Part shown: piece after piece, positions 1-64,000 of the stretch
Numbering within the stretch: the stretch's first letter is position 1
Layout: each line of letters opens with the position of its first letter
DNA from: Candidatus Nitrospira allomarina
Lineage (GTDB): Bacteria > Nitrospirota > Nitrospiria > Nitrospirales > UBA8639
Length of the DNA stretch: 64,000 nt
Reading direction: 5' to 3'
Assembly (NCBI RefSeq): GCF_032050975.1
Contig: NZ_CP116967.1
Location: 1,113,001-1,177,000, forward strand
Translations under genes and position numbers: made by a program
The notes under the pieces: model-generated
What the model saw: the letters and a program-made list of their open reading frames with translations, nothing else
What the model was told of the DNA's origin: nothing
The model's database searches: none

Positions 1-339
1 ACTCGTGCGGTGGTACATGTGCATCCTACCCATGTGGTCGGAGCGATCTATCGAGGATTCGATCTCCAGAAAATCTGCAAAGACTTTCCCGAGATTTACC
101 GCTATACCCGGATTGGCCCAACGGTGCCAGCCCTTCCTGCCATCAGTAGCGAACTTGGAGAAGCGACGGCTAAGGCCTTAGGTGTCACAGAAACCAATCC
201 GGCAGGCGATTACGATATTGTTGGTCAGGCCAATCACGGAGTCTGCTCGATGGCTTCCGATCCCTGGTCGGCGTATGAGCATATCGAACGGTTGGATCAT
301 ATATGCGAAATTGTCCTGGCCAGTGGCGTCTTGCCCTGA
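1..339 (+). CDS. Class II aldolase/adducin family protein, C-terminal part
   Basis: The reading frame is open from base 1, so this is the tail (112 residues) of a gene that begins left of the window. The H-x-H pair in VHVHPTHV and a later histidine in QANHG are the zinc-binding histidines of class II aldolases, the L-fuculose-1-phosphate aldolase/adducin fold. These enzymes cleave or form C-C bonds in phosphorylated sugars, or act as epimerases or decarboxylases on related substrates. The catalytic acidic residue lies in the missing N-terminal part, so substrate cannot be inferred. The family call is fairly secure; the exact reaction is open. An inverted-repeat element begins right after the stop. 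Confidence 0.8.
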   Translation, partial: TRAVVHVHPTHVVGAIYRGFDLQKICKDFPEIYRYTRIGPTVPALPAISSELGEATAKALGVTETNPAGDYDIVGQANHGVCSMASDPWSAYEHIERLDHICEIVLASGVLP

Positions 340-459
340 CAGGATGGTGAAAATGGCCATCAGCTTTGTTCTCGCCTCACTTAGGAACTCAACGTACATG
401 AGTACGTTTCGTCCCTTCGATTGCTGCGGCCGTGCTGAATGGCCATTTTGACTATCCTG
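340..459. repeat. Palindromic intergenic repeat element (REP/MITE-like)
   Basis: Arms at 340-363 and 435-459 are imperfect reverse complements (CAGGATGGTGAAAATGGCCA against the complement of the right arm, 2-3 differences). Inside lies a second perfect hairpin, AACGTAC-ATGA-GTACGTT, at 391-408. It abuts the stop codon of the aldolase gene and has no coding capacity that looks real. The nested-palindrome design fits a non-autonomous repeat or a strong structured 3' end. No second copy was noticed in this window. Confidence 0.6.
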
Positions 460-615
460 CCAACTGGTCGTTTCCGCTCCGTTGTCTCGGTACGTCCCAA
501 AACAGATTTAAAACTCTCAGAATTTCCTCTCCACAGTGGGAGAGGGAGAGCGAAATTCGCTTGCCCCTGGGCATTATCGATTGTTCTAGGTGATTTCATC
601 CATTTTTAAGTATTT

Positions 616-876
616 TCACCCTTCATCTTTTTCTGTAAATACATAGTTTTCTCTTACAGTTCGTGTGTTGGGATGTTTTAATCCCAGGGCTTCTTCCAAA
701 ATGTTGAGGCGTGCTGGTAGAGCGGCTCGGCGCCGGGGTATTTCCCTTGGCTGCGATAGAGACCCGGCAATTTGTTTAGGCTGGTGGCGACATCAGGATG
801 TGTGGGCCCCAAGGCCTGTTCTCGAATGGCTAAGGCGAGCTTTATTTTTATGGGAATGGGAGATGAAAACTTTCAT
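616..876 (-). pseudogene. Decayed TPR (kinesin-light-chain type) gene fragment, possibly TIR-TPR
   Basis: The minus strand from about 860 to 700 encodes [20 protein letters not shown] and then [19 protein letters not shown], the classical TPR_12 repeat of kinesin-light-chain-like bacterial proteins. A frame change near 695 is needed to continue as [20 protein letters not shown], the usual end of such proteins, down to a stop at 616-618. Upstream in a third frame an ATG at 876 opens with [12 protein letters not shown], which resembles the first strand of a TIR domain. The gene is therefore broken by at least two frame changes and probably a large internal deletion. The surrounding stretch (460-615 and 877-1155) shows no other recognisable gene. 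The TPR assignment is strong; the TIR assignment is an inference from 12 residues. Confidence 0.6.
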
Positions 877-1155
877 ATGGGTTTTGAGGCCGATAACCGC
901 TGGATGGGTAAGGTATGCTCTGTAAGAGGTGAAACTTTTTGAATGGCCTTTGAGCATCACAGGAATTTTCAAAATGTTCAAGAGGTTTTTGTGAATGGGC
1001 TGCCAGGTCCATCCTGTGGAGGTTGTTTTAATTGGGTTCGTTCTTCCCTAACGTATTGCTGGAACACGATGGAAAGGCTATCATTTCTTTGGAAATCCAA
1101 CCGTTGGTTCATTTTTTTCGCTCCTTTATCGATTTATTCATAGAAAGGATTCTGC

Positions 1156-2052
1156 ATGGCTCAAAAGAAATCTGTTCGTCGCGTGGCTTTAAAGCCATCT
1201 TCGAAGAAATCATCTGTAACCAAAAAAAAGACCGTGACTTCTCAATCTGCTGCAACGAAAAAACAGGTAAAAGCCAGCACCGCGTTGGGAAAGAAAAAGG
1301 CTGCCTCAAAACGAACATCCGGTAAAAAGACGGTTGGCTCTAAAAAAGCTGTGACAACGAAAGCCAAACCGACTTCTTCAAAAGGTGGGTCTGCCACAAA
1401 ACCTGCATTGAAGAAGACCACCACAAAGAAGAACGTGGTGAAAGCGGTTACCAAGCCCACAGCCAAAAGGCCCGCTGCTCCTAAATCGCCGACTCTCAAG
1501 AAGAAGGATTCGGTGGTGAAGAAAACAATCGATGCACCACAGCCCTCTGTTTCGAAATCTGTGGCCACCAGGGAAGAGCATTCGGTTTCCCAAAAGAAGA
1601 ATGTGCCGGCACAAGTGAAGAATCCACAGGCCCCGACACCTGGTCGGTCAGTTCCATCCCCTACCCGTTCAGCCGAGACGAAAACCGGAGGAGAATCCCT
1701 CTCTCCCATGGAACGCTATAATCTGGGTGGCCTTTTTGTCTGCGCGATTGAACGAGCGAACGATCCCGAGTTCAAGCGGCTTCGTGCCGTGTTTCGTCAT
1801 TTGGATCTTCCCTCGCAAGAAAAAGATAACCTTCTTCGCTTGTCGCAAGGGTTCACGATTCCCAAATTGTTTGCGGATGGCGTGGAAGGGGACAAAGTCA
1901 GTCAGATTCTGAGGGATTTCATCCGGTTTGCGTTGGCGGAGGGGGGATATGAGAAAAAATGGCGGGATGAAATCAGACAGGTTGGGGTGTGGTTGGGCTA
2001 CTTCCCCCAGCAGTTCGAACAAATTGAACAGAAAGTTTTGGCGAAACGGTAG
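1156..2052 (+). CDS. Lysine/alanine-rich histone-H1-like protein with a C-terminal globular domain
   Basis: 298 residues. Residues 1-185 are low-complexity and strongly basic (repeated KKx, SKK, TKK, with A, T, S and P), like bacterial histone-H1-like/AlgP tails that bind DNA or RNA non-specifically. Residues 185-298 are of normal composition, predicted mostly helical, starting LSPMERYNLGGLFVCAIERA; I do not recognise this domain. An AAAGGA ribosome-binding site lies 6 bases before the ATG. It is convergent with recR (11 bases between the stops) and stands alone. A nucleoid-associated role is inferred from composition only. Confidence 0.75.
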   Translation: MAQKKSVRRVALKPSSKKSSVTKKKTVTSQSAATKKQVKASTALGKKKAASKRTSGKKTVGSKKAVTTKAKPTSSKGGSATKPALKKTTTKKNVVKAVTKPTAKRPAAPKSPTLKKKDSVVKKTIDAPQPSVSKSVATREEHSVSQKKNVPAQVKNPQAPTPGRSVPSPTRSAETKTGGESLSPMERYNLGGLFVCAIERANDPEFKRLRAVFRHLDLPSQEKDNLLRLSQGFTIPKLFADGVEGDKVSQILRDFIRFALAEGGYEKKWRDEIRQVGVWLGYFPQQFEQIEQKVLAKR

Positions 2053-2063
2053 TGTGGTCCCGG

Positions 2064-2702
2064 CTACCCGAGATCGCGGCGGCCTTCGATGGATTTGAGT
2101 AGGGTGACCTCATCGGCATATTCGATATCCATGCCGACCGGAATGCCATAGGCGATACGGGAGACCTTGACCCCCAAGGGTTTTAATCGCTTGGTCAGGT
2201 AAATGGCGGTAGCCTCTCCTTCAATCGTGGGGTTGGTGGCCACGATGACTTCCTTGAATGCTCCATTTTGGACCCGGTTTTCCAGGTCATGGGTGCGGAT
2301 ATCTGCGGGTCCGATGCCGTCCAGTGGAGAGAGCGCTCCATAGAGCACGTGATAGAGGCCTCGAAAGGCCCGGCTTTGTTCGATCGCATACAGGGTGCTG
2401 GGTTCTTCCACCACGAGGATGGTCGTGGAGTCACGTTTCGGGTCCAGGCAAATCTCACAGAGCGGGCCTTCGGCAATATTCCGGCATTGGGTACAGAAGG
2501 AGACCCCTTCTTTCACATCACGAATAGCATCGGCCAGCCGTAATGCCTCTTCTTTTTCCGTCTTCATGAGATGAAAGGCCAATCGTTGAGCCGTTTTTTG
2601 CCCAATGCCTGGCAATCGTACGAGTTCCCGGCTGAGGCGAGCGACCAGCCCTTGAGGTTGGCCATTGGCTCTGGTGTGTTTGGTCGGAGTGGTTTCCAGC
2701 AT
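2064..2702 (-). CDS. recR: Recombination mediator protein RecR
   Basis: 212 residues, usual length ~200. It has the N-terminal helix-hairpin-helix (RLPGIGQKTAQRLAFHL, ~27-45), a C4 zinc finger (CTQC...CEIC, ~72-86) and a TOPRIM domain (ILVVEEPSTLYAIE onward). With RecF/RecO it loads RecA on SSB-covered gaps. It is the last gene of dnaX-ybaB-recR, with 20 bases between the ybaB stop and its start. The N-terminus carries ~20 extra residues; a start inside them is possible. Confidence 0.96.
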   Translation of the reverse strand: MLETTPTKHTRANGQPQGLVARLSRELVRLPGIGQKTAQRLAFHLMKTEKEEALRLADAIRDVKEGVSFCTQCRNIAEGPLCEICLDPKRDSTTILVVEEPSTLYAIEQSRAFRGLYHVLYGALSPLDGIGPADIRTHDLENRVQNGAFKEVIVATNPTIEGEATAIYLTKRLKPLGVKVSRIAYGIPVGMDIEYADEVTLLKSIEGRRDLG

Positions 2703-2722
2703 GATAAACCTCGCTTGGTAAA

Positions 2723-3049
2723 TTAGAACATGCCGGGAATGCCCATCCCTCCGGTGAGGGATTTCATTTCTTCGGCCATCAGCTCTTTCGCCTTTCGCAA
2801 CGCTTCATTGGAGGCGGCGACGATTAAGTCTTGTAACATGTCATGGTCGCCGGATTTCAAAACTTCCGGATCGATGGTCAGCTTGGTTAATTGCATGGCG
2901 CCGTTAGCTTGCACGGTCACCATCCCGCCTCCGGCTGACGCCTCGACGGTTTTCGTGGCAGCCTCCTCTTGAATCTTTCCCATTTTTTCCTGCATGGCCT
3001 GGGCTTGCTTTAAGAGATTGCCCATGTTGGAGAATGGATTTTTAGACAT
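2723..3049 (-). CDS. YbaB/EbfC family nucleoid-associated protein
   Basis: 108 residues, the full length of the YbaB/EbfC family: dimeric DNA-binding proteins that associate with the nucleoid. It begins MSKNPFSNMGNLLKQAQAMQ, with the family's amphipathic N-terminal helix, followed by VEASAGGGMVTVQANGAMQL, the conserved glycine-rich sheet. Its ATG overlaps the dnaX stop (TAATG), so it is translationally coupled to dnaX. The order dnaX-ybaB-recR is widely conserved. Confidence 0.95.
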   Translation of the reverse strand: MSKNPFSNMGNLLKQAQAMQEKMGKIQEEAATKTVEASAGGGMVTVQANGAMQLTKLTIDPEVLKSGDHDMLQDLIVAASNEALRKAKELMAEEMKSLTGGMGIPGMF

Positions 3050-4881
3050 TAACGTACCTCCTCGTTTTGCGGGGTTCTTTCTGCCGATACGACTTCTCCC
3101 CCAAATAGTTCCAATGCTTGTTTCACCAGTGGGTGGGCTTTCACGTTTTCAATGAGATCCTGGTCCTGCTCAAGTTTTTTTTTTGCTCGTAATTCCCCGG
3201 TTGACGGCGGGTAAGCTTGGCCATCTTGAAATTCAATGACTTGGACTTTTATCGGCCGACCGGCGAATTCCTCACATATTTGACCAATCAGCACGCGGTT
3301 TTCGGGTTTGTCCGTCCTCCAGCGAGCAATCGAATCTTTTTTGGAATAACCCAGGACGACGGAGTCTGCTGTCATGGTTACGACACTCCCCTTCTCCAGG
3401 AAGCTCCCGATATTAGGATGGTCATTAATCATGCGCTCAACGACGAGTTCCCAGTTTAATGTCACGGGTGGGCCCGACGAAGGTTGAGCAGCCGTTTTGG
3501 GAGAGGCCACCGAGGTTTCGCTGTTGGCAGATGAGGCCGTTGTCGGTATCGACTTTTTCGCACCTGGTGGTGTTGAGGAAGGAAACATCGTTGTGGCACC
3601 GCCACCGGGCCTGGGACGGGTCTGGCTTGGAGGAGTCACCGGTTTATCCGCAGGCGCTTGGACTTTAACAGGGTGTGCGGGAGGCGGAGTCGAGGCAACG
3701 GGTGTCAATACCTTTGCTTGTAGGACGGATGCTTGAGGGGGTGCGCCGGCCTTCTGTTCAATCATGGCGGAGTGTACTGTCACAGGATCAAGCATCGCTG
3801 CGCGTACCACGGCGGCTTCAATTAGAAACCGTGGATGGGAGCTTCCTCGAAGACTGTCCTCTGTTCTGGAAAAAATGGCAAAAAGGGCCTGTAAATAGGG
3901 CTCGGAGAGTTGTTGAGCTTGCGAGATGGTCTGATCAACCTCCTCGTCTCCTAATTCAAGAAGGGTTTGCACTTGTGAGCGTGATGGTACCACACAAGCC
4001 ACCAGTAGATTGCGGCATCGCTCTAACAGTTCCCGGCAATACACCCGGACATCAAAACCCTGGTCGACCAACTGCCCCACGAGAGCCATTGTTTGGGCGG
4101 CCTGGTGCCCCAGGATGGCGTCAATCATGAGTCGGACGAGTTCGTCGGGCACGGACCCAATCAACATTTCCAAATCGCCATGCTGGATGCGTTCTCCACC
4201 GAAGGAAACGGCTTGATCCAGGAGGCTCAACGCGTCTCGCATACTGCCTTCACTGGCTCGAGCCAGTGCCGATAAGCTTCGATCCTCCACAGTCACTCCC
4301 GTTTGGGTGGCGATGTGGCGAAGTTGCGTGATGATTTCTAAGCGGGAAATGCGTCGAAAGGTGAAGTGCTGACAGCGTGAAAGTATAGTGGCAGGAATTT
4401 TATGAACTTCAGTTGTCGCAAAAATAAAGACGGAATGACTCGGGGGTTCCTCCAGTGTTTTAAGCAGGGCGTTAAAAGCCGAGTTGGACAGCATGTGGAC
4501 TTCGTCGATGATGTAGACACGGTAGGTGCCATGAAATGGTGCAAATTTAACGTTTTCACGCAGTTCACGGACATCGTCCACGCCAGTATTCGACGCTCCG
4601 TCAATCTCGATGACATCCACCGAATTGCCTCGGGTGATTTCGACGCAACTTGGGCAGGTTCCACAGGGATGGCTGGTGGGACCCTGTTCACAGTTAAGGG
4701 ATTTGGCCAGGATGCGCGCGACAGTGGTTTTGCCGACTCCTCGCATGCCGGAGAAAACATAGGCATGGGCGACCCGTCTGCGGTCGATTGCATTGGTGAG
4801 TGTTTGCACGACATGGGACTGCCCCAGGACTTCCTGAAAATTGGTCGGGCGGTATTTCCGTGCGGAAACTTGAAATTCCAT
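3049..4881 (-). CDS. dnaX: DNA polymerase III subunit gamma/tau
   Basis: 610 residues. AAA+ clamp-loader ATPase: Walker A GMRGVGKT (45-52), zinc cysteines C64, C73, C76 and C79, Walker B RVYIIDEVHM (121-130), sensor/SRC motif ILSRCQHFTFRR. Residues ~380-480 are a proline/alanine/serine-rich linker. The C-terminal domain (~480-610) ends HPLVKQALELFGGEVV, the part that meets alpha and DnaB in tau. Near residue 566 the coding strand has ten A in a row (3175-3184), encoding AKKK. One extra A, or a -1 shift, gives a stop two codons later. This resembles the slippage sites that make gamma in other species, but lies much nearer the end. The SRP RNA gene lies ~94 bases upstream. Confidence 0.97.
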   Translation of the reverse strand: MEFQVSARKYRPTNFQEVLGQSHVVQTLTNAIDRRRVAHAYVFSGMRGVGKTTVARILAKSLNCEQGPTSHPCGTCPSCVEITRGNSVDVIEIDGASNTGVDDVRELRENVKFAPFHGTYRVYIIDEVHMLSNSAFNALLKTLEEPPSHSVFIFATTEVHKIPATILSRCQHFTFRRISRLEIITQLRHIATQTGVTVEDRSLSALARASEGSMRDALSLLDQAVSFGGERIQHGDLEMLIGSVPDELVRLMIDAILGHQAAQTMALVGQLVDQGFDVRVYCRELLERCRNLLVACVVPSRSQVQTLLELGDEEVDQTISQAQQLSEPYLQALFAIFSRTEDSLRGSSHPRFLIEAAVVRAAMLDPVTVHSAMIEQKAGAPPQASVLQAKVLTPVASTPPPAHPVKVQAPADKPVTPPSQTRPRPGGGATTMFPSSTPPGAKKSIPTTASSANSETSVASPKTAAQPSSGPPVTLNWELVVERMINDHPNIGSFLEKGSVVTMTADSVVLGYSKKDSIARWRTDKPENRVLIGQICEEFAGRPIKVQVIEFQDGQAYPPSTGELRAKKKLEQDQDLIENVKAHPLVKQALELFGGEVVSAERTPQNEEVR

Positions 4882-4974
4882 AATTCGCGTTAATCACGAA
4901 AAGAGCGGTTCGTTGGAGTACCCTCGAAGACTGACGTCCGGTACCAATGCACGGAGAGCCAGCCGATAAAGTTA

Positions 4975-5079
4975 GTCGGGGCCAGGTGATCCTGCGGCAC
5001 ACAGACTAGCCCGCGTACCGTTGCTTCCTTCCGGACCTGGCGGGGTTTGCAGGATTCTGTCGCACAGGGCCCAGCCCCT
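4975..5079 (-). ncRNA. ffs: Signal recognition particle RNA (4.5S type)
   Basis: Read on the minus strand, the apical part CAGGTCCGGAAGGAAGCA (5039-5022) is the invariant SRP RNA domain IV motif with the GGAA tetraloop and the asymmetric internal loop that binds Ffh. The ends pair (GGGGC near 5078 with GCCCC near 4980; ATCCTGC with GCAGGAT further in), giving one long hairpin of ~100 nt as in bacteria with the short form. It guides membrane-protein targeting with Ffh and FtsY. It sits between tRNA-Ser and dnaX, a common arrangement. Ends are good to a few bases. Confidence 0.95.
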
Positions 5080-5165
5080 AAATGCAGTCTCGATGGTCCA
5101 TCGCCTCACGAATCGGTGAAAATCATCGTTTGAGGATATCAGCGATCCTCACGTCGGACCAAATA

Positions 5166-5255
5166 TGGCGGAGAGGGTGGGTTTCGAACCCACGGTACCA
5201 TTGCTGGCACACGTGATTTCCAGTCACGCCGATTCGGCCACTCTCGCACCTCTCC
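5166..5255 (-). tRNA. tRNA-Ser (anticodon GGA)
   Basis: The minus strand folds as a class II tRNA: acceptor GGAGAGG pairs with CCTCTCC, discriminator G and an encoded CCA end at 5168-5166. The anticodon loop is CTGGAAA, giving GGA, and there is a long variable arm and a T-arm with GTTCGAA. It reads UCC and UCU serine codons. Confidence 0.97.
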
Positions 5256-5508
5256 GCGAATGGGTATCTACGTTGCGGCGACTGAACCTCTGAAGCCGTT
5301 TGTCTTTTGGAGGGGATCTGTTCATCCCATCTTCGTTATCTTTTTCACCGGGGATCTGTTTGGTGAAAGATTGCCATCTTACCATGGGGGTCTGAGGGCG
5401 ACAAGCAAGCAGAGGGAATACTGATGAGTAGGACGAGGAAGGGATAGGGAGAGGACGCCCATCCTGTTTCCGGCCATTCAAAACTTCACGTTTCATGCCT
5501 TCCCTTTA

Positions 5509-6315
5509 TCATAAGGTTCGGGATTGGAACATTCGTTGGCGTCGTGAGGATCGATGCAGGGCGGAAAACAAATGGCCTCGAAAGAAGAGCATGAAAACGG
5601 TCACAATGGGAGTGAGTCCGAGGACGATAACAAAACTCATGTCGGAGGACATCCCTAACAAAGAGAGCCACTCAGATAACACGGAAAAAGGCAGCGTGAT
5701 GAGGTGCCAGAAGTCCAACCCCCCCCGCCGTCCCGCCTGGCTGGACATTTCAAAGAAAAATGACAGGCCGAATGGGCCGAAGACGAGGGCCACAGGCAAA
5801 AACCATTCGATCCAATTTTCAACGACAAAATCATAACTTTCCCGAACAACCTCGAGGGCGGATCCGTTCCGGCTCTGGTAAATTACTTCAGGTACGGGAT
5901 TCAGTAAGACGAAAATTAAGAAAAATACGGCGGTGCTGATCAACGGTTGGTAGGGATTGGTTTGAAGTCCCATTTCGAGGAATAACAATGGAAACCAGAC
6001 CATAAATCCAACAGAAATGACCTCCCAAAAATATTGCCCCATACTTGGGAGGATATCCGGCCAACTCACACGACGTGCGCCCAGGACGGCCTGTTCGGTC
6101 AGGCTAAGGGTGGATCCAATGACAAGGGCATTGAGGGCACCCAGGATAAATCCTCCGATCATACCAAGCGGAGCGATGAGAGAGGTGACAAGCACGAGGC
6201 CTAAGGCAAAGGCGAGGAGGACCGGAATCAGGATCCAAGCGCGTGTGAAGGATTGGATCGAGGCGAGTAGCGCTTGATGGTACAGCCGAACTGTGGCCTG
6301 GAAGAAACTCTGCAT
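5509..6315 (-). CDS. Multi-pass membrane protein of unknown function
   Basis: 268 residues with about six hydrophobic segments, including WILIPVLLAFALGLVLVTSL, GMIGGFILGALNALVIGS, FMVWFPLLFLEMGL, TAVFFLIFVLLNPV and SFVIVLGLTPIVTVFMLFF. I do not recognise the family. The frame is open ~50 codons further upstream, but that part reads like random sequence and overlaps the preceding gene, so I chose the ATG at 6315 (MQSFFQATVRLYHQAL). No strong ribosome-binding site is visible. It starts 25 bases after the stop of the small gene 6341-6586, so the two are likely cotranscribed. Confidence 0.7.
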   Translation of the reverse strand: MQSFFQATVRLYHQALLASIQSFTRAWILIPVLLAFALGLVLVTSLIAPLGMIGGFILGALNALVIGSTLSLTEQAVLGARRVSWPDILPSMGQYFWEVISVGFMVWFPLLFLEMGLQTNPYQPLISTAVFFLIFVLLNPVPEVIYQSRNGSALEVVRESYDFVVENWIEWFLPVALVFGPFGLSFFFEMSSQAGRRGGLDFWHLITLPFSVLSEWLSLLGMSSDMSFVIVLGLTPIVTVFMLFFRGHLFSALHRSSRRQRMFQSRTL

Positions 6316-6340
6316 GAGGCGAGGGAATGCTCCGCAGTTC

Positions 6341-6586
6341 TTAATCTTTGCTTGGCGGAGGGGATTGGATATTAATGATGTCCTGTTGTCGCTGATCCCG
6401 GTCCTGCCTGATTTTTTGTAGCCGACTAGGACGATTCCAGGTCCACCATTTGACGTGATCCGCAAAAGTGGGTGAGGGAGGGGTTGCGGACCCTACCGGT
6501 GACTCTTGAAAGTCATACCCTTGATATTTATCTTTTTTATCCAGAAATTTCTGGTAAATATCGTGATAGAGCTGTTTTAAGGTCAT
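6341..6586 (-). CDS. Small hypothetical protein
   Basis: 81 residues beginning MTLKQLYHDIYQKFLDKKDK. It is charged, with a proline/serine stretch (SPVGSATPPSPT) and a basic, glutamine-rich C-terminal helix. No transmembrane segment, and no family recognised. An AAGG lies 9 bases before the ATG. It directly precedes the membrane-protein gene 5509-6315 on the same strand and may work with it. Coding potential is modest. Confidence 0.5.
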   Translation of the reverse strand: MTLKQLYHDIYQKFLDKKDKYQGYDFQESPVGSATPPSPTFADHVKWWTWNRPSRLQKIRQDRDQRQQDIINIQSPPPSKD

Positions 6587-7057
6587 AGAGTGGTACCTTA
6601 CCCAACTCACTCGAGTCGATCAAGAGGGAAAATCCATAGAAAGGTTGGGAAAGCAGGTGTGTGGTGTTTGTTCCCCATGATAATGCGCATGTGGTCATTA
6701 GTCTGTTCTAATCTTCTAATTGTGGGTATAGTTTGGCTGGTGAGGGGGTTTTTACACTTCACCCCATACTAATCGAGTAGCATTATTACTTGATGAGGGG
6801 GAGATGAAGCATCCGATCGGGTTAAGAAGGTGGACCATTGAATCGTTCATAATATCTCCCTCCGACCAACTCGGAATGTAGGTAAGGCGCTTCCGGGAGG
6901 ACTATTTTTGCTACCTGAATTTTAGGATGGCCTGAAGGAGATGGACGTTTTATAATAGGGAGGCTTGGTCGAGTGCAGCGGTCTTGTTTCCCCTGAAGAT
7001 TCCAGGGAAGAAAACCTCTTTCAAATTCAATGGAATGAGGAGAAAACGGTTGCGGGC
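6587..7057. other. Intergenic region with a hairpin and a -10 box before tRNA-Leu
   Basis: No gene seen. An 8-bp hairpin (ATCGAGTA, loop of 7, TACTTGAT; one G-T pair) lies at 6772-6794. A perfect TATAAT at 6951-6956 could be the -10 box for the tRNA-Leu/tig transcript, but there is no good -35 hexamer 17 bases before it. Confidence 0.4.
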
Positions 7058-7138
7058 GAGAGTGGCGGAACTGGCAGACGCGCGAGACTTAGGATCTCGT
7101 GGGTGACCGTGGGGGTTCAAGTCCCCCCTCTCGCACCA
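7058..7138 (+). tRNA. tRNA-Leu (anticodon TAG)
   Basis: Acceptor GCGAGAG pairs with CTCTCGC, followed by A and an encoded CCA. The anticodon stem CGAGA/TCTCG encloses the loop CTTAGGA, giving anticodon TAG. The variable arm is long and the T-arm is GGGGG-TTCAAGT-CCCCC. It reads CUA and CUG leucine codons. The gene ends 53 bases before the tig start, so the two may share a transcript. Confidence 0.97.
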
Positions 7139-7191
7139 TTTCTTAACATCTATATTCTTTATTGTGTTTTTTTACAAGGATGAATGCTCTT

Positions 7192-8517
7192 ATGAAGTTA
7201 GAAATGACAGAGCTCGGGCCGGTGAAACGGTCGTTAAAAATTGAAGTTCCCGAAGAAGCCGTCAAAAGCGAATTTCAAAAGGTGTATGCCCAGTTGAGGC
7301 GTCAAGCCAAAATCCCTGGGTTTCGTCCCGGGAAAGCGCCGATCGCGTTATTAGAAAAACGGTATGCCGATCTTGTTGAGCAAGATGTCGTGCAGCGGCT
7401 GGTGCCTGATTATTACCAACGAGCGGTGAAGGAAGCCGGGGTGGTCCCTATCCTAGTTGATATTCCCCCCCTGGAACGAATGAAAGTGAAGTCCAATAGC
7501 CCATTTACCTTTACGGCTACTGTGGAAATAAAGCCCACTATTCAATTAGGGGATTATCGACCACCGAATCCTATTTCCTTGAAACGGGATGCCCGAACGG
7601 TTACAGATGATCAGGTTGAAAAGGCTCTTCAAAGCCTACGGGAGCAGCATGCCGAGCTTGACGTGGTTCCGGAGGGAACTCCTCTTCGTGAAGGATTGCA
7701 TGCGGTGTTGTCTATCGAGGGGTTTGTAGAGGACCAGCCATTGGAAGGAACTCAGAAAAAAGGGCATCTTCTGCACATTGGGTCCAAGTCGCCGATTCTG
7801 GGTGTGGAGTTAGATGAGTATCTCATCGGAAAACAGGCCGGTGACACGATTGATATTCCGCAAACCTTTCCCGCCAATCATCCTGATGCTCACCTTGCCG
7901 GAAAGACGATGGTCCTCAAGGTGACGATTGATGCGGTGAAAGAGCAGAAACTCCCGGAACTGGATGATGAATTCGCCAAGGATTGCGGCGACTACGATTC
8001 ACTGGAGCATCTCAAAACCACCATCAACACCCAATTGGATAATTTCCTGAAACAGGATCTTGAAGAAGGGTATAAAGATCAGGTGATTGAACGCTTGTTG
8101 CAGATGCACCACTTTGAAATTCCCGAGGTCCTGATTGAACGTGAGCTTCAGACGCTTATCCGACAAAAAATGCTGAAGGACCACCGCCATGCTCATCGTG
8201 AAGATGACGTGGAAGAACCCTTGAGATTACAAGAAGAGGCTAAGCGCCTCCAACAAGAATTGCATCCGGAAGCTAAACGGCGTGTGAAGCTGAGTTTAAT
8301 TCTGGATGCGATCGTTCAGAAGGAAGGCCTTCATGTCACTGAAGATGAAGTGAACGCCGAAATTCAAAAACTGGCCTCCTCTTTAAAACTCCCGGTTGGT
8401 GAAATTCAACGCATGGTCGAGGCTGGGGGGCAGGGTGCTCAGGAGGAGTTCCGCGAGCGGATGAAAGCGGAAAAAGCCTTGCAGTTCGTTTATCAAAATG
8501 CGGTCATTCAGGGTTAA
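7192..8517 (+). CDS. tig: Trigger factor (ribosome-associated chaperone/PPIase)
   Basis: 441 residues. The N-terminal ribosome-binding domain carries the signature GFRPGKAP (~41-48). The middle FKBP-type prolyl isomerase domain follows (~150-250: VEDQPLEGTQKKGHLLHIGS...IDIPQTFPANHPDAHLAGKT), then the helical C-terminal arms. It meets nascent chains at the exit tunnel. Two in-frame ATGs exist (7180 and 7192). The AAGGA at 7176-7180 is 11 bases from 7192 and overlaps 7180, so 7192 (MKLEMTELGPVKRS) is preferred. It heads the conserved tig-clpP-clpX order. Confidence 0.97.
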   Translation: MKLEMTELGPVKRSLKIEVPEEAVKSEFQKVYAQLRRQAKIPGFRPGKAPIALLEKRYADLVEQDVVQRLVPDYYQRAVKEAGVVPILVDIPPLERMKVKSNSPFTFTATVEIKPTIQLGDYRPPNPISLKRDARTVTDDQVEKALQSLREQHAELDVVPEGTPLREGLHAVLSIEGFVEDQPLEGTQKKGHLLHIGSKSPILGVELDEYLIGKQAGDTIDIPQTFPANHPDAHLAGKTMVLKVTIDAVKEQKLPELDDEFAKDCGDYDSLEHLKTTINTQLDNFLKQDLEEGYKDQVIERLLQMHHFEIPEVLIERELQTLIRQKMLKDHRHAHREDDVEEPLRLQEEAKRLQQELHPEAKRRVKLSLILDAIVQKEGLHVTEDEVNAEIQKLASSLKLPVGEIQRMVEAGGQGAQEEFRERMKAEKALQFVYQNAVIQG

Positions 8518-8598
8518 CAAGTCGTTCCACCCTGCTGAATACACCTGTTCTGATATCTGTATTTGATACCTATTTACAACACGAGGAGGTCTCAGGGA

Positions 8599-9228
8599 AT
8601 GCTCATTCCGATGGTTATTGAACAAACGAATCGTGGTGAACGGTCATATGATATTTACTCACGTCTTTTGAAAGACCGGATCATCTTTATCGGAGCCCCG
8701 ATTGATGATGTGTTCGCGAATGTTGTTATTGCACAGCTGTTGTTCTTGGAATCCGAAGACCCGGAAAAGGACATTCATCTGTATATCAATTCGCCTGGGG
8801 GAAGTGTGACGGCCGGAATGGGAATCTATGATACGATGCAATATGTGAGGTCGCCCATCAACACGATCTGCCTAGGTCAGGCGGCGAGCATGGGAGCCTT
8901 GTTGTTAACCTCAGGGACAAAAGGTAAGCGTTTTGCTCTTCCCAATGCACGCGTGATGATTCATCAACCTATGGGAGGATTTCAGGGCCAAGCGACGGAG
9001 ATTGATATTCATGCCCGCGAGATTTTAAAAATCCGCGAAAAATTGAATGAAATTATGGCCTATCATACAGGGCAGCCTCTGGATAGAATCTCTCAAGATA
9101 CCGAACGGGATTATTTTTTGTCGGGGGAAGAAGCCAAAGCGTACGGGTTAATTGATGAGGTCATCATCCGAAGTCAGGAAAAGGGGCACAAAGACGACCC
9201 CAAGTCAGGTTCAAAAAGTAAGGATTAA
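8599..9228 (+). CDS. clpP: ATP-dependent Clp protease proteolytic subunit
   Basis: 209 residues. The serine-protease triad is visible at its canonical positions: Ser97 (GQAASMGA), His122 (VMIHQPMGG) and Asp171 (ERDYFLS). A GAGGAGGT ribosome-binding site lies 8 bases before the ATG at 8599, which fixes the start 12 codons inside the longer open frame. The N-terminus [20 protein letters not shown] is the short propeptide/N-loop form. It forms the 14-mer chamber fed by ClpX, encoded 20 bases downstream. Confidence 0.98.
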
Positions 9229-9248
9229 GGGCAAAGGAGGCATTTCTT

Positions 9249-10508
9249 ATGGCGAGACAAGCGAAGTCCGAAGCCAATCTTCGTTGCTCCTTCTGTGGCA
9301 AGAACCGTGATCAGGTTCGAAAACTCATTGCGGGTCCGACCGTCTATATTTGTGATGAATGTGTCGGCTTGTGTAATGAAATTATCTCCGAGGATTGGCA
9401 GGAGTCTCGCCAGGAAATTTCGGCGAAACTGTGCAAACCGGTGGATATTCACCAACATCTTGATCAATACATTATCGGCCAGGATCAGGCAAAAAAGGTT
9501 CTCTCGGTAGCCGTTTATAATCATTACAAGCGTATATCAGCAACTGAAATCGGAGATGTTGAACTTCAAAAGGGCAATATTCTTATTGTCGGACCAACCG
9601 GAACAGGAAAAACTCTATTTGCCCAGACCCTAGCCCATTACCTGGATGTACCATTTACCATTGCAGATGCGACGACGCTGACGGAAGCCGGGTATGTCGG
9701 TGAAGACGTTGAAAATATTATCTTAAAACTTCTGCAGGCTGCAGACTATGAAGTTGAGCGTGCAGAACGGGGAATCGTGTATATTGATGAAATTGACAAA
9801 ATCACCCGCAAGGCCGATAGCCCTTCAATTACGAGGGATGTTTCAGGTGAGGGTGTCCAGCAGGCCTTGTTAAAACTCATTGAAGGGACCGTGGCCAATG
9901 TGCCCCCTCAAGGAGGAAGAAAACATCCTCATCAGGAGTTTATTCAAGTCAATACCACTAATATTTTATTTATTTGTGGTGGGGCGTTCGTGGGATTGGA
10001 TTCCATCATTGAGCGGAGGTTGAACCAAAAGCGGATGGGCTTTGGCGCCGATGTGCAGATACGTGGTCAACATCAAATTGGTGACTTATTCTCCAAAGTG
10101 GAACCGGAAGATTTACTGCAATATGGATTGATTCCTGAAATTATCGGTCGTTTGCCGATTGTCGCGGCTCTTGATCAATTGGATGAACCGGCATTGGTCC
10201 GCATTTTAACGGAACCCAAAAACGCCTTGATCAAGCAATATCAGAAGTTATTGTCCTTGGATAAAGTGAAATTAAAGTTTGCCGATGGAGCATTATTGGC
10301 CATTGCCAAAAAAGCCCATCTGCAAAAAACAGGAGCACGTGGACTTCGGGCGGTCTTAGAGTCGGTGATGTTGGACTTGATGTATGAACTGCCGTCCCAG
10401 GCGGAGGTGAAAGAGGTGTTGGTGACCGAAGAATTTATTCACGGCAAAGGTGAGCCCATCAAAGTCTTTGAGCATCAGAAAGGCATCAAGCCTGCGGTCG
10501 GATCTTAA
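9249..10508 (+). CDS. clpX: ATP-dependent Clp protease ATP-binding subunit ClpX
   Basis: 419 residues. N-terminal C4 zinc-binding domain (C13, C16, C35, C38), then an AAA+ unfoldase: Walker A GPTGTGKT, Walker [10 protein letters not shown], pore loop GYVGED, sensor-2 region [10 protein letters not shown]. It recognises tagged substrates and threads them into ClpP. An AAAGGAGG-type site precedes the ATG. Its TAA stop shares the tetranucleotide TTAA (10505-10508) with the stop of convergent topA, and no terminator is visible between them. Confidence 0.98.
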
Positions 10509-12823
10509 GCTGGTTCCGGGTTTTTCTCCGTTGGTGCCGCTATCTCCTCATATCCGCATTCCGCATTGTGACAGAGAATTCTGCTTCCCGTTTGTTTCCT
10601 GATTTTTTCGATCAAGAATGGAGCCTGACACTGTGGACAGGGACGATTGATGGGTCGATCCCAGATCGCGAAGGTGCAGGTAGGATAATTGCTGCAGGAA
10701 TAAAATGTCTTGCCTTTTTTTGTGCGTTTTTGAACCAGGTCCCCCCCGCAATCCTTGACAGCGCATTTGACGCCCAGCTTTAAGGGTTTGGTGGTTTTAC
10801 ATTCAGGGTATTGAGAGCAGGCGAGGAAATTTCCAAATCGGCCTCTCTTGACCACCATCCCGCTGCCACATTTCGTACAGACTTCATCAGTCGTTTCAAC
10901 TTTTGTCTCCACGACTTGAACGCTTCCGTCCTCATCCTTGGTAAATTCTTTCGTATTTTTGCACTCAGGGTAGCCGGGACAAGCAAGGAAATGACCATTG
11001 CGACCCCATTTGATTACCATCTGCTTGCCACATTTGTCGCAAGGGACTTCCGTGGGCTCTTCCTTGCCTTTGAGATCCTCCATGTTCACTTCAGCGGATT
11101 CCAGATCTTTGATAAACGGGGTATAAAAATCTTTCACCGCGGTGACCCAATCCTTTTCACCTTCTTCGATGCTATCCAGTTCATTTTCCATTCTCGCGGT
11201 GAATTCCACGTCGAACACATCAGGAAAATGGCTCACTAGACGGTCATTGACTAATCTCCCTAATTCCGTTGGTCGTAGGCGCGCCTCCTCCTTTTCCACG
11301 TAATGTCGGTCTTGAATGGTGGAAATAATGGTGGCATAAGTCGAAGGTCGGCCGATCCCTTTTTCTTCCATCTCTCGAATAAGCAAGGCTTCGTTATATC
11401 GAGGTGGAGGTTGAGTGAAATGTTGTTTCGATATGATCCCCTCTTCCGAACCTTCCTGAAGAGTCAGGGATTCCCCGTCTGAAAGATCAGGTAGGGTGAG
11501 GCTGGCGGTCGACATACTCTCCTCGCTGGAAGAAATCCCTTCTGTGGGTTGTTCGATTTCTTCTCGATAGACCCGACGGTAGCCGTCGAATTTTTCAACG
11601 GTTCCACTTGCCCGAAAGGTATACCGTTTCGCCTTGACGTCAACTTGCGTGACGAGATCGAGTCCCTGTGTCATTTGAGAGGCGACGAACCGGTTCCAAA
11701 TCAATTTATAAAGTTTGTACAGGTCAGGCTCTAATAATTCTCGAAGGCTTTCCGGGTCACGTTTGGTAGATGTGGGCCGGATAGCTTCATGTGCTTCCTG
11801 CGCGGCCTTTTGTGTTTTGTACACATTCGGTTGGGCAGAAAGATAGGGTGGTCCAAATGTATCTTGTATGTAACCACGGACGTCGTCCATGGCCTCAGGA
11901 GCGATGCGGGTAGAGTCTGTCCGCATATAGGTGATGAGTCCGACTTGACCCTCTTTTCCAATCTCGATGCCCTCATAAAGGCGTTGTGCCAACATCATGG
12001 TCTTTTTTGCGGGAAAACGCAGTTTTCTGGCACTGTCCTGTTGGAGTCGACTGGTGATAAAGGGGGCCGATGGACTTCGACGTTTTTCTTTTTGATCAAT
12101 GTGTGAAACCGCAAACGAGGCATCTGCTAAATCCTGAAGAATTTGCTCCGTCTCCGCTGCCGTTCGGACGGTGACTCGTTCCCCATCAATCTCATGGAGT
12201 CTGGCTTGAAATGGCGGTGGATGCTGACCGACAAGGGTCGCGGTAATGGACCAGTACTCTTCAGGTTGGAAAGCCTCTCGTTCCGCCTCCCGTTCACAGA
12301 TAACCCGAACCGCAACGGATTGTACTCGCCCCGCACTCAGGCCGCGGCGTACTTTTTTCCATAACAGCGGACTGAGGAGATAACCGACAAGGCGGTCTAA
12401 TACCCGGCGGGCTTGTTGAGCATTCACCTTTTTCATGTCGATGGTGCTGGGTGTTTTTAGTGCCCGTTTCACAGCTGTTTCGGTGATTTCATTCAGAAGA
12501 ACCCGATGAATTTGCTGCCCGTTACCGTTGAGTTCCTCGGCAATATGCCAGGCAATGGCTTCGCCTTCACGGTCGGGGTCAGCCGCCAGGAAAATTTCTT
12601 TGGCTTTTTTTGCGCTGGCTTTGATTTCTTTAAGAATTTTACTTTTTCCACGAATGACGATGTATTGCGGATCGAAATTATGCTCAAGGTCAATCCCGAG
12701 TTTGCTTTTCGGCAGATCCTTGAGATGACCGACTGAGGCAATGACCTGGTAATTACGCCCAAGATACTTGGATAGGGTTTTTGCCTTGGTGGGCGATTCG
12801 ACGATGACGAGTGATCTAGCCAT
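10505..12823 (-). CDS. topA: DNA topoisomerase I
   Basis: 772 residues. Type IA topoisomerase that relaxes negative supercoils. The TOPRIM acidic cluster is ADPDREGEA (81-89), the active-site tyrosine is Tyr299 in [11 protein letters not shown], and the conserved GRPSTYA motif follows further on. After ~590 come several C4 zinc-ribbon modules (for example CDKCGKQMV...[16 protein letters not shown]...[16 protein letters not shown]...CHNAECGY), one of them with altered spacing. It lies 66 bases downstream of dprA on the same strand, the conserved dprA-topA order. Confidence 0.97.
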
Positions 12824-12889
12824 AGACAGTGATGAAAGTCATGAATTATTCACGAGCACATTTCCCACAGGGGAAGGATGAATTGCGTA

Positions 12890-14026
12890 CTATCGAATGC
12901 TCATCCGGAGATATTGCAGCCCCGGTATCTGCTTTATAAGCCCTTTGATCTCCAAAGACAAGAGAATGCTCATGACTTCAGATGGGGCATAGGTGCATTG
13001 AGTGATTAAATCATCTAAGGAAACAGGTTCAAGTGAAAGACAGTCAAATAGATGTTGTTCCTCTGCCCCTAGTGAAGGCGCGGAAGACTGAGGCTGAAGC
13101 GCGCCTTGTTGCTTCTCGAGTTGCTCCCGGAAGGAGGGTTCTAACATAGGAAGAATTTCTTCCACAACATCAAAAGAACTTTCGACTAATTTCGCTCCCT
13201 CTTTAATAAGGCGGTGAGGGCCGCGAGTCAACGTATTGGTCACATTTCCCGGTACGGCAAAGACTTCACGGTTTTGCTCTAAGGCCATCCGAGCGGTAAT
13301 GAGGGACCCACTGCGTGAGGTGGCTTCCGCGACGATCACACCAAGTGAGAGTCCACTAATGATCCGATTACGTTGAGGAAAATGGTAAGAATGTGGAGGG
13401 GTCCCCATGGGAAATTCAGAAAGAACAGCTCCCTGCTGTTCAATGCGTTGTCGTAGCGGACCGTGCTCAGGCGGATAGGTGCGGTTAATGCCGCATCCCA
13501 GGACCGCCAGGGTTCTCCCAGATGTGGCGAGTGCGCCTTCGTGGGCCGCCGCATCAATGCCTCTGGCCAGGCCACTCACAACCGTAAAGCCCAGTGCAGC
13601 TAAATCGCCGCTCAGTTGTCGCGTGAATGTTCGACCGATGTGCGAGCCTTTTCTTGAACCGACTACGGCAAGGGCCTGTTGATCGCGGTCCTGGAGCTGG
13701 CCTGTATACCAGAGTACCGGAGGAGGATCCGTGATGGTTTTTAATCGGGGCGGATAGTGAGCGTCTGCGAGTGTCAGGATAGAGTATCGCCCATCCTGCA
13801 CGGCCTGCAATTCTTTGGCAATGTGATCTTGTGCTTCAGCAGATATGGGTTGATGAAGGGCCCTGGCCAATGATGGAGAAATTTCACCTATTGATACGAG
13901 TGTGTGGGCGTTCAAGGATCGAATGGCTTCTGGTGAGCCGAATCTGTTGATGAGTCTGGTGTAAGTAACAGGGCCAAGTCCTTTGACTGCCAGAAGTTCC
14001 AACCAGCCTTGCAGGGGTGCAGTCAT
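12890..14026 (-). CDS. dprA: DNA-processing protein DprA
   Basis: 378 residues. N-terminal helix-hairpin-helix/SAM-like part (WLELLAVKGLGPVTYTRLIN), then the Rossmann-like DprA core with VVGSRKGSHIGR, GLARGIDAAAHEGAL, LGCGINRTYPPEH and FPQRNRIISGLS. The C-terminal winged helix is at ~315-375. It binds single-stranded DNA and loads RecA during transformation or recombination. It is followed by topA. No other competence genes are in the window. Confidence 0.96.
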   Translation of the reverse strand: MTAPLQGWLELLAVKGLGPVTYTRLINRFGSPEAIRSLNAHTLVSIGEISPSLARALHQPISAEAQDHIAKELQAVQDGRYSILTLADAHYPPRLKTITDPPPVLWYTGQLQDRDQQALAVVGSRKGSHIGRTFTRQLSGDLAALGFTVVSGLARGIDAAAHEGALATSGRTLAVLGCGINRTYPPEHGPLRQRIEQQGAVLSEFPMGTPPHSYHFPQRNRIISGLSLGVIVAEATSRSGSLITARMALEQNREVFAVPGNVTNTLTRGPHRLIKEGAKLVESSFDVVEEILPMLEPSFREQLEKQQGALQPQSSAPSLGAEEQHLFDCLSLEPVSLDDLITQCTYAPSEVMSILLSLEIKGLIKQIPGLQYLRMSIR

Positions 14027-14268
14027 CCAGATCCTTTGTGAGGATGGCGAATACGAGTCCGGAGATCATCGTGAAATGGTCTGCCTGCATGGCTCTCCAA
14101 CCAGAAAACGCTCCGGATTGGACTCCGAAGGATAAAGACCTCCTGATTTTTCCAGGGTTGAAGGAAAAATCTATGTCCCCCTTCCTTTCTCTTCCTGGAG
14201 ACAAGTGCTAGGGATAATGAGAAAGGATCATGGAGGGCATCGTTCATAATTCAATCGTTCTCTCGTGA

Positions 14269-15822
14269 TTAGGATGCGGTGCGGGATTCGGCACGTGACG
14301 TCAATTTTCCTACCACGACGATGTCATATTGCTCAAGGTGGAGTAAAGGATCCGCCTCAAATGATATTGGTTGTTGAAATTCCTGTTCGAGTTGTTCAAT
14401 GCTACTGTGTTCGGTTTCGAAAATGAGCTCAATAACTTTGGGGTTGGCACCAACCACAATTTGTTGTGGTTGTCCACGAGTCATTCCGATGCGCCGGATA
14501 TCCCGAAAAATTTCATACGCCACCGTCATGGTGGATTTGGTGTATCCTCTCCCCTCACAGTCACTACAAATTTCCGACAACGTCCGTAACAGATCTTCGC
14601 GGACACGTTCACGGGAAATCTCGATCAGCCCAAGATCAGAAATGCGGGAGATACGTGTTTGAGCCTTATCGCCCGCTAGGGCGTCCAGGGTGGCCTGATA
14701 CACCTTTTCACGGTTCCGTTCCCGTTCCATGTCAATGAAATCAATGATGATTATGCCCCCAATGCCTCGTAATTTAATCTGATAGCCAATTTCCTTTGCG
14801 GCTTCCAGATTGTTTTTTAAAATGGTTTCTTCCTGGTCGCGTTTTCCCACAAATCGGCCCGTATTGACGTCCACCACCGTCATGGCCTCTGTGTGATCAA
14901 TAACAATGTGTCCTCCGGACTTAAGCCAGACCTTCCGACTCAGGGCTCTGGTAATTTCCAATTCGATCCCGAGGTGATCGAATAATCCTTCCTGCTTCTT
15001 GTCATAGAAATGAACGCGCGCCGCTTGTTCGGGAAGATAGCGACGGACAAAATCTTTCACTTCCTCAAAGTCCGCTTTAGCGTCAATTAATAGTCGATCG
15101 ACTTTTTTGGTGAATAGGTCTCGCACCACCCGGAGCGGGAGGGACAGATCCGTATGCAAAAGGGATGGAGCAGGTTGGCTGTTGGCCGCTTTAAGCGTGT
15201 CTTCCCATAAGGCGCTCAAGAATCTGACGTCTGTTTGCAAATCCTCTTCTGGTACGTCTTCGCACACGGTCCTGACAATGTATCCATATTCGGGTTTCCG
15301 GATACGCCGCATGAGATCTTTCAGCCGATGACGTTCTTCGTCGTTCGTTATTCTTCGCGACACGCCAATATGGTCGACATTGGGCATGAGCACTAAAAAA
15401 CGCCCGGGGAGTGAGACGTACGTGGTAATCCGAGGTCCCTTCGTGCCGATGGGGCCTTTGGAAATTTGGACAAGAAGTTCTTGTCCTTCTGTCAACAGGT
15501 TTTCGATGGGACGTGCGGTTTGGCGTCGAGGGCGCGGCACCTCCTGACTGCGTTCATCCTCTTCACTGTCCACAAGTGTGTCCCCCGGTTCGGTTCCGAC
15601 CGATAGATCAGATACGTGGATAAATGCGGCCCGATCCAGCCCGATATCGACAAAGGCCGCTTGCATACCCGGCAAAACTTTAATGACCTTGCCTTTGTAA
15701 ATGTCCCCGACAAAATCTTTTTTTCTTGGACGGTCGACATACAATTCTGTTACGACACGATTGTCGAGCACGGCAACCCGTGTTTCTTCACGAGTGACAC
15801 TAATCGCAATTTCTACTCCCAT
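14269..15822 (-). CDS. rng: Ribonuclease G (RNase E/G family)
   Basis: 517 residues, the length of RNase G rather than RNase E. An S1 RNA-binding domain comes first (~35-130, DIYKGKVIKVLPGMQAAFVD), here with an acidic insert. The catalytic DNase-I-like domain follows, with metal-binding aspartates in VVDVNTGRFVGKRD and IIIIDFIDM, then the zinc-link CSDCEGRGY. It starts cuts in mRNA and 16S rRNA 5' processing. It lies downstream of the mre-mrd-rodA cluster, a frequent neighbourhood (the old name of rng is cafA, next to mreBCD). Confidence 0.96.
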   Translation of the reverse strand: MGVEIAISVTREETRVAVLDNRVVTELYVDRPRKKDFVGDIYKGKVIKVLPGMQAAFVDIGLDRAAFIHVSDLSVGTEPGDTLVDSEEDERSQEVPRPRRQTARPIENLLTEGQELLVQISKGPIGTKGPRITTYVSLPGRFLVLMPNVDHIGVSRRITNDEERHRLKDLMRRIRKPEYGYIVRTVCEDVPEEDLQTDVRFLSALWEDTLKAANSQPAPSLLHTDLSLPLRVVRDLFTKKVDRLLIDAKADFEEVKDFVRRYLPEQAARVHFYDKKQEGLFDHLGIELEITRALSRKVWLKSGGHIVIDHTEAMTVVDVNTGRFVGKRDQEETILKNNLEAAKEIGYQIKLRGIGGIIIIDFIDMERERNREKVYQATLDALAGDKAQTRISRISDLGLIEISRERVREDLLRTLSEICSDCEGRGYTKSTMTVAYEIFRDIRRIGMTRGQPQQIVVGANPKVIELIFETEHSSIEQLEQEFQQPISFEADPLLHLEQYDIVVVGKLTSRAESRTAS

Positions 15823-16151
15823 AGTGATCTCCCTACATTCTCAGAAGGGACCAGAAGCTATTTTTCGTCAACATTCTTGGTGAAGAGATGTCGCTGAGGT
15901 GGCTGAGCCAATTTGTTGGATCTGCCTGTCCAAATCTGAAATAGCTTTGTGCCCATTCTGTCAATAATTGTAAATGAATATTGTTATGGAACCATTTGAG
16001 AATGGTTCTGTGTGCCCACTTCCTTGTTCCCGCAAGTATGTGAAAAAATCCACGGCTCTGGGACTTTTCCAATTCATATTCTCCGTTGTTTCCCTCTTTG
16101 TGCGATTTCCTGGCCCACGCTATCAAAATTAAGCCATAGGGTACATGATAC
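15823..16151. other. Gap between rodA and rng, no recognisable gene
   Basis: 329 bases. A 97-codon frame on the minus strand spans most of it, but it starts with TTG without a ribosome-binding site and its product has no familiar features. I see no clear terminator or promoter. Confidence 0.4.
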
Positions 16152-17276
16152 CTAAAGGAGTGACAGACGTCTCCGTTTCACGTTGAGCAAGAGTCCCAGA
16201 GCTGTAAGATTCACAACCATGGCGCTGCCTCCATAGCTCATGAGAGGAAGGGGAATGCCCACAACGGGGGCCAGACCGGATGTCATGGCAATATTGACGA
16301 CAACTCCAAAGGCTATCATGGTTACCACTCCGACAGCCAAGAGAGTCCCGACAATGTCTTTGGCTTTCAACGCGATTTCTAAACCCATTAAAAATAAGAG
16401 AATATATAGGGAAAGTAAGACTATTGACCCAATAAAGCCCCATTCCTCTGCGAATACTGCAAACACAAAATCGGTATGGCCCTCAGGAAGAAATTTAAAT
16501 TGGGTTTGGGTTCCCCCATATAATCCCTTTCCCAATAATTGGCCTGAACCGATGGCGATGCGCGATTGAAGCCCGTGATAACCTTTGCCACCAGGATCAG
16601 AATTGGGATCAACAAAGCTGAGAATCCTATCCTGTTGGTACTCATGAAGGGAGCCCCAGACCCCGCCCCAGGCAAAGGGGAACAACATTAGGGCTGCCAG
16701 AATCACAAACCCAAAGGCCTTGGATTTCATGCCTACCGTGAGAATCACCACAAGAAAAATGGCCAGAAAGCCCAAGCTACTTCCCAGGTCAGGTTGCTTG
16801 AGGATAAGCAAAAATCCTGGAAGTACGATCAGTCCAGGTATGATCAATCGACGAACCCAGCCTTCACGGGTGGTGGCCCCATAGTAGGCTGCCAGCATGA
16901 GTAGCAATGGAATCTTAATGAATTCTGAGGGCTGGACCGCAAAGGGGCCGAGAGGAATCCATCGTTGAGAGCCCCTACTGGTTTTCCCGGCGATTAACAC
17001 GATGATAAGTAAGATCAGTCCGATCCCATAGAGCACATATGACAGCCGGGCGAGCTTGTGATAGTCAATACCGACCGCGACCAGAAAGGCTAAGGAACCA
17101 ACCATCATCCATGTGGCCTGCTTGAGATAAATAGGGAATCCGGTCCCCGACTGAGGGTTGGTCACGCTATAAATGGATAGGATGCCCAAAGAGATAATCG
17201 CCATAATGACACCCAGGAAACACCAATCGAAGGTATCCAGTCCGCGGCGATTCACATTGTCGTTCATTAATGACAT
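16152..17276 (-). CDS. rodA: Rod shape-determining protein RodA (SEDS glycosyltransferase)
   Basis: 374 residues with about ten transmembrane segments, the SEDS family of peptidoglycan glycan-chain polymerases. Family motifs are visible: WIPLGPFAVQPSEFIKI, KQPDLGSSLGF, GLYGGTQTQFKFLPEGHTDF and PLPLMSYGGSAM. It polymerises lipid II during elongation together with its transpeptidase partner PBP2, encoded just upstream (41 bases between). It is the last gene of the mreB-mreC-mreD-mrdA-rodA operon. The ATG at 17276 is followed by another at 17267; either could be used. Confidence 0.97.
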   Translation of the reverse strand: MSLMNDNVNRRGLDTFDWCFLGVIMAIISLGILSIYSVTNPQSGTGFPIYLKQATWMMVGSLAFLVAVGIDYHKLARLSYVLYGIGLILLIIVLIAGKTSRGSQRWIPLGPFAVQPSEFIKIPLLLMLAAYYGATTREGWVRRLIIPGLIVLPGFLLILKQPDLGSSLGFLAIFLVVILTVGMKSKAFGFVILAALMLFPFAWGGVWGSLHEYQQDRILSFVDPNSDPGGKGYHGLQSRIAIGSGQLLGKGLYGGTQTQFKFLPEGHTDFVFAVFAEEWGFIGSIVLLSLYILLFLMGLEIALKAKDIVGTLLAVGVVTMIAFGVVVNIAMTSGLAPVVGIPLPLMSYGGSAMVVNLTALGLLLNVKRRRLSLL

Positions 17277-17317
17277 GAGATGCGTTATTCTCCATCCTTA
17301 CGAGAGCAAATTCCTTA

Positions 17318-19150
17318 TCAAAGAGAAGGCTCTTGGGTTGTCTCAAAGCCCATATAGGCTTCGATGATGGTCTTGGCCAAGGGGGCGGACGCTGAGCCTC
17401 CATGCCCCATGTGTTCAACTAATACCGCCACGGCAATCTTCGGGTGTTCGACGGGAGCAAAGGCCACAAACCACGCATGGTCTCGAAATTCTTTTTGAGG
17501 CTCCTTGTTTTTGTCCTTGTCTCCATCCGGTTTCAGGGCGACAACTTGCGCCGTTCCAGTTTTGCCTGCAATGCTCACGAATTCTGATTGCGCCAGTTTG
17601 GCTGTACCCTTCGTGACGACTGCCGCCAATCCTTCCTTGATATGGGCAAACGTTTGGGGAGGAATACCCAATTGTCGAATGGGTGGCTCTGGCTTTTCTT
17701 TGAGTGTGCCGGTTCGCCGAAGTCGAGAGGCTTTGAGCAAACGGGGTTGGACCACTCGTCCATTGGTTGCTACGATGGCCGCAACTTTGGCCATCTGAAT
17801 GGGAGTCACGGTTAAAAACCCTTGTCCAATAGAAATGGAAATGGTTTCGCCAGGATACCATGGTTCCCGTTTGACCCTTTTTTTCCATTCTGAGGATGGA
17901 ACAAGACCCGACCGTTCGGAAGGGAGCGCAATTCCGGTTTTTTCACCTAATCCGAATTGACGAGCATAGGTGGCGATGGGATCAATGCCCAATTGATTGC
18001 CGGCTTTGTAAAAGTAGACATCGCACGATTCCGCGATAGCTTTGGTTAAGTCGACCTGACCGTGGCCTCCCGCCTTCCAATCACGAAAGACTCGCCTTCC
18101 AAAAGGAAAGGTTCCATGGCAGGGTACCATTTCCTGTGCGCTGAGGGTGTGAGTCTCCAAGAGGGCTGCGGCCATAATGATTTTAAATACCGACCCTGGA
18201 GGATATTGCCCTTGAATGGCGCGATTGGTGAGAGGGTGGCGTGTATCCATGAGAAATCGTTGCCAATCCTTGGCACTAATCCCTCCTGAAACATCATTAG
18301 GATTAAACCCGGGTTTACTCGCCAGAGCCAGAACGTCCCCATTCCACGGATCCAGGGCAACAATGGCCCCCGCTTCCTGTCCAAGAAGGTCCTCTGCGAG
18401 GCGCTGAAGTCGAATGTCGATCGTCAGGTACAGGTCATCCCCGGCCAGGGGACGACGAACTGAGAGAGATCGTTTTGGATACCCCAAGGCATCGACTTCA
18501 ATCACTTCCTCTCCGGTTTCTCCAAGAAGATATTCATCAAATGTTCGCTCCACTCCATTTTGCCCAATGATGCGTCCTCCCTGAAGATGGGAAAATTCCG
18601 GGTCTTTAAGCTGTGATTCGGAAATTTCACCCACGTACCCCAGGACGTGCGAGGCGTAATTGTTAAGGGGATAGTGACGCTGATATTCCGGCTGAATTAC
18701 CACACCGGGGAGTTCAAGCCGGTGCGATTCTATGAGTGCCGCCTCTTTTAGCGTAATGTCGGCTTTGATCTTGACTCGGCCTCTTCGGCTTTTTATTGAA
18801 AGTTTATTGGAAATCTCTTGTTGGTCAATATCTATGTAATGGGGTAACTGAGCCAAAAGGGCCTCACGGTCCTGTATGTCTTCCAAAGAAACATACAGTT
18901 GGAAGCTGGGGATATTATTGGCGAGGAGTTCACCATTCCGATCATATAGAAGTCCTCGAGCCGGTTCTAAGACAATGGATCGAGTGCGATTGTCGCGGGC
19001 AAGTTCTTGATAGTGCAATCCGTCTCGCACCTGCAATTGCCAAAGGCGTAACCCCAGCAACACCAATAGCATCAGAAATCCGATTTTGACGAATATTAAC
19101 CGATTTTGAATATCGGCAAGTTCATTAGCCTGGCGGGAAGTGTCCAGCAT
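17318..19150 (-). CDS. mrdA: Penicillin-binding protein 2 (elongasome transpeptidase)
   Basis: 610 residues. One N-terminal membrane anchor (VKIGFLMLLVLLGLRLWQLQ, 21-40), a pedestal/dimerisation domain (~55-230), then the transpeptidase domain. The acylated serine is in PPGSVFK (Ser320, Lys323), the second motif region is AESCDVYF and the KTG motif is AGKTGTAQV. It cross-links peptidoglycan in the periplasm as RodA's partner. It starts 10 bases after the mreD stop. Confidence 0.97.
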   Translation of the reverse strand: MLDTSRQANELADIQNRLIFVKIGFLMLLVLLGLRLWQLQVRDGLHYQELARDNRTRSIVLEPARGLLYDRNGELLANNIPSFQLYVSLEDIQDREALLAQLPHYIDIDQQEISNKLSIKSRRGRVKIKADITLKEAALIESHRLELPGVVIQPEYQRHYPLNNYASHVLGYVGEISESQLKDPEFSHLQGGRIIGQNGVERTFDEYLLGETGEEVIEVDALGYPKRSLSVRRPLAGDDLYLTIDIRLQRLAEDLLGQEAGAIVALDPWNGDVLALASKPGFNPNDVSGGISAKDWQRFLMDTRHPLTNRAIQGQYPPGSVFKIIMAAALLETHTLSAQEMVPCHGTFPFGRRVFRDWKAGGHGQVDLTKAIAESCDVYFYKAGNQLGIDPIATYARQFGLGEKTGIALPSERSGLVPSSEWKKRVKREPWYPGETISISIGQGFLTVTPIQMAKVAAIVATNGRVVQPRLLKASRLRRTGTLKEKPEPPIRQLGIPPQTFAHIKEGLAAVVTKGTAKLAQSEFVSIAGKTGTAQVVALKPDGDKDKNKEPQKEFRDHAWFVAFAPVEHPKIAVAVLVEHMGHGGSASAPLAKTIIEAYMGFETTQEPSL

Positions 19151-19160
19151 TGTGCGGGTC

Positions 19161-19670
19161 TTATCGTGGTCCCCGTCCTAAGTGTACCATACTCAGCGAT
19201 GGGCCAATGTACTTAATAACCCAGAATATTCCTAAGGTCAGGAGGCTATTATAGAGTCCTTGTGGGAGAAGTCGGGAGGAGAGAGCCTGAAAAAGTATCG
19301 GAGCATCTAGAACCGGATATGCCACGACGAGAGAGGCCAATCCGCAACCTACCGACAGGGCAAAGCTGACAAGCAAGATAGCGGGACTGGTGACGGTGGA
19401 AAACGTGTGGGTCGTGACGCCGGCCAGGGCTCCCGCGAGTCCCTTTAAGATCATATTGAGCCCAATACCGCCAGGACTGAATAAATCTTGGAAAAGTCCC
19501 ACCGTCAGTCCGATCCTGAGTCCTTTGTATTCTCCTGAGTGAAATCCTATTACACAGGCTAGAATGAAACATAGGTCAGGGTAAATTCCTTTGGCGGATA
19601 GAAGGGTGCTAAAGGTGGCTTGAGCCAGAACCACTCCAAAGCACAAAAGGATGTCGAGAAAAATAGTCAC
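19161..19670 (-). CDS. mreD: Rod shape-determining protein MreD
   Basis: 169 residues, hydrophobic throughout with about five transmembrane helices, including the N-terminal FLDILLCFGVVLAQATFSTLL and the typical DLFSPGGIGLNMILKGLAGA segment. It is an inner-membrane part of the elongasome, between MreC and the synthases. It is assigned partly from its place between mreC (9 bases) and mrdA. Confidence 0.92.
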   Translation of the reverse strand: MTIFLDILLCFGVVLAQATFSTLLSAKGIYPDLCFILACVIGFHSGEYKGLRIGLTVGLFQDLFSPGGIGLNMILKGLAGALAGVTTHTFSTVTSPAILLVSFALSVGCGLASLVVAYPVLDAPILFQALSSRLLPQGLYNSLLTLGIFWVIKYIGPSLSMVHLGRGPR

Positions 19671-19679
19671 GAGATTATA

Positions 19680-20561
19680 TTAGGGAGAAGGCGAGACAGG
19701 CGGTTTTGGTAAAGAAGAAATGGGAGCAGGCTGAAATGAGGTAATAACCAGGACCGCTTCCAGGTTGGCAAAATCGACAATTGGATCAATTTCACCCAAT
19801 TGAAATAAGTCGGTATCGGCTTTGGTAACCTGTTGAATCCGGCCAATTTGGAGTCCACGGGGAAAATCATCCGTTAATCCAGATGTGACCACTGGATCTC
19901 CTGGTTGGACAGGCGATAGAGGAGGCAGATATTTCATTTGAATGGTTCCTTGAGGCGTTCCCTGGACCAGACCCTCATCCCGGCTTTTTTGGATCATCCC
20001 GGTAATCGCGACGTTGGGGTCGGAAAGCAGAAGCACGACGGCCGTCGTGGGGTTTACTCGTACCACACGACCTACCACTCCGGCATCGGTGATGACTCCC
20101 ATTTCCGGATGAACGCCGTCTTGGTTACCTTTATTGATGATCATCGCCCGATACCAATTGGACACGTTCCGGCCGATGATTCGAGCCGGAAGGGTCGTCA
20201 TGGGTGTGGTTTTCTGAAACGCCAGCAATTGTTGATATTGCACGGCAATGATGGCATGTTCTCGAAGAGTATTCTGCTCACCTTGTAAGCGCTGAACTTC
20301 CTGCTTGAGCTGTTGGTTTTCTTCCCAAACATTTTGTAAGTCGATGTATTGGTCCCAGGCGTGACCGATAGAACTCTGTATCGAGGCGACAACATGAAGA
20401 GGGACTTCAAGAATTCGGGCGAAAGGCCCTCCCACATGACTTAACCATTCCTGAGATTGTCGAGGCAGAAACAGCAGGAGGGCGAGGAATAGAATGAAGA
20501 TAACTCCTAGGACTCGCCGGATACTTGTGGATATGGGAAAATTTGGCTCTGATCGAGGCAT
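19680..20561 (-). CDS. mreC: Rod shape-determining protein MreC
   Basis: 293 residues. One N-terminal transmembrane helix (VLGVIFILFLALLLFLP), a periplasmic coiled coil (~75-105, QQLKQEVQRLQGEQNTLREH) and the double beta-barrel domain with ARIIGRNVSNWYRAMIINKG and VVGRVVRVNPTTAVVLLL. The C-terminal ~25 residues are proline/serine-rich. It bridges cytoplasmic MreB to periplasmic PBP2. It starts 16 bases after mreB. Confidence 0.96.
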   Translation of the reverse strand: MPRSEPNFPISTSIRRVLGVIFILFLALLLFLPRQSQEWLSHVGGPFARILEVPLHVVASIQSSIGHAWDQYIDLQNVWEENQQLKQEVQRLQGEQNTLREHAIIAVQYQQLLAFQKTTPMTTLPARIIGRNVSNWYRAMIINKGNQDGVHPEMGVITDAGVVGRVVRVNPTTAVVLLLSDPNVAITGMIQKSRDEGLVQGTPQGTIQMKYLPPLSPVQPGDPVVTSGLTDDFPRGLQIGRIQQVTKADTDLFQLGEIDPIVDFANLEAVLVITSFQPAPISSLPKPPVSPSP

Positions 20562-20577
20562 GCAAATTGAGGGAAGC

Positions 20578-21621
20578 TCAGGGATTCAGCCTGGAATGCG
20601 AGGAAATTTTCCGAAGGAGGCTGAATTCCTCAAGAGTTTTCCCTACTCCCAAGACAACCGAGGTTAAGGGGTCATCGACCGTGACAATGGGTAAAGACGT
20701 TTCTTCACGTAGTCGATTATCCAGCCCTTGAAGCATCGATCCGCCTCCGGTCAGCACGATCCCCCGGTCAATAATATCCCCTGCCAATTCAGGCGGAGTG
20801 TTTTCCAAGGCCAGACGGATGGCTCGGATGATGGTGGTGAGGCAATCTTGTAACGCTTCTCGTATTTCATTGTCGTCAACGAGGATCGTTCTGGGGATGC
20901 CGGATACTACATCTCTCCCTTTGACGGCCATTTGCTTTTTTTCAGGCAGAGGGTAGGCTGAGCCGATTTCCATCTTGATGCGTTCTGCCATATGTTCGCC
21001 GATTAATAAGCTGTATTCCCGCTTGAGATAGCTTGTGATCGCTCCATCTAGTTGGTCGCCGGCGATACGGACCGATTCACTGTATACAATGCCTCCCAGG
21101 GAGATCACGGCGATGTCGGTAGTGCCTCCTCCGATATCGACGACCATGTTGCCGGAAGGCTCGGTAATCGGTAATCCTGCCCCAATAGCCGCGGCAACCG
21201 GTTCCTCAATGAGATAAACTTCACGGGCACCAGCGAGCTCAGCCGATTCCTTGACGGCACGTTGTTCGACTTGTGTGATCCTGGACGGGACACCAATAAT
21301 GATGCGTGGCCTGAGGAGAGTTCCCCCGCGATGAACTTTTTGGATAAAGTGCCGTAACATGTGTTCCGTCATGTCAAAATCAGCAATTACACCCTCTCGC
21401 ATGGGACGAATGGCGGTGAGATTGCCCGGGGTTCGACCGATCATTCGCTTCGCTTCTTCCCCAACCGCGAGAAGTTTTTTTGAGTTTGTCTCAACTGTCA
21501 CGACGGAAGGTTCGTTCAGGACAATCCCTTTCCCCTTGATATAAATTAAGGTAGAAGAGGTTCCCAGATCGATGGCCATATCTTGGGAAAAATGGCTAAT
21601 ACAATAATTGAATATACCCAT
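20578..21621 (-). CDS. mreB: Actin-like cell shape protein MreB
   Basis: 347 residues. Actin-fold ATPase: phosphate-1 [20 protein letters not shown], the [13 protein letters not shown] segment, phosphate-2 [15 protein letters not shown] and the adenosine motif [11 protein letters not shown]. It forms membrane-bound filaments that steer lateral wall synthesis, implying a rod or curved-rod cell. It is the first gene of the five-gene shape operon; the promoter should lie in 21622-22032. Confidence 0.98.
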
Positions 21622-22032
21622 GTGAAGTGTTGAGACCTATTAATTTCAGAGGGTGGGCGACAATGGCGGATTCGGAATTAGGATTGTTAGAGTCTTTCTT
21701 CGCTCCAGGGGAAATAGATAACCTTTGCTGCTTTATGGATGTATCGACGTTTGGTCGTTGTTCACGATTGGCCGGAAACCACTTAAATTTGGTTCTGGGC
21801 TGGATGAATCGTTGTCGGCACTCACTTATTTCCACCTAAGTAGTTAGCAGGTGGAGCCATAAGGTTGGATTGTCCCCTGTCGCAGGGAAAAGTATATCAG
21901 AAGTCTTAAAAGACCACAAAGAAAAGGCGGAGATGAATACAACTCTGGAAAAAACTCTTCCTGGCTCTTGCCAGAAGGGGATGAATGTAGATAATTAGAG
22001 TCCGCAAATTTTCAAAAAGAAGGATACATTCC
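21622..22032. other. Divergent regulatory region between mreB and leuC
   Basis: No gene is seen in these 411 bases. Two hairpins are visible: TCCACCT-11 nt-AGGTGGA at 21831-21855 and CCCTG-TCG-CAGGG at 21875-21887. The second is followed by AAAAG, without a T run. They lie in what would be the leader of leuC. No leucine-rich leader peptide was found, so attenuation is not supported. Confidence 0.4.
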
Positions 22033-23439
22033 ATGGCAAGCAAAACATTGTTTGAAAAGATTTGGGATCAACATGTGGTTCGTGAAGAACCAGATGGAAC
22101 AACCTTATTATATATTGACCGACATTTGGTGCATGAAGTGACTTCTCCTCAAGCCTTTGAAGGGCTTCGGTTAGCCGGAAGAAGGCCACGACGTCCAACC
22201 GCGGCGCTTGCTGTTCCCGATCACAATGTTCCAACCACCGACCGGTCGCAGGGTATTGCCGATCCCATGAGTGCCTTGCAAATTTCAACCTTGGAAGGCA
22301 ACTGCGAAGAATTTGGAATAACGTATTATGGGATGGAGGATATCCGGCAAGGCATTGTTCATGTGATCGGACCTGAACAAGGGTTGACGCTACCGGGGAT
22401 GACAATTGTGTGTGGAGATTCTCATACCTCCACTCATGGAGCGTTTGGCGCCTTGGCGTTTGGTATTGGTACTTCAGAGGTCGAGCATGTGCTGGCGACG
22501 CAATGCTTGGTTCAAAAACGACCAAAAACTATGGAAATTCGTGTGGAGGGCAGGCTTCCTGACTATTGTTCTTCCAAAGATGTGATTCTGGCGATTATCG
22601 GGCAAATTGGTATTGGTGGTGGAAACGGTTTTGTCGTGGAATATACGGGTTCGGTGATCCGATCGTTTTCAATGGAGGGCCGGATGACCCTTTGTAACAT
22701 GTCTATTGAAGCGGGAGCGCGCGCTGGTCTTGTCAGTCCAGACGAATCGACGGTCGCATACGTGAAGAGCCGACCCCTCAGTCCGAAAGGAGCGCTGTTT
22801 CAACAGGCCAAGTCGGATTGGCTAAATTTGAAAACCGACCCTGGAGCCAGGTTTGATAAGGTTGTTGAGCTGCGAGGAGAAGATGTTTCTCCTCAAGTGA
22901 CTTGGGGGACCAATCCTGGAATGGTGACTGATGTGAATGGCCATGTGCCCGATCCTGGATCCATTGCGGATGAAAAATTGCGGATGGCCACAGAACGGGC
23001 CTTAGCGTATATGGGGTTGCCAGCTGGCATCCCTATATGTGACATCCGGGTCGATCGAGTCTTCATCGGATCCTGCACAAACTCACGAATTGAGGACTTG
23101 CGGGTGGCGGCTCGGTATGTCAAAGGAAAGCGCGTCGCTCCAAGTGTCAAGGCTATGGTGGTCCCAGGATCAGGGTTAGTCAAACACCAAGCGGAAGAAG
23201 AAGGGTTGGATCGGATTTTTCGCGAAGCGGGGTTTGAATGGCGTGAACCGGGGTGCAGTATGTGCCTCGCCATGAATGCGGACGTGCTCACACCGGGAGA
23301 ACGATGTGCTTCAACCAGTAATCGAAATTTCGAGGGACGTCAGGGTAAAGGCGGACGGACGCACTTAGTCTCCCCTGCCATGGCTGCTGCTGCTGCGGTT
23401 GAAGGACATTTTGTGGATATTCGTGACTGGAAGCTGTGA
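22033..23439 (+). CDS. leuC: 3-isopropylmalate dehydratase large subunit
   Basis: 468 residues, usual length. Aconitase-family [4Fe-4S] enzyme that isomerises 2- to 3-isopropylmalate in leucine synthesis. It has the substrate region [20 protein letters not shown], and the cluster ligands are the cysteine in [12 protein letters not shown] and the pair in [10 protein letters not shown]. An AGAAGGA site lies before the ATG. leuD follows after 69 bases. Confidence 0.98.
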
Positions 23440-23508
23440 GATTCATGAGGGGATTCTTTTGTCTACAGGATGGCCATTACTTCCTCTAGCATAACACGGG
23501 AGATAGAT

Positions 23509-24144
23509 ATGCAAGCGTTTACTATATTGACGGGAACGGTCGCTCCGTTAAATCGGGGAAATGTCGATACGGATCAAATCATCCCGAAACAATATTTGAA
23601 AACGATCCATCGCACCGGCCTCAAAGAGGGATTGTTTGCCGATTGGCGGCGACGTGCGGATGGGTCTCCGGATCATGATTTTTTTGTCAACCAACCGCGC
23701 TATCAAGAGGCCACGATTTTGTTGACCCGTGAAAATTTCGGGTGTGGGTCCTCAAGGGAACATGCTCCATGGGCTTTGTTGGACTATGGCATTCGTTGTA
23801 TTCTGGCTCCGAGTTTTGCCGATATTTTCTACAATAATTGTTTCCAGAATGGAATTCTTCCCGTCGAGCTTCCAGGAGAACACATCCAAACCTTATTTGA
23901 CCGGGTAGCCCATACCGACCAATATCACATCACAGTCGACTTGGCTCAGCAGGTGGTCACCCTTCCTGAAGGGGAAACGTATTCGTTCGCATTGGATCCA
24001 TTTCGCAAGGATTGTTTGTTAAAGGGATTAGACGGAATAGGGCTCACGCTTCAACACGAATCTGCAATTGCCGCTTATGAAAAACGCAGGGCTCAGGAGG
24101 CCCCCTGGCTCTTTCAGGATTTTTCCTCTTCAGACCGCTTGTGA
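23509..24144 (+). CDS. leuD: 3-isopropylmalate dehydratase small subunit
   Basis: 211 residues. It supplies the swivelling domain of the isomerase with LeuC. Signatures: NVDTDQIIPKQYLK, LTRENFGCGSSREHAPWAL and FADIFYNNCFQNGILPV. The frame is open 13 codons earlier, but GGGAGAT sits just before the ATG at 23509 and MQAFTILTGTVAPLNR matches the normal start of the family. Confidence 0.97.
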   Translation: MQAFTILTGTVAPLNRGNVDTDQIIPKQYLKTIHRTGLKEGLFADWRRRADGSPDHDFFVNQPRYQEATILLTRENFGCGSSREHAPWALLDYGIRCILAPSFADIFYNNCFQNGILPVELPGEHIQTLFDRVAHTDQYHITVDLAQQVVTLPEGETYSFALDPFRKDCLLKGLDGIGLTLQHESAIAAYEKRRAQEAPWLFQDFSSSDRL

Positions 24145-24167
24145 ACGTCTCTTGATCTTCTCGACTA

Positions 24168-24206
24168 ATCGGGATGGGCCTGGAAGGACCCATCTCGATT
24201 CTTCTT
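24168..24206 (+). terminator. Possible terminator after leuD
   Basis: ATCGGGATGGG (24168-24178) pairs with CCCATCTCGAT (24189-24199) over 11 bp with one G-T, with a loop of 10, followed by the T-rich TCTTCTT. The tail is weaker than a classical T run. Confidence 0.5.
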
Positions 24207-24390
24207 ACGATCTTACCGGAACTAGCATTGGCCCATGTCCGTTGAGTGGGGCGCAGCGCAGAGTGGACATTATTCTCAATCCGAGGGATGATGGGTTCTT
24301 GAGATCATCCCCGTCTCCTTTATCCTGTTCTCGTATATTGCTGGAAATACCCTGCATGGGAGTCATTGCCCAGAGCCGCACCCCCAAAAG

Positions 24391-26388
24391 ATGAGTGAAG
24401 TCCACATCCTACGGGATGTCCTCATTATTTTTTCTATTTCTGTTCTGGTTGTTTTTGTTTTTCAAAAACTCCGGCTACCGGCAGTTGCGGGATTTTTAGT
24501 TTCTGGCACCTTAGTGGGGCCTTACGGCCTGAACCTCATTTCCGATCTACACCAAGTCGAAACTCTCGCCGAAATCGGTGTGGTATTGTTGCTATTTACC
24601 ATAGGCTTGGAAACTTCTCTTTCGCGAATACGGGCTTCCAGAAGGCTCTTATGGGTTGGAGGTCCCCTGCAAATTTTAAGTATGCTGAGTGTTGTAGCAC
24701 TTGGGGGTTGGTTTCTGGGTCGATCATGGGAAGAATCGGTTTTCTGGGGACTGTTGTTGTCGTTGAGCAGCACCGCCATTGTCCTTAAGATTCTGGGAGA
24801 TCGAGGAGAAATGGATGCGTTGCATGGGCAAGCGACCATGGCGATTCTTATTTTTCAGGATCTAGCCGTTGTGGCTATGATTTTACTGACTCCGGTACTG
24901 GGAACGGGTTCCCAAGGGGAGACCGGGGTCATTGTCGAAACGCTCGTGAAATCCGTTTTGGTTGTGGGGTTGATCGTGTTGGCTGCTCGGGTTCTTGTCC
25001 CTCATGTTCTTCATCTTATTGTGGGGACTCGAAGTCGAGAGTTATTTCTCCTGTCGATTATTGTATTGGGGCTGGGAACGGCTTGGTTGACTTCCCTCGC
25101 GGGATTGTCATTGGCTCTAGGCGCATTTATCGCGGGGCTAGTGATTTCTGAATCGGAATATAGTCATCAGGCACTGGCCGAAGTCATTCCTTTTCGGGAT
25201 AGTTTTAATAGTTTATTTTTTGTCTCAGTGGGGATGTTAATGAATCCCTCGGTCATCGCGGAATTTCCCATTTTGGTGATGGGATTATTGGTGCTTGTCG
25301 TGTTAGGCAAGTTCCTCACAGGAACCGGAGCGGTATTCCTTGCTGGAGTTCCCGTTTCTACTGCATTATTAACGGGGGTGGCATTAGCGCAGGTGGGAGA
25401 GTTTGCCTTTATCCTGGCCCGGGTGGGGCAGGGAGAAGGATTATTGAATACCCATGCCTATAATATATTTCTTGCAGTATCGGTGTTGTCCATGACAATT
25501 ACGCCATTTTTGATTCAATGGGCTCCCCGCCTGGCTAGACGAACTGAGGCTCTTGACCGCCTAAAACATTGGTTCCCTCGACGTCAGGTCAATGTGCGGC
25601 AAAGTATCAAGATTAAAGTCAAAGACCATGTCATTATCGTGGGTTATGGCTTAAATGGCCGGAATCTTGCCAGGGTTTTAAGTGATATGGAGATTCCATT
25701 TGTGGTGCTGGACGTCAATCCTGATGTCGTGCAGGCTGATCAAAAAAAGGGACGGGGCACCATGCTCTATGGGGATGGGACGAATCCCAGAGTGTTGACT
25801 CAAGCCGGCATCTTATTGGCGCGAGTACTCGTGGTGGCTACCTCTGACCCTTTTGGCGCGCGCCGAATTGTTCAACAAGCACGACAACTGAATCCCAATC
25901 TTCATATTGTCGTACGAACACGATATTTAAAGGAATTGCAGGACCTTCAAGAACTAGGAGCCAATGATGTCGTGCCGGAAGAATTCGAAACATCAATTGA
26001 AATTTTTGCCTTGGTTCTGCGTACCTATCAGACGCCGAAGAACAGGATTCAAGATAAAGTTGAACAAATTCGTCGGGAAGGGTATCTCCTACTCCGGAGA
26101 GGGGAGCTCCCTGAGTTAGCACACCATCTGCGTGCTGGGACATTGGCTGATGTGCAAGTCGATACCTGTCGGGTGGAAAACGATTCTCCCGCGTTGGGGA
26201 AACCATTGACGCAGTTGCATATCCATGGACGGACAGGCGCTTCGGTGATTGCGATTACACGGGATGGCGTGACGCAATCCAATCCTTCTCACGAAACGAT
26301 TCTGGAGCCAGGTGATGTCCTCGTCCTTCTTGGTGCGCGTGAGCAAATCCGTAAGGCCATCGCCTTGCTCGTGGATGTCAAAATGTAA
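24391..26388 (+). CDS. CPA2-family cation:proton antiporter with TrkA-N and TrkA-C domains (KefB-like)
   Basis: 665 residues. Residues 1-~385 form the Na+/H+ exchanger-type membrane domain (~12 segments, e.g. GFLVSGTLVGPYGLNLI, FTIGLETSL). Residues ~410-530 are a TrkA-N/RCK Rossmann domain with VIIVGYGLNGRNLARVL and a conserved acidic strand end (VVLDVNP). Residues ~570-660 are a TrkA-C domain. Such proteins exchange K+ or Na+ for protons and are gated by nucleotides or glutathione adducts. The start ATG has only a weak upstream site. A fragment of a paralogue of this gene lies at 29551-29629. Confidence 0.92.
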   Translation: MSEVHILRDVLIIFSISVLVVFVFQKLRLPAVAGFLVSGTLVGPYGLNLISDLHQVETLAEIGVVLLLFTIGLETSLSRIRASRRLLWVGGPLQILSMLSVVALGGWFLGRSWEESVFWGLLLSLSSTAIVLKILGDRGEMDALHGQATMAILIFQDLAVVAMILLTPVLGTGSQGETGVIVETLVKSVLVVGLIVLAARVLVPHVLHLIVGTRSRELFLLSIIVLGLGTAWLTSLAGLSLALGAFIAGLVISESEYSHQALAEVIPFRDSFNSLFFVSVGMLMNPSVIAEFPILVMGLLVLVVLGKFLTGTGAVFLAGVPVSTALLTGVALAQVGEFAFILARVGQGEGLLNTHAYNIFLAVSVLSMTITPFLIQWAPRLARRTEALDRLKHWFPRRQVNVRQSIKIKVKDHVIIVGYGLNGRNLARVLSDMEIPFVVLDVNPDVVQADQKKGRGTMLYGDGTNPRVLTQAGILLARVLVVATSDPFGARRIVQQARQLNPNLHIVVRTRYLKELQDLQELGANDVVPEEFETSIEIFALVLRTYQTPKNRIQDKVEQIRREGYLLLRRGELPELAHHLRAGTLADVQVDTCRVENDSPALGKPLTQLHIHGRTGASVIAITRDGVTQSNPSHETILEPGDVLVLLGAREQIRKAIALLVDVKM

Positions 26389-26567
26389 AAGGCTTGGTCT
26401 TGCCCGGGCCTATTTGGACGGCGGGTAAGCCCGTATGGTCGATTCCTCTACAAAATCGTTCCACCCAATGATTATGGCTTATCTTCTTCAGGTGTAGAAC
26501 GTCGCTGGGGTGATCTTTTAAAGCTCTTGGAATCAGGCTTGCCTGCCATGAGGGCTCCATGCTGGAG
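26389..26567. other. Single-copy spacer between the antiporter gene and the first repeat copy
   Basis: 179 bases without a recognisable gene. There is a possible CGGGC/GCCCG pairing near 26406-26434, but no T run behind it. Confidence 0.35.
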
Positions 26568-26893
26568 AAACCCTGCATCCCAGGTGGGTCCTGGAAGGGG
26601 ATGCGATGTCGTCTGGGCTTTCGGTGAAGGAAAGCTTCGCGAATGGATCTTTTCGTATTCCAAACCAGAGGGCCTCGTCAAGTAAGCTTTGAGCCTTCAC
26701 GCCTTGCGCACGTCTCAAGGAGAAGGAAGAAGACCTGGCAAACGTGCCGTTCAAGAACGATCATGATTGGACGCCAAGTGCCAGAAGAATTCTCCAACCT
26801 TCCCTGCCTGGTTGATGCCTAAAGGCTTTTGGGGATCCACCGATAAAAGCCCGTGAAGTAATTGGTCACGTGTCTCCTCACTCAAAAGCGAGT

Positions 26894-26922
26894 TTGGATC
26901 ATTCGAACGAAGATGGCATAAC
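26894..26922 (+). promoter_or_regulatory. Promoter-like site upstream of riboswitch 1
   Basis: TTGGAT, 17-base spacer, CATAAC. Transcription from here would begin about 12-18 bases before the aptamer's P1 helix, as expected for a riboswitch leader. The same layout (TTGAAT-17-CATAAC) is kept in the second copy. Matches to consensus are only partial. Confidence 0.45.
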
Positions 26923-26940
26923 ACAACGTAAACTAGTGGC

Positions 26941-27028
26941 CTCTTTCCGATAAAAGCAAACCCATTGTGAAGTGGGGACGCAAAGCCACGGGTCAGAATT
27001 TCTGATAGCCGGGTTACCGAAGAAAGAG
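26941..27028 (+). promoter_or_regulatory. Cyclic di-GMP-I (GEMM-I) riboswitch, copy 1
   Basis: It contains the conserved GEMM-I blocks GCAAACC, GGGACGCAAAGCC and TAGCCGGGTTACCGA. P1 closes with CTCTTTC (26941-26947) against GAAAGAG (27022-27028). P1b is CCCATT-GTGA-AGTGGG, with a GNRA tetraloop as in the known aptamer. P2 has TCAGA/TCTGA. It binds the second messenger c-di-GMP and controls the gene starting at 27076. Inference on mechanism: the aptamer's GGGTTACC (27011-27018) can pair with GGTATCCC (27068-27075) between the ribosome-binding site and the ATG (7 of 8 bp). Ligand binding could then free the start site (an ON switch). Confidence 0.93.
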
Positions 27029-27075
27029 AGACGTGCGGGAATGGGGCCTCTGTATGTGTGCGAAGGAGGTATCCC

Positions 27076-27615
27076 ATGTCCGATGGTCGTGCGGCGAGTC
27101 GTCTAAAAAGGTGTCTAGCGTGGTGTATGCTTGGCAGTTGCCTCCTTTTTCTCCCGCAGGGGGCACAAGCCGCCACCAGTGATTCGGCTACCCTCCAATG
27201 GACCGCCAATCAAGAGGCCAATTTAGCGGGATATCGGATCTATCGAGGAACCAACCCCGGGGTTTATGGGGTTCCCACGACGGTCGGGAAGATCACGACC
27301 CATCAATATACCAACTTACCCACGGACAAAACGCACTATTTTACGGTTACGGCTTTCGATGCCTCGGGCAATGAAAGTCTTCCCTCCCCCGAGGTGAAAA
27401 AATATATCGCACCGTCCTCCCCCTCTTCCGGTTCCTCGAGTCCGCCGCCGTCCTCCTCGCTCAGTATTTCGAATCTGACCGTTGCCAGTGGAGCCACGTA
27501 CCTGGTGGCCGCCGTCGGCCTCCAAGCCGGGGGGGACGGTGTATCGCGACCGCGCCTATACCTTTACCACGGTCCCTACGAGTGTGCAGGGCGCGGCCTA
27601 TATCCAAACGGCTAA
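27076..27615 (+). CDS. Exported fibronectin-III protein, N-terminal part (frameshifted gene 1)
   Basis: 179 residues before the frame ends. AAGGAGGT lies 5 bases before the ATG. Residues 1-~32 are a signal peptide (KRCLAWCMLGSCLLFLPQGAQA). Residues ~34-118 are a fibronectin type III domain (ATLQWTANQEANLAGYRIYR...HYFTVTAFDASGNES), then a serine/proline linker. The ~140-residue domain begins at ~130, but is cut by seven G at 27529-27535 where the sister copies have six. The frame then runs into junk ending GRGLYPNG. Removing one G joins this to 27482-29557 and gives an 826-residue protein. Confidence 0.8.
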   Translation: MSDGRAASRLKRCLAWCMLGSCLLFLPQGAQAATSDSATLQWTANQEANLAGYRIYRGTNPGVYGVPTTVGKITTHQYTNLPTDKTHYFTVTAFDASGNESLPSPEVKKYIAPSSPSSGSSSPPPSSSLSISNLTVASGATYLVAAVGLQAGGDGVSRPRLYLYHGPYECAGRGLYPNG

Positions 27616-29557
27616 TAATGATAAAGCGGCCACGGCAGCGGCTTTCCTCCGCTTTACGGTGAATCAACCAGTGTCCGTCACGGTAGCTTATGACGTGCGG
27701 CTCACGCCAAAACCGTCGTGGTTGAGCAGCTTTACCGATACGGGCAAGAATCTGGTGACCTCGGATACGACCTTCCGCCTCTATGCTCGGGCTTTCCCCG
27801 CCGGGACGATCACTCTCGGGGGTAATGCCGGTGGGGGGAGTGGCAGTATGTATTCCGTTATCGTTCAACCAGCGGAGGGCCCCGCTCCCGATATCACGCC
27901 TCCCACGGTAGCCTTGAGTGGCATCCAAAATGGGACGTCCCTGAGTGGCACCGTTACCGTATCGGCCATCGCCACAGATAATACTGGAGTGGTGGGTGTA
28001 CAATTCCGACTCAATGGGAGCAATCTGGGGGCGGAGGATACGACACTCCCTTTCTCGCAAATATGGGACACGACTGGATTGGTTTCCGGTCAATATACAT
28101 TGACCGCGATTGCCCGCGATGCGGCAGGCAATACCACAAGCTCAGCTCCGGTTACCGGAACCGTCGCCAATCCAACTACGCCGCCAACAACTATTTCCAC
28201 AACCAATCCAACCACGGGCTCATTAGCGATTACCAACCTGACCGTCGCTACTGGGTCGGCGTATGGCGTGTCCGCCGCCGGTCTTCGCGCCGGGGGGACG
28301 GTGTATCGTGACCGCGCCTATACGTTTACCACGGTCCCCACGAGTGTACAGGGCGCGGCGTATATTCAAACGGCGAATAATGATAAAGCGGCCACAACGG
28401 CGGCCTTCCTCCGCTTTACGGTGAATCAACCCGTGTCCGTCACGGTGGCCTATGACGTGCGGCTCACGCCGAAACCGTCATGGTTGAACAGCTTTACCGA
28501 TACGGGCAAGAATCTGGTGACCTCGGATACGACCCTTCACCTCTATGCTCGGGCCTTTCCGGCCGGGACGATCACTCTCGGGGGTAACGCCGGGGTTGGG
28601 AGCGGCAGCATGTATTCCGTCATTATTCAACCCTCAGCGCCAGTTACTACCACTGTCGATAATCCAACCACGGGCCCATTAGCGATTACCAGCCTGATCG
28701 TTGCCAATGGGTCAGCGTATGGCGTGTCCGCCGCCGGTCTTCGCGTGGGAGGGACGGTGTATCGCGACCGCGCCTATACGTTTACCACGGTTCCCACGAG
28801 TGTGCAGGGCGCGGCCTATATTCAAACGGCCAATAATGATAAAGCCGCCACAACGGCGGCCTTCCTCCGCTTTACGGTGAATCAACCGGTGTCCGTCTCG
28901 GTGGCCTATGACGTGCGGCTCACGCCAAAACCGTCGTGGTTGAACAGCTTTACCGATACGGGCAAGAATCTGGTGACCTCGGATGCGACCCTCCGCCTCT
29001 ATGCTCGGCCCTTTCCCGCCGGGACGATCACTCTCGGCGGCAATGCCAGCGGGGGAAGTGGCAGTATGTATTCCGTCATTGTTCAACCCTCAGCGCTCGT
29101 TACCAGTACTGTTGCCACTCCAACCATGCCCCCATTAAGCATTTCCAATCTGACCGTCGCTAGTGGGGCAGCGTATGGGGTGCCTGCCGTCGGCCTCAAA
29201 GCCGGGGGGACGGTGTATCGCGACCGCGCCTATACATTTACCACGGTCCCCACGAGTGTGCAGGGCGCGGCGTATATCCAAACAGCCAATAATGATAAAG
29301 CGGCCACAACGGCGTCCTTCCTCCGCTTTACGGTGAATCAACCGGTGTCCGTCACGGTGGCCTATGACGTGCGGCTCACGCCAAAACCGTCGTGGTTGAG
29401 CAGCTTTACCGATACGGGCAAGAACCTGGTGACCTCGGATACGACCCTCCACCTCTATGCTCGGGCCTTTCCGGCCGGGACGATCACTCTCGGGGGCAAT
29501 GCCGGTGGGGAGGGCGGTAGCATGTATTCCGTCATCGTCCAACCTGTGGTCCAATGA
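27482..29557 (+). CDS. Exported repeat protein, C-terminal part (frameshifted gene 1)
   Basis: The open frame nominally starts at a TTG, but real coding begins after the G tract (27536), continuing the gene that starts at 27076. It holds four copies of a ~140-residue all-beta domain; the hallmarks are GGTVYRDRAYTFTTVPTSVQ, ANNDKAAT, FTVNQPVSVTVAYDVRLTPK and FPAGTITLGGN. An Ig-like domain lies between copies 1 and 2 (~140-240: PPTVALSGIQNGTSLSGTVT). Threonine/proline linkers separate the rest. The domain looks like a surface or carbohydrate-binding beta-sandwich; I cannot name a family. Without frame correction it lacks its own start and signal peptide and would be silent. Confidence 0.72.
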   Translation: MPVEPRTWWPPSASKPGGTVYRDRAYTFTTVPTSVQGAAYIQTANNDKAATAAAFLRFTVNQPVSVTVAYDVRLTPKPSWLSSFTDTGKNLVTSDTTFRLYARAFPAGTITLGGNAGGGSGSMYSVIVQPAEGPAPDITPPTVALSGIQNGTSLSGTVTVSAIATDNTGVVGVQFRLNGSNLGAEDTTLPFSQIWDTTGLVSGQYTLTAIARDAAGNTTSSAPVTGTVANPTTPPTTISTTNPTTGSLAITNLTVATGSAYGVSAAGLRAGGTVYRDRAYTFTTVPTSVQGAAYIQTANNDKAATTAAFLRFTVNQPVSVTVAYDVRLTPKPSWLNSFTDTGKNLVTSDTTLHLYARAFPAGTITLGGNAGVGSGSMYSVIIQPSAPVTTTVDNPTTGPLAITSLIVANGSAYGVSAAGLRVGGTVYRDRAYTFTTVPTSVQGAAYIQTANNDKAATTAAFLRFTVNQPVSVSVAYDVRLTPKPSWLNSFTDTGKNLVTSDATLRLYARPFPAGTITLGGNASGGSGSMYSVIVQPSALVTSTVATPTMPPLSISNLTVASGAAYGVPAVGLKAGGTVYRDRAYTFTTVPTSVQGAAYIQTANNDKAATTASFLRFTVNQPVSVTVAYDVRLTPKPSWLSSFTDTGKNLVTSDTTLHLYARAFPAGTITLGGNAGGEGGSMYSVIVQPVVQ
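28210..29551 (+). repeat. Three tandem ~430-bp repeats coding for a ~140-residue domain
   Basis: Units at about 28210-28637, 28660-29092 and 29130-29551 are nearly identical at the DNA level. They match the first unit of the same gene (27461-27870) and the single unit of the next gene (30536-30951). Variation is concentrated in the linkers and in a few codons (SSF/NSF, HLYARA/RLYARP), which suggests recent duplication or gene conversion. Confidence 0.9.
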
Positions 29558-29629
29558 TGTTGTGTTGGAAGAATTCGATCCATCTATTGAGCTTTTTGTT
29601 TGGTTGTCCGCATCTATCCGACGCCGAAG
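29551..29629 (+). pseudogene. Remnant of a second KefB-like antiporter gene
   Basis: This ~79-base stretch matches 25961-26040 inside the antiporter gene. The first 50 bases differ at 10 positions, and a 1-base deletion follows. Translated it reads NDVVLEEFDPSIELFVW against NDVVPEEFETSIEIFAL of the intact gene. It begins within the last codons of gene 1 (CAATGA supplies its stop) and ends ~10 bases before the second long repeat. The divergence says it comes from a paralogue, not from a recent copy of the neighbour. Confidence 0.7.
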
Positions 29630-29969
29630 GCCATGATCAAAACCCTGCATCCCAGGTGGGTCCTGGAAGGGGATGCGATGTCGTCTGGGCTTTCGGTGAA
29701 GGAAAGCTTCGCGAATGGATCTTTTCGTATTCCAAACCAGAGGGCCTCGTCAAGTAAGCTTTGAGCCTTCACGCCTTGCGCACGTCTCAAGGAGAAGGAA
29801 GAAGACCTGGCAAACGTGCCGTTCAAGAACGATCATGATTGGACGGCAAGTGCCAGAAGAATTCGCCAACTTCCCCCGCCTGGTTCATGCCTTAAAGGCT
29901 TTTGGAGATCCACCGATAAAAGCCCGTGAAGTAACAAGAGCCTGTGTCTTCTCCCATTCAAGAGCGAGC

Positions 29970-29998
29970 TTGAATCATTCGAACGAAGATGGCATAAC
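29970..29998 (+). promoter_or_regulatory. Promoter-like site upstream of riboswitch 2
   Basis: TTGAAT, 17-base spacer, CATAAC; the -35 is slightly closer to consensus than in copy 1. It would start transcription just before the second aptamer. Confidence 0.45.
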
Positions 29999-30016
29999 AC
30001 AGCATAAACGAGTGGC

Positions 30017-30104
30017 CTCTTTCCGATAAAGGCAAACCCATTGTGAAGTGGGGACGCAAAGCCACGGGTCAGAATTTCTGATAGCCGGGTTACCGAAGAA
30101 AGGG
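30017..30104 (+). promoter_or_regulatory. Cyclic di-GMP-I (GEMM-I) riboswitch, copy 2
   Basis: Same fold as copy 1: P1 CTCTTTC (30017-30023) with GAAAGGG (30098-30104, one G-U pair replacing A-U), P1b with the GTGA tetraloop, GGGACGCAAAGCC, and TAGCCGGGTTACCGA. The A-to-G change in P1 keeps pairing, which supports the helix. The possible pairing of GGGTTACC (30087-30094) with GGTATCCC (30144-30151) in front of the ATG is also kept. It controls the gene at 30152. Confidence 0.93.
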
Positions 30105-30151
30105 AGACGTGCGGGAATGGGGCCTCTGTATGTGTGCGAAGGAGGTATCCC

Positions 30152-31840
30152 ATGTCCGATGTTCGTGCGGCGAGTCGTCTAAAAAAGTGTCTAGCGTGGT
30201 GTATACTTGGCAGTTGTCTCCTTTTTCTCCCGCAAGGGGCACAAGCCGCCACCAGTGATTCGGCTACCCTCCAATGGACCGCCAATCAAGAGGCCAATTT
30301 AGCGGGGTATCGGATCTATCGAGGAACCAACCCCGGGGTCTATGGGGTTCCCACGACGGTCGGGAAGATCACGACCCATCAATATACCAACTTACTCACG
30401 GACAAAACGCACTATTTTACGGTTACGGCTTTCGATGCCTCGGGCAATGAAAGTCTTCCCTCCCCCGAGGTGAAAAAATATATTGCACCGTCCTCCAACT
30501 CTTCCGGTTCCTCGAGTCCGCCGCCGCCCTCTTCGCTCAGTATTTCAAATCTGACCGTCGCTAGTGGGTCAGCGTATAGCGTGTCCGCCGTCGGCCTCCA
30601 AGCCGGGGGGACGGTGTATCGCGACCGCGCCTATACATTTACCTCGGTCCCCACGAGTGTGCAGGGCGCGGCCTATATTCAAACGGCCAATAATGATAAA
30701 GCGGCCACGACGGCCGCCTTCCTCCGCTTTACGGTGAATCAGCCGGTGTCCGTCACGGTGGCCTATGACGTGCGGCTCACGCCAAAACCGTCATGGTTGA
30801 GCAGCTTTACCGATACGGGCAAGAATCTGGTGACCTCGGATACGACTCTCCACCTCTATGCTCGGGCCTTTCCGGCCGGGACGATCACTCTCGGGGGCAA
30901 TGCCAGCGGGGGGAGTGGCAGTATGTATTCCGTCATCGTTCAACCAGCGGAGGGCCCCGCTCCCGATATCACGCCTCCGACTACTCATGTGCTTTGGCGC
31001 AATGCGAGTAGCGGTGAAGTCGCTGTCTGGCGGATGAATGGGCTAACCATTACGTCAGTCGGTTTCCCGGGAAGTACTTCTACAGAATGGAAGATTAAGC
31101 AGGTGGGAGATATTAATGGTGATGGTGAAGGCGACATCCTTTGGCAGAACACCATAAGTGGAGTGGTGGGTATTTGGCTAATGAAGGAGGGGACAATACA
31201 ATCGTTCGGCTTTCCCGGTGGTGTGTCAGCCGAATGGGTAGTTAAGGGGATCGGTGATATCAATGGGGATGGCAAAGGGGATGTGATCTGGCGCAATAAG
31301 AAAAGTGGAATGGTGACTGTATGGTTTATGGATGGGCTGTCGATTCGCTCTGTCGGCTTTCTTGGAGGCACTCCAACCGTGTGGGAAATAGAGCAAGTGG
31401 GCGACATCAATGGCGATGGGAGGGCCGACCTGGTTTGGCAGAATCGGACGAATGGCACAGTGGCGGTCTGGTTACTGAACGGGTTGACCATTACCGCGGT
31501 GGGCTTTCCCTCAAGCACTTCACTGGATTGGGAGATTCAACTACTTGGAGATGTCAATGGGGACGGTAAAGGGGATGTGATCTGGCGCAATAAGAAAAGT
31601 GGAATGGTGTCGGTGTGGCTGATGAACGGGGTGACGACACCCTTGGCAGGTTTTATAGGAGGCATACCTCTTGAATGGGACATTAGGCAGGTGAGTGATG
31701 CGGATGGAGATGGTAAGGGAGATGTGATCTTGCAAAATCGAACGAATGGCAAAGTGGCAGTGTGGCTGATGGATGGGTTGAAAATTGGTTCGGTGGGGTT
31801 TCCGGGCAGTACCCCGGTGAACTGGGAAATACAAAAATAA
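30152..31840 (+). CDS. Exported protein with fibronectin-III, repeat domain and FG-GAP/VCBS-like repeats
   Basis: 562 residues. AAGGAGGT lies 5 bases before the ATG. Signal peptide ~1-32 (LAWCILGSCLLFLPQGAQA), fibronectin-III domain ~34-118, Ser/Pro linker, one copy of the ~140-residue domain (~128-270). About six repeats of ~46 residues then run to the end, each with a calcium-loop-like D-x-N/D-x-D-G-x-x-D (GDINGDGEGD, GDINGDGKGD, GDINGDGRAD, GDVNGDGKGD, SDADGDGKGD) and WRN/WQN...VAVWLMNG. This is the FG-GAP/VCBS-like beta-propeller pattern. A secreted or surface protein, possibly an adhesin. Expression should follow c-di-GMP through riboswitch 2. Confidence 0.88.
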   Translation: MSDVRAASRLKKCLAWCILGSCLLFLPQGAQAATSDSATLQWTANQEANLAGYRIYRGTNPGVYGVPTTVGKITTHQYTNLLTDKTHYFTVTAFDASGNESLPSPEVKKYIAPSSNSSGSSSPPPPSSLSISNLTVASGSAYSVSAVGLQAGGTVYRDRAYTFTSVPTSVQGAAYIQTANNDKAATTAAFLRFTVNQPVSVTVAYDVRLTPKPSWLSSFTDTGKNLVTSDTTLHLYARAFPAGTITLGGNASGGSGSMYSVIVQPAEGPAPDITPPTTHVLWRNASSGEVAVWRMNGLTITSVGFPGSTSTEWKIKQVGDINGDGEGDILWQNTISGVVGIWLMKEGTIQSFGFPGGVSAEWVVKGIGDINGDGKGDVIWRNKKSGMVTVWFMDGLSIRSVGFLGGTPTVWEIEQVGDINGDGRADLVWQNRTNGTVAVWLLNGLTITAVGFPSSTSLDWEIQLLGDVNGDGKGDVIWRNKKSGMVSVWLMNGVTTPLAGFIGGIPLEWDIRQVSDADGDGKGDVILQNRTNGKVAVWLMDGLKIGSVGFPGSTPVNWEIQK

Positions 31841-31916
31841 GATGGGTGGGAATAACATCACCAGTTGCCTCAAATTTCAAAAAGTGATTGGTCTGGGTAA
31901 CATGTAGGGGTGAACG

Positions 31917-32708
31917 ATGACATATCAAGCTCAACGACAGCTAGGGAGCGGACGCCACTTCTTCATGGTGTGTGGCGGAGTACTTCTGGGCATCAGTCTA
32001 TGCGGCTTGCCGGATATGGTGTTGGCCACTGATCGACAGGTTCCGCTTCATGTCGATTCCGGAGGATTGACTGGTCAGTTGCACCAGGTATCTCTGCGCA
32101 CAGTCCTTGGTCAGTTGCAAAAACAATTGGGCCTTGACTATGTGGCACCGGATGCAGAATTGGAGAAAGTCATTTCGGTGAGGTTACAGAATGAACCCTT
32201 GCACAGGGCACTCTCGAAAATTTTGGGTCAGTGGGACTATGCCTTTACATTGAATGCGGCTGGACAAATCACCACACTCCATGTGATGGCTAAGGTCTCA
32301 CCGGAAGTATCCCTATCGGATAAGAAGGTTAAAGACTGGGAACGGGAACCTTCGGGGCAAAAGGCCAGTGCAGTCCCAAAAAGCGGGTTAGGAAGCCATG
32401 GGTTAGATAGGGAGAGTGAAAGTCAGATGAATAAGAATGTGCCCAGATCTGAACGGCAATCTCATGGGAAGCGAAGGTTCGGTGGACAGGTGTTCGCCAT
32501 CAGGAATGTTCCTATGGAGATTCGTCCACCTGCGCCCGGAGCATCCATGCAAATTTCCCCAGCCAATACTAGAGACATGCCGATAACTCCGGCGGGAAAT
32601 AGTGAGCCCGCGATGAAAATCATTCCTCCGACCGGATTTCCTCCTATGAAAATTCAACCCGTACCGAAAAATATTCAACAAGAAATGCTTCTTCCCCTGA
32701 ACCCATAA
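31917..32708 (+). CDS. Exported STN-domain protein
   Basis: 263 residues. N-terminal signal region with FMVCGGVLLGISLCGLPDMVLA. Residues ~45-125 match the secretin/TonB short N-terminal (STN) domain: SLRTVLGQLQKQLGLDYVAP...ISVRLQNEPLHRALSKILGQ, then YAFTLNAAGQITTLHVM. The rest (130-263) is low-complexity, rich in P, M, S and K, with no barrel or secretin core. STN domains normally sit on secretins or TonB receptors, so an isolated one is unusual. It begins 76 bases after gene 2 on the same strand and may share its transcript. Confidence 0.8.
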   Translation: MTYQAQRQLGSGRHFFMVCGGVLLGISLCGLPDMVLATDRQVPLHVDSGGLTGQLHQVSLRTVLGQLQKQLGLDYVAPDAELEKVISVRLQNEPLHRALSKILGQWDYAFTLNAAGQITTLHVMAKVSPEVSLSDKKVKDWEREPSGQKASAVPKSGLGSHGLDRESESQMNKNVPRSERQSHGKRRFGGQVFAIRNVPMEIRPPAPGASMQISPANTRDMPITPAGNSEPAMKIIPPTGFPPMKIQPVPKNIQQEMLLPLNP

Positions 32709-33218
32709 AGTCGAACCAAAAGCTCTCTCCACCGTCTTGCCTGTTATTGGCAGGATAGGCTCCTCTATATTTATAAGGAGAAAAGACAGAACAATTACGT
32801 AATCGTATTTCGCAGAGAGTTCTTAATTTCAGGGAACTATTCATACTAATTAAAGCGGGCCTCTCCTATTGGAAAATTTGTAGGGCTAACAGCAAGGCCT
32901 GCTTTCTGCTCATGCCATTTCGACATTCTGGCTTTGCGTATGGGGTCGTGTTGCTCTGGGTATACCTCATTTTCCCTTTGCCTGCTCTCCCCTTCTTGAA
33001 AGAAGTCATTTTTAAGAAAGGTCTTAATAATTCGGAAAAAGGGCTGTTCACCTCCTTCTTAGTATTCTTAGCTTGTCCAATCAGGAGTAGCCCTGCTGGA
33101 TGGACCATTCTGAACACTCCATTTTTCGATTCTGGGTTGAATGGAAAATACGTTGTGCCTATGCCTCTCGAAAGTCATGGGAATATTGGTTTGTGAGGTA
33201 AGGGGAGACTCTACGTAC
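32709..33218. other. Gap without a convincing gene
   Basis: 510 bases between convergent genes. Frames of 80-95 codons exist on both strands (32912-33196 plus, 32866-33117 minus), but neither has a ribosome-binding site or recognisable features. No terminator seen. Confidence 0.4.
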
Positions 33219-34622
33219 TCAGGGAATGATGCTCACGAGCAACATGGCAGAAGTTTGGCCGTATTGGGTTTGAAAAGAAGAGTTATTCATTTGCTGGTTG
33301 TGTGCGATTTTGAGGCTGAGGGTTTGTTGGCGATGGTTCAGATGTAAGTAGTCCCGAACGTCTTTTTTGAATAACAGGGAGACGTCGTATATTTGAGGAT
33401 TGGCGGGGATATTAGAGCGTTGGTTGAGGATATATTGTCCAAGAATCGAAACATGCAGGGAATCATCCACAGCAAGGTAGGCGTAGCCAAGTTTTGCCGC
33501 CAGCGTGTCAGTACGAAGTGCATCAAAACGATTCAGGTCCCGGGCGAATTCAATTCCCGGTTTGAGAGTCGAAGTTGGGGAAACTCGAAAATTCGAACCA
33601 AGCTTGGCAAAGAACCGATCGTTGGCCATCGTGCCACGGGAATTGACTCGCCGGATAAACCCCCACTGGGGCGTGAGATCTACCGGTTCTAACAGATTCA
33701 GGGTGCCACCCAATTTTGATCCAAATTCCTCCTCTGACCCATTCTCTCCATATTCACTTTGAGACGTTTTATAATAAGAGGACCAATCCCCCTTGCCCGC
33801 CCCGTGGAGAAACGACATGTTCGCGGAAACGGTTTCTGTGTTAATCACATTGGAGAGAGGCCCCTCAGGACGAGTGAAAATGTCTTTTTGCTGCCTGGCA
33901 TACCCAAGGGATAGGCTGGGCCAATTGGGAGCGGACAAGAGCAAAGAAAATTTTTGTTGGTTAGCGACGGTTTGAGAACGAGAGAGATCTCCCTCCACAT
34001 TACTAGTGAATCGGCTGAGTTCAATTTGGGGAGTGACGAACGGAAGATTCCATTCCCATGCCAGTTTTCCTCCTACCCGATCATTGGGCGTCGTCAGTGA
34101 AGTGTTCCCGGTTTCTTGCCCGGAGAAGCCATACTGAGCTTGATACTTCATACTGGCTGTGGTCCCCTTAAGAACGATTTGAGCTCCCATGCGGTTGGTT
34201 AACGGCGTTGCGGAGTTGTCCGTTACAAAGGGATCCCTATACATCATCTGGACTCCAGCGGACAGGGCATCATGAAAAAGAGGAATATCATTTGATGCTT
34301 CATACAAACTGCTACCACCTTGGCTCACCAGCGAGGGCATATCGCGAGCGTTCTGAAGGTTGAACGGTTCACGTTTTTGGTTAAAGTTGAAACGAGTGAG
34401 AGCATATTCATTCTTCGATACAGTACAGGGCGTGCTTGGGGAGAAGAACGGCGAAGAACGTCCTAAAGAGGAATAGTTTGGAGAGCCACATGCATTGGAA
34501 TGTGAATCGGTTCGCAGACCTAATCGATCAACGTGCGGGATCGTATCCGCAGAAAAGGCTGAATCGCTTGCAAATGGGAGAAGTAGACATCCCATAACCA
34601 ACCAGAGAACAGTCCGCACCAT
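33219..34622 (-). CDS. Probable outer-membrane beta-barrel protein
   Basis: 467 residues. AGGGGG lies 6 bases before the ATG at 34622 (a GTG one codon earlier is also possible). Signal peptide VLWLVMGCLLLPFASDSAFSA. From ~90 on the sequence alternates short amphipathic strands (e.g. MKYQAQYGFSGQE, KLAWEWNLPFVTPQIELSRF, LSLGYARQQKD, WSSYYKTSQSEYGENG, KLGYAYLAVDDSLHVSILGQY), the pattern of a large barrel. Family unknown. It ends AMLLVSIIP, without the common C-terminal phenylalanine. Confidence 0.6.
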   Translation of the reverse strand: MVRTVLWLVMGCLLLPFASDSAFSADTIPHVDRLGLRTDSHSNACGSPNYSSLGRSSPFFSPSTPCTVSKNEYALTRFNFNQKREPFNLQNARDMPSLVSQGGSSLYEASNDIPLFHDALSAGVQMMYRDPFVTDNSATPLTNRMGAQIVLKGTTASMKYQAQYGFSGQETGNTSLTTPNDRVGGKLAWEWNLPFVTPQIELSRFTSNVEGDLSRSQTVANQQKFSLLLSAPNWPSLSLGYARQQKDIFTRPEGPLSNVINTETVSANMSFLHGAGKGDWSSYYKTSQSEYGENGSEEEFGSKLGGTLNLLEPVDLTPQWGFIRRVNSRGTMANDRFFAKLGSNFRVSPTSTLKPGIEFARDLNRFDALRTDTLAAKLGYAYLAVDDSLHVSILGQYILNQRSNIPANPQIYDVSLLFKKDVRDYLHLNHRQQTLSLKIAHNQQMNNSSFQTQYGQTSAMLLVSIIP

Positions 34623-35337
34623 CACCTGCCCCCTTCGTTATGTTTTTTCTCTCATCTTTATCGGTTAGCAACTCAGATGCCGTAGGGCAAAATGGGCAGA
34701 AATTTCCTCCAAAATTGCAAATATTTGTTAGAAGAAAAATAAGAGAGTTGATCTCATTGCTAATATTTCAAATTGCAACAATTTTGGAGTTGGAAAGTTT
34801 TTCCCATGTGCGAGAAACCTGAGTGAATCTGGGGGATTCCAGACACAGGTTCCCTGTGCTTTTATAACCACAAAGGAATTGTGGCGATAAAGAAACGATA
34901 GAAAGTGGAGGCAGATAGCGGCCACCCCGGAAATTCGGTGAATCAGGTGTCTATCTCGCTTTTGAAATCCTGAAATAATCGAAAATCTGTATCCAAAAGT
35001 CACAAAGGATGCCTAAAACGATATAATGACATGGTGTTACCCTAAAGGTATTGTAAGGCGCGAACGACGGCTGCATGTTCAAAACGGTATGATCCCAAAA
35101 ATGGATGTGGGAAATAGTGAATACATATTTTTACTACTTTTCATCTCACCAAGTATGGGAGTTTGGCGAGAAGTTTGGGATTATGAAAAGCCTCGTAATG
35201 TCGAAAGAATCAGGCCCCGTAATGATATTCAGTTTCTTGAGACTAACGAGTACGCACATTTGACGGGAAGATGTATATTTTTAACTCCTCAAAGCCCCTC
35301 AGTTCTTAAATGAATGGGTGAAAAAATGGAGGCCTTG
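34623..35337. other. Divergent intergenic region, AT-rich
   Basis: 715 bases, more AT-rich than the neighbours. Related inverted elements sit near 34708 (TCCAAAATTGCAAATATT) and, on the other strand, near 34770-34797. A TATAAT occurs at 35022-35027. A 95-codon frame (35026-35313) has no ribosome-binding site or recognisable product. It must contain promoters for both flanking genes. Confidence 0.4.
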
Positions 35338-35964
35338 ATGAAACGAATCCGGTACTTTTCATTCAGCATTGGATTGGCGGCACTGTTGATAGGGGGAGTG
35401 GCGGCCTTCTCTCAAGTGAGTCTTGCGACAGAAAAGACTCAATATGCTAAAGCCACATTTGCCGGAGGCTGCTTCTGGTGCATGGAAGAGGTGTATGAAA
35501 AAGTTGATGGGGTGGTATCTGTAGTCTCTGGATATACGGGAGGACACCTATCCCATCCAACTTATGAGCAAGTGTCGGCCGGAGGAACTGGGCATGCTGA
35601 AGCCGTTGAAGTGACCTACGATCCTACCAAGGTCACGTATCAACGTCTGTTGGAGGTGTTTTGGCATAATGTTGACCCTACCACGCCGAATGCCCAGTTC
35701 TGTGATCATGGCGATCAATATCGAACCGCAATCTTCTACCATGACGAAAACCAAAAAATGGCAATCGACGAATCCAAGCTGGCAGTGGAGAGTTCCAAAT
35801 CATTTCCGCAACCAATCGTGACCGAGATTGTTCCGTTTTCGGTCTTCTTCTCTGCCGAAGACTATCATCAGGATTTTTATAAAAAAAATCCCGTCCGGTA
35901 CAAGTTTTATAAATGGAATTGTGGACGTTCGCAGCGTTTGGAAGAGTTGTGGGGAAGGCCATAA
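35338..35964 (+). CDS. msrA: Peptide methionine sulfoxide reductase MsrA, exported
   Basis: 208 residues. GGAGG lies 5 bases before the ATG at 35338, chosen over upstream in-frame ATGs (35314, 35326) because it also gives a clean signal peptide, MKRIRYFSFSIGLAALLIGG. The catalytic motif is GGCFWCME (Cys45). GYTGG, EQVSAGGTGHAEAVEV and FCDHGDQYRTAIFY complete the family pattern. It repairs Met-S-sulfoxide in proteins, here presumably in the periplasm. No MsrB domain or gene is adjacent. Confidence 0.95.
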   Translation: MKRIRYFSFSIGLAALLIGGVAAFSQVSLATEKTQYAKATFAGGCFWCMEEVYEKVDGVVSVVSGYTGGHLSHPTYEQVSAGGTGHAEAVEVTYDPTKVTYQRLLEVFWHNVDPTTPNAQFCDHGDQYRTAIFYHDENQKMAIDESKLAVESSKSFPQPIVTEIVPFSVFFSAEDYHQDFYKKNPVRYKFYKWNCGRSQRLEELWGRP

Positions 35965-36619
35965 TCACATCAAAAGGACTTACCCCCCACCCTTTTCTGG
36001 CATTTAATTTATGGTCTTGGATTTGTAAAGGTGGTAGGCTTCTTCTTGTTCTCTTGACCTTTAATAGCCGGCACATACCGTGTGAGCTTGTTGGGTATGA
36101 TCCGCGTTGCTGGCGTCGCCCGACTTCTTTTTTCTTCCGCCAGTTCACAGGCAGCCAATGTTGCTTTTTTTGATGGTTCTAAAGTTGAATCCTATGGCGA
36201 GGCACTACATCAAAATCTAGAAGGCAGTCTATTCATAGTATCTACGCTCGTGAGGTGTGAGAAAAGTTTCCGGAAATCTTGGACAAATTTTTCACTGTCC
36301 GGGAACATGACAATCGTAATGCTTATGAATTCACCGTCTCTTCAGTTATGGGATTGCCCATCAGAATGAGCAATGCCTTAAGACCGCATTATTCCCTCCC
36401 CCTACGTTTGGATCTTGGATCGCGATTCTTCCATCCGTGCTACTAACAAATGACCGCATCTTAACCGACATCTTCAATTGTAGTCTGATATATTCCTTCC
36501 TTTGGATGAAAGCCAGATTGAATGAATCCTGCCTTAACGCCGGAAGTATGAAAGACTCTCGCAGTAGCCCAGAACCGAAAAAGGTAATTTTCCCTTCGCA
36601 TTTCGGTCGGGGGTTGTGT
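35965..36619. other. Gap without a convincing gene
   Basis: 655 bases. A 95-codon frame at 36082-36369 has no features I recognise. The frame of the next gene is open from 36437, but its first ~37 codons read as non-coding. Confidence 0.4.
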
Positions 36620-37783
36620 ATGTGGAGATGGGCGGGGGTGATCCTCCTTCTTTCCATATTGGGTTGCCAGATGCGAGAGGTACAACCAACATTTAAGGAT
36701 GAATGTGGGATTCTTCGTTCCGACGTTGATTGGTCAAATCGGATTAAGGTGTTGAATCTATTAAGCCTGGCCTTTTCCCAAAAATGCGATGCCGCAGTCA
36801 TTGAGTATACGGAAGAAGCCCAATTTGGATTTCGCGATAAAACATTTTCTTTCTCTCGTGAAATGGCCGGGGTCTTTTTATCTGATGGGGTGCTTACGGA
36901 TTATGTGTTGGAATCGTATGAGCGGGCATATTTAAGCGTTTTGCTTGCCGCGAGTTATCTGAGGACCGGACATGTCGAGGATGCAAAAGTGGAATTACGG
37001 CGGTTGGACCATGAACTGTTCGCCCCGTTGTATAATTTTGGTGAAGACCCTGTCAATCTTGTGCTTTCCGCCGTGCTATGGGAAGTCCTTGGTGAACCAG
37101 GAGATGCCAGAACCGACTGGTTCAGGCTGGCGGAGCCCACCAGTTCTTTTCTTCTGCATGTGCCTCATGCTCTTCAATCGTTTGCCCAAAAACAGGTGAT
37201 CAGGCTGGATCAGGGTGCTCGTCCTACCCCCCGGTGGGAGGTCTATGGAATTGGTCGCTTTCCTGAGGTCGAGTGGGATTTCAAATTGTTTGGTGCCCCC
37301 AATGGATACTTTGTGATTCATCCCAAGCCCCCTTTTCAGGAGTTGTGTGTTTCTGAAACGGGCCTACGTCTTTCAACGGAAAGTTGGTTTGCAAAAATCG
37401 CGCACAGGCATGATCATGCTTACCACCCTCTTTTGAACATTCAGAGTTGGATTCGTTTACCTGTCGGCGTGGTTTATGGATTAGTGCCTTTTTCTCTTGG
37501 GGTCGGTGTGGCTGTTGGTGGATGTGCGGGGGCAGCGTCACTTGGAGGAAGAGGCAGTGATGATTTGTGTGCCTTGTCCATTCTGGGTGGCACGCAGTTA
37601 ATGCAAGTTGCTCCCACAGTGTTTCAGAATACCGTACGTCCGGATTTACGTCATTGGGAACTGCTCCCTGCAGCGGTTGTTGTTACTCAGGAGTCCGATG
37701 TGGGCTTTGAGCCCTGTGATAGTCATCAGGTGATTTTGCACTATTTGGTGACTCGTGCTCCTGCCCCTCCTTTAAGTTCTTAG
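36620..37783 (+). CDS. Lipoprotein of unknown function
   Basis: 387 residues from the ATG at 36620. MWRWAGVILLLSILGC is a short lipoprotein signal with lipobox LSILGC. The central part (~70-170) reads as helical repeats (YERAYLSVLLAASYLRTGHV, EDAKVELRRLDHELF, LVLSAVLWEVLGEPGDARTD), TPR-like. Near the end a hydrophobic segment (PVGVVYGLVPFSLGVGVAVGG) may insert in the membrane. An alternative start at 36548 (MKDSRSSPEPKK) would lengthen the signal's n-region. Family not recognised. Confidence 0.7.
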   Translation: MWRWAGVILLLSILGCQMREVQPTFKDECGILRSDVDWSNRIKVLNLLSLAFSQKCDAAVIEYTEEAQFGFRDKTFSFSREMAGVFLSDGVLTDYVLESYERAYLSVLLAASYLRTGHVEDAKVELRRLDHELFAPLYNFGEDPVNLVLSAVLWEVLGEPGDARTDWFRLAEPTSSFLLHVPHALQSFAQKQVIRLDQGARPTPRWEVYGIGRFPEVEWDFKLFGAPNGYFVIHPKPPFQELCVSETGLRLSTESWFAKIAHRHDHAYHPLLNIQSWIRLPVGVVYGLVPFSLGVGVAVGGCAGAASLGGRGSDDLCALSILGGTQLMQVAPTVFQNTVRPDLRHWELLPAAVVVTQESDVGFEPCDSHQVILHYLVTRAPAPPLSS

Positions 37784-38149
37784 AAATAGGAATTTTCTTC
37801 AAAACCATTTCATTCCGACGGGATTGCCTACTTCCTGGTAGTGGTCCATGCCCGTCCAAATAAAATGGCTTAGGGAGATATTTATTTAATTGGTCATGAG
37901 GCTTACGGAAATTTTGAGAGCCAATGGTCCAAAGGGATATCGTCCCCGAATGAATTTTTTACTGAGGATTTTATCTATTTAGATACAAAGTGTATCGAAA
38001 AAGAGAATGTATGAATAGGCAAAGATAAGGTGACAGAACGGCAAAGAAGAATACGAGGTGGCTATTCCCTAGGTTTTTTCTTAACCCCCCCATGTATGTC
38101 ATACTACATTATCATGGGAATAGGTCTTGCTTTATGAAAGGAATACCTT
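37784..38149. other. Gap with a small palindrome
   Basis: 366 bases, no gene. GATACA-AAG-TGTATC (37982-37996) is a perfect small dyad that could be an operator or hairpin. CTAGGTTTTTTCTT near 38078 is T-rich but has only a weak stem (GAATA/TATTC) before it. Confidence 0.35.
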
Positions 38150-38590
38150 ATGACATACACACCATTGGGAGATCCTCGGCTGTTTCCTTTTAGGCAAACC
38201 GGGTTAATTGGGTCTCTTCGACTGGGCCTGACCTTGTTGGCCATTGGGGTCATGATGATGGGGGCCAGCAAGGGGTGTGCAGAGGCCAAGCCTCCTGAAA
38301 CCCTAGCTCCTGCTCCTCAAAGTATTGCGGTCTATGCTCTTTCGCGTGGGAAAGGCGTACCTGATCAGGCCATCGAGGTGTTGGCCGACTCTCGCACACT
38401 TCTCAAGTCCGCCCAGGAACGCGGGGAGGTCCGGCGATTGGTTGAGCAACGTATTGGAATAGAAGGGGAGACGAGGCTCTGCGCGGAATTTGCTGATGTG
38501 GTTTCGGCTCATTCAATAATTGAGCAGATTCAACAACTCGGCGAGGGAGTGGATTTGATCAACGTAAAGGTTGAGCCCTGTCCTCCATGA
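38150..38590 (+). CDS. Hypothetical exported protein
   Basis: 146 residues. AAAGGA is followed by the ATG at 38150. A hydrophobic segment (LGLTLLAIGVMMMGASKGCA) at ~28-47 looks like a late signal peptide or anchor. The rest (~60-146) is a small mixed domain with two cysteines (CAEF, VEPCPP) and no recognised family. It precedes the lipoprotein metalloprotease gene by ~110 bases on the same strand. Confidence 0.6.
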   Translation: MTYTPLGDPRLFPFRQTGLIGSLRLGLTLLAIGVMMMGASKGCAEAKPPETLAPAPQSIAVYALSRGKGVPDQAIEVLADSRTLLKSAQERGEVRRLVEQRIGIEGETRLCAEFADVVSAHSIIEQIQQLGEGVDLINVKVEPCPP

Positions 38591-38702
38591 TCAACTTTTA
38601 TTCTCCACGAATATTTTTTGGGTTAGACGGCATCTAGTGGTTCCCGGGGTTCTCCTGTTGATCAGCAGGGAGGTTCATCATTACTTTCAAAGGAGTGGAA
38701 TT

Positions 38703-40016
38703 ATGAAAAATTGTCGAATTTTTCTCAATCAGACATTGACGGTGATAGGAATGGTCATCGGATTGACTGCCTGTTCCCAACTCCATACGACTCCACGACC
38801 AGCTGTTGACAGTGGGCACAAAAATTCTCCGGACCAGGGCAAGCAAATTTTGTCGGATAACGCAGAACAGAAACGAGACGAGTGGAAAAATAAAACCTTT
38901 GAGGAGTTTAAAGCCCAAACGTATAAGGAACCATTTGAAGGTGGGAAATATATTGTGAACGGTGATACCCCCATTCTCAATGAAAAACTTCTACAGGAAT
39001 TTTTTGAAACTCGAATAAAGGAGTCGATCAACTCTCGCGAGGGGGTTCGAACGAAATTAACCGTTCATCAAGTCAATGGTCAGGACGCAGTGTGGAATTC
39101 TATAGAAAAACGGCAACTGACCTACTGCGTTAGTAAAACCTTTGGCGCGAATTATGAAAAAATGAAGTCCGACATGGAGGCGGCCGGAAATGCATGGGAG
39201 GCGGTGGCTGCCGTTGATTTCATTTATGTGGGAGGAGAGGATGATTCTTGCACGGCGTCTAACCCGAATGTGGTTTTTGATGTACGCCCGGTCAACGTGA
39301 ATGGCCAATATCTGGCTCGAGCCTTTTTCCCGAATGAGCAACGGTCCTCGCGAAATGTCTTGGTGGATAACAGTTCTTTTCAACTGGATCCAAATGGCAA
39401 GCTATCGTTACAGGGGATATTGCGACATGAATTAGGTCATACGATTGGATTCCGGCATGAGCATACCCGCCCGGATTCGGGTACCTGTTTCGAAGATAGT
39501 AATTGGCGACCGCTAACCAGTTACGATGCCTTCTCGGTCATGCATTATCCGCAATGTAACGGTAAAGGGGATTGGACCTTGACCCTGACCAACATCGATA
39601 AAAATGGGGCAGCGTGTTTGTATGGCCCTGCGCAGGGATTCACCATTGATACCGCAATTTGTCAGGGACCCGACGAACCGCCGGGACCCATAGCCTGCGG
39701 ACCAAAAACGGAAACGTTTGTCGGACAAAGTGTGGCCAAGAATGCAGAGCAAACCTATGGCCCCTTTATGGTGGTTCCCGGAACATTAGTGGAAGTGGTT
39801 ATGCATGGAGAAGCTAGTCCCGGTGATCCCGATCTCTATGTTCGGTTCAACCAGAATCCGACAACGACTGCCTATGATTGTCGTCCTTATCTCTCGGGTG
39901 CGGAAGAAAAGTGCGTCCTTGATGTGCCCACCAACGGGACCGCGGTCCATGTAAAAGTTCGGGGATATTCAGACGCGCATTTCAATCTTACCGTGACTCA
40001 TACTCCTACACATTAA
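38703..40016 (+). CDS. Astacin-like (metzincin) lipoprotein metalloprotease with PPC domain
   Basis: 437 residues. AAGGAG and spacing put the start at 38703. Lipoprotein signal with lipobox LTAC (Cys24). The zinc site is HELGHTIGFRHEHTRPD (His242, Glu243, His246, His252), the metzincin/astacin pattern HExxHxxGxxHE, with the Met-turn SVMHYPQ (Met280) behind it. C-terminal ~345-437 is a bacterial pre-peptidase C-terminal (PPC) domain (GPFMVVPGTLVEVVMHGEAS, DPDLYVRF, VHVKVRGYSDAHFNL). Likely an extracytoplasmic protease attached to the membrane; its target is unknown. Confidence 0.9.
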   Translation: MKNCRIFLNQTLTVIGMVIGLTACSQLHTTPRPAVDSGHKNSPDQGKQILSDNAEQKRDEWKNKTFEEFKAQTYKEPFEGGKYIVNGDTPILNEKLLQEFFETRIKESINSREGVRTKLTVHQVNGQDAVWNSIEKRQLTYCVSKTFGANYEKMKSDMEAAGNAWEAVAAVDFIYVGGEDDSCTASNPNVVFDVRPVNVNGQYLARAFFPNEQRSSRNVLVDNSSFQLDPNGKLSLQGILRHELGHTIGFRHEHTRPDSGTCFEDSNWRPLTSYDAFSVMHYPQCNGKGDWTLTLTNIDKNGAACLYGPAQGFTIDTAICQGPDEPPGPIACGPKTETFVGQSVAKNAEQTYGPFMVVPGTLVEVVMHGEASPGDPDLYVRFNQNPTTTAYDCRPYLSGAEEKCVLDVPTNGTAVHVKVRGYSDAHFNLTVTHTPTH

Positions 40017-40130
40017 TAGCTCAGCACTTGTGAATACAGGGCAGAGAGGCTTTATGGCCTACCTGCCCTGATCCCGTTGATACGCTGGCCTAATGACAGG
40101 TTTCCGAGAAGTTGAGAAAAATTAGCCGTA

Positions 40131-41057
40131 TTAGGGGAAGGATTGAGCACAGCGGAAGCCGATGTTCGCTGACCGTTCTTCTGGAATGGCTCCTCCACGA
40201 GTCGCTGACCGCAACATGACTGGTCGACTTTTCCATGATCCGCCCCGTACAACTTTATATCGCCCCGATTTGGGACCAGGCGGATTTCTTGCTGGCATGA
40301 TGGGGTAATAATCTGGTCCCAGCCAATCATTAACCCATTCCGCGATATTGCCCGCCAAATGCAATATTTTATAAATACTTTGGCCATCTTCGAAGCTATC
40401 CACCGTTGCAACCAGAGGAATTTCATGGACGTGATATTGTCCGAATACGGCTAAGTCCGCTGTCGGGTCCATTTCCCCCCACGGAAAGATGCGGGCAGAT
40501 TCCCCTCTTGCCGCTTTCTCCCATTCAGCTTCTGACGGCAGTCTCTTGTAATGATGTTCGCAAAATGCTTTGGCTTCCTCCCATGTAATGTAGAGTGCCG
40601 GCCAGGAAGCGAGTGCCTGGTCAGGAATGAAATGCACACTAATGAGATGCCAAATGAGTCCTCGTAACTCATGAGAGACCGGCCTGTTGGTTGTTAGCAA
40701 AAATGCCAGATATTCGCTTAAGGTGCCTTCATGCCGATCCATGAGAAATCTATCCACCCAAATGTGACGTTGAGGGAATTCCGTGTCGTCATAATGCATT
40801 TCAAGACTATGCCGAAGATCGTCTCGACGATTGGTCCCCATCAAAAATACTCCTTCGGGAATGGTAACCTGTGGGGAGGGTTTGGCCAAGCTGGCGATAT
40901 GGGCGATATGCTCATCAACTTCGTCAGGAGGTAGGTGGGTCTCTCCGATTGCCAAGCAGGAAGATCCCCAGAGTAGCCCTATGGAAAGGAAGGCCGTCAA
41001 CAAACGATAATGTAAGAGTCGAACTGCCGTGAACGCTAGGAAGAATGTGTGGAGCAT
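40131..41057 (-). CDS. Exported formylglycine-generating-enzyme-like (SUMF1/FGE-sulfatase) protein
   Basis: 308 residues from the ATG at 41057, with signal region LLTAFLSIGLLWGSSCLAIG. The FGE fold is clear: FLMGTNRRDD, EFPQRHIWVDRFLMDRHEGT, ITWEEAKAFCEHHYKRLPSEAEWEKAARG, LAGNIAEWVNDW and RGGSW...GFRC. The two active-site cysteines of true FGE, expected between RGGSW and GFRC, are absent; the segment reads KSRPVMLRSATRGGAIPEERSAN. Sulfatase activation is therefore unlikely, and a binding or other role in the envelope is more probable. No sulfatase gene is near. Confidence 0.88.
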   Translation of the reverse strand: MLHTFFLAFTAVRLLHYRLLTAFLSIGLLWGSSCLAIGETHLPPDEVDEHIAHIASLAKPSPQVTIPEGVFLMGTNRRDDLRHSLEMHYDDTEFPQRHIWVDRFLMDRHEGTLSEYLAFLLTTNRPVSHELRGLIWHLISVHFIPDQALASWPALYITWEEAKAFCEHHYKRLPSEAEWEKAARGESARIFPWGEMDPTADLAVFGQYHVHEIPLVATVDSFEDGQSIYKILHLAGNIAEWVNDWLGPDYYPIMPARNPPGPKSGRYKVVRGGSWKSRPVMLRSATRGGAIPEERSANIGFRCAQSFP

Positions 41058-41837
41058 GTTTCTAGTCGTGGATTGAAAATCAAATGAGGGCAGTCTACGT
41101 GAAGGGCACTTTGTGAGCAAGCCGGATATAGCTGGAGATGCAACATGACAATATGGTTAGTCGATGTATAGGTTCGAAAGTCACCGGGTAAGAGGATTAG
41201 GATAGTCTGAAAATCTGGCTATGGACACAGCATGGACTCGTGCGAAGTGAAACAGCTTGGCGCAGGGCATGTGGTATCTGGCTATGTCAGAAATTGTAAG
41301 GCGGGCGAGTAGAAAAACACCCACAGATGCCGGATTCAACAGCAGTACGCGTTTTTATGGCTTGGCAATCTTGCGAGCAGGCACTGGTCTCAAGGTTGGT
41401 AACAAAAATGTATAACAAGGCTGATACAAAAAGGAAATTTCTGTGAATGGTGGTGTTGCTGCGTTGAAATGTCCCTGCCTGGTCCGTATAAATCTTGACG
41501 ATGAGGTCCGTGTTATTTGAGCCGTATTAAAGACATCACCTGAGTATCCTTCAGCCGTTAGAGAATGTGTTGTGTGTGGTTTCTTTTCAAGGGCAGGAGC
41601 GGGAGTTGCACCTGTCATGAGGTTGTCCAGGAACAATTGGCCGATCGGTCCAGAGTTCTAGTCATCAAATAATCATGACAATCCATCGGGCAAAGGTTGT
41701 ATCCTGCAAAACAATGAAAGGCTTGTGGGCTAGGTCCAAAATGAGAATTTACTGATTGTCACGGATGAGTTCTTGGCGAGGATGTTTGTGGAGTGTTTAA
41801 ACAATAGGCTAACCATTAGGGTATTTGCGAGGGGAAC
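41058..41837. other. Long gap without a convincing gene
   Basis: 780 bases. A 93-codon frame on the minus strand (41355-41636) has mixed composition and no recognisable family. I see no RNA gene or repeat. Confidence 0.35.
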
Positions 41838-42359
41838 ATGAATAACCCTATTATCAATTCTGCTTTTCGCATGGAGGAGTGTGTCTGCTTGAAAATGTTC
41901 TGTGGTCTACTCATGGTAGGCACTCTAGCTGCGTGCATCGGAGATAAGTATCAGCAGCAGGCGGATATCATTAAAGGCCATGTGGAAATGTTCTATGGTT
42001 ATTTGCAATCACATCAGGTTGAGCAAGCTATGTTTGAAAATGAACAGATTGAGGTACTTGCGCTAAGAAGTGAAGAACGCCTGCTTCGTCGTGTAGGGCA
42101 GATGAGGCAGGGTGAGAAAACGCAGGAATGGAAAATTATTAAAACGGCCAAAGAAACAGCTGCGGAAAATTGGTTAGCATTGGCCCGTTATTTTTCTGAA
42201 AACCAACAGTACAACAAGTCCCTGGGCACCTATCGACGGGTTATTGAAACCTACCAAGGCTTGGCCAACCAATTTTATGTCGACCGTGCGAAAAGGGGAA
42301 TTCAGGACGTGAAAGCCATCCTGGATCCTGGGGTTCCGCCTGTAACCCCTGAAAAATAG
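41838..42359 (+). CDS. Small lipoprotein with a helical, TPR-like domain
   Basis: 173 residues. GAGGGG precedes the ATG at 41838. Signal segment LKMFCGLLMVGTLAAC, with lipobox LAAC (Cys33 from this start). The remaining part is charged and helical; ENWLALARYFSENQQYNKSLGTYRRVIETY resembles a TPR pair. Unknown function, probably membrane-anchored on the periplasmic side. Confidence 0.7.
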   Translation: MNNPIINSAFRMEECVCLKMFCGLLMVGTLAACIGDKYQQQADIIKGHVEMFYGYLQSHQVEQAMFENEQIEVLALRSEERLLRRVGQMRQGEKTQEWKIIKTAKETAAENWLALARYFSENQQYNKSLGTYRRVIETYQGLANQFYVDRAKRGIQDVKAILDPGVPPVTPEK

Positions 42360-42515
42360 TCTTGCCTGGCACTGCGTTTTTTATGGATGGAGATATCTAT
42401 TATCCCAGCTCCCCGGGAGGAATAGAAAATTTCTTCTATTCTACATCTATTCAAAATTTTTATGAACTCTAAGAATGAGGTTGGTGGTTCTGAGAACGCA
42501 CAGGAGAATGCGGAT

Positions 42516-42995
42516 TTATTGTGCATAAAAACTTTCTCCTTCTAGCGGTGGGCACCAAGCCTTTACAATTTGAACATTTTGAATTGTGCAGGGGGAAAAA
42601 CTGGTGCAATATATTTGAGGAGCGACAGCAGTCATGTGGGACCCCACTTTGGATTCAGACGCAAACCCCTCGGGCCACGGGGCAATACCAAAGGCCCACT
42701 CTCCATCCAGGCTTCTCGTGTCTTCATAGTACACGTTAAAGCCAATGAAACCCCTCCCAGATGTTGTGCAATAATTATTGTAGGGTGGTAATTGAATATC
42801 AACATGGAAAATGTAGCCGTCTTCCACCCAGGAATCCCCAAACTCGATAGGCAGTTCATCAGCCGAGGCTGAGGTTATCAGACTCAAGGAATAGAGAAAG
42901 GCTAAAAAAACACCGCAACTCAGGGCCAAACATTTCAAGGATGCTGAGGTTTTCCTGTAAAAAAAGGGAAAGGAGGATAAGACGCGTAAATTCAT
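42516..42995 (-). CDS. Hypothetical exported protein
   Basis: 159 residues. Long signal peptide (KCLALSCGVFLAFLYSLSLITSASA, cleavage near 46). The mature part is a small cysteine-containing domain (NNYCTTSGRGFIGFNVYYED, PQIYCTSFSPCTIQN, AWCPPLEG), with four cysteines that could form two disulfides. GAGG lies ~10 bases before the ATG. No family recognised. Confidence 0.6.
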   Translation of the reverse strand: MNLRVLSSFPFFYRKTSASLKCLALSCGVFLAFLYSLSLITSASADELPIEFGDSWVEDGYIFHVDIQLPPYNNYCTTSGRGFIGFNVYYEDTRSLDGEWAFGIAPWPEGFASESKVGSHMTAVAPQIYCTSFSPCTIQNVQIVKAWCPPLEGESFYAQ

Positions 42996-43047
42996 ATGGT
43001 GAAGACCTCACTGTTGTATTAATGGATTAGACAAACATATTCTATTC

Positions 43048-43074
43048 AACTGACACATGAAACGGTTGTCAGTT
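43048..43074. repeat. Perfect inverted repeat upstream of the 42995 gene
   Basis: AACTGACA (43048-43055) and TGTCAGTT (43067-43074), 11 bases apart, 53-79 bases in front of the start at 42995. Without a T run it looks more like an operator or an mRNA hairpin than a terminator. Confidence 0.4.
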
Positions 43075-43217
43075 TGCTCTACTATACCGATTATTTTTCA
43101 GATACCGTCAATACAGCAAACGAGGGGAAGGGGCGGAAGCATTTTTTAAAAAAAGTGAGAGAGAAAAAGGAATGGTGGATAGATTTAATGATAGGTAATG
43201 GAGGAGGGAAGATCGGA

Positions 43218-44231
43218 TCAGATCCCAATCGAAAAGAAATTCGGATTTTCTCCAAAATGTTGCAAAGCTTTTGAGGTGATTTGTCGCCCTCGGGCCGTTC
43301 GATCCAGATATCCAGATTGAAGCAGAAAAGGTTCGTATACATCTTCTAATGTGGATTTTTCTTCTTGGACCGCTGCGGCCAATGCGTCGATGCCAACTGG
43401 TCCTCCCTTAAATTTTCTGATTATGGTCAAGAGTATTTTGCGGTCCATTTCATCAAATCCTGCCTGATCGACTCCTAACCATTGTAAGGCTTCCTGTGCA
43501 ACAGATCTCGTGATCCGTCCTTGGGCTTTAACCTCGGCAAAGTCACGCACACGTTTGACTAATCGATTAGCAATACGGGGAGTCCCACGAGCCCGGCTGG
43601 CAATTTCTCCCGCCCCTTCATCCTCAATGTGGATTCCGAGTAGTTTAGCGGAGCGGGCAATGATGACCTGCAAGTCTTCAGGCAGATAATAATCCAATCG
43701 ATAAACAAGCCCGAAGCGCTCTCGCAGAGGAGAAGTGAGGGAGCCCGCGCGTGTCGTGGCTCCAATGAGCGTAAAAGGTGGGAGATCTAATTTCATGGTG
43801 CGCAGGGAGGGGCCCTGTCCAATCACCAAATCTATTTGGTAATCCTCCATGGCGGGATACAATACCTCTTCGGCCGCTGGAGGCAACCGGTGAATTTCAT
43901 CGATAAATAGAACATCCCGTGGCTGGAGATTTGCCAAAATGGCGGCTAGGTCGCCCGCGTGGGTGAGTACCAGCCCTGAGGTGGAGCGAATCGTGCCCCC
44001 CATTTCTTTGGCGATAATATGAGCGATGGTGGTTTTTCCTAACCCAGGAGGTCCATAAAAAATGGCATGGTCCAAGGCTTCTCCTCTACCCGTTGCCGCG
44101 TCAATACAAACCCGAAGCGATTCTTTCATCCGCTCCTGGCCGATATACTCCGTTAAGCGTTGAGGTCTCAAGGTCCCCTCAAGGCTTTGTTCTTCTTCTA
44201 TGAGATGAGTGGTAAGAATCCGGTCGTCCAT
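43218..44231 (-). CDS. ruvB: Holliday junction branch migration ATPase RuvB
   Basis: 337 residues. AAA+ ATPase: Walker A GPPGLGKT (60-67), Walker [10 protein letters not shown], sensor GATTRAG, arginine-finger region PLRERFG, then the C-terminal winged helix ([30 protein letters not shown]). It drives branch migration with RuvA and is resolved by RuvC; neither is in the window, so the gene stands apart from ruvAC. Confidence 0.98.
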
Positions 44232-44387
44232 ATATGGAATCAGTCTAAACCGAACTATTGTAAGAAATGCATTCTTGACGGTGTTGGGAAAATAGAAGAG
44301 GGAGGAGAGCTCCCTCTTTCGGGAAATGACTCAATAACTGAAAGCAGACTGCGAAGTGAGATAAAACTAAGGCTCCAACCAGGCCAT

Positions 44388-44945
44388 CTAGAAACCTGAA
44401 AATAGATCCTGGCAGCCAAGGCAGAATTCCACATTTACTTGCCGTTCAAGGAAATTCACGAGAAAGCCTTGCTTTTCATACAATAATTTGGCACCCATCA
44501 GTGTTTCATTGGGGAAATCCTCTGGTCCCAGCAGATCGCGAATTTCTTTCGTGGATTTGGCCCCGAGAATGTGTCGGAAGATGCCACGGACTTTATGGGC
44601 AAATCGATTATTTATAAATATGAGATCCACTTTCCCATCAGTGATACGGACCCCTGCCATTGCCCCAGTTGGATTTTCTTTGTCCCATAACAGAATGAAG
44701 GTGCCTTCTTGTTCTGCCCGAACACCGGAAATTCTTGCTTCGACGAGGGCCTCCACCGCAGTGGCTTCTGGGTCCCCTAATTTCACTCGATAGAGTGAAA
44801 TTTCTGCAGCATTTATTTCCTTCGCCTCTTCAATGCTGTTGCGAGTGAGTTCGTATTTGGCGGCCCATCCTTGTGAAGAAATTGTCAAAAGACTCGTCAG
44901 AATAATAGTGGCAGTCAGGATACATGCTGCTTTCAAATTCTTCAT
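44388..44945 (-). CDS. Hypothetical exported protein
   Basis: 185 residues from the ATG at 44945, where GAGGAA gives a well-placed ribosome-binding site. Signal peptide MKNLKAACILTATIILTSLL...QGWA. The mature part (~30-185) is mixed alpha/beta: VEALVEARISGVRAEQEGTF, AGVRITDGKVDLIFINN, VRGIFRHILG. It ends with a CLGC pair. No family recognised. Divergent from uvrA, with ~160 bases between starts. Confidence 0.65.
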   Translation of the reverse strand: MKNLKAACILTATIILTSLLTISSQGWAAKYELTRNSIEEAKEINAAEISLYRVKLGDPEATAVEALVEARISGVRAEQEGTFILLWDKENPTGAMAGVRITDGKVDLIFINNRFAHKVRGIFRHILGAKSTKEIRDLLGPEDFPNETLMGAKLLYEKQGFLVNFLERQVNVEFCLGCQDLFSGF

Positions 44946-45106
44946 GAAATTCCTCATCAATAAGGGAAATGAAAATAAGGTTGGGAAAAAAGGATACGAT
45001 TCCGTCTATACAAAAGAGATACATGAAGCCTGCAAGATTGTATCCGACCTTTTGTGTAAGGGTCAATTCTATTGGTCAAAGAGAAGCCACAGTAAAGGGG
45101 ATTCGT

Positions 45107-47641
45107 ATGATATACTCGGCTTCCATGAACAACTCTATCGTGATTAGGGGCGCTCGCCAGCATAATCTCAAGAATCTCGACCTGGAGATACCTCGGGATC
45201 AGTTGGTGGTCATTACGGGGTTAAGCGGATCAGGTAAGTCATCTTTGGCCTTTGACACGATTTATGCCGAAGGCCAGCGTCGATATGTCGAATCACTCTC
45301 CGCCTATGCCCGGCAATTCCTTGACCAAATGACGAAACCGGATGTGGATTCCATTGAAGGGCTTTCGCCTGCCATTTCCATCGAACAAAAGACGACGAGT
45401 CACAACCCTCGATCCACGGTGGGGACGGTCACGGAGATCTACGATTATTTTCGTCTACTATTTGCCAGAATCGGACAACCCTTTTGCTATCTTTGTGGAA
45501 ATGCCATTGCGGCGCAAACGGTACAACAAATGGTGGATGCCATAATCGGGCTTCCTCTTGGCACCAAAATCCACATATTGGCTCCCATTGTGCGAGGACG
45601 TAAAGGCGAATATCGCAAAGAACTACTGGCAGCTCGCAAAGCTGGATTTGTTCGGGCTCGTATTGATGGAAACATTCGGGATCTCGGGGAGTCAATTAAT
45701 TTACATAAACAACGTAAGCATTCCATTGAGATTGTGGTTGATCGACTCATCGTCAAGCCAGAGATCGGGGTGACTCGGCGTTTGGCTGATTCGGTAGAAA
45801 CGGCCCTCAAGATGGCGCAAGGACTCGTTGGAGTGCTGACAGAAGATGATCAAGTCCGGGTCTATAGTGAACACCTGGCGTGTATTCAGTGTGGTGTCAG
45901 CTATTCCGAAGTTTCCCCAAGAATTTTTTCATTTAACAGCCCTCACGGTGCGTGTGAGGGATGTGATGGTATTGGGTATGAAGCTTCCAGTCATTCTGAA
46001 TGGGAGGAATGGACCTTCGATACCCCCTGTGCGATGTGTGGCGGGGGTCGCCTGAGAAAGGAAAGCCTTGCCATAAAAATTGGGGGGCAGTCTATTGCTG
46101 AGGTGACCCATCTGTCTGTGGGGAATATCCTGGCATTTATGGATGCGTTAATTCTCACCGATCGCGAACAGATGATTGGGCAGCGGGTGCTGAAAGAGAT
46201 TCGGGAGAGGCTGGAGTTTTTGCTCAACGTCGGATTGGGCTACCTCACCCTGGATCGCCCTTCTGCCACTTTGTCCGGAGGGGAAGGGCAACGGATTCGA
46301 TTAGCCACACAAATCGGATCGGGATTGGTGGGCGTGCTATATATCCTGGATGAACCCAGTATCGGATTGCATCAGCGGGATCACCGACGGTTACTCCAAA
46401 CATTGTTACGATTGCGTGATATGGGGAATTCCGTGGTGGTGGTTGAGCACGATGCCGAGACCATGCGCGCCGCGGACTATATATTGGATTTAGGGCCGGG
46501 AGCCGGTGTGGAAGGTGGACAATTAGTTGCTCATGGTCCTCCCTCGGCGGTGATGGCTCATCCAGGCTCGCTGACCGGTCAATATCTCAAAGGGAGCCGC
46601 CGCGTGTCCTTGATCCAACGTGCACGGCAGGTCAAAGGATTTTTGACCGTCGTGGGTGCGAAAAAGCACAATCTTCAGCACGTGACTGTAAACTTTCCAT
46701 TGGGCCTGTTGACCTGTGTTACCGGTGTGTCAGGGTCAGGGAAAAGTACTCTGGTCGTAGATGTGTTGTTCCGATCCCTGGGACAGGGTTTTTCACAGAA
46801 GAAACCGGTGTTTGAGGGGTGTCGAGACATACGTGGACTTGAGCAGCTGGATAAACTGATTGATATTGATCAGTCCCCAATTGGACGGACTCCTCGTTCG
46901 AATCCCGCCACTTATACCGGCCTCTTTAGTTTCATTCGTGATCTTTTCGCACAATTACCTGAGTCTCGAGTGCGAGGCTACAAGCCAGGCCGCTACAGTT
47001 TCAATGTCAAGGGTGGACGCTGTGAAGCTTGTCAGGGTGATGGCCTCATAAAAATTGAAATGCATTTTCTCCCGGATATTTATGTGACCTGTGAGGCCTG
47101 CAATGGTCAACGGTACAATCGCGAAACCTTAGATGTGACCTACAGGGGCCGAACGATTGCAGAAGTCTTAAACATGACCGTGGCTGAGGCCCTGGAGTTT
47201 TTCATGAACATTCCGCCACTTCGAACCCGACTGCAAACCTTATCAGATGTGGGCCTCCATTACATTAAACTCGGGCAATCGGCGACTACCTTGTCAGGGG
47301 GCGAAGCCCAGCGTGTCAAGCTTTCCAAGGAGCTCTCGAAACGATCCACTGGCCGTACGCTTTATATTCTGGACGAACCGACGACGGGACTGCATTTTGT
47401 GGATATTCAGCGGTTGTTGGATGTACTGGACCGGTTAGTGGAAGCCGGAAATACGGTCCTTGTGATTGAGCATAATGTGGATGTGATTCAGAACGCGGAC
47501 TGGGTCATTGATTTGGGGCCGGAAGGTGGAGATCAAGGAGGATGTGTGGTGGCGGAGGGCACACCCCAATCGGTGATGAAGGTCAAAGCATCCTGGACAG
47601 GGCAGGTGCTGCTAGAAGATTTTAAAAACCGGTCTTCCTGA
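45107..47641 (+). CDS. uvrA: Excinuclease ABC subunit A, compact form without the insertion domain
   Basis: 844 residues, against the usual ~940. The start at 45107 has AAGGGG 6 bases upstream; the frame is open further, but unlikely coding. ATPase I: Walker [10 protein letters not shown] (38-46), UvrB-binding domain (~125-245), zinc pair C259/C262 with C283/C286, signature [11 protein letters not shown]. ATPase [11 protein letters not shown], second zinc finger CEACQGDG...[15 protein letters not shown]. Between C286 and the next pair CAMC (308-311) there are only 21 residues, where standard UvrA carries ~100 more, the insertion domain that meets DNA. It recognises damage with UvrB. Confidence 0.96.
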
Positions 47642-47659
47642 GGAAGTCTAGGTTTTTTT
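47624..47659. terminator. Bidirectional terminator between uvrA and a convergent small gene
   Basis: AAAAACC-GGT-CTTCC-TGA-GGAAG-TCTA-GGTTTTTTT: an inner 5-bp stem and an outer ACC/GGT plus A/T arm, with a run of T on one side and A on the other. It overlaps the ends of both uvrA and the 59-codon gene. Confidence 0.6.
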
Positions 47660-47827
47660 CTTGTAAATATTTAGCCCGATTTTTTCTTCTCGATCGGGTA
47701 TCGAGACATTGCCTTCAGTTGAGGCAATGATCGTCGTTTTGCCCGATGAAGAAGGCCCAAAATCCTTCGACAGATCTACTGTTATTGTTAGCATCGTTCC
47801 GTTCACATTCAATTCCACATTTTTCAT
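47648..47827 (-). CDS. Small hypothetical protein
   Basis: 59 residues, MKNVELNVNGTMLTITVDLS and on, ending NIYKKKT. AGAGAGGAT sits 8 bases before the ATG at 47827, a strong site for so small a gene. It is polar, probably a small beta-rich domain. The SSSGKT stretch looks P-loop-like but lacks the glycine spacing of a nucleotide-binding loop. Function unknown. Confidence 0.65.
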   Translation of the reverse strand: MKNVELNVNGTMLTITVDLSKDFGPSSSGKTTIIASTEGNVSIPDREEKIGLNIYKKKT

Positions 47828-47890
47828 GGTTGTATCCTCTCTGGAAGTGCAGATCAATACAGGTTGAAGGGTGCTGGCAGAATTGCTGCC

Positions 47891-48232
47891 CTACTCTGAC
47901 AGGCCCGCGAGGACCAAGAGTGCTCCTGCCCCGATGATATAGGGAAGAACGCAGGTATAGAATACCGATTCAAAAGAAGAATATTTCCATGTGGAAGTAG
48001 GGCGTGACAAATGGTTCTTATAAATGAATTCATATGAGAAAATAAGCATACCAATGGTCAGGACAAGCACCCGACTGGTTCGAGGCCACGTGTAGAGACC
48101 AACGAACAGATAGCTGGCTGTATGAAAACCACTAAATGCACAAAGGATGGGAGCCAGAAAAAAATGGAGAAACGATGCTGAAAGTCGAGGAGAAACCATA
48201 GCTTGTGGGGTTGAAATCCCTGGATGTTCCAT
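47891..48232 (-). CDS. Small membrane protein coupled to the PHD-finger-like gene
   Basis: 113 residues with three or four hydrophobic segments (FLHFFLAPILCAFSGFH, VLVLTIGMLIFSYEF, SVFYTCVLPYIIGAGALLVLA). Its ATG overlaps the stop of the upstream gene (TAATG at 48232), so the start at 48232 is well supported and translation is coupled. No family recognised. Confidence 0.6.
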   Translation of the reverse strand: MEHPGISTPQAMVSPRLSASFLHFFLAPILCAFSGFHTASYLFVGLYTWPRTSRVLVLTIGMLIFSYEFIYKNHLSRPTSTWKYSSFESVFYTCVLPYIIGAGALLVLAGLSE

Positions 48233-48516
48233 TATTTGACTTCGGCAGGCACCGAAGGGATGGGCATGGCAGGTTGGGGGAAAGTCTGCTGGTCTGCACA
48301 TGTTTTGCACACACGCGGGCGTCTTTTCAGATAGGAGACCTTTCCACTAGCCAAACAACTATAATGAACGAAATGTTCACAGATGCTGCAACGAGACCAT
48401 CCTCCACGGAGCATGGTAAGGTTCCGGTACAGGCCTTCATGACATACTCCGCACAATTCGGGTTCGATACCCAATAACAGGGGCTCCCAATCTCCGGCTC
48501 GATTTCGAATGCTCAT
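48232..48516 (-). CDS. Small protein with a PHD-finger-like (C4HC3) zinc site
   Basis: 94 residues. Eight metal ligands are spaced C22-x2-C25-x17-C43-x2-C46-x4-H51-x2-C54-x15-C70-x2-C73, exactly the PHD-finger consensus (cross-brace zinc binding). PHD fingers are typical of eukaryotic chromatin proteins and rare in bacteria. Surrounding residues (GVCHEGLYRNLT, HFVHYSCLASGK) do not show the PHD aromatic two residues before C70, so another C4HC3 treble or RING-like fold is possible. The C-terminus is proline-rich. It is coupled to the membrane protein downstream. Confidence 0.65.
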   Translation of the reverse strand: MSIRNRAGDWEPLLLGIEPELCGVCHEGLYRNLTMLRGGWSRCSICEHFVHYSCLASGKVSYLKRRPRVCKTCADQQTFPQPAMPIPSVPAEVK

Positions 48517-48689
48517 AGTAGAAAAGTATACTGAGTAATTCAGATGAAAACAATGAAGAAAACTTTCTGGACCCGTTTACTGAGTCGATGTCCCTGGGTT
48601 TTAGGATCACAGTTTGACACTCCAAAAAACCATTTGATAGGGTCACCAACGATTCCATCCATCCTTCCACGTCGTCTATTCGCTCCTTT

Positions 48690-49580
48690 GTGAACATTCA
48701 AGCCTATTTAGACCAACAGCGCCAACGGGTTGACCAGTTTTTGGAGAAGAGCATACCTCTGCTCTCGGCCAATCCTCAACGATTGTATGAGTCCATGCGG
48801 TATAGCCTTCTGGGTGGAGGAAAACGCATTCGTCCGATTTTAACGATTGCCGCTGCCCAGGCGCTGGGGTATGACCGGGACGCCATGTTACCGTTCGCCG
48901 CTTCTTTGGAGTTTGTCCATACGTATTCTCTTATTCATGATGATCTTCCGGCGATGGATGACGATGACTATCGGCGAGGCCGGTTAACCAATCACAAAGT
49001 ATTTGGCGATGGCATGGCGATTTTGGCAGGTGATGCGTTGTTGACGATGGCGTTTGAATTATGTAGTCAAGTTGATGGCACAAAGGGTTTCTCGACCGCT
49101 CAGCAGTTAGCCATTGTGCGGGAACTGGCAAAGGGTTCTGGCCACCAGGGAATGGTGGGCGGACAGGTAATGGATATTCAGGCGGAAAATCAGGAGATTG
49201 ATTTAGCTCACCTCCAACGAATCCACACCTTTAAGACTGGGCGTCTGATCCGTGCCGCAGTCCGGATTGGCAGCATTATCGGAGAGGCCACGACCCAGCA
49301 AATGCAATGTTTAACCAACTATTCCGAGGATATTGGGCTGGCCTTTCAGATTGCCGATGATGTGTTGGACATGGTTGGGACACGGGAAGAATTGGGAAAG
49401 GATGCAGGGACGGATGAAAGAAGAGGAAAGCGGACCTATCCTTCATTTTTTGGGATTGATGGCGCGAGGCAACTGGGAGAGGAATGTGTCCAGCGGGCGA
49501 TAGCCCGATTGAATACTTTTGATAAACAGGCTGACCCCTTACGACACATTGCCACGTATATAATGGCCCGACGGTCTTGA
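48690..49580 (+). CDS. ispA: Polyprenyl (farnesyl) diphosphate synthase
   Basis: 296 residues, GTG start. Trans-prenyltransferase: first aspartate-rich motif DDLPAMDDDD (84-93), second DDVLD in FQIADDVLDMVG, substrate lysine/arginine in GGGKRIRP and the GGQVMDI segment. The two residues inside the first motif (DDxxxxD, bacterial type I) point to farnesyl or short-chain products. It feeds hopanoids, quinones and undecaprenyl phosphate, which fits the hpnA gene ~100 bases downstream. Confidence 0.94.
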   Translation: MNIQAYLDQQRQRVDQFLEKSIPLLSANPQRLYESMRYSLLGGGKRIRPILTIAAAQALGYDRDAMLPFAASLEFVHTYSLIHDDLPAMDDDDYRRGRLTNHKVFGDGMAILAGDALLTMAFELCSQVDGTKGFSTAQQLAIVRELAKGSGHQGMVGGQVMDIQAENQEIDLAHLQRIHTFKTGRLIRAAVRIGSIIGEATTQQMQCLTNYSEDIGLAFQIADDVLDMVGTREELGKDAGTDERRGKRTYPSFFGIDGARQLGEECVQRAIARLNTFDKQADPLRHIATYIMARRS

Positions 49581-49678
49581 AGCGACATTACACCGTTTTT
49601 ACTCCTTCTCATTGACAACAGGTTGGTTGTGCAAGGCATGCTGTATTGTTATTGGGACATTGGCAACCTCAGATTTTT

Positions 49679-50665
49679 ATGAAAGTACTCATTACAGGGT
49701 CTTCGGGTTTCATTGGGGCTGCGGTGACACGAGCAGTCGTTGCGAAAGGCGATGAGGTCCGTGTACTAATTCGGCCCACAAGTAATCGGAAAAATCTTGA
49801 AGGGTTACACGTCGAAACTGTTCAGGGAGATTTGCAGGATCCCTTGTCCCTCAAGAAAGCTATTGCCGGCTGCGAAGGGCTTTATCACGTGGCGGCGCAT
49901 TATGCGTTGTGGGATCGAGACCCTTCTATCTTTTATTCCATCAATGTCGAGGGGACCAAAAATTTATTCCGTGCAGCAAGGGAATCAGGCGTTCAACGAA
50001 TAGTCTACACTAGCACAATTGGTGCGATCGGGTTGCCTGATAAAGGAGGCCTTGGAAATGAAACCCTCTTTCCTTCCTTGGCCCAACTGGCAGGGGATTA
50101 TAAGCGATCTAAATTTTTGGCTGAGCAGGAAGTCCTTCGCATGGCTCAAGAGGGGTTGCCGGTGGTTATTGTCAATCCAACGGCTCCAGTGGGAGAGCGT
50201 GACGTCAAGCCCACTCCAACTGGCCAAATAATTGTAGATTTTATGCGTGGCCGAATGTTGGCGTATATTGAGACCGGGATGAATTTGGTGGATGTTGAAG
50301 ATGTGGCCATAGGGCATATCCGGGCGATGGAGCGCGGTCGGGTGGGTGAGCGGTATATTCTGGGAAATCAAAATCTTACACTGAAAGAAGTATGTCAGAT
50401 GCTCAGCCGAATAACGGGAGTGCCTGCCCCGCGGCTTCAATTGCCTTGGCGGCTTGTCCTTCCCATGGCGCATGTGAATCAATGGATTGCCAATCTGGTC
50501 ACCCATCGTCCACCCAGAATTCCTTTGGAAGGAGTGCGGATGGCCAAGTATCATATGCATTATGATTGCACGAAGGCGCGCCAGGAACTGTCGCTTCCCC
50601 AAATCCCGGTGGAAACAGCACTCAAAAAAGCCGTGCAGTGGTTTCGCCAGCACGGATACGGCTGA
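49679..50665 (+). CDS. hpnA: Hopanoid-associated NAD-dependent sugar epimerase HpnA
   Basis: 328 residues from the ATG at 49679. Extended short-chain dehydrogenase: NAD motif TGSSGFIG near the start, YKRSKF as the YxxxK catalytic pair, and the family-typical GLYHVAAHYALWDRDPS, YTSTIGAIGL and NPTAPVGERDVKPTPTG. HpnA acts on the sugar of the hopanoid side chain or its precursors. It follows ispA on the same strand, but no squalene-hopene cyclase is in the window. Confidence 0.9.
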   Translation: MKVLITGSSGFIGAAVTRAVVAKGDEVRVLIRPTSNRKNLEGLHVETVQGDLQDPLSLKKAIAGCEGLYHVAAHYALWDRDPSIFYSINVEGTKNLFRAARESGVQRIVYTSTIGAIGLPDKGGLGNETLFPSLAQLAGDYKRSKFLAEQEVLRMAQEGLPVVIVNPTAPVGERDVKPTPTGQIIVDFMRGRMLAYIETGMNLVDVEDVAIGHIRAMERGRVGERYILGNQNLTLKEVCQMLSRITGVPAPRLQLPWRLVLPMAHVNQWIANLVTHRPPRIPLEGVRMAKYHMHYDCTKARQELSLPQIPVETALKKAVQWFRQHGYG

Positions 50666-51264
50666 TCTCTCCCCCGCAAGCTTTGCTCATCAACAAAGCC
50701 ATATTGTGGAATCTATTATTTTTCTGCTTTCCCACATTGGTATCTCATGCCCGATGCTTTTGTCTTTTTAGTGCCATTCTCTGTGTGGGAAAAAATCTTC
50801 GGATACCGTCTGACAGGCAGGTTTTTCGGCCTCACGCAGGGAATTGTTTTTATGGGTGAATAGGCCTCGGCTCGGACGGAATCCCAATGCCGGGATGAGC
50901 GGTCGTCGGATTACTCTCTTAATCTTGGGTATTCTTGTATGGAGGGGGGGCGAAACGCAACAGACCCCATTTCTTGTGAGGTGGTGAATGGAAGCTGCTA
51001 TTAGGTATTTGTCTCTAGCGTGATGTCCGGGCTTTTAATTTAATTTGGGGGGCTTCTGCATTGGGGAAATGCGGATGGGCGTAGAAAGTTGCTTTATTTA
51101 TCTCCTGTTCACCACAGTCCTACTCTCTTCATTGTGGCGAGGGTGGTTCAATTCCATGATTGCCGAGTCTTGAGACGGGATGAAGGGGCATCCTCAAGAA
51201 TTTTTGACCACATTGCGGGTCGTGTCGCTTGAGGCCACTACCGCAGGGCCGGTATGATGCTACC
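50666..51264. other. Gap without a gene
   Basis: 599 bases. Only a small hairpin, GCTTTG-CTCATCAA-CAAAGC, just after hpnA. Frames present are shadows or lack starts and ribosome-binding sites. Confidence 0.4.
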
Positions 51265-51666
51265 ATGAAGGGATTTCTAATTCGATGCGGGATCACGGGG
51301 TTTGCGGTATTGTTGGCAAGCCAGATAATCCCCGGCATTGAAATCACAGGGGTTGCGTCGGGGATTGCCGCAGTGGTCATTCTTGCATTTCTCAATTCCA
51401 TCATCCGCCCCGTGCTTTATTTACTTTCAGCCCCATTTATTTTCGTAACCTTAGGGCTATTCATGGTTCTCATTAATGGATTCCTCCTCTATCTGGTATC
51501 GATTCTGGTGAAAGGATTTATTGTTTCTGGATTTTGGCCAGCGGTGGGCGGCGCGATCATTATTAGTCTGGTTAGTGGGGTATTAAATCTCTGGATTTCC
51601 GAACAAGGCCAAATAGAAATTGTCACGCATTCTTCATCGGGTCGAAAAATTCGCCATATAAATTAA
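51265..51666 (+). CDS. Phage-holin-family (YvlD-type) small membrane protein
   Basis: 133 residues, four hydrophobic segments: GFAVLLASQIIPGI, GIAAVVILAFLNSIIRPVLYLL, APFIFVTLGLFMVLINGFLLYLV and FWPAVGGAIIISLVSGVLNLW. This is the pattern of 'phage holin family 4'/DUF360 proteins, which are chromosomal and usually not phage. The start at 51265 (MKGFLIRCGI) is preferred over the upstream extension. Function not established. Confidence 0.8.
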   Translation: MKGFLIRCGITGFAVLLASQIIPGIEITGVASGIAAVVILAFLNSIIRPVLYLLSAPFIFVTLGLFMVLINGFLLYLVSILVKGFIVSGFWPAVGGAIIISLVSGVLNLWISEQGQIEIVTHSSSGRKIRHIN

Positions 51667-51810
51667 CGGGACAACTCCTTGGATATTTCATCCTAGCGTT
51701 AAGGAGAGGTTCGGGAATTTTTAGAGGGCTGGGGAAAAGCCCTTCGCCCCTTAACCATCGGTATATCCGACAATTCATTGTGCGCAAAAATTCTGAGAGG
51801 AAACGCATGC

Positions 51811-53613
51811 ATGTCCAATCGTCTTGAATCCACACTAGCAACCAAGCAACAAAGTACCCTTCAAAAGATTCTGACTTCCGTGGTCAATGAGGTCGGGATG
51901 GAAGCGGTCTTGGTCGCGATTATGACTCATGATGGTGGACCATTGGTCGAGCAGGTTTCCCGTGGGTTTTCCCCTAGAGAAGTCCGCGCGATTCTTCGTG
52001 CGCTTTCAATGGAGGATTTGAAAAGTTTGGCCGTTCGGAATGGTGGGGGCGGAGAGTTGGAGAGCGTACTCAGAATTCGCATGGTGACTCCTGGGAGCAA
52101 GGTTGCTTTGGTCCTTCCCTTAAAGTTTGGCGGCCGGGTGTATGGCACACTGGTATTGGCCCGAAGAGAAAATTCCGCGCTGACCAAAAGAGAAAAGACG
52201 ACTCTCTCCACCAATGTCTCGCATATTTCCACAGAATTAAAGAAAGCGGGGCTATTTGGTTCCTCACTGATATTGAGCAAGCCAGTAGTGGGTAATGAGC
52301 CTTTAGCGATGGGTGTGGCTGGAGAAGAGGGGCCTGCGCCCGTGGCTCGAACGTATTCGAATGCGGAAGTCCAAGAGCGGATAGGGAGCATTTTGACGGA
52401 AGAAGTCAATGGGGGGCTGTCCTTTGATCGCGGCTGGGTCAGCATCTATGACCCTCTTGCCGCGACGCTGGAAGTGTTGGGTGTATTCGGAACTCAGAAA
52501 AAAGATGTGAGCCCAGGGCAGCTTCTCTCTCTAGATGATTCGGCTTCCGGATGGTCTGTTCGTCATCGAAAGCCTCGCTGTGACAATAATTTGGCTTCGA
52601 CCCAAGGCCGTTTTCACGACTATAAACAGCTCTATCGTGATCGGTTCGCGTCGACCATTGTCGTTCCTTTTTACGTCAGGGGACGGGTGGCGGGGACTGT
52701 TACGTTAGCGTCAAAAAATCCCAATAATTTCGATCAAATTGGGACCGAATCGAAAAGCCTCGAGGCCATTTCGACCAAATTGGTGGAATTGTTTGAAGAC
52801 CCGTCGTGTCATCTCTCCGTCATGGAGGTTGCCCCGATTCAACCCGAACAACCTGCTCTCAAAGGGCAGGTGATTACTGCTCAACCGGAGGGAGGGGATG
52901 TTCGTAAGGAAGAGCGACGTGCCGCACTGCATGAAGTGAGCTCGTTTCTGGCTACAGAAATCCGTGAACCTATTGGGTTTATCAGGGCTCAGTTAGAAGA
53001 AATTACGACCGATGCCGACCTTGATTTCGATTCGCAAACCCGGGTGGAAAATGCCATGCGGGATATGATTCGTATTGAAACGGTCTTAAATGAAATTCTG
53101 GATTTTGCCAAACCGTTGGAACTTGATCGAAAAATGTGCCGGGTTCAGGATTTATTGGATAAGGCTTTTTCGTTGGTGTCGACGGACATTCGCGTCAATC
53201 GGATTGAGGTCCTCAAAAAGGTGCCGGCTCGGTTGGCCCAAGTCCGTTGGGATGAAGTGAAAATGCAGCATGTATTCCTGTGTATTTTCAAAAATGCCAT
53301 TGAAGCCATGTCTCCAGGAGGGCATTTGCGTGTGGAAGTCATGCTCACTAGAGCTCGAAAACCGGAACTTCAGATAATTATCGCCAATGATGGAGTGCCC
53401 ATACCGGCCGAATTTGTGGATAAGGTGTTTGAACCCTATTTCACCACAAAACGATCAGGGACTGGATTGGGTTTGGCGACCGTGAAAAAAGTCGTTGAGG
53501 AGCACCAGGGTCAGATCAGTATCGCTAGTGAGCCAGAAAAGGGAACGACCGTCACTATTCTTATGCCAGCCCCACGACCACGAACTCCATATCGGCCACG
53601 CCGTCCAGCTTGA
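51811..53613 (+). CDS. GAF-GAF histidine-kinase-like protein lacking the phospho-acceptor histidine
   Basis: 600 residues. AGAGGAAA precedes the ATG at 51811. A regulator-like N-terminal GAF/roadblock-type part (~10-145), a second GAF (~185-330), a linker, then a dimerisation helix pair and a HATPase domain. The H-box reads FLATEIREPIGF: Thr382 stands where His is expected (ACA at 52954-52956). The ATP-binding boxes are intact: N box FKNAIEA (Asn496), G1 NDGVP, F box FEPYFTT, G2 GTGLGL. It may sense or bind nucleotide, or modulate another kinase, rather than phosphorylate itself on His. No response regulator is adjacent. Confidence 0.88.
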   Translation: MSNRLESTLATKQQSTLQKILTSVVNEVGMEAVLVAIMTHDGGPLVEQVSRGFSPREVRAILRALSMEDLKSLAVRNGGGGELESVLRIRMVTPGSKVALVLPLKFGGRVYGTLVLARRENSALTKREKTTLSTNVSHISTELKKAGLFGSSLILSKPVVGNEPLAMGVAGEEGPAPVARTYSNAEVQERIGSILTEEVNGGLSFDRGWVSIYDPLAATLEVLGVFGTQKKDVSPGQLLSLDDSASGWSVRHRKPRCDNNLASTQGRFHDYKQLYRDRFASTIVVPFYVRGRVAGTVTLASKNPNNFDQIGTESKSLEAISTKLVELFEDPSCHLSVMEVAPIQPEQPALKGQVITAQPEGGDVRKEERRAALHEVSSFLATEIREPIGFIRAQLEEITTDADLDFDSQTRVENAMRDMIRIETVLNEILDFAKPLELDRKMCRVQDLLDKAFSLVSTDIRVNRIEVLKKVPARLAQVRWDEVKMQHVFLCIFKNAIEAMSPGGHLRVEVMLTRARKPELQIIIANDGVPIPAEFVDKVFEPYFTTKRSGTGLGLATVKKVVEEHQGQISIASEPEKGTTVTILMPAPRPRTPYRPRRPA

Positions 53614-53796
53614 TTGAACCAAAAACAGTACCTGAAGCGGTGCCATTTCAAAATTTTTGCCATTTTGGTTGGGTAAGCTTGACACTACCGGCCAATCTGA
53701 ATAAGATCGCCTTTTCTATTTGAATAAATTGGGCTATGTACATATCCAGACCATTTTCTATTGTTAACCAGTCATAACCAACAAAGGAGCGGTCTT

Positions 53797-54150
53797 ATGA
53801 AAGGGATTGGAATTTTTCTTGGAACGGTGGGTGCTAGCACCTTCGCCCTATCAATGGCCTTTGCCAATCCGGGGTTATTACCAGCTCATCCGGGGTATCC
53901 GGCTGCTGGAAAGTCTCCAGTGACCGGTCAGGCTACGGCTAATGATCCTGGTCAAACGAACGCTGGAGGAGAAAAGAGTCTGTTGTCTTCTCAAGAATTT
54001 GGCAGCAAAGCTGCTATGAATGATGTTAGTGATCCTAATCGTGGCCGGATCCAAAAGTCGGCTGGTGCCGGTCGGTTGCCTGAAGTCGAAGGCCCACTCA
54101 ACAAAACCAACCCGAATCCGGCCGGGGCCAAATCGACTGTCATTAAGTAA
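53797..54150 (+). CDS. Small exported low-complexity protein
   Basis: 117 residues. AAAGGAG lies before the ATG at 53797. Signal peptide MKGIGIFLGTVGASTFALSM...AFA. The mature part is rich in G, P, N and A (PGLLPAHPGYPAAGKSP...NKTNPNPAGAKS), probably disordered. A strong terminator follows, so it is likely a single-gene unit. Function unknown. Confidence 0.7.
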   Translation: MKGIGIFLGTVGASTFALSMAFANPGLLPAHPGYPAAGKSPVTGQATANDPGQTNAGGEKSLLSSQEFGSKAAMNDVSDPNRGRIQKSAGAGRLPEVEGPLNKTNPNPAGAKSTVIK

Positions 54151-54182
54151 TTTACTTTTTGCAGTGTGAATACTCAGGGGAA

Positions 54183-54209
54183 GGGTGCCAGCAATGGCAC
54201 CCTTTTTTT
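54183..54209 (+). terminator. Rho-independent terminator
   Basis: GGGTGCCA-GCAA-TGGCACCC followed by seven T: a perfect 8-bp GC-rich stem, 32 bases after the stop of the small exported protein. Confidence 0.93.
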
Positions 54210-54308
54210 GTGACATATTTTCTCCGCATCATTTTTCATGATCTGCTCCTAACCTCGTTTTATGCCATTTTTCACTCACACAACCAACAAATTTAGCCTG
54301 GACTTGTC

Positions 54309-55376
54309 TTGAACCGGATTGATACGGAGCTTGGAAAGGCCTTAAAAGCCAAAATTCGAACGCAAGGGCCAATGACCTTCAGGGACTTTATGGCGGCGGC
54401 CTTATATGACGAAACTATGGGGTTTTATGCAAAGGCACCCAAAATTGGGAGTCCTGATGGGCCGTTTGACACTAATGCAAGATTTCGGGCATTCGGATAT
54501 GCCATTGCCCAAGCCATCAGGTATGCCGAAAAGGCGTTGGGATTTCACCTGCGGGTCTTGGAATTAGGTGGAGGAACAGGCCAGTTGGGGAACAATATTA
54601 TTTCATTTCTTGAAAACGCTCATGAATACCTAGTTCTAGACCCAAGCCCTGGGTTGCGGGACCAGCAAAAACAAAAAGGATTGCACGCGATCAACAATTT
54701 GGACTGTTTAACTCCAGGACCGACATTTGTGTTCGGGAACGAAGTGCTTGATGCGTTACCCGTTCATCGAGTAATGGGAATGGGCCATGAAGAAGTATTG
54801 GAATTGTATGTGGATCTGGATGAGGATGGCGAGTTTTTTGAGCAATCATGTACACTTTCAACGAGGGAGCTAGCCGAGCGGTTGAGTGACGATAGGGTGC
54901 AGCTTGGGCGAGGGCAAGTCGCAGAAATCTGTTTGGAGTTGAAACAATTCCTCAAAAGCATAGGGAGAGTTGTGGATCCAGGGTATGTAATTTTTATCGA
55001 TTATGGTGATCATGCCTCAAATTTATATTCACATCGGCATAGAAATGGGACTCTACGTTCCTTCCATCACCAGCACCAAGTGTATGACCCGTTTTTCGCT
55101 GTGGGCCAACAAGACTTGACGGCAGACGTGGATTATACGGCTGCTTGCTTTATCGCAGAGGAAGTTGGTTTTGAGGTAGCAGGGCCTATCCCGCAAGGAA
55201 CATGGCTGAGAAATCTTGGAATTCTGGATTATAAAGGGCCAACGGGTCTTAGGGAGTCTGATCAAGAAGAGATTGATGTGCTAACTAGGCCGGCCGGCTT
55301 GGGAAGTACTTTTGACATTCTCGTATTCAAAACTAAGGGTCTCCCTGATGGGCCAGGTCTACAGCCTATTTCATAA
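54309..55376 (+). CDS. MidA/NDUFAF7-like SAM-dependent methyltransferase
   Basis: 355 residues, TTG start at 54309. The N-terminus GPMTFRDFMAAALYDETMGFY is the family hallmark (COG1565/DUF185). The SAM motif is VLELGGGTGQLGNNI; FGNEVLDALPVHRV and VIFIDYGDH follow. The eukaryotic relatives methylate an arginine of complex I subunit NDUFS2; a role in respiratory complex assembly is possible here but unproven. It ends ahead of a strong terminator. Confidence 0.88.
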   Translation: MNRIDTELGKALKAKIRTQGPMTFRDFMAAALYDETMGFYAKAPKIGSPDGPFDTNARFRAFGYAIAQAIRYAEKALGFHLRVLELGGGTGQLGNNIISFLENAHEYLVLDPSPGLRDQQKQKGLHAINNLDCLTPGPTFVFGNEVLDALPVHRVMGMGHEEVLELYVDLDEDGEFFEQSCTLSTRELAERLSDDRVQLGRGQVAEICLELKQFLKSIGRVVDPGYVIFIDYGDHASNLYSHRHRNGTLRSFHHQHQVYDPFFAVGQQDLTADVDYTAACFIAEEVGFEVAGPIPQGTWLRNLGILDYKGPTGLRESDQEEIDVLTRPAGLGSTFDILVFKTKGLPDGPGLQPIS

Positions 55377-55525
55377 GATGACCTGTCAAAATATCCACTA
55401 GCCTGCCAAATCTCACCATATTTTTCTTTAAACCGACATAGGCGAAAGGGGATTGTGGTGAGAAATAAGTCAAAAAAATAATTTTTTTAAAAACGAGCAT
55501 GATGCCTAAATTTTAGTCAATGTTT
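55377..55525. other. Leader to a terminator, no gene
   Basis: AT-rich sequence between the methyltransferase stop and the hairpin at 55526. The whole gap to the next gene is 373 bases and holds nothing else except ~190 bases of upstream sequence for the zinc-ribbon gene. Confidence 0.4.
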
Positions 55526-55562
55526 CCAGCACACACAAAATGTGTGTTGGCTCTTTTTTTTT
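55526..55562 (+). terminator. Rho-independent terminator
   Basis: CCAGCACACA-CAAAA-TGTGTGTTGG (10 bp, one G-T) followed by CTC and a run of nine T. It lies 150 bases after the methyltransferase gene and before the small zinc-ribbon gene. Confidence 0.9.
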
Positions 55563-55749
55563 ATCACAAAATATTGTAGACTCCAAAAATTCATTCGATT
55601 GTCTAGTGATCTCCTTTCATTTTCCGCAATCATACACACCTAATTAAGTGGTGCTTTTCGAGATCTCACGTGGTGCGTGGCACGCGTGATGCACTGACTC
55701 ACCTGTTGAGAAGAGTGGGAAGCAGGAGGCTTTCAAAGGAGGGAGAGTT

Positions 55750-55980
55750 ATGAAGTGTGTACGATGTGATGGGCTTATGGTGGTTGATGACTGTCTGGAC
55801 ATCAAGGGGGCGATGGGAGAACTTTGGATCAAAGCGTATCGATGTATTATGTGCGGGAACCTGATGGACCCCGTCATTAATCATCATCGCACTGATGGTC
55901 CGGTTCAGGCGCAGGTTATTCCATTTCGGAAGCGGCTACGGAGAGCTCCACGGACTCCTGTTGCTCGATTGACGGCCTAA
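55750..55980 (+). CDS. Small zinc-ribbon protein
   Basis: 76 residues. AAGGAGG lies 7 bases before the ATG. Two CxxC pairs, CVRCDGLMV (3-6) and CIMCGNLMD (32-35), form a zinc ribbon; the basic tail (FRKRLRRAPRTPVARL) may touch nucleic acid. Function unknown, but the gene is well supported by its ribosome-binding site and motif. Confidence 0.75.
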   Translation: MKCVRCDGLMVVDDCLDIKGAMGELWIKAYRCIMCGNLMDPVINHHRTDGPVQAQVIPFRKRLRRAPRTPVARLTA

Positions 55981-56580
55981 AAAGGCGGACAGAAAATTTT
56001 GAGAGATCGGGTGCGACTTGGGAGGAATAACTCTCTCAGGTACCGATTGACTTCTGGTTCATGATGAAGTTCTCGTGCTCCGCTGTGGCCGGAACCTGGC
56101 ACCAATAGATTAAGTTCTCGGTTCTTCCGGCGTTTCTGAATCGGGTGAGTTTAAATTTAACTTTCTTATTCACATGGCCTTGGTATAGTCCTTTCCTCGA
56201 AACTCTGCTAATTTTTCATCTGCGGCTATTCTGGCATGACCGCTTGAGTTTGACTGACAATTTTTGCTTTAGTCATTTATTGGGCATGCCCTCCATGGGG
56301 ACATGGGCGATCTCCAATCCGGCATTTAGCTCTGCATGCTTGGGCTCACCTTTTCCGGAAGAATCCCAACCAGTCCCTGAATATTATTTTTCCCCTGCTG
56401 GTTGGGAATTGTAGAACATTTCATTCCCAACCTTGATACGCTATATTGTTTAAGAAATTTCAAATTAATCTGAGTATGCCATGTAATGGCGTATTGTTAT
56501 AGATTTTAGGAGAGTTTTGGCCGCTTCCCTCCCCGTTCCATCCCCATCATCGATGCCCAGATAGAGGATTCATCTCATTT
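55981..56580. other. Gap with a long-stem hairpin
   Basis: 600 bases, no convincing gene. CCCAACCAG (56365-56373) and CTGGTTGGG (56398-56406) are a perfect 9-bp inverted repeat 24 bases apart. No T run follows. The SLC13 gene begins at 56581. Confidence 0.4.
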
Positions 56581-58401
56581 GTGAACAGTGACCACCTCTT
56601 TTTCCTGGGCCTAATGGGAATCCTGTTGGTGCTCTTTATCTGGGAACGATGGCGCTATGATCTCGTCGCCCTCAGTGCTTTGCTCCTTTCAACCGTGTTG
56701 GGGTTCGTTCCCTCCGAAGAAGCATTTTTAGGATTTGGTCATCCTGCCGTGGTCACCGTGGCGGCTGTGTTAATTATCAGTCGTGGATTGAGTAACGCGG
56801 GGGTCGTGGAAATTCTTACGCGTTATGTCAAGGGTGCCACGTCTTTTTCCCCGTCCCTTCATGTGGCTGTCTTATCTTCTCTCGGTGGATTGATTTCAAC
56901 CGTCATGAATAATGTGGGAGCCTTGGCGTTACTGATGCCGGTGGCAATTCAATCGTCCGTTGAGGCCAAGCGGTCCCCGGCCGTGGTGTTGATGCCCTTG
57001 GCTTTTGGAACGATTTTGGGCGGTATGGTTACTTTAATCGGGACACCTCCCAATATCATTGTGGCCCATTACCGCGCAGAAGTTACCGGCGAGCCATTCG
57101 GGATGTTCGATTTCACTCCTGTAGGAGGAATCATGGCGCTGGTGGGAATTCTCTTTGTGGCGCTGGTGGGTTGGCGTCTCATTCCCATTGCTCGACGGTC
57201 TCAGAATGCGCCGCAAGACCTGTTTTCAATACAGGAATATTTGACAGAGGTTGAGGTGCCTGAAAATTCAAAGGCAATAGGAAAATCCCTGTCTGAACTG
57301 GAATTGGCCACTGAGGATTCCGACGCCTTAATTATTGGGTTGGTGCGGGGTGACCAATCTATTCGGGGGGCGGCTTGGAGGGAACACATTCAAGCTGGCG
57401 ATGTCCTCGTCCTTGAGGCAGGACCACAAGGTATTAATAAATTTGTGTCCACATTGGGTTTGAAGTTAACGGGAACTCAGCCAAAGGAGGAGGTTCAGGA
57501 TTCTGAAAAAAAGCCATCAGCAGCTAAGGATGGAGATATGCTGTTGGAGGCTGTCATCCCTCCTGATCGTTCTTGGTTGGTCGGGCGAATGGCGGGTTCT
57601 TTAAAGCTGCGAAGCCGGTTTGGAATTAATCTGTTAGGAGCATCTCGTCAAGGCACTCCTTACCGTGGCAGGCTGAGGGAATTTCGGTTCAAAGCCGGCG
57701 ATGTGCTGCTGCTGCAGGGAGAAAAGGACCGGGTCCTGGAAGTGATCGGACTCCTCGGATGTCTTCCCTTGGCCGAGCGAGGAATTCAGTTGGGAAAGCC
57801 TGGTCAGGCGTGGCTGGCTGGGGGGGTATTCGCCCTGGCCTTGGGCAGCGCCATGACCGGATTGGCGTCACTTCCGATTGCATTGATTTGTGCCGCCTTG
57901 GGGATGGTCCTATTCAATATTGTATCTCCGAGGGATGTGTATCAAGCCGTGGATTGGCCGGTCCTGGTATTGTTGGGGGCTATGATTCCAATTGGGCAAG
58001 CTCTGGAACGAAGTGGAGCAACGACCCTGTTGGCTCAGTTTCTGGTTGGCATGATGGAGGAGTTTCCCCCCGTAATGCTCTTAGGCCTGATTATGGTCAT
58101 GACGATGACCTTGTCGGATGTCATGAATAATGCGGCAACGGCCGTCGTCATGGCACCATTAAGTGTCGCGGTGGCCCTGAATCTTGGGGTGAATACAGAT
58201 CCCTTTCTCATGGCGGTGGCTATCGGGGCATCGTGTGCCTTTTTGACTCCAATAGGTCATCAAAATAATTTATTGGTCATGGGGCCCGGAGGATATCGAT
58301 TTGGGGACTATTGGCGGATGGGATTGCCTTTAGAGTTGTTGATTCTTGTGGTCTCCCTCCCTCTCTTAGTCTTCATGTGGCCCTTAACGGGTCAAGGGTA
58401 A
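56581..58401 (+). CDS. SLC13/DASS-type transporter with two TrkA-C domains
   Basis: 606 residues, GTG start. N- and C-terminal membrane halves (about 11 segments) carry the paired motifs VMNNVGALALLMPVA...LIGTPPNIIV and VMNNAATAVVMAPLSVA...LTPIGHQNNLLVMGPGGY, the Na+-coupled anion-transporter signature. Between them (~215-390) sit two TrkA-C/RCK_C regulatory domains (VPENSKAIGKSLSEL...VLVLEAG, VIPPDRSWLVGRMAGSLK...VLLLQGE). This arrangement is common in putative sulfate or dicarboxylate transporters; the substrate is not determined by sequence. Confidence 0.92.
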   Translation: MNSDHLFFLGLMGILLVLFIWERWRYDLVALSALLLSTVLGFVPSEEAFLGFGHPAVVTVAAVLIISRGLSNAGVVEILTRYVKGATSFSPSLHVAVLSSLGGLISTVMNNVGALALLMPVAIQSSVEAKRSPAVVLMPLAFGTILGGMVTLIGTPPNIIVAHYRAEVTGEPFGMFDFTPVGGIMALVGILFVALVGWRLIPIARRSQNAPQDLFSIQEYLTEVEVPENSKAIGKSLSELELATEDSDALIIGLVRGDQSIRGAAWREHIQAGDVLVLEAGPQGINKFVSTLGLKLTGTQPKEEVQDSEKKPSAAKDGDMLLEAVIPPDRSWLVGRMAGSLKLRSRFGINLLGASRQGTPYRGRLREFRFKAGDVLLLQGEKDRVLEVIGLLGCLPLAERGIQLGKPGQAWLAGGVFALALGSAMTGLASLPIALICAALGMVLFNIVSPRDVYQAVDWPVLVLLGAMIPIGQALERSGATTLLAQFLVGMMEEFPPVMLLGLIMVMTMTLSDVMNNAATAVVMAPLSVAVALNLGVNTDPFLMAVAIGASCAFLTPIGHQNNLLVMGPGGYRFGDYWRMGLPLELLILVVSLPLLVFMWPLTGQG

Positions 58402-58432
58402 CGGATTTCTGAGTAAGAATTAAGAGGAAAAA

Positions 58433-59506
58433 GTGGCTTTCTCCTTCCGAACCCATTCTTCCCGAAAGTCCTCCCGTCTCTTTTTTAGGCGGGTGGTCTA
58501 CATGCCCACCGACCTTGATCCGTTTCGCACCCTCTTGAGCAGAATTATATTGGTGGTCATGCTGTTTTGCTTTTTGACGGGGATCCTGTGGTTGGATCGA
58601 AACGGGCTCAAGGATCAAATAGATGGAGAGATCTCATTTTCAGATGTGATTTATTTCACGATGGTCACGGTGACCACAGTCGGTTATGGGGACATTGTGC
58701 CGGTCACGACACGGGCCCGCCTGATTGATGCATTAGTCGTGACGCCGGTCCGCATATTTCTATGGGTCATTTTTTTAGGTACCGCCTATCAATTGGCGTT
58801 CAGGCAATTTACCGAGGTATTTCGCATGGCAAAACTCCAGAGGTCACTCGATCAACATGTCGTCATCTGCGGATTCGGTCATACCGGATATTCGACCGTC
58901 AAAGAACTGCTCGCCAAAGGTACAAACCCTGACCATATTCTGGTTATCGATCCCGGTGAGGAACGAGTACGCATCGCGGGTGAATTGGGAGTCGTGGCAC
59001 TCAGAGGGGATGCGACGCAGGAAGGGCTGCTGAAATTTGGTGCGTTCCTCAATGAAGCCAAAGCCGTCATTATTGCCGCCGGGCGGGATGATACCAATGC
59101 CCTCATTTTGTTAACTGTCCGTAATTTGAATTCCCGTTGTCGGGTAATTGTCAGTGCGAAGGAAGAAGAAAACGTCAAACTGTTTCGGCAAGGAGGGGCG
59201 CAAACCATTATTTCCCCGGCAACATATGGCGGATATATGTTGGCGGCTGCAGTGGACCAACAATATTTGGCAGATTATTTAGAAGATTTTTTGACCGCGG
59301 GGGGAAAGGTCAATATCCAGGAGCGAACAGTGGAAAAGCAGGATGTCGGGAAGACGGCTTCGGATTTACAGCCGGATGTGTTACTCCGAGTGTATCGACA
59401 AGGAACGATTATTTCCCCCTGGGAATTTCAAAAAAGTCATAGGCTCGAACAGGGCGACGTCATGTTATTGTTTAAACCGGTTTCGGAGGATGCGCCTTCC
59501 GCTTAA
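58433..59506 (+). CDS. Potassium channel with TrkA-N/TrkA-C domains (Kch-like)
   Basis: 357 residues, GTG start with AGAGGA 5 bases before it. Two transmembrane helices (SRIILVVMLFCFLTGILWL and VTPVRIFLWVIFLGTAYQLAF) flank the pore with selectivity filter TVGYGD (82-87). A TrkA-N Rossmann domain follows (HVVICGFGHTGYSTVKEL, ~141-260), then a TrkA-C-like end. A gated K+ (or related) channel. It starts 31 bases after the SLC13 gene, so the two are likely cotranscribed. Confidence 0.94.
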   Translation: MAFSFRTHSSRKSSRLFFRRVVYMPTDLDPFRTLLSRIILVVMLFCFLTGILWLDRNGLKDQIDGEISFSDVIYFTMVTVTTVGYGDIVPVTTRARLIDALVVTPVRIFLWVIFLGTAYQLAFRQFTEVFRMAKLQRSLDQHVVICGFGHTGYSTVKELLAKGTNPDHILVIDPGEERVRIAGELGVVALRGDATQEGLLKFGAFLNEAKAVIIAAGRDDTNALILLTVRNLNSRCRVIVSAKEEENVKLFRQGGAQTIISPATYGGYMLAAAVDQQYLADYLEDFLTAGGKVNIQERTVEKQDVGKTASDLQPDVLLRVYRQGTIISPWEFQKSHRLEQGDVMLLFKPVSEDAPSA

Positions 59507-59524
59507 AGAAATTCCCTTCCATAC

Positions 59525-60313
59525 CTAAAAGATGAGTGGCCTCGCGTTGGCCATGATCAATAAAATTCCGATGACTCCGATTAATATGGCCACGCCCCGT
59601 CTCAAATGGTGAGCAGGAATTGATTGAGTGACTTGTGAACCAAACAGAAGCCCGAGAAGACTGCCGAGTAACACCAATCCTGTAAGCACCACATCCAGGT
59701 GTGCCCCCTCAAAATGGCCGATTACCCCGCCGATGGAAATTAGGGCAATGATCAAAAGTGATGTGCCTATAGCTAAGCGAATGGGAAACCCCATGAGAAA
59801 CATCAAGGCGGGAACAATGAGAAATCCTCCTCCGACTCCAAAAAATCCGGTCAATAGTCCAACTCCCCATCCGAACGTGAGGGCTTTCAATGCACAGCGC
59901 CAGGAGAATTCCTTTGCGCATCCGCTCGGAACGTCGTTGTGTTCTCCTTCATAATTTTTCCAAAACGTCCACATGCTAATAAACAGGAGCAGGTTGCCAA
60001 ATGCAAAGAGGACCAGGGAGTCCGGAACGAGCTGGTGGCCATGAGCCCCAATCCAAGCGCCGAACATTCCGGTCAGGCTGAACAAAATGGCCGAGATAAA
60101 GTGAACCCGTTGTTGTCGACTCTCATGCCATGCTCCAAAAAGGGCCGAATAGCCAACGACGATGAGTGACATGGTCGTGGCATTTTGTACCGGTACGCCA
60201 ACGACATACACTAATAAGGGGATGGCCACCAACGATCCGCCCCCTCCTGTGGCCCCTAACAGCACGCCGACGATCCCACCAGAGAGAAGCGCCAACAGAT
60301 AGTGGAAGTCCAT
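59525..60313 (-). CDS. TauE/SafE (TSUP) family exporter
   Basis: 262 residues, about eight transmembrane segments in two similar halves: GGIVGVLLGATGGGGSLVAI near the start and LTGFFGVGGGFLIVPALMFL in the middle, the TSUP duplication. A cysteine-containing loop (GCAKEFSWRC) separates them. Such proteins export sulfite, sulfoacetate or other anions. It is convergent with the channel gene (18 bases between stops). Confidence 0.93.
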   Translation of the reverse strand: MDFHYLLALLSGGIVGVLLGATGGGGSLVAIPLLVYVVGVPVQNATTMSLIVVGYSALFGAWHESRQQRVHFISAILFSLTGMFGAWIGAHGHQLVPDSLVLFAFGNLLLFISMWTFWKNYEGEHNDVPSGCAKEFSWRCALKALTFGWGVGLLTGFFGVGGGFLIVPALMFLMGFPIRLAIGTSLLIIALISIGGVIGHFEGAHLDVVLTGLVLLGSLLGLLFGSQVTQSIPAHHLRRGVAILIGVIGILLIMANARPLIF

Positions 60314-61592
60314 GAGAAATTAGGTTGAAAGAGGGACGAGTGAAAGAATAATGCCTGAGGCGTCAGAGGCGTGCGACATGCGTTAACTAGCAACGTGGGT
60401 AATGTAAACCAGCATAATTGGCAATGAAATATTACAGGAAGAACGAAAGGAAAAAATGGGAGGTAAATGTCTCCTTGTCTCCCTTGGATAGCATGAAAAG
60501 ATAACGAATCCATGACCCTGCCCAAGGCCATGCGGATAAGTTTTCAGACATCATATAGCATACTGCATGAAATCTCCCGAGTATGAATGAAAAAATATTA
60601 AAGCGGAATATGAGTTCATTGTATGGGGAGAAATCGAATGAGACAAGAGTCCTCGGTTCAGACGAAGGTGTTCTCATTATTCTTGTTTTCGATGCTTGGT
60701 TGTACCGAGAAGAGATTAACGTTTTTCAGCGTGTGAGGAGAAATGAGGTTGTTTGCACGTCACCTGAATAGAAATTGACCAGCGGGCAAAAAAATCCGTA
60801 CTGGTTGTGTACAAGGCATTTAGAATTGGCCGAAAGGATTTCTGGCACGCATGGGTTGGTCAGGATCCCCATCAATGAGTGTCTCTGAAGAAACATCATT
60901 CTCTGCAGAATTTTGGAGACAACCCACAGCTGCCGAATGGTGATGTTTCGGTTTTGGGTAGAAGGTTTGTTCATTGCATGGAGCGGGCCAATAATTCGAA
61001 TTTGTAGGGCGGTTTGTCGGTACCCCCCACCCGGTCCGTCACGGCCACGTATTGGGGAATGTCACTGGTAATATTGCTACAATCATTGGGAAAGGACGTC
61101 TCGAGGGGGCGTCCTCGCAGTTTTCATTTCCCCATCTTTTCATAGATCTCAGTGATCACAATGCTGTATTGGATGTTGTCACCCTGGATTTGTCCTCATC
61201 TCAAAGCGTGTATAAATGGAGTCAAGCTAGCCCGATTTGCCACAGCCAGTTCATCCCAAAATGAACTATAGAGAAAAGACGGACATGCCATCGGAGCTTC
61301 CTTGTCCACACGAATGTCACACGGATCAACCAGAGAAGAAGGATAAGAAGAAAAATCTTTTTAAAAGGATTCATTTTCTCTCCCCGCCTTTCCTGAAAGC
61401 AAGATAGTTTGAGAGAGGCTGAGGGGTTTTGACCTGTAATTGTGTCCAGGGAAAATAGGGAATTTTTAGTTTGGGAAGAACGTTTTGAGCCCTAAGAAGA
61501 TTACAGCAATAACGGGTTCAAAAGTCTGGAGAAAATTTCCTCCATATTCGGGTTGGAAAAAGTATGAATCTTCCTCGTATCGCATGACCATG
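60314..61592. other. Long gap; perhaps remnants of a gene, nothing intact
   Basis: 1279 bases. No frame has a ribosome-binding site and recognisable product. On the minus strand, 61120-60971 reads RPLETSFPNDCSNITSDIPQ then VAVTDRVGGTDKPPYKFELL and ends in a stop at 60971. It looks protein-like but is blocked upstream by a stop and may be a gene fragment. An overlapping frame at 60726-60974 is also unconvincing. Confidence 0.35.
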
Positions 61593-63206
61593 TCATGAGT
61601 TCCCAGACCTGGCTGGAGATGAAGTGATTTGAGTGATGGGAAGAACAAGACGAAACGTTGTTCCGTGGCCCTCTTCACTTTCGACCGTAATGAGACCGTG
61701 ATGGAGGTCGATGGCATCTTTGACAATTTTGGTCCCGAGCCCTGTTCCTTCCTTTTTGGTGCTGATAGCCTGAGCGGTAAAGAGGCAGTCTCGAACTTCA
61801 GGCGGCATGCCTCTCCCCGTATCGGCTACCGTCAACTCGACAGTATCCGGACGCGGTCCTGGAGATCCGCCGACCGTGACTGATCCTCCTCGGGGCACTT
61901 CCGGGATGGCATTATTGATGAGATTGTAAAAGGCATTAAACAGTCGACGTTCGTCTGCATCAATGACAGGCAGGGCATCAAGGCCATCGGTCAGGAGGGT
62001 AATGCCTTTTTCTGCGGCGTAGGTGCGAAGAGTGTCGAGCACTCCATCCACGACGTCTCGTATGCGGCAGGGTGTGAAATGTGGAGGACTGGTAACACCT
62101 TTAACGGCATCCGCGATTTCCCTAACACGGTCCTGAATGCGTCTGGCATTCGTAACGATCATCCTTATCAGATCCAGGCTGTTGGCATAACTGGTCTCTG
62201 CCCCTTTCGCCTTTTCCTGGATTAAGGTGGGGAACTGTTCGTCCAATTCATCCTTCAATAAATCTGCGCCGGAAAGCACAGGCATCAACATATTTTTGAT
62301 ATCGTGCCCGATATCCCCAAGGACTCTGGTCACTTCCGCAAGCTTAGCTTCTTCTAATAATTGAGCAGCCATACGTTTCTTTTCGGTGATATCCTGAAAC
62401 GTGACCACGGCTCCAGCTAATTTTCCTTGGTCGTCCCAGATCGGGGTGCTTGTATACCGGGCAGGGAAGCTCGTCCCATCTTTTTTCCAGAAAATCTCTT
62501 CCTCACCATGATGAACCAACCCATCTTTATAGGCCTTATAGATTGGACATTCTTTAGCCGGGTAAGGAGAGCCATCAGATTTTGTGTGGTGCCAGGTAAT
62601 GTGACTGGGTTTTCCAAATAACTCGCCGGCCTCATAGCCTAATAACTTGTTGGCAGCCGGATTGACAAAGGTGTGATGTCCTTCGAGGTCTAATCCAAAA
62701 ATGCCTTCACCGGCAGCCTGTAAAATCATATCGTTGTGTCGACGAAATTGTTCAAGGGATTTTTCACATTGCCGGCGATAGGTAATATCTTGAAAAACCA
62801 CAACGGCGCCGACCAGGGCCCCTTCATCATTTCGAATAGGTGTGCTGGAGTATTCGACGGGAAAACTGGTGCCATTCTTTCGCCAGAACACTTCGTTGTC
62901 GCCTCGATGCACCTGGCCATCTTTGTACGATGCATAGTTCGGGCATTGTTCCTGCGGGTAGGGAGTGCCATCGGATTTGGTGTGATGCCAGAGAGAGTGG
63001 CTGGGTTGGCCGATCAATTCCTGGGGCTCGTAACCCAACATTTTCGCGGCTGCAGGGTTCACAAAGGTATGCCGACCCTCCAGATCCAACCCGAATATCC
63101 CTTCACCCGCGGCTTTTAAAATGAGGGCGTGGTGTTGTTCAAGATGTTTCAACATACGTGAAGTGTCCGTATTGTCCTGCTGTACATTTTCTGGTGCTGG
63201 GGACAT
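61593..63206 (-). CDS. Tandem-PAS sensor histidine kinase
   Basis: 537 residues from the ATG at 63206 (TAGGAAGAG upstream). Two PAS domains (~25-145 and ~150-270) are near duplicates: both have AAGEGIFGLDLEG, FVNPAA, WHHTKSDG and a PAC end (GAVVVFQDIT / GAVVTFQDIT). The kinase core has an H-box LGDIGHDIKNML with the histidine present, N box NLINNAIPE, G1 ADTGRGMP and G2 GTGLGTKIV. No transmembrane segment, so a cytoplasmic sensor, perhaps redox or ligand binding through PAS. No response regulator is next to it. Confidence 0.93.
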   Translation of the reverse strand: MSPAPENVQQDNTDTSRMLKHLEQHHALILKAAGEGIFGLDLEGRHTFVNPAAAKMLGYEPQELIGQPSHSLWHHTKSDGTPYPQEQCPNYASYKDGQVHRGDNEVFWRKNGTSFPVEYSSTPIRNDEGALVGAVVVFQDITYRRQCEKSLEQFRRHNDMILQAAGEGIFGLDLEGHHTFVNPAANKLLGYEAGELFGKPSHITWHHTKSDGSPYPAKECPIYKAYKDGLVHHGEEEIFWKKDGTSFPARYTSTPIWDDQGKLAGAVVTFQDITEKKRMAAQLLEEAKLAEVTRVLGDIGHDIKNMLMPVLSGADLLKDELDEQFPTLIQEKAKGAETSYANSLDLIRMIVTNARRIQDRVREIADAVKGVTSPPHFTPCRIRDVVDGVLDTLRTYAAEKGITLLTDGLDALPVIDADERRLFNAFYNLINNAIPEVPRGGSVTVGGSPGPRPDTVELTVADTGRGMPPEVRDCLFTAQAISTKKEGTGLGTKIVKDAIDLHHGLITVESEEGHGTTFRLVLPITQITSSPARSGNS

Positions 63207-63306
63207 GATGCTCTTCCTACTCGTTAGGTTTAGGGACTGGAGAAGATTTCTCCAGTCCCTGAAATGATTTCTTGTCACCCCCGACGGGTCTGAACCAAAT
63301 CCCAGG

Positions 63307-64000
63307 TTATCTGGCCAATGTTCTGATGTACTGAATCACCTGCCAGATTTGGTTGTCTGGCATACCGGAAAAGGCCATCATGCCGGTTCCTGCAGATCCG
63401 TTTTTGATAATCCAATACAGTTGCCCGTCAGAAATATCTTTCATCGTTTCTCCACAGGTAAAGTTTCGTGGATGTGGAATCAACGCCGCGCCCATTGGTC
63501 CTTGTCCGTCCCCTTTATCGCCATGACATTGCTTACAGGCCAAGGGTTGAGCGGTTTCGTGATACAGCGTTTCTCCCGCCTTGATGTGCTCTTGCGAGGC
63601 GGGTAACGGACTGGTCATATGACGAAATTTTCCAGGCGCCTGCTTCGTGTTGCGTGGTTGTGGACATACTCCTAAAGGACCACCAGATGATGAAGTCGTG
63701 CCGGCCATCTCTGGGCCACCCTTAAACGTGGTCTTCAAATACGCAATGACATCGGATACGCCTTCAGTCCCGCCTATGGTCAGTCCCCAATACGGCATCA
63801 TGGAAGACTTCCCAACAGCTTTCCCCCCGTAATAGATCACGTTATACAGATAATCGAGAGGAATTTTTTCAAAGGGAATATTGGCATGCACTGCCGGTTT
63901 GGGTTCCAAGCCTGAAGCCGCCGGACCATCCCCTTTGCCCTCCGCCCCATGACATTGAGCACAATATTCTTGATAAATTTTGGCTCCGTTTTCGATATTC
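63307..64000 (-). CDS. Diheme cytochrome c, partial (N-terminus off the window)
   Basis: The frame runs through the right edge; ~230 residues are visible. Two heme-binding CxxCH motifs: CAQCH (63959-63945, in KIYQEYCAQCHGAEGKGDGP) and CKQCH (in TAQPLACKQCHGDKGDGQGP), each beginning a class I cytochrome c domain. Candidate methionine ligands lie in KSSMMPYWGLT and GTGMMAFSGM. The two halves are a duplicated monoheme fold. It is a periplasmic electron carrier or oxidase/reductase subunit. Its signal peptide would be outside the window. Confidence 0.9.
   Translation of the reverse strand, partial: NIENGAKIYQEYCAQCHGAEGKGDGPAASGLEPKPAVHANIPFEKIPLDYLYNVIYYGGKAVGKSSMMPYWGLTIGGTEGVSDVIAYLKTTFKGGPEMAGTTSSSGGPLGVCPQPRNTKQAPGKFRHMTSPLPASQEHIKAGETLYHETAQPLACKQCHGDKGDGQGPMGAALIPHPRNFTCGETMKDISDGQLYWIIKNGSAGTGMMAFSGMPDNQIWQVIQYIRTLAR

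Follow-up and report, generated by a model that had tools for sequence, protein, structure and literature searches.

The region at positions 26568-32708 of a 64,000-nucleotide window of the genome of the marine nitrite oxidiser Candidatus Nitrospira allomarina (contig NZ_CP116967.1; the window is the whole stretch of DNA analysed) raises the question of how two nearly identical riboswitch leaders act on the genes behind them, and whether both of these genes still work. Our best explanation, which taken as a whole we hold to be moderately probable, is that a riboswitch-controlled gene for exported repeat proteins was duplicated in tandem, that c-di-GMP would turn its translation OFF, and that copy 2 would be the working gene in Ca. 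Nitrospira allomarina, with copy 1, as sequenced, inactivated by one base. The features of the locus are listed in Table 1.

Table 1. Features of the duplicated riboswitch locus, in window coordinates.
Feature	Position	Strand	Basis
Duplicated unit, copy 1	26568..27906	+	94% identity to 29640-30981
5' flank GGCCUC, leader 1; pairs with platform GGGGCC in the ligand-free model; 3' half common to P1	26938..26943	+	6/6 pairs in 22/22 leaders
c-di-GMP-I (GEMM-I) aptamer 1, A at position 20 (window 26955)	26946..27022	+	cmscan, own-genome search, alignment
P1 3' strand, leader 1, GAAAGAG; pairs with CUCUUUC 26941-26947	27022..27028	+	P1 covariation
Expression platform 1: GGGGCC 27043-27048, SD AAGGAGG 27063-27069, ATG 27076	27043..27078	+	Sequence, folding
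Gene 1 as its frame reads: product of 179 aa with signal peptide, fn3 and the beginning of the domain	27076..27615	+	ORF, Pfam
G7 run breaking the gene 1 frame; G6 at 30605-30610 in copy 2	27529..27535	+	Sequence, alignment
Gene 1 continued out of frame: remaining part of domain 1, Big_7 (27902-28108), 140-aa domains 28220-28633, 28679-29089, 29135-29545	27536..29557	+	ORF, Pfam
Duplicated unit, copy 2	29640..30981	+	Alignment to copy 1
5' flank GGCCUC, leader 2	30014..30019	+	Flank:platform pairing analysis
c-di-GMP-I aptamer 2, G at position 20 (window 30031)	30022..30098	+	cmscan, own-genome search, alignment
P1 3' strand, leader 2, GAAAGGG	30098..30104	+	P1 covariation
Expression platform 2: GGGGCC 30119-30124, SD AAGGAGG 30139-30145, ATG 30152	30119..30154	+	Sequence, folding
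Gene 2, intact, 562 aa: signal peptide, fn3, 140-aa domain (30533-30946), FG-GAP repeats	30152..31840	+	ORF, Pfam
Third gene, 76 nt after gene 2: 263-aa protein, predicted to be exported, with a weak STN-like match	31917..32708	+	ORF, Pfam

Alignment of the two halves of the locus revealed a tandem duplication with 94% identity over 1343 columns, the exact left edge of which is position 26568. Each 1.34-kb unit comprises the leader with its GEMM-I aptamer, a signal peptide, an fn3 domain and the first 140-residue domain. A search of the organism's own genome found no third copy of the upstream segment, and the unit is therefore not a dispersed mobile element. Gene 2 and the 263-aa gene form a conserved pair, as an orthologue of the latter follows the FG-GAP copy in several related loci. 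The initial annotation had placed an STN-domain protein here; a gene does follow gene 2, but its STN match (17.6 bits) lies below the Pfam cut-off of 28.4 bits and its orthologue in the related genome G001 has no match.

Both aptamers exceeded the Rfam gathering scores in a covariance-model search of the leaders, in agreement with the initial annotation: aptamers 1 and 2 scored 71.0 and 74.2 bits with RF01051 (gathering score 35), and 65.4 and 72.1 bits with RF03167, also above its gathering score. Rfam lists both as c-di-GMP-I-GGC (RF03167), which we rejected as a call of specificity since position 47 is A; both aptamers read GACGCA rather than the RF03167 consensus GACGCG, which has G in place of A47, and for both the RF01051 bits equal or exceed those of RF03167. 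A promoter-like site proposed for each aptamer did not withstand comparison with chance, as sigma-70-like promoters gave 3 matches in the region versus 5.3 expected in shuffles and none before an aptamer. Because no promoter or terminator match precedes the aptamers, the scan found no terminator in either leader and the counts fall below those of the shuffles, transcriptional attenuation is not favoured. The strong ribosome-binding sites noted previously are present, with AAGGAGG located 6 nt before each ATG.

We then considered the pairing of the leaders. The P1 stem covaries, with four of seven pairs altered on both sides and 96.8% of cells paired; double-sided changes were found in 23 cells as compared to 6.3 in shuffles, no shuffle among 500 was as high, and slid controls were far lower. 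In all 22 related leaders, which come from 3 genera, the helix between the 5' flank and the platform keeps its six pairs, with two double changes from C-G to U-A among them; by contrast, 2 of 2443 other upstream hexamers pair fully. Folding computations placed two states within 1.0-2.4 kcal/mol of each other, and the probability that the Shine-Dalgarno (SD) sequence is unpaired was 0.67-0.68 with the flank:platform helix versus 0.29-0.30 with P1. Together, the leaders of the 22 loci argue for a translational OFF switch with two states, in which P1 would exclude the flank:platform helix and this helix, in turn, would exclude a hairpin that sequesters the SD. With c-di-GMP bound, the P1 stem (CUCUUUC/GAAAGRG) would close, leaving the platform segment GGGGCCUC free to pair with GAGGUAUCCC over the SD and start region, and translation would be OFF. 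In the ligand-free RNA, the 5' flank GGCCUC, which overlaps P1, would instead pair with GGGGCC, such that the SD would be freed and protein made. Two results count against this model: SD accessibility in the free ensemble of leader 2 was 0.27, i.e., not clearly open, and the SD hairpin showed no covariation (88.6% paired, no better than shuffles).

The opposite polarity, in which the ligand-free 5' flank pairs with the SD and c-di-GMP switches translation ON, is suggested by the complementarity of CCUCUUUC in the flank to GAAGGAGG of the SD in both leaders, which likewise counts against the OFF model, and by the Vc1 riboswitch of Vibrio cholerae, the target gene of which, gbpA, encodes a chitin-binding protein that is exported, and in which a ligand-contact mutation lowers GbpA (PMC4744006). 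We consider it unlikely, as the helix kept in every one of the 22 leaders, with double changes, is flank:platform, the flank and the SD pair weakly in leaders in which UUCU or UUCC comes next in the flank, and the SD is mostly paired in folding once P1 is enforced. Whichever way translation responds, the ligand of copy 1 is a further issue, as the aptamers differ at a single base in 77 nt, which the initial annotation missed. This base is position 20, A in aptamer 1 and G in aptamer 2, and the chance of a single difference landing there is 1 in 77. Position 20 determines c-di-GMP/cGAMP specificity, and a G-to-A change lets GEMM-I bind cGAMP (PMC6274999, PMC7288161); G20 is a ligand contact that the Rfam family definition does not include. 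Aptamer 2 has all of the contact bases G20, A47 and C92, and aptamer 1 keeps A47 and C92. Copy 1 might thus sense 3',3'-cGAMP and copy 2 c-di-GMP, a one-base ligand split between twin riboswitches. In the genus, A20 is present in 10 of 88 aptamers, and in 9 of 32 leaders of exported-fn3 and response-regulator genes versus 0 of 44 of Flp, sigma28 and fn3 group 2 genes (Fisher p 0.0002, shared ancestry not corrected), a distribution that also favours such a split. However, a DNA pattern search for the Hypr-type GGDEF (GHxxGS) gave no GGDEF in 21 genomes, its matches being out of context only, whereas the canonical GHxxGD, the positive control, was found in all; each of the seven GGDEFs in this genome retains Asp. 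A SMODS cyclase is absent from this genome and G001, no synthase for cGAMP, whether a Hypr GGDEF with Ser or a DncV-like enzyme, was found in the genome, and the gene behind the A20 aptamer is broken here. The cGAMP split is therefore improbable in our estimation. Because A20 recurs although no Hypr cGAMP synthase was detected, weaker sensing of c-di-GMP, or decay, is the likelier explanation, and A20 should weaken the binding of c-di-GMP by aptamer 1. Orthologous GEMM-I switches have G at position 20 in some species but A in closely related ones (about five separate events, a hand count without a tree); such differences concern the genes for exported proteins and response regulators and not those for pili or sigma factors. 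The broader proposal that the twins divide one signal between two responses, through either affinity or ligand (c-di-GMP versus cGAMP), with position 20 as a recurrent tuning site in the family, is in our view unlikely.

Gene 1 is not one open frame, which had also been overlooked: its G run is seven long versus six in copy 2, and its frame therefore stops at 27615, giving a 179-aa product and an out-of-frame continuation to 29557. Thus, the earlier view that two proteins are driven from this locus is only partly supported: copy 2 is intact, but copy 1 is frameshifted in this genome, although it is intact in G001; in G005 it is a wreck. The frameshift reflects either decay or an assembly error. 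There is about an even chance that copy 1 is a decaying duplicate in which the G7 frameshift and A20 are loss-of-constraint mutations, with copy 2 alone functional. The frame is broken after about 151 of some 800 codons, the intact copy 1 of G001 carries G20, and the wreck in G005 is independent (several frameshifts, altered P1 and SD) and accompanied by an intact copy 2. Against this, the copy 1 leader and SD are otherwise intact, and the codons after the frameshift are under purifying selection relative to G001 (dN 0.049, dS 0.318), so that inactivation would be very recent at most. Such selection on the out-of-frame remainder agrees as well with an assembly error inside the 94% repeat, a possible but less probable source of the frameshift, and a still less likely one of A20. 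The genome is an Illumina and Nanopore co-assembly (PMC10579370), and the difference is one base of homopolymer length in a repeat where short reads map ambiguously; on the other hand, the genome is a closed circle for which short reads were also used, and A20 is a substitution, not a homopolymer change, that arises independently in other genomes. A programmed frameshift at G7 was rejected, as it would need one G to be skipped, we see no motif that would support it, and the run is G6 in the paralogues.

The encoded proteins are, as initially annotated, paralogous fn3 proteins, predicted to be exported, that share a domain of ~138 residues and differ in their C-terminal halves, one with Big_7 and further copies of the domain and the other with FG-GAP repeats (PF13517, 75.7 bits; PF01839, 73.9 bits; both over the Pfam cut-off). 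The fn3 score relative to the cut-off of 25 bits was 25.6 in copy 1, 24.7, just below, in copy 2, and 32.3 in G001 copy 1. The shared domain was thought to be undescribed, and it indeed has no Pfam or NCBIfam model, but profile and structure comparisons clearly matched it to the solved C-terminal domain of the GH2 beta-glucuronidase 6HPD (E 2.9e-18; Z 19.4, rmsd 2.2 over 136 residues) and also to that of the GH138 enzyme BP0997 (6HZF; Z 11.6, rmsd 2.9 over 123 residues). Unlike these enzymes, the proteins here have no catalytic domain, and the domain, at about 23% identity, is repeated up to four times behind fn3. Its conserved residues include W88, R81, D31 and R32. A weak NCBIfam alpha-galacturonidase match (22.8 bits versus 1300) agrees with a sugar-enzyme accessory domain. 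Pfam VanA_C, RMI1, MT-A70 and KH matches on the repeat protein were taken as chance, as no stretch passes alone, and plasmid records held only two distant relatives of the domain. Since the predicted exported products combine this accessory domain with fn3, Ig and FG-GAP and have no catalytic domain, their most likely role is binding to polysaccharide or to surfaces at low c-di-GMP.

A search of related genomes found the head of riboswitch, export signal and fn3 at 17 loci within the genus and also in further genera of the family, with five kinds of tail behind it (FG-GAP, Ig, InlB-type, galactose-binding-like and coiled-coil), so that the suggested common head with exchangeable tails holds across the family. 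Head identity was 96.5% (G000) and 99.0% (G001) within a genome and 92-93% between genomes; the 5' module (leader, signal peptide, fn3) is evidently homogenised within a genome by concerted evolution, and the 3' parts diverge. Elsewhere in the genus GEMM-I switches target Flp pilin, sigma28-like and response regulator genes, as expected for c-di-GMP.

The aptamers share with Vc2-type c-di-GMP-I riboswitches (RF01051) the fold, A47, C92, G20 (in copy 2) and the type of gene regulated (environment, membranes, motility). They differ in forming a near-identical tandem pair on separate paralogous genes, in a 5' flank that would serve both P1 and the anti-sequestor helix, and in A20 of copy 1. Vc1 likewise belongs to class I of the c-di-GMP switches and precedes the gene for an exported protein that binds surfaces, gbpA, but it has no apparent anti-SD sequence or terminator (PMC4744006), whereas the platform here looks like a translational OFF switch. 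GEMM switches before fn3 proteins are already known in Geobacter: in G. sulfurreducens a GEMM-I likewise precedes the surface fn3 protein KN400_1971, and tandem duplication or tail exchange is not described there (PMC13194489). Geobacter belongs to a different phylum and uses cGAMP as well. The Geobacter cGAMP riboswitch (GEMM-Ib) has A20, A47 and C92, as does copy 1, but here no Hypr GGDEF was found and the sister aptamer has G20.

No c-di-GMP regulon of Nitrospira was described in the literature searched. Nitrospira is a main group of nitrifiers, and to our knowledge no genetic tools exist for it. The present locus and those related to it indicate such a regulon, made up of repeat proteins that are exported, Flp pilin, a flagellar-type sigma factor and response regulators, and offer a testable RNA mechanism for it. 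The head with exchangeable tails shows a riboswitch evolving within an expression-and-export cassette, and the natural G20/A20 pairs provide ready material on how a single base shifts the affinity or the choice of ligand of a well-studied riboswitch for cyclic dinucleotides.

In the window, genes that we take from their sequence to be leuCD-like are followed by a KefB-like antiporter gene, copies 1 and 2, a weak-STN gene and further genes, including an msrA-like one; order is identical, with both copies intact, in G001, the other one-contig genome of the genus (locus L066). Alignment of 26568-27906 with 29640-30981 showed 94% identity across 1343 columns. The first ~205 bases of the duplicated units are identical, the ~170-base stretch before the aptamer is clearly more divergent, and the aptamer itself carries a single difference. 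It was found that the heads (first 400 coding bases) of the two copies share 96.5% identity in G000, the genome holding the window, and 99.0% identity in G001; across genomes, head identity drops to 92-93%. For the leaders, the within-genome values are 94.1% and 97.3%, respectively, versus 87-91% across genomes. Because heads and leaders are closer within genomes while the tails are orthologous across them (89-92%), the tandem pair is older than the split of the two species, its heads being homogenised through gene conversion. Several genomes retain the 263-aa exported protein of the weak STN match downstream of the FG-GAP copy; the 468-aa protein adjoining the module, with a signal-like start, had no Pfam or NCBIfam match.

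Gene 2 is intact and encodes a signal peptide (identified by eye), fn3, one 138-residue domain and FG-GAP repeats. In gene 1 the head is present, and the frame stops at 27615 owing to a G7 run (27529-27535), behind which lie Big_7 and three further 140-residue domains, matching the 814-aa G001 protein. Since the codons past the lesion show dN 0.049 and dS 0.318 against G001, the lesion is either very young or an assembly artefact; the published Ca. Nitrospira allomarina VA chromosome is a co-assembly that combines Illumina with Nanopore data (PMC10579370). In another genome, G005, copy 1 (L070, G005:C126:10320-10397) is a pseudogene remnant with multiple frameshifts and degenerate P1 (aptamer closing stem) and Shine-Dalgarno (SD), and copy 2 is intact; copy 1 was thus lost there independently.

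Within the family, relatives of the head were found in 29 of the 49 genomes, which represent 7 of its 10 genera. Behind the common aptamer, signal and fn3 stand divergent InlB B-repeats, FG-GAP repeats, charged-repeat coiled coils, a galactose-binding-like domain (match below cut-off) or nothing further. Among eleven loci scanned outside the genus, the seven best head scores had a c-di-GMP-I aptamer and the four weakest had none. Thus, the common head with exchangeable tails proposed in the initial annotation is well supported as an evolutionary pattern from these comparisons.

For the 140-residue domain (16 aligned members), Pfam and NCBIfam gave no model match of note. A profile search found the C-terminal domain of the GH2 enzyme 6HPD (E 2.9e-18), and the AlphaFold model (pLDDT 89.7) matched 6HPD (Z 19.4, rmsd 2.2, 136 residues) and the end of the GH138 enzyme 6HZF (Z 11.6, rmsd 2.9, 123 residues). 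The domain, with relatives in Desulfobacterium, Gemmatimonadaceae, Planctomycetaceae and others, is a sugar-hydrolase accessory fold deployed here in repeat proteins without an enzyme.

We compared the leaders of 22 such heads, drawn from three genera. P1 (CUCUUUC with GAAAGRG in G000) showed pairing in 96.8% of cells, and both partners had changed in 23 cells versus 6.3 in shuffles. Overlapping its 5' strand is a flank, GGCCUC (GGCUUC, GGUUCC, GGCCCC or GGCUCC among relatives), complementary in 22/22 leaders to a platform before the SD, GGGGCC or GGAGCC (other upstream hexamers, 2/2443); a C-G to U-A change was seen twice in this helix. Because P1 and the flank:platform helix have bases in common, they are mutually exclusive; the platform is alternatively complementary to sequence over and behind the SD. 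In folding, the SD was unpaired with probability 0.67-0.68 when the flank:platform helix was enforced and 0.29-0.30 when P1 was, the two states differing by 1.0-2.4 kcal/mol. Closed P1 would let the platform pair over the SD and mostly hide it; the flank:platform helix would leave it mostly free. This anatomy suggests a translational OFF switch. Covariation for the SD hairpin was looked for in the leaders and not found.

Both aptamers scored above c-di-GMP-I cut-offs in the Rfam scan and own-genome search. Rfam clan competition called c-di-GMP-I-GGC; since that model has G at position 47 and both aptamers A, we treat them as putatively ordinary c-di-GMP-I. Their sole difference, A at 26955 versus G at 30031, falls by our alignment at position 20 (Vc2 numbering; then G21 C22 A23 A24 A25). 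Position 20 and C92 contact the ligand's two bases, and G20A permits cGAMP binding (PMC6274999, PMC7288161); mutants at positions 20/92 bind c-di-GMP more poorly (PMC9049102).

A ligand split between the twin aptamers would be the most surprising reading and is unlikely on present evidence. Position 20 is G in 77, A in 10 and C in one of the 88 GEMM-I aptamers read across the genus (21 genomes), and orthologous leaders alternate between A and G from species to species: the 133-aa fn3 protein leader has A20 in G000 and G001 and G20 in other genomes, the response regulator leader A, G or C, and, in another genus, leaders of near-identical proteins A20 (L159, G044) or G20 (L161, G042). L159 scored best with the Rfam c-di-GMP-I-UAU model, despite A20 and C92. 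A20 occurred in 0/44 Flp pilin, sigma28-like and fn3 group 2 leaders versus 9/32 in three other groups (Fisher p 0.0002, ignoring shared ancestry). Hypr-type GGDEFs carry Ser in place of an Asp (PMC6456294); six of seven GGDEF domains of G000 have GHxxGD and the degenerate seventh retains this Asp, no GGDEF across the genus matched the Hypr-type pattern (canonical pattern, 21/21 genomes), and SMODS cyclases are present in two other genomes only, all of which disfavours cGAMP. A20 is more simply read as a sign of weakened c-di-GMP switching or of drift.

The remaining single aptamers in the table would form the rest of the GEMM-I regulon in G000. A second tandem pair, 3.5 kb apart, precedes a different group of exported fn3 proteins, some of which contain FG-GAP repeats and the same 140-residue domain; these aptamers are also paired in G019 (921507 and 924410).

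Coordinates of features in the window and of other GEMM-I loci in G000
Feature	Position	Locus or remark
KefB-like antiporter	24391-26388	upstream of copy 1
Aptamer 1	26946-27022	
Gene 1	27076 (start)	
Aptamer 2	30022-30098	
Gene 2	30152-31840	
263-aa exported protein	31917-32708	
468-aa protein	33219-34625 (-)	
Second tandem aptamer pair	G000:C1:4261209-4261290 and 4264788-4264869	L007, L009
Aptamer, Flp pilin-like	G000:C1:1915653	L004
Aptamer, sigma28-like factor	G000:C1:3556075	L006
Aptamer, CheY-like response regulator	G000:C1:2463565	L008; C20
Aptamer, 133-aa fn3 protein	G000:C1:2035701	L002; A20

Previously, GEMM-I was known before an exported binding protein, gbpA (PMC4744006), and an fn3 protein, KN400_1971 of Geobacter (PMC13194489), an arrangement likewise seen at this locus. 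A literature search on Nitrospira and c-di-GMP riboswitches returned only unrelated papers. What is new is the family-wide head cassette under concerted evolution, the dual-use flank and the natural G20/A20 alternation; altogether, these findings are sound and testable, but mostly a variation on known biology.
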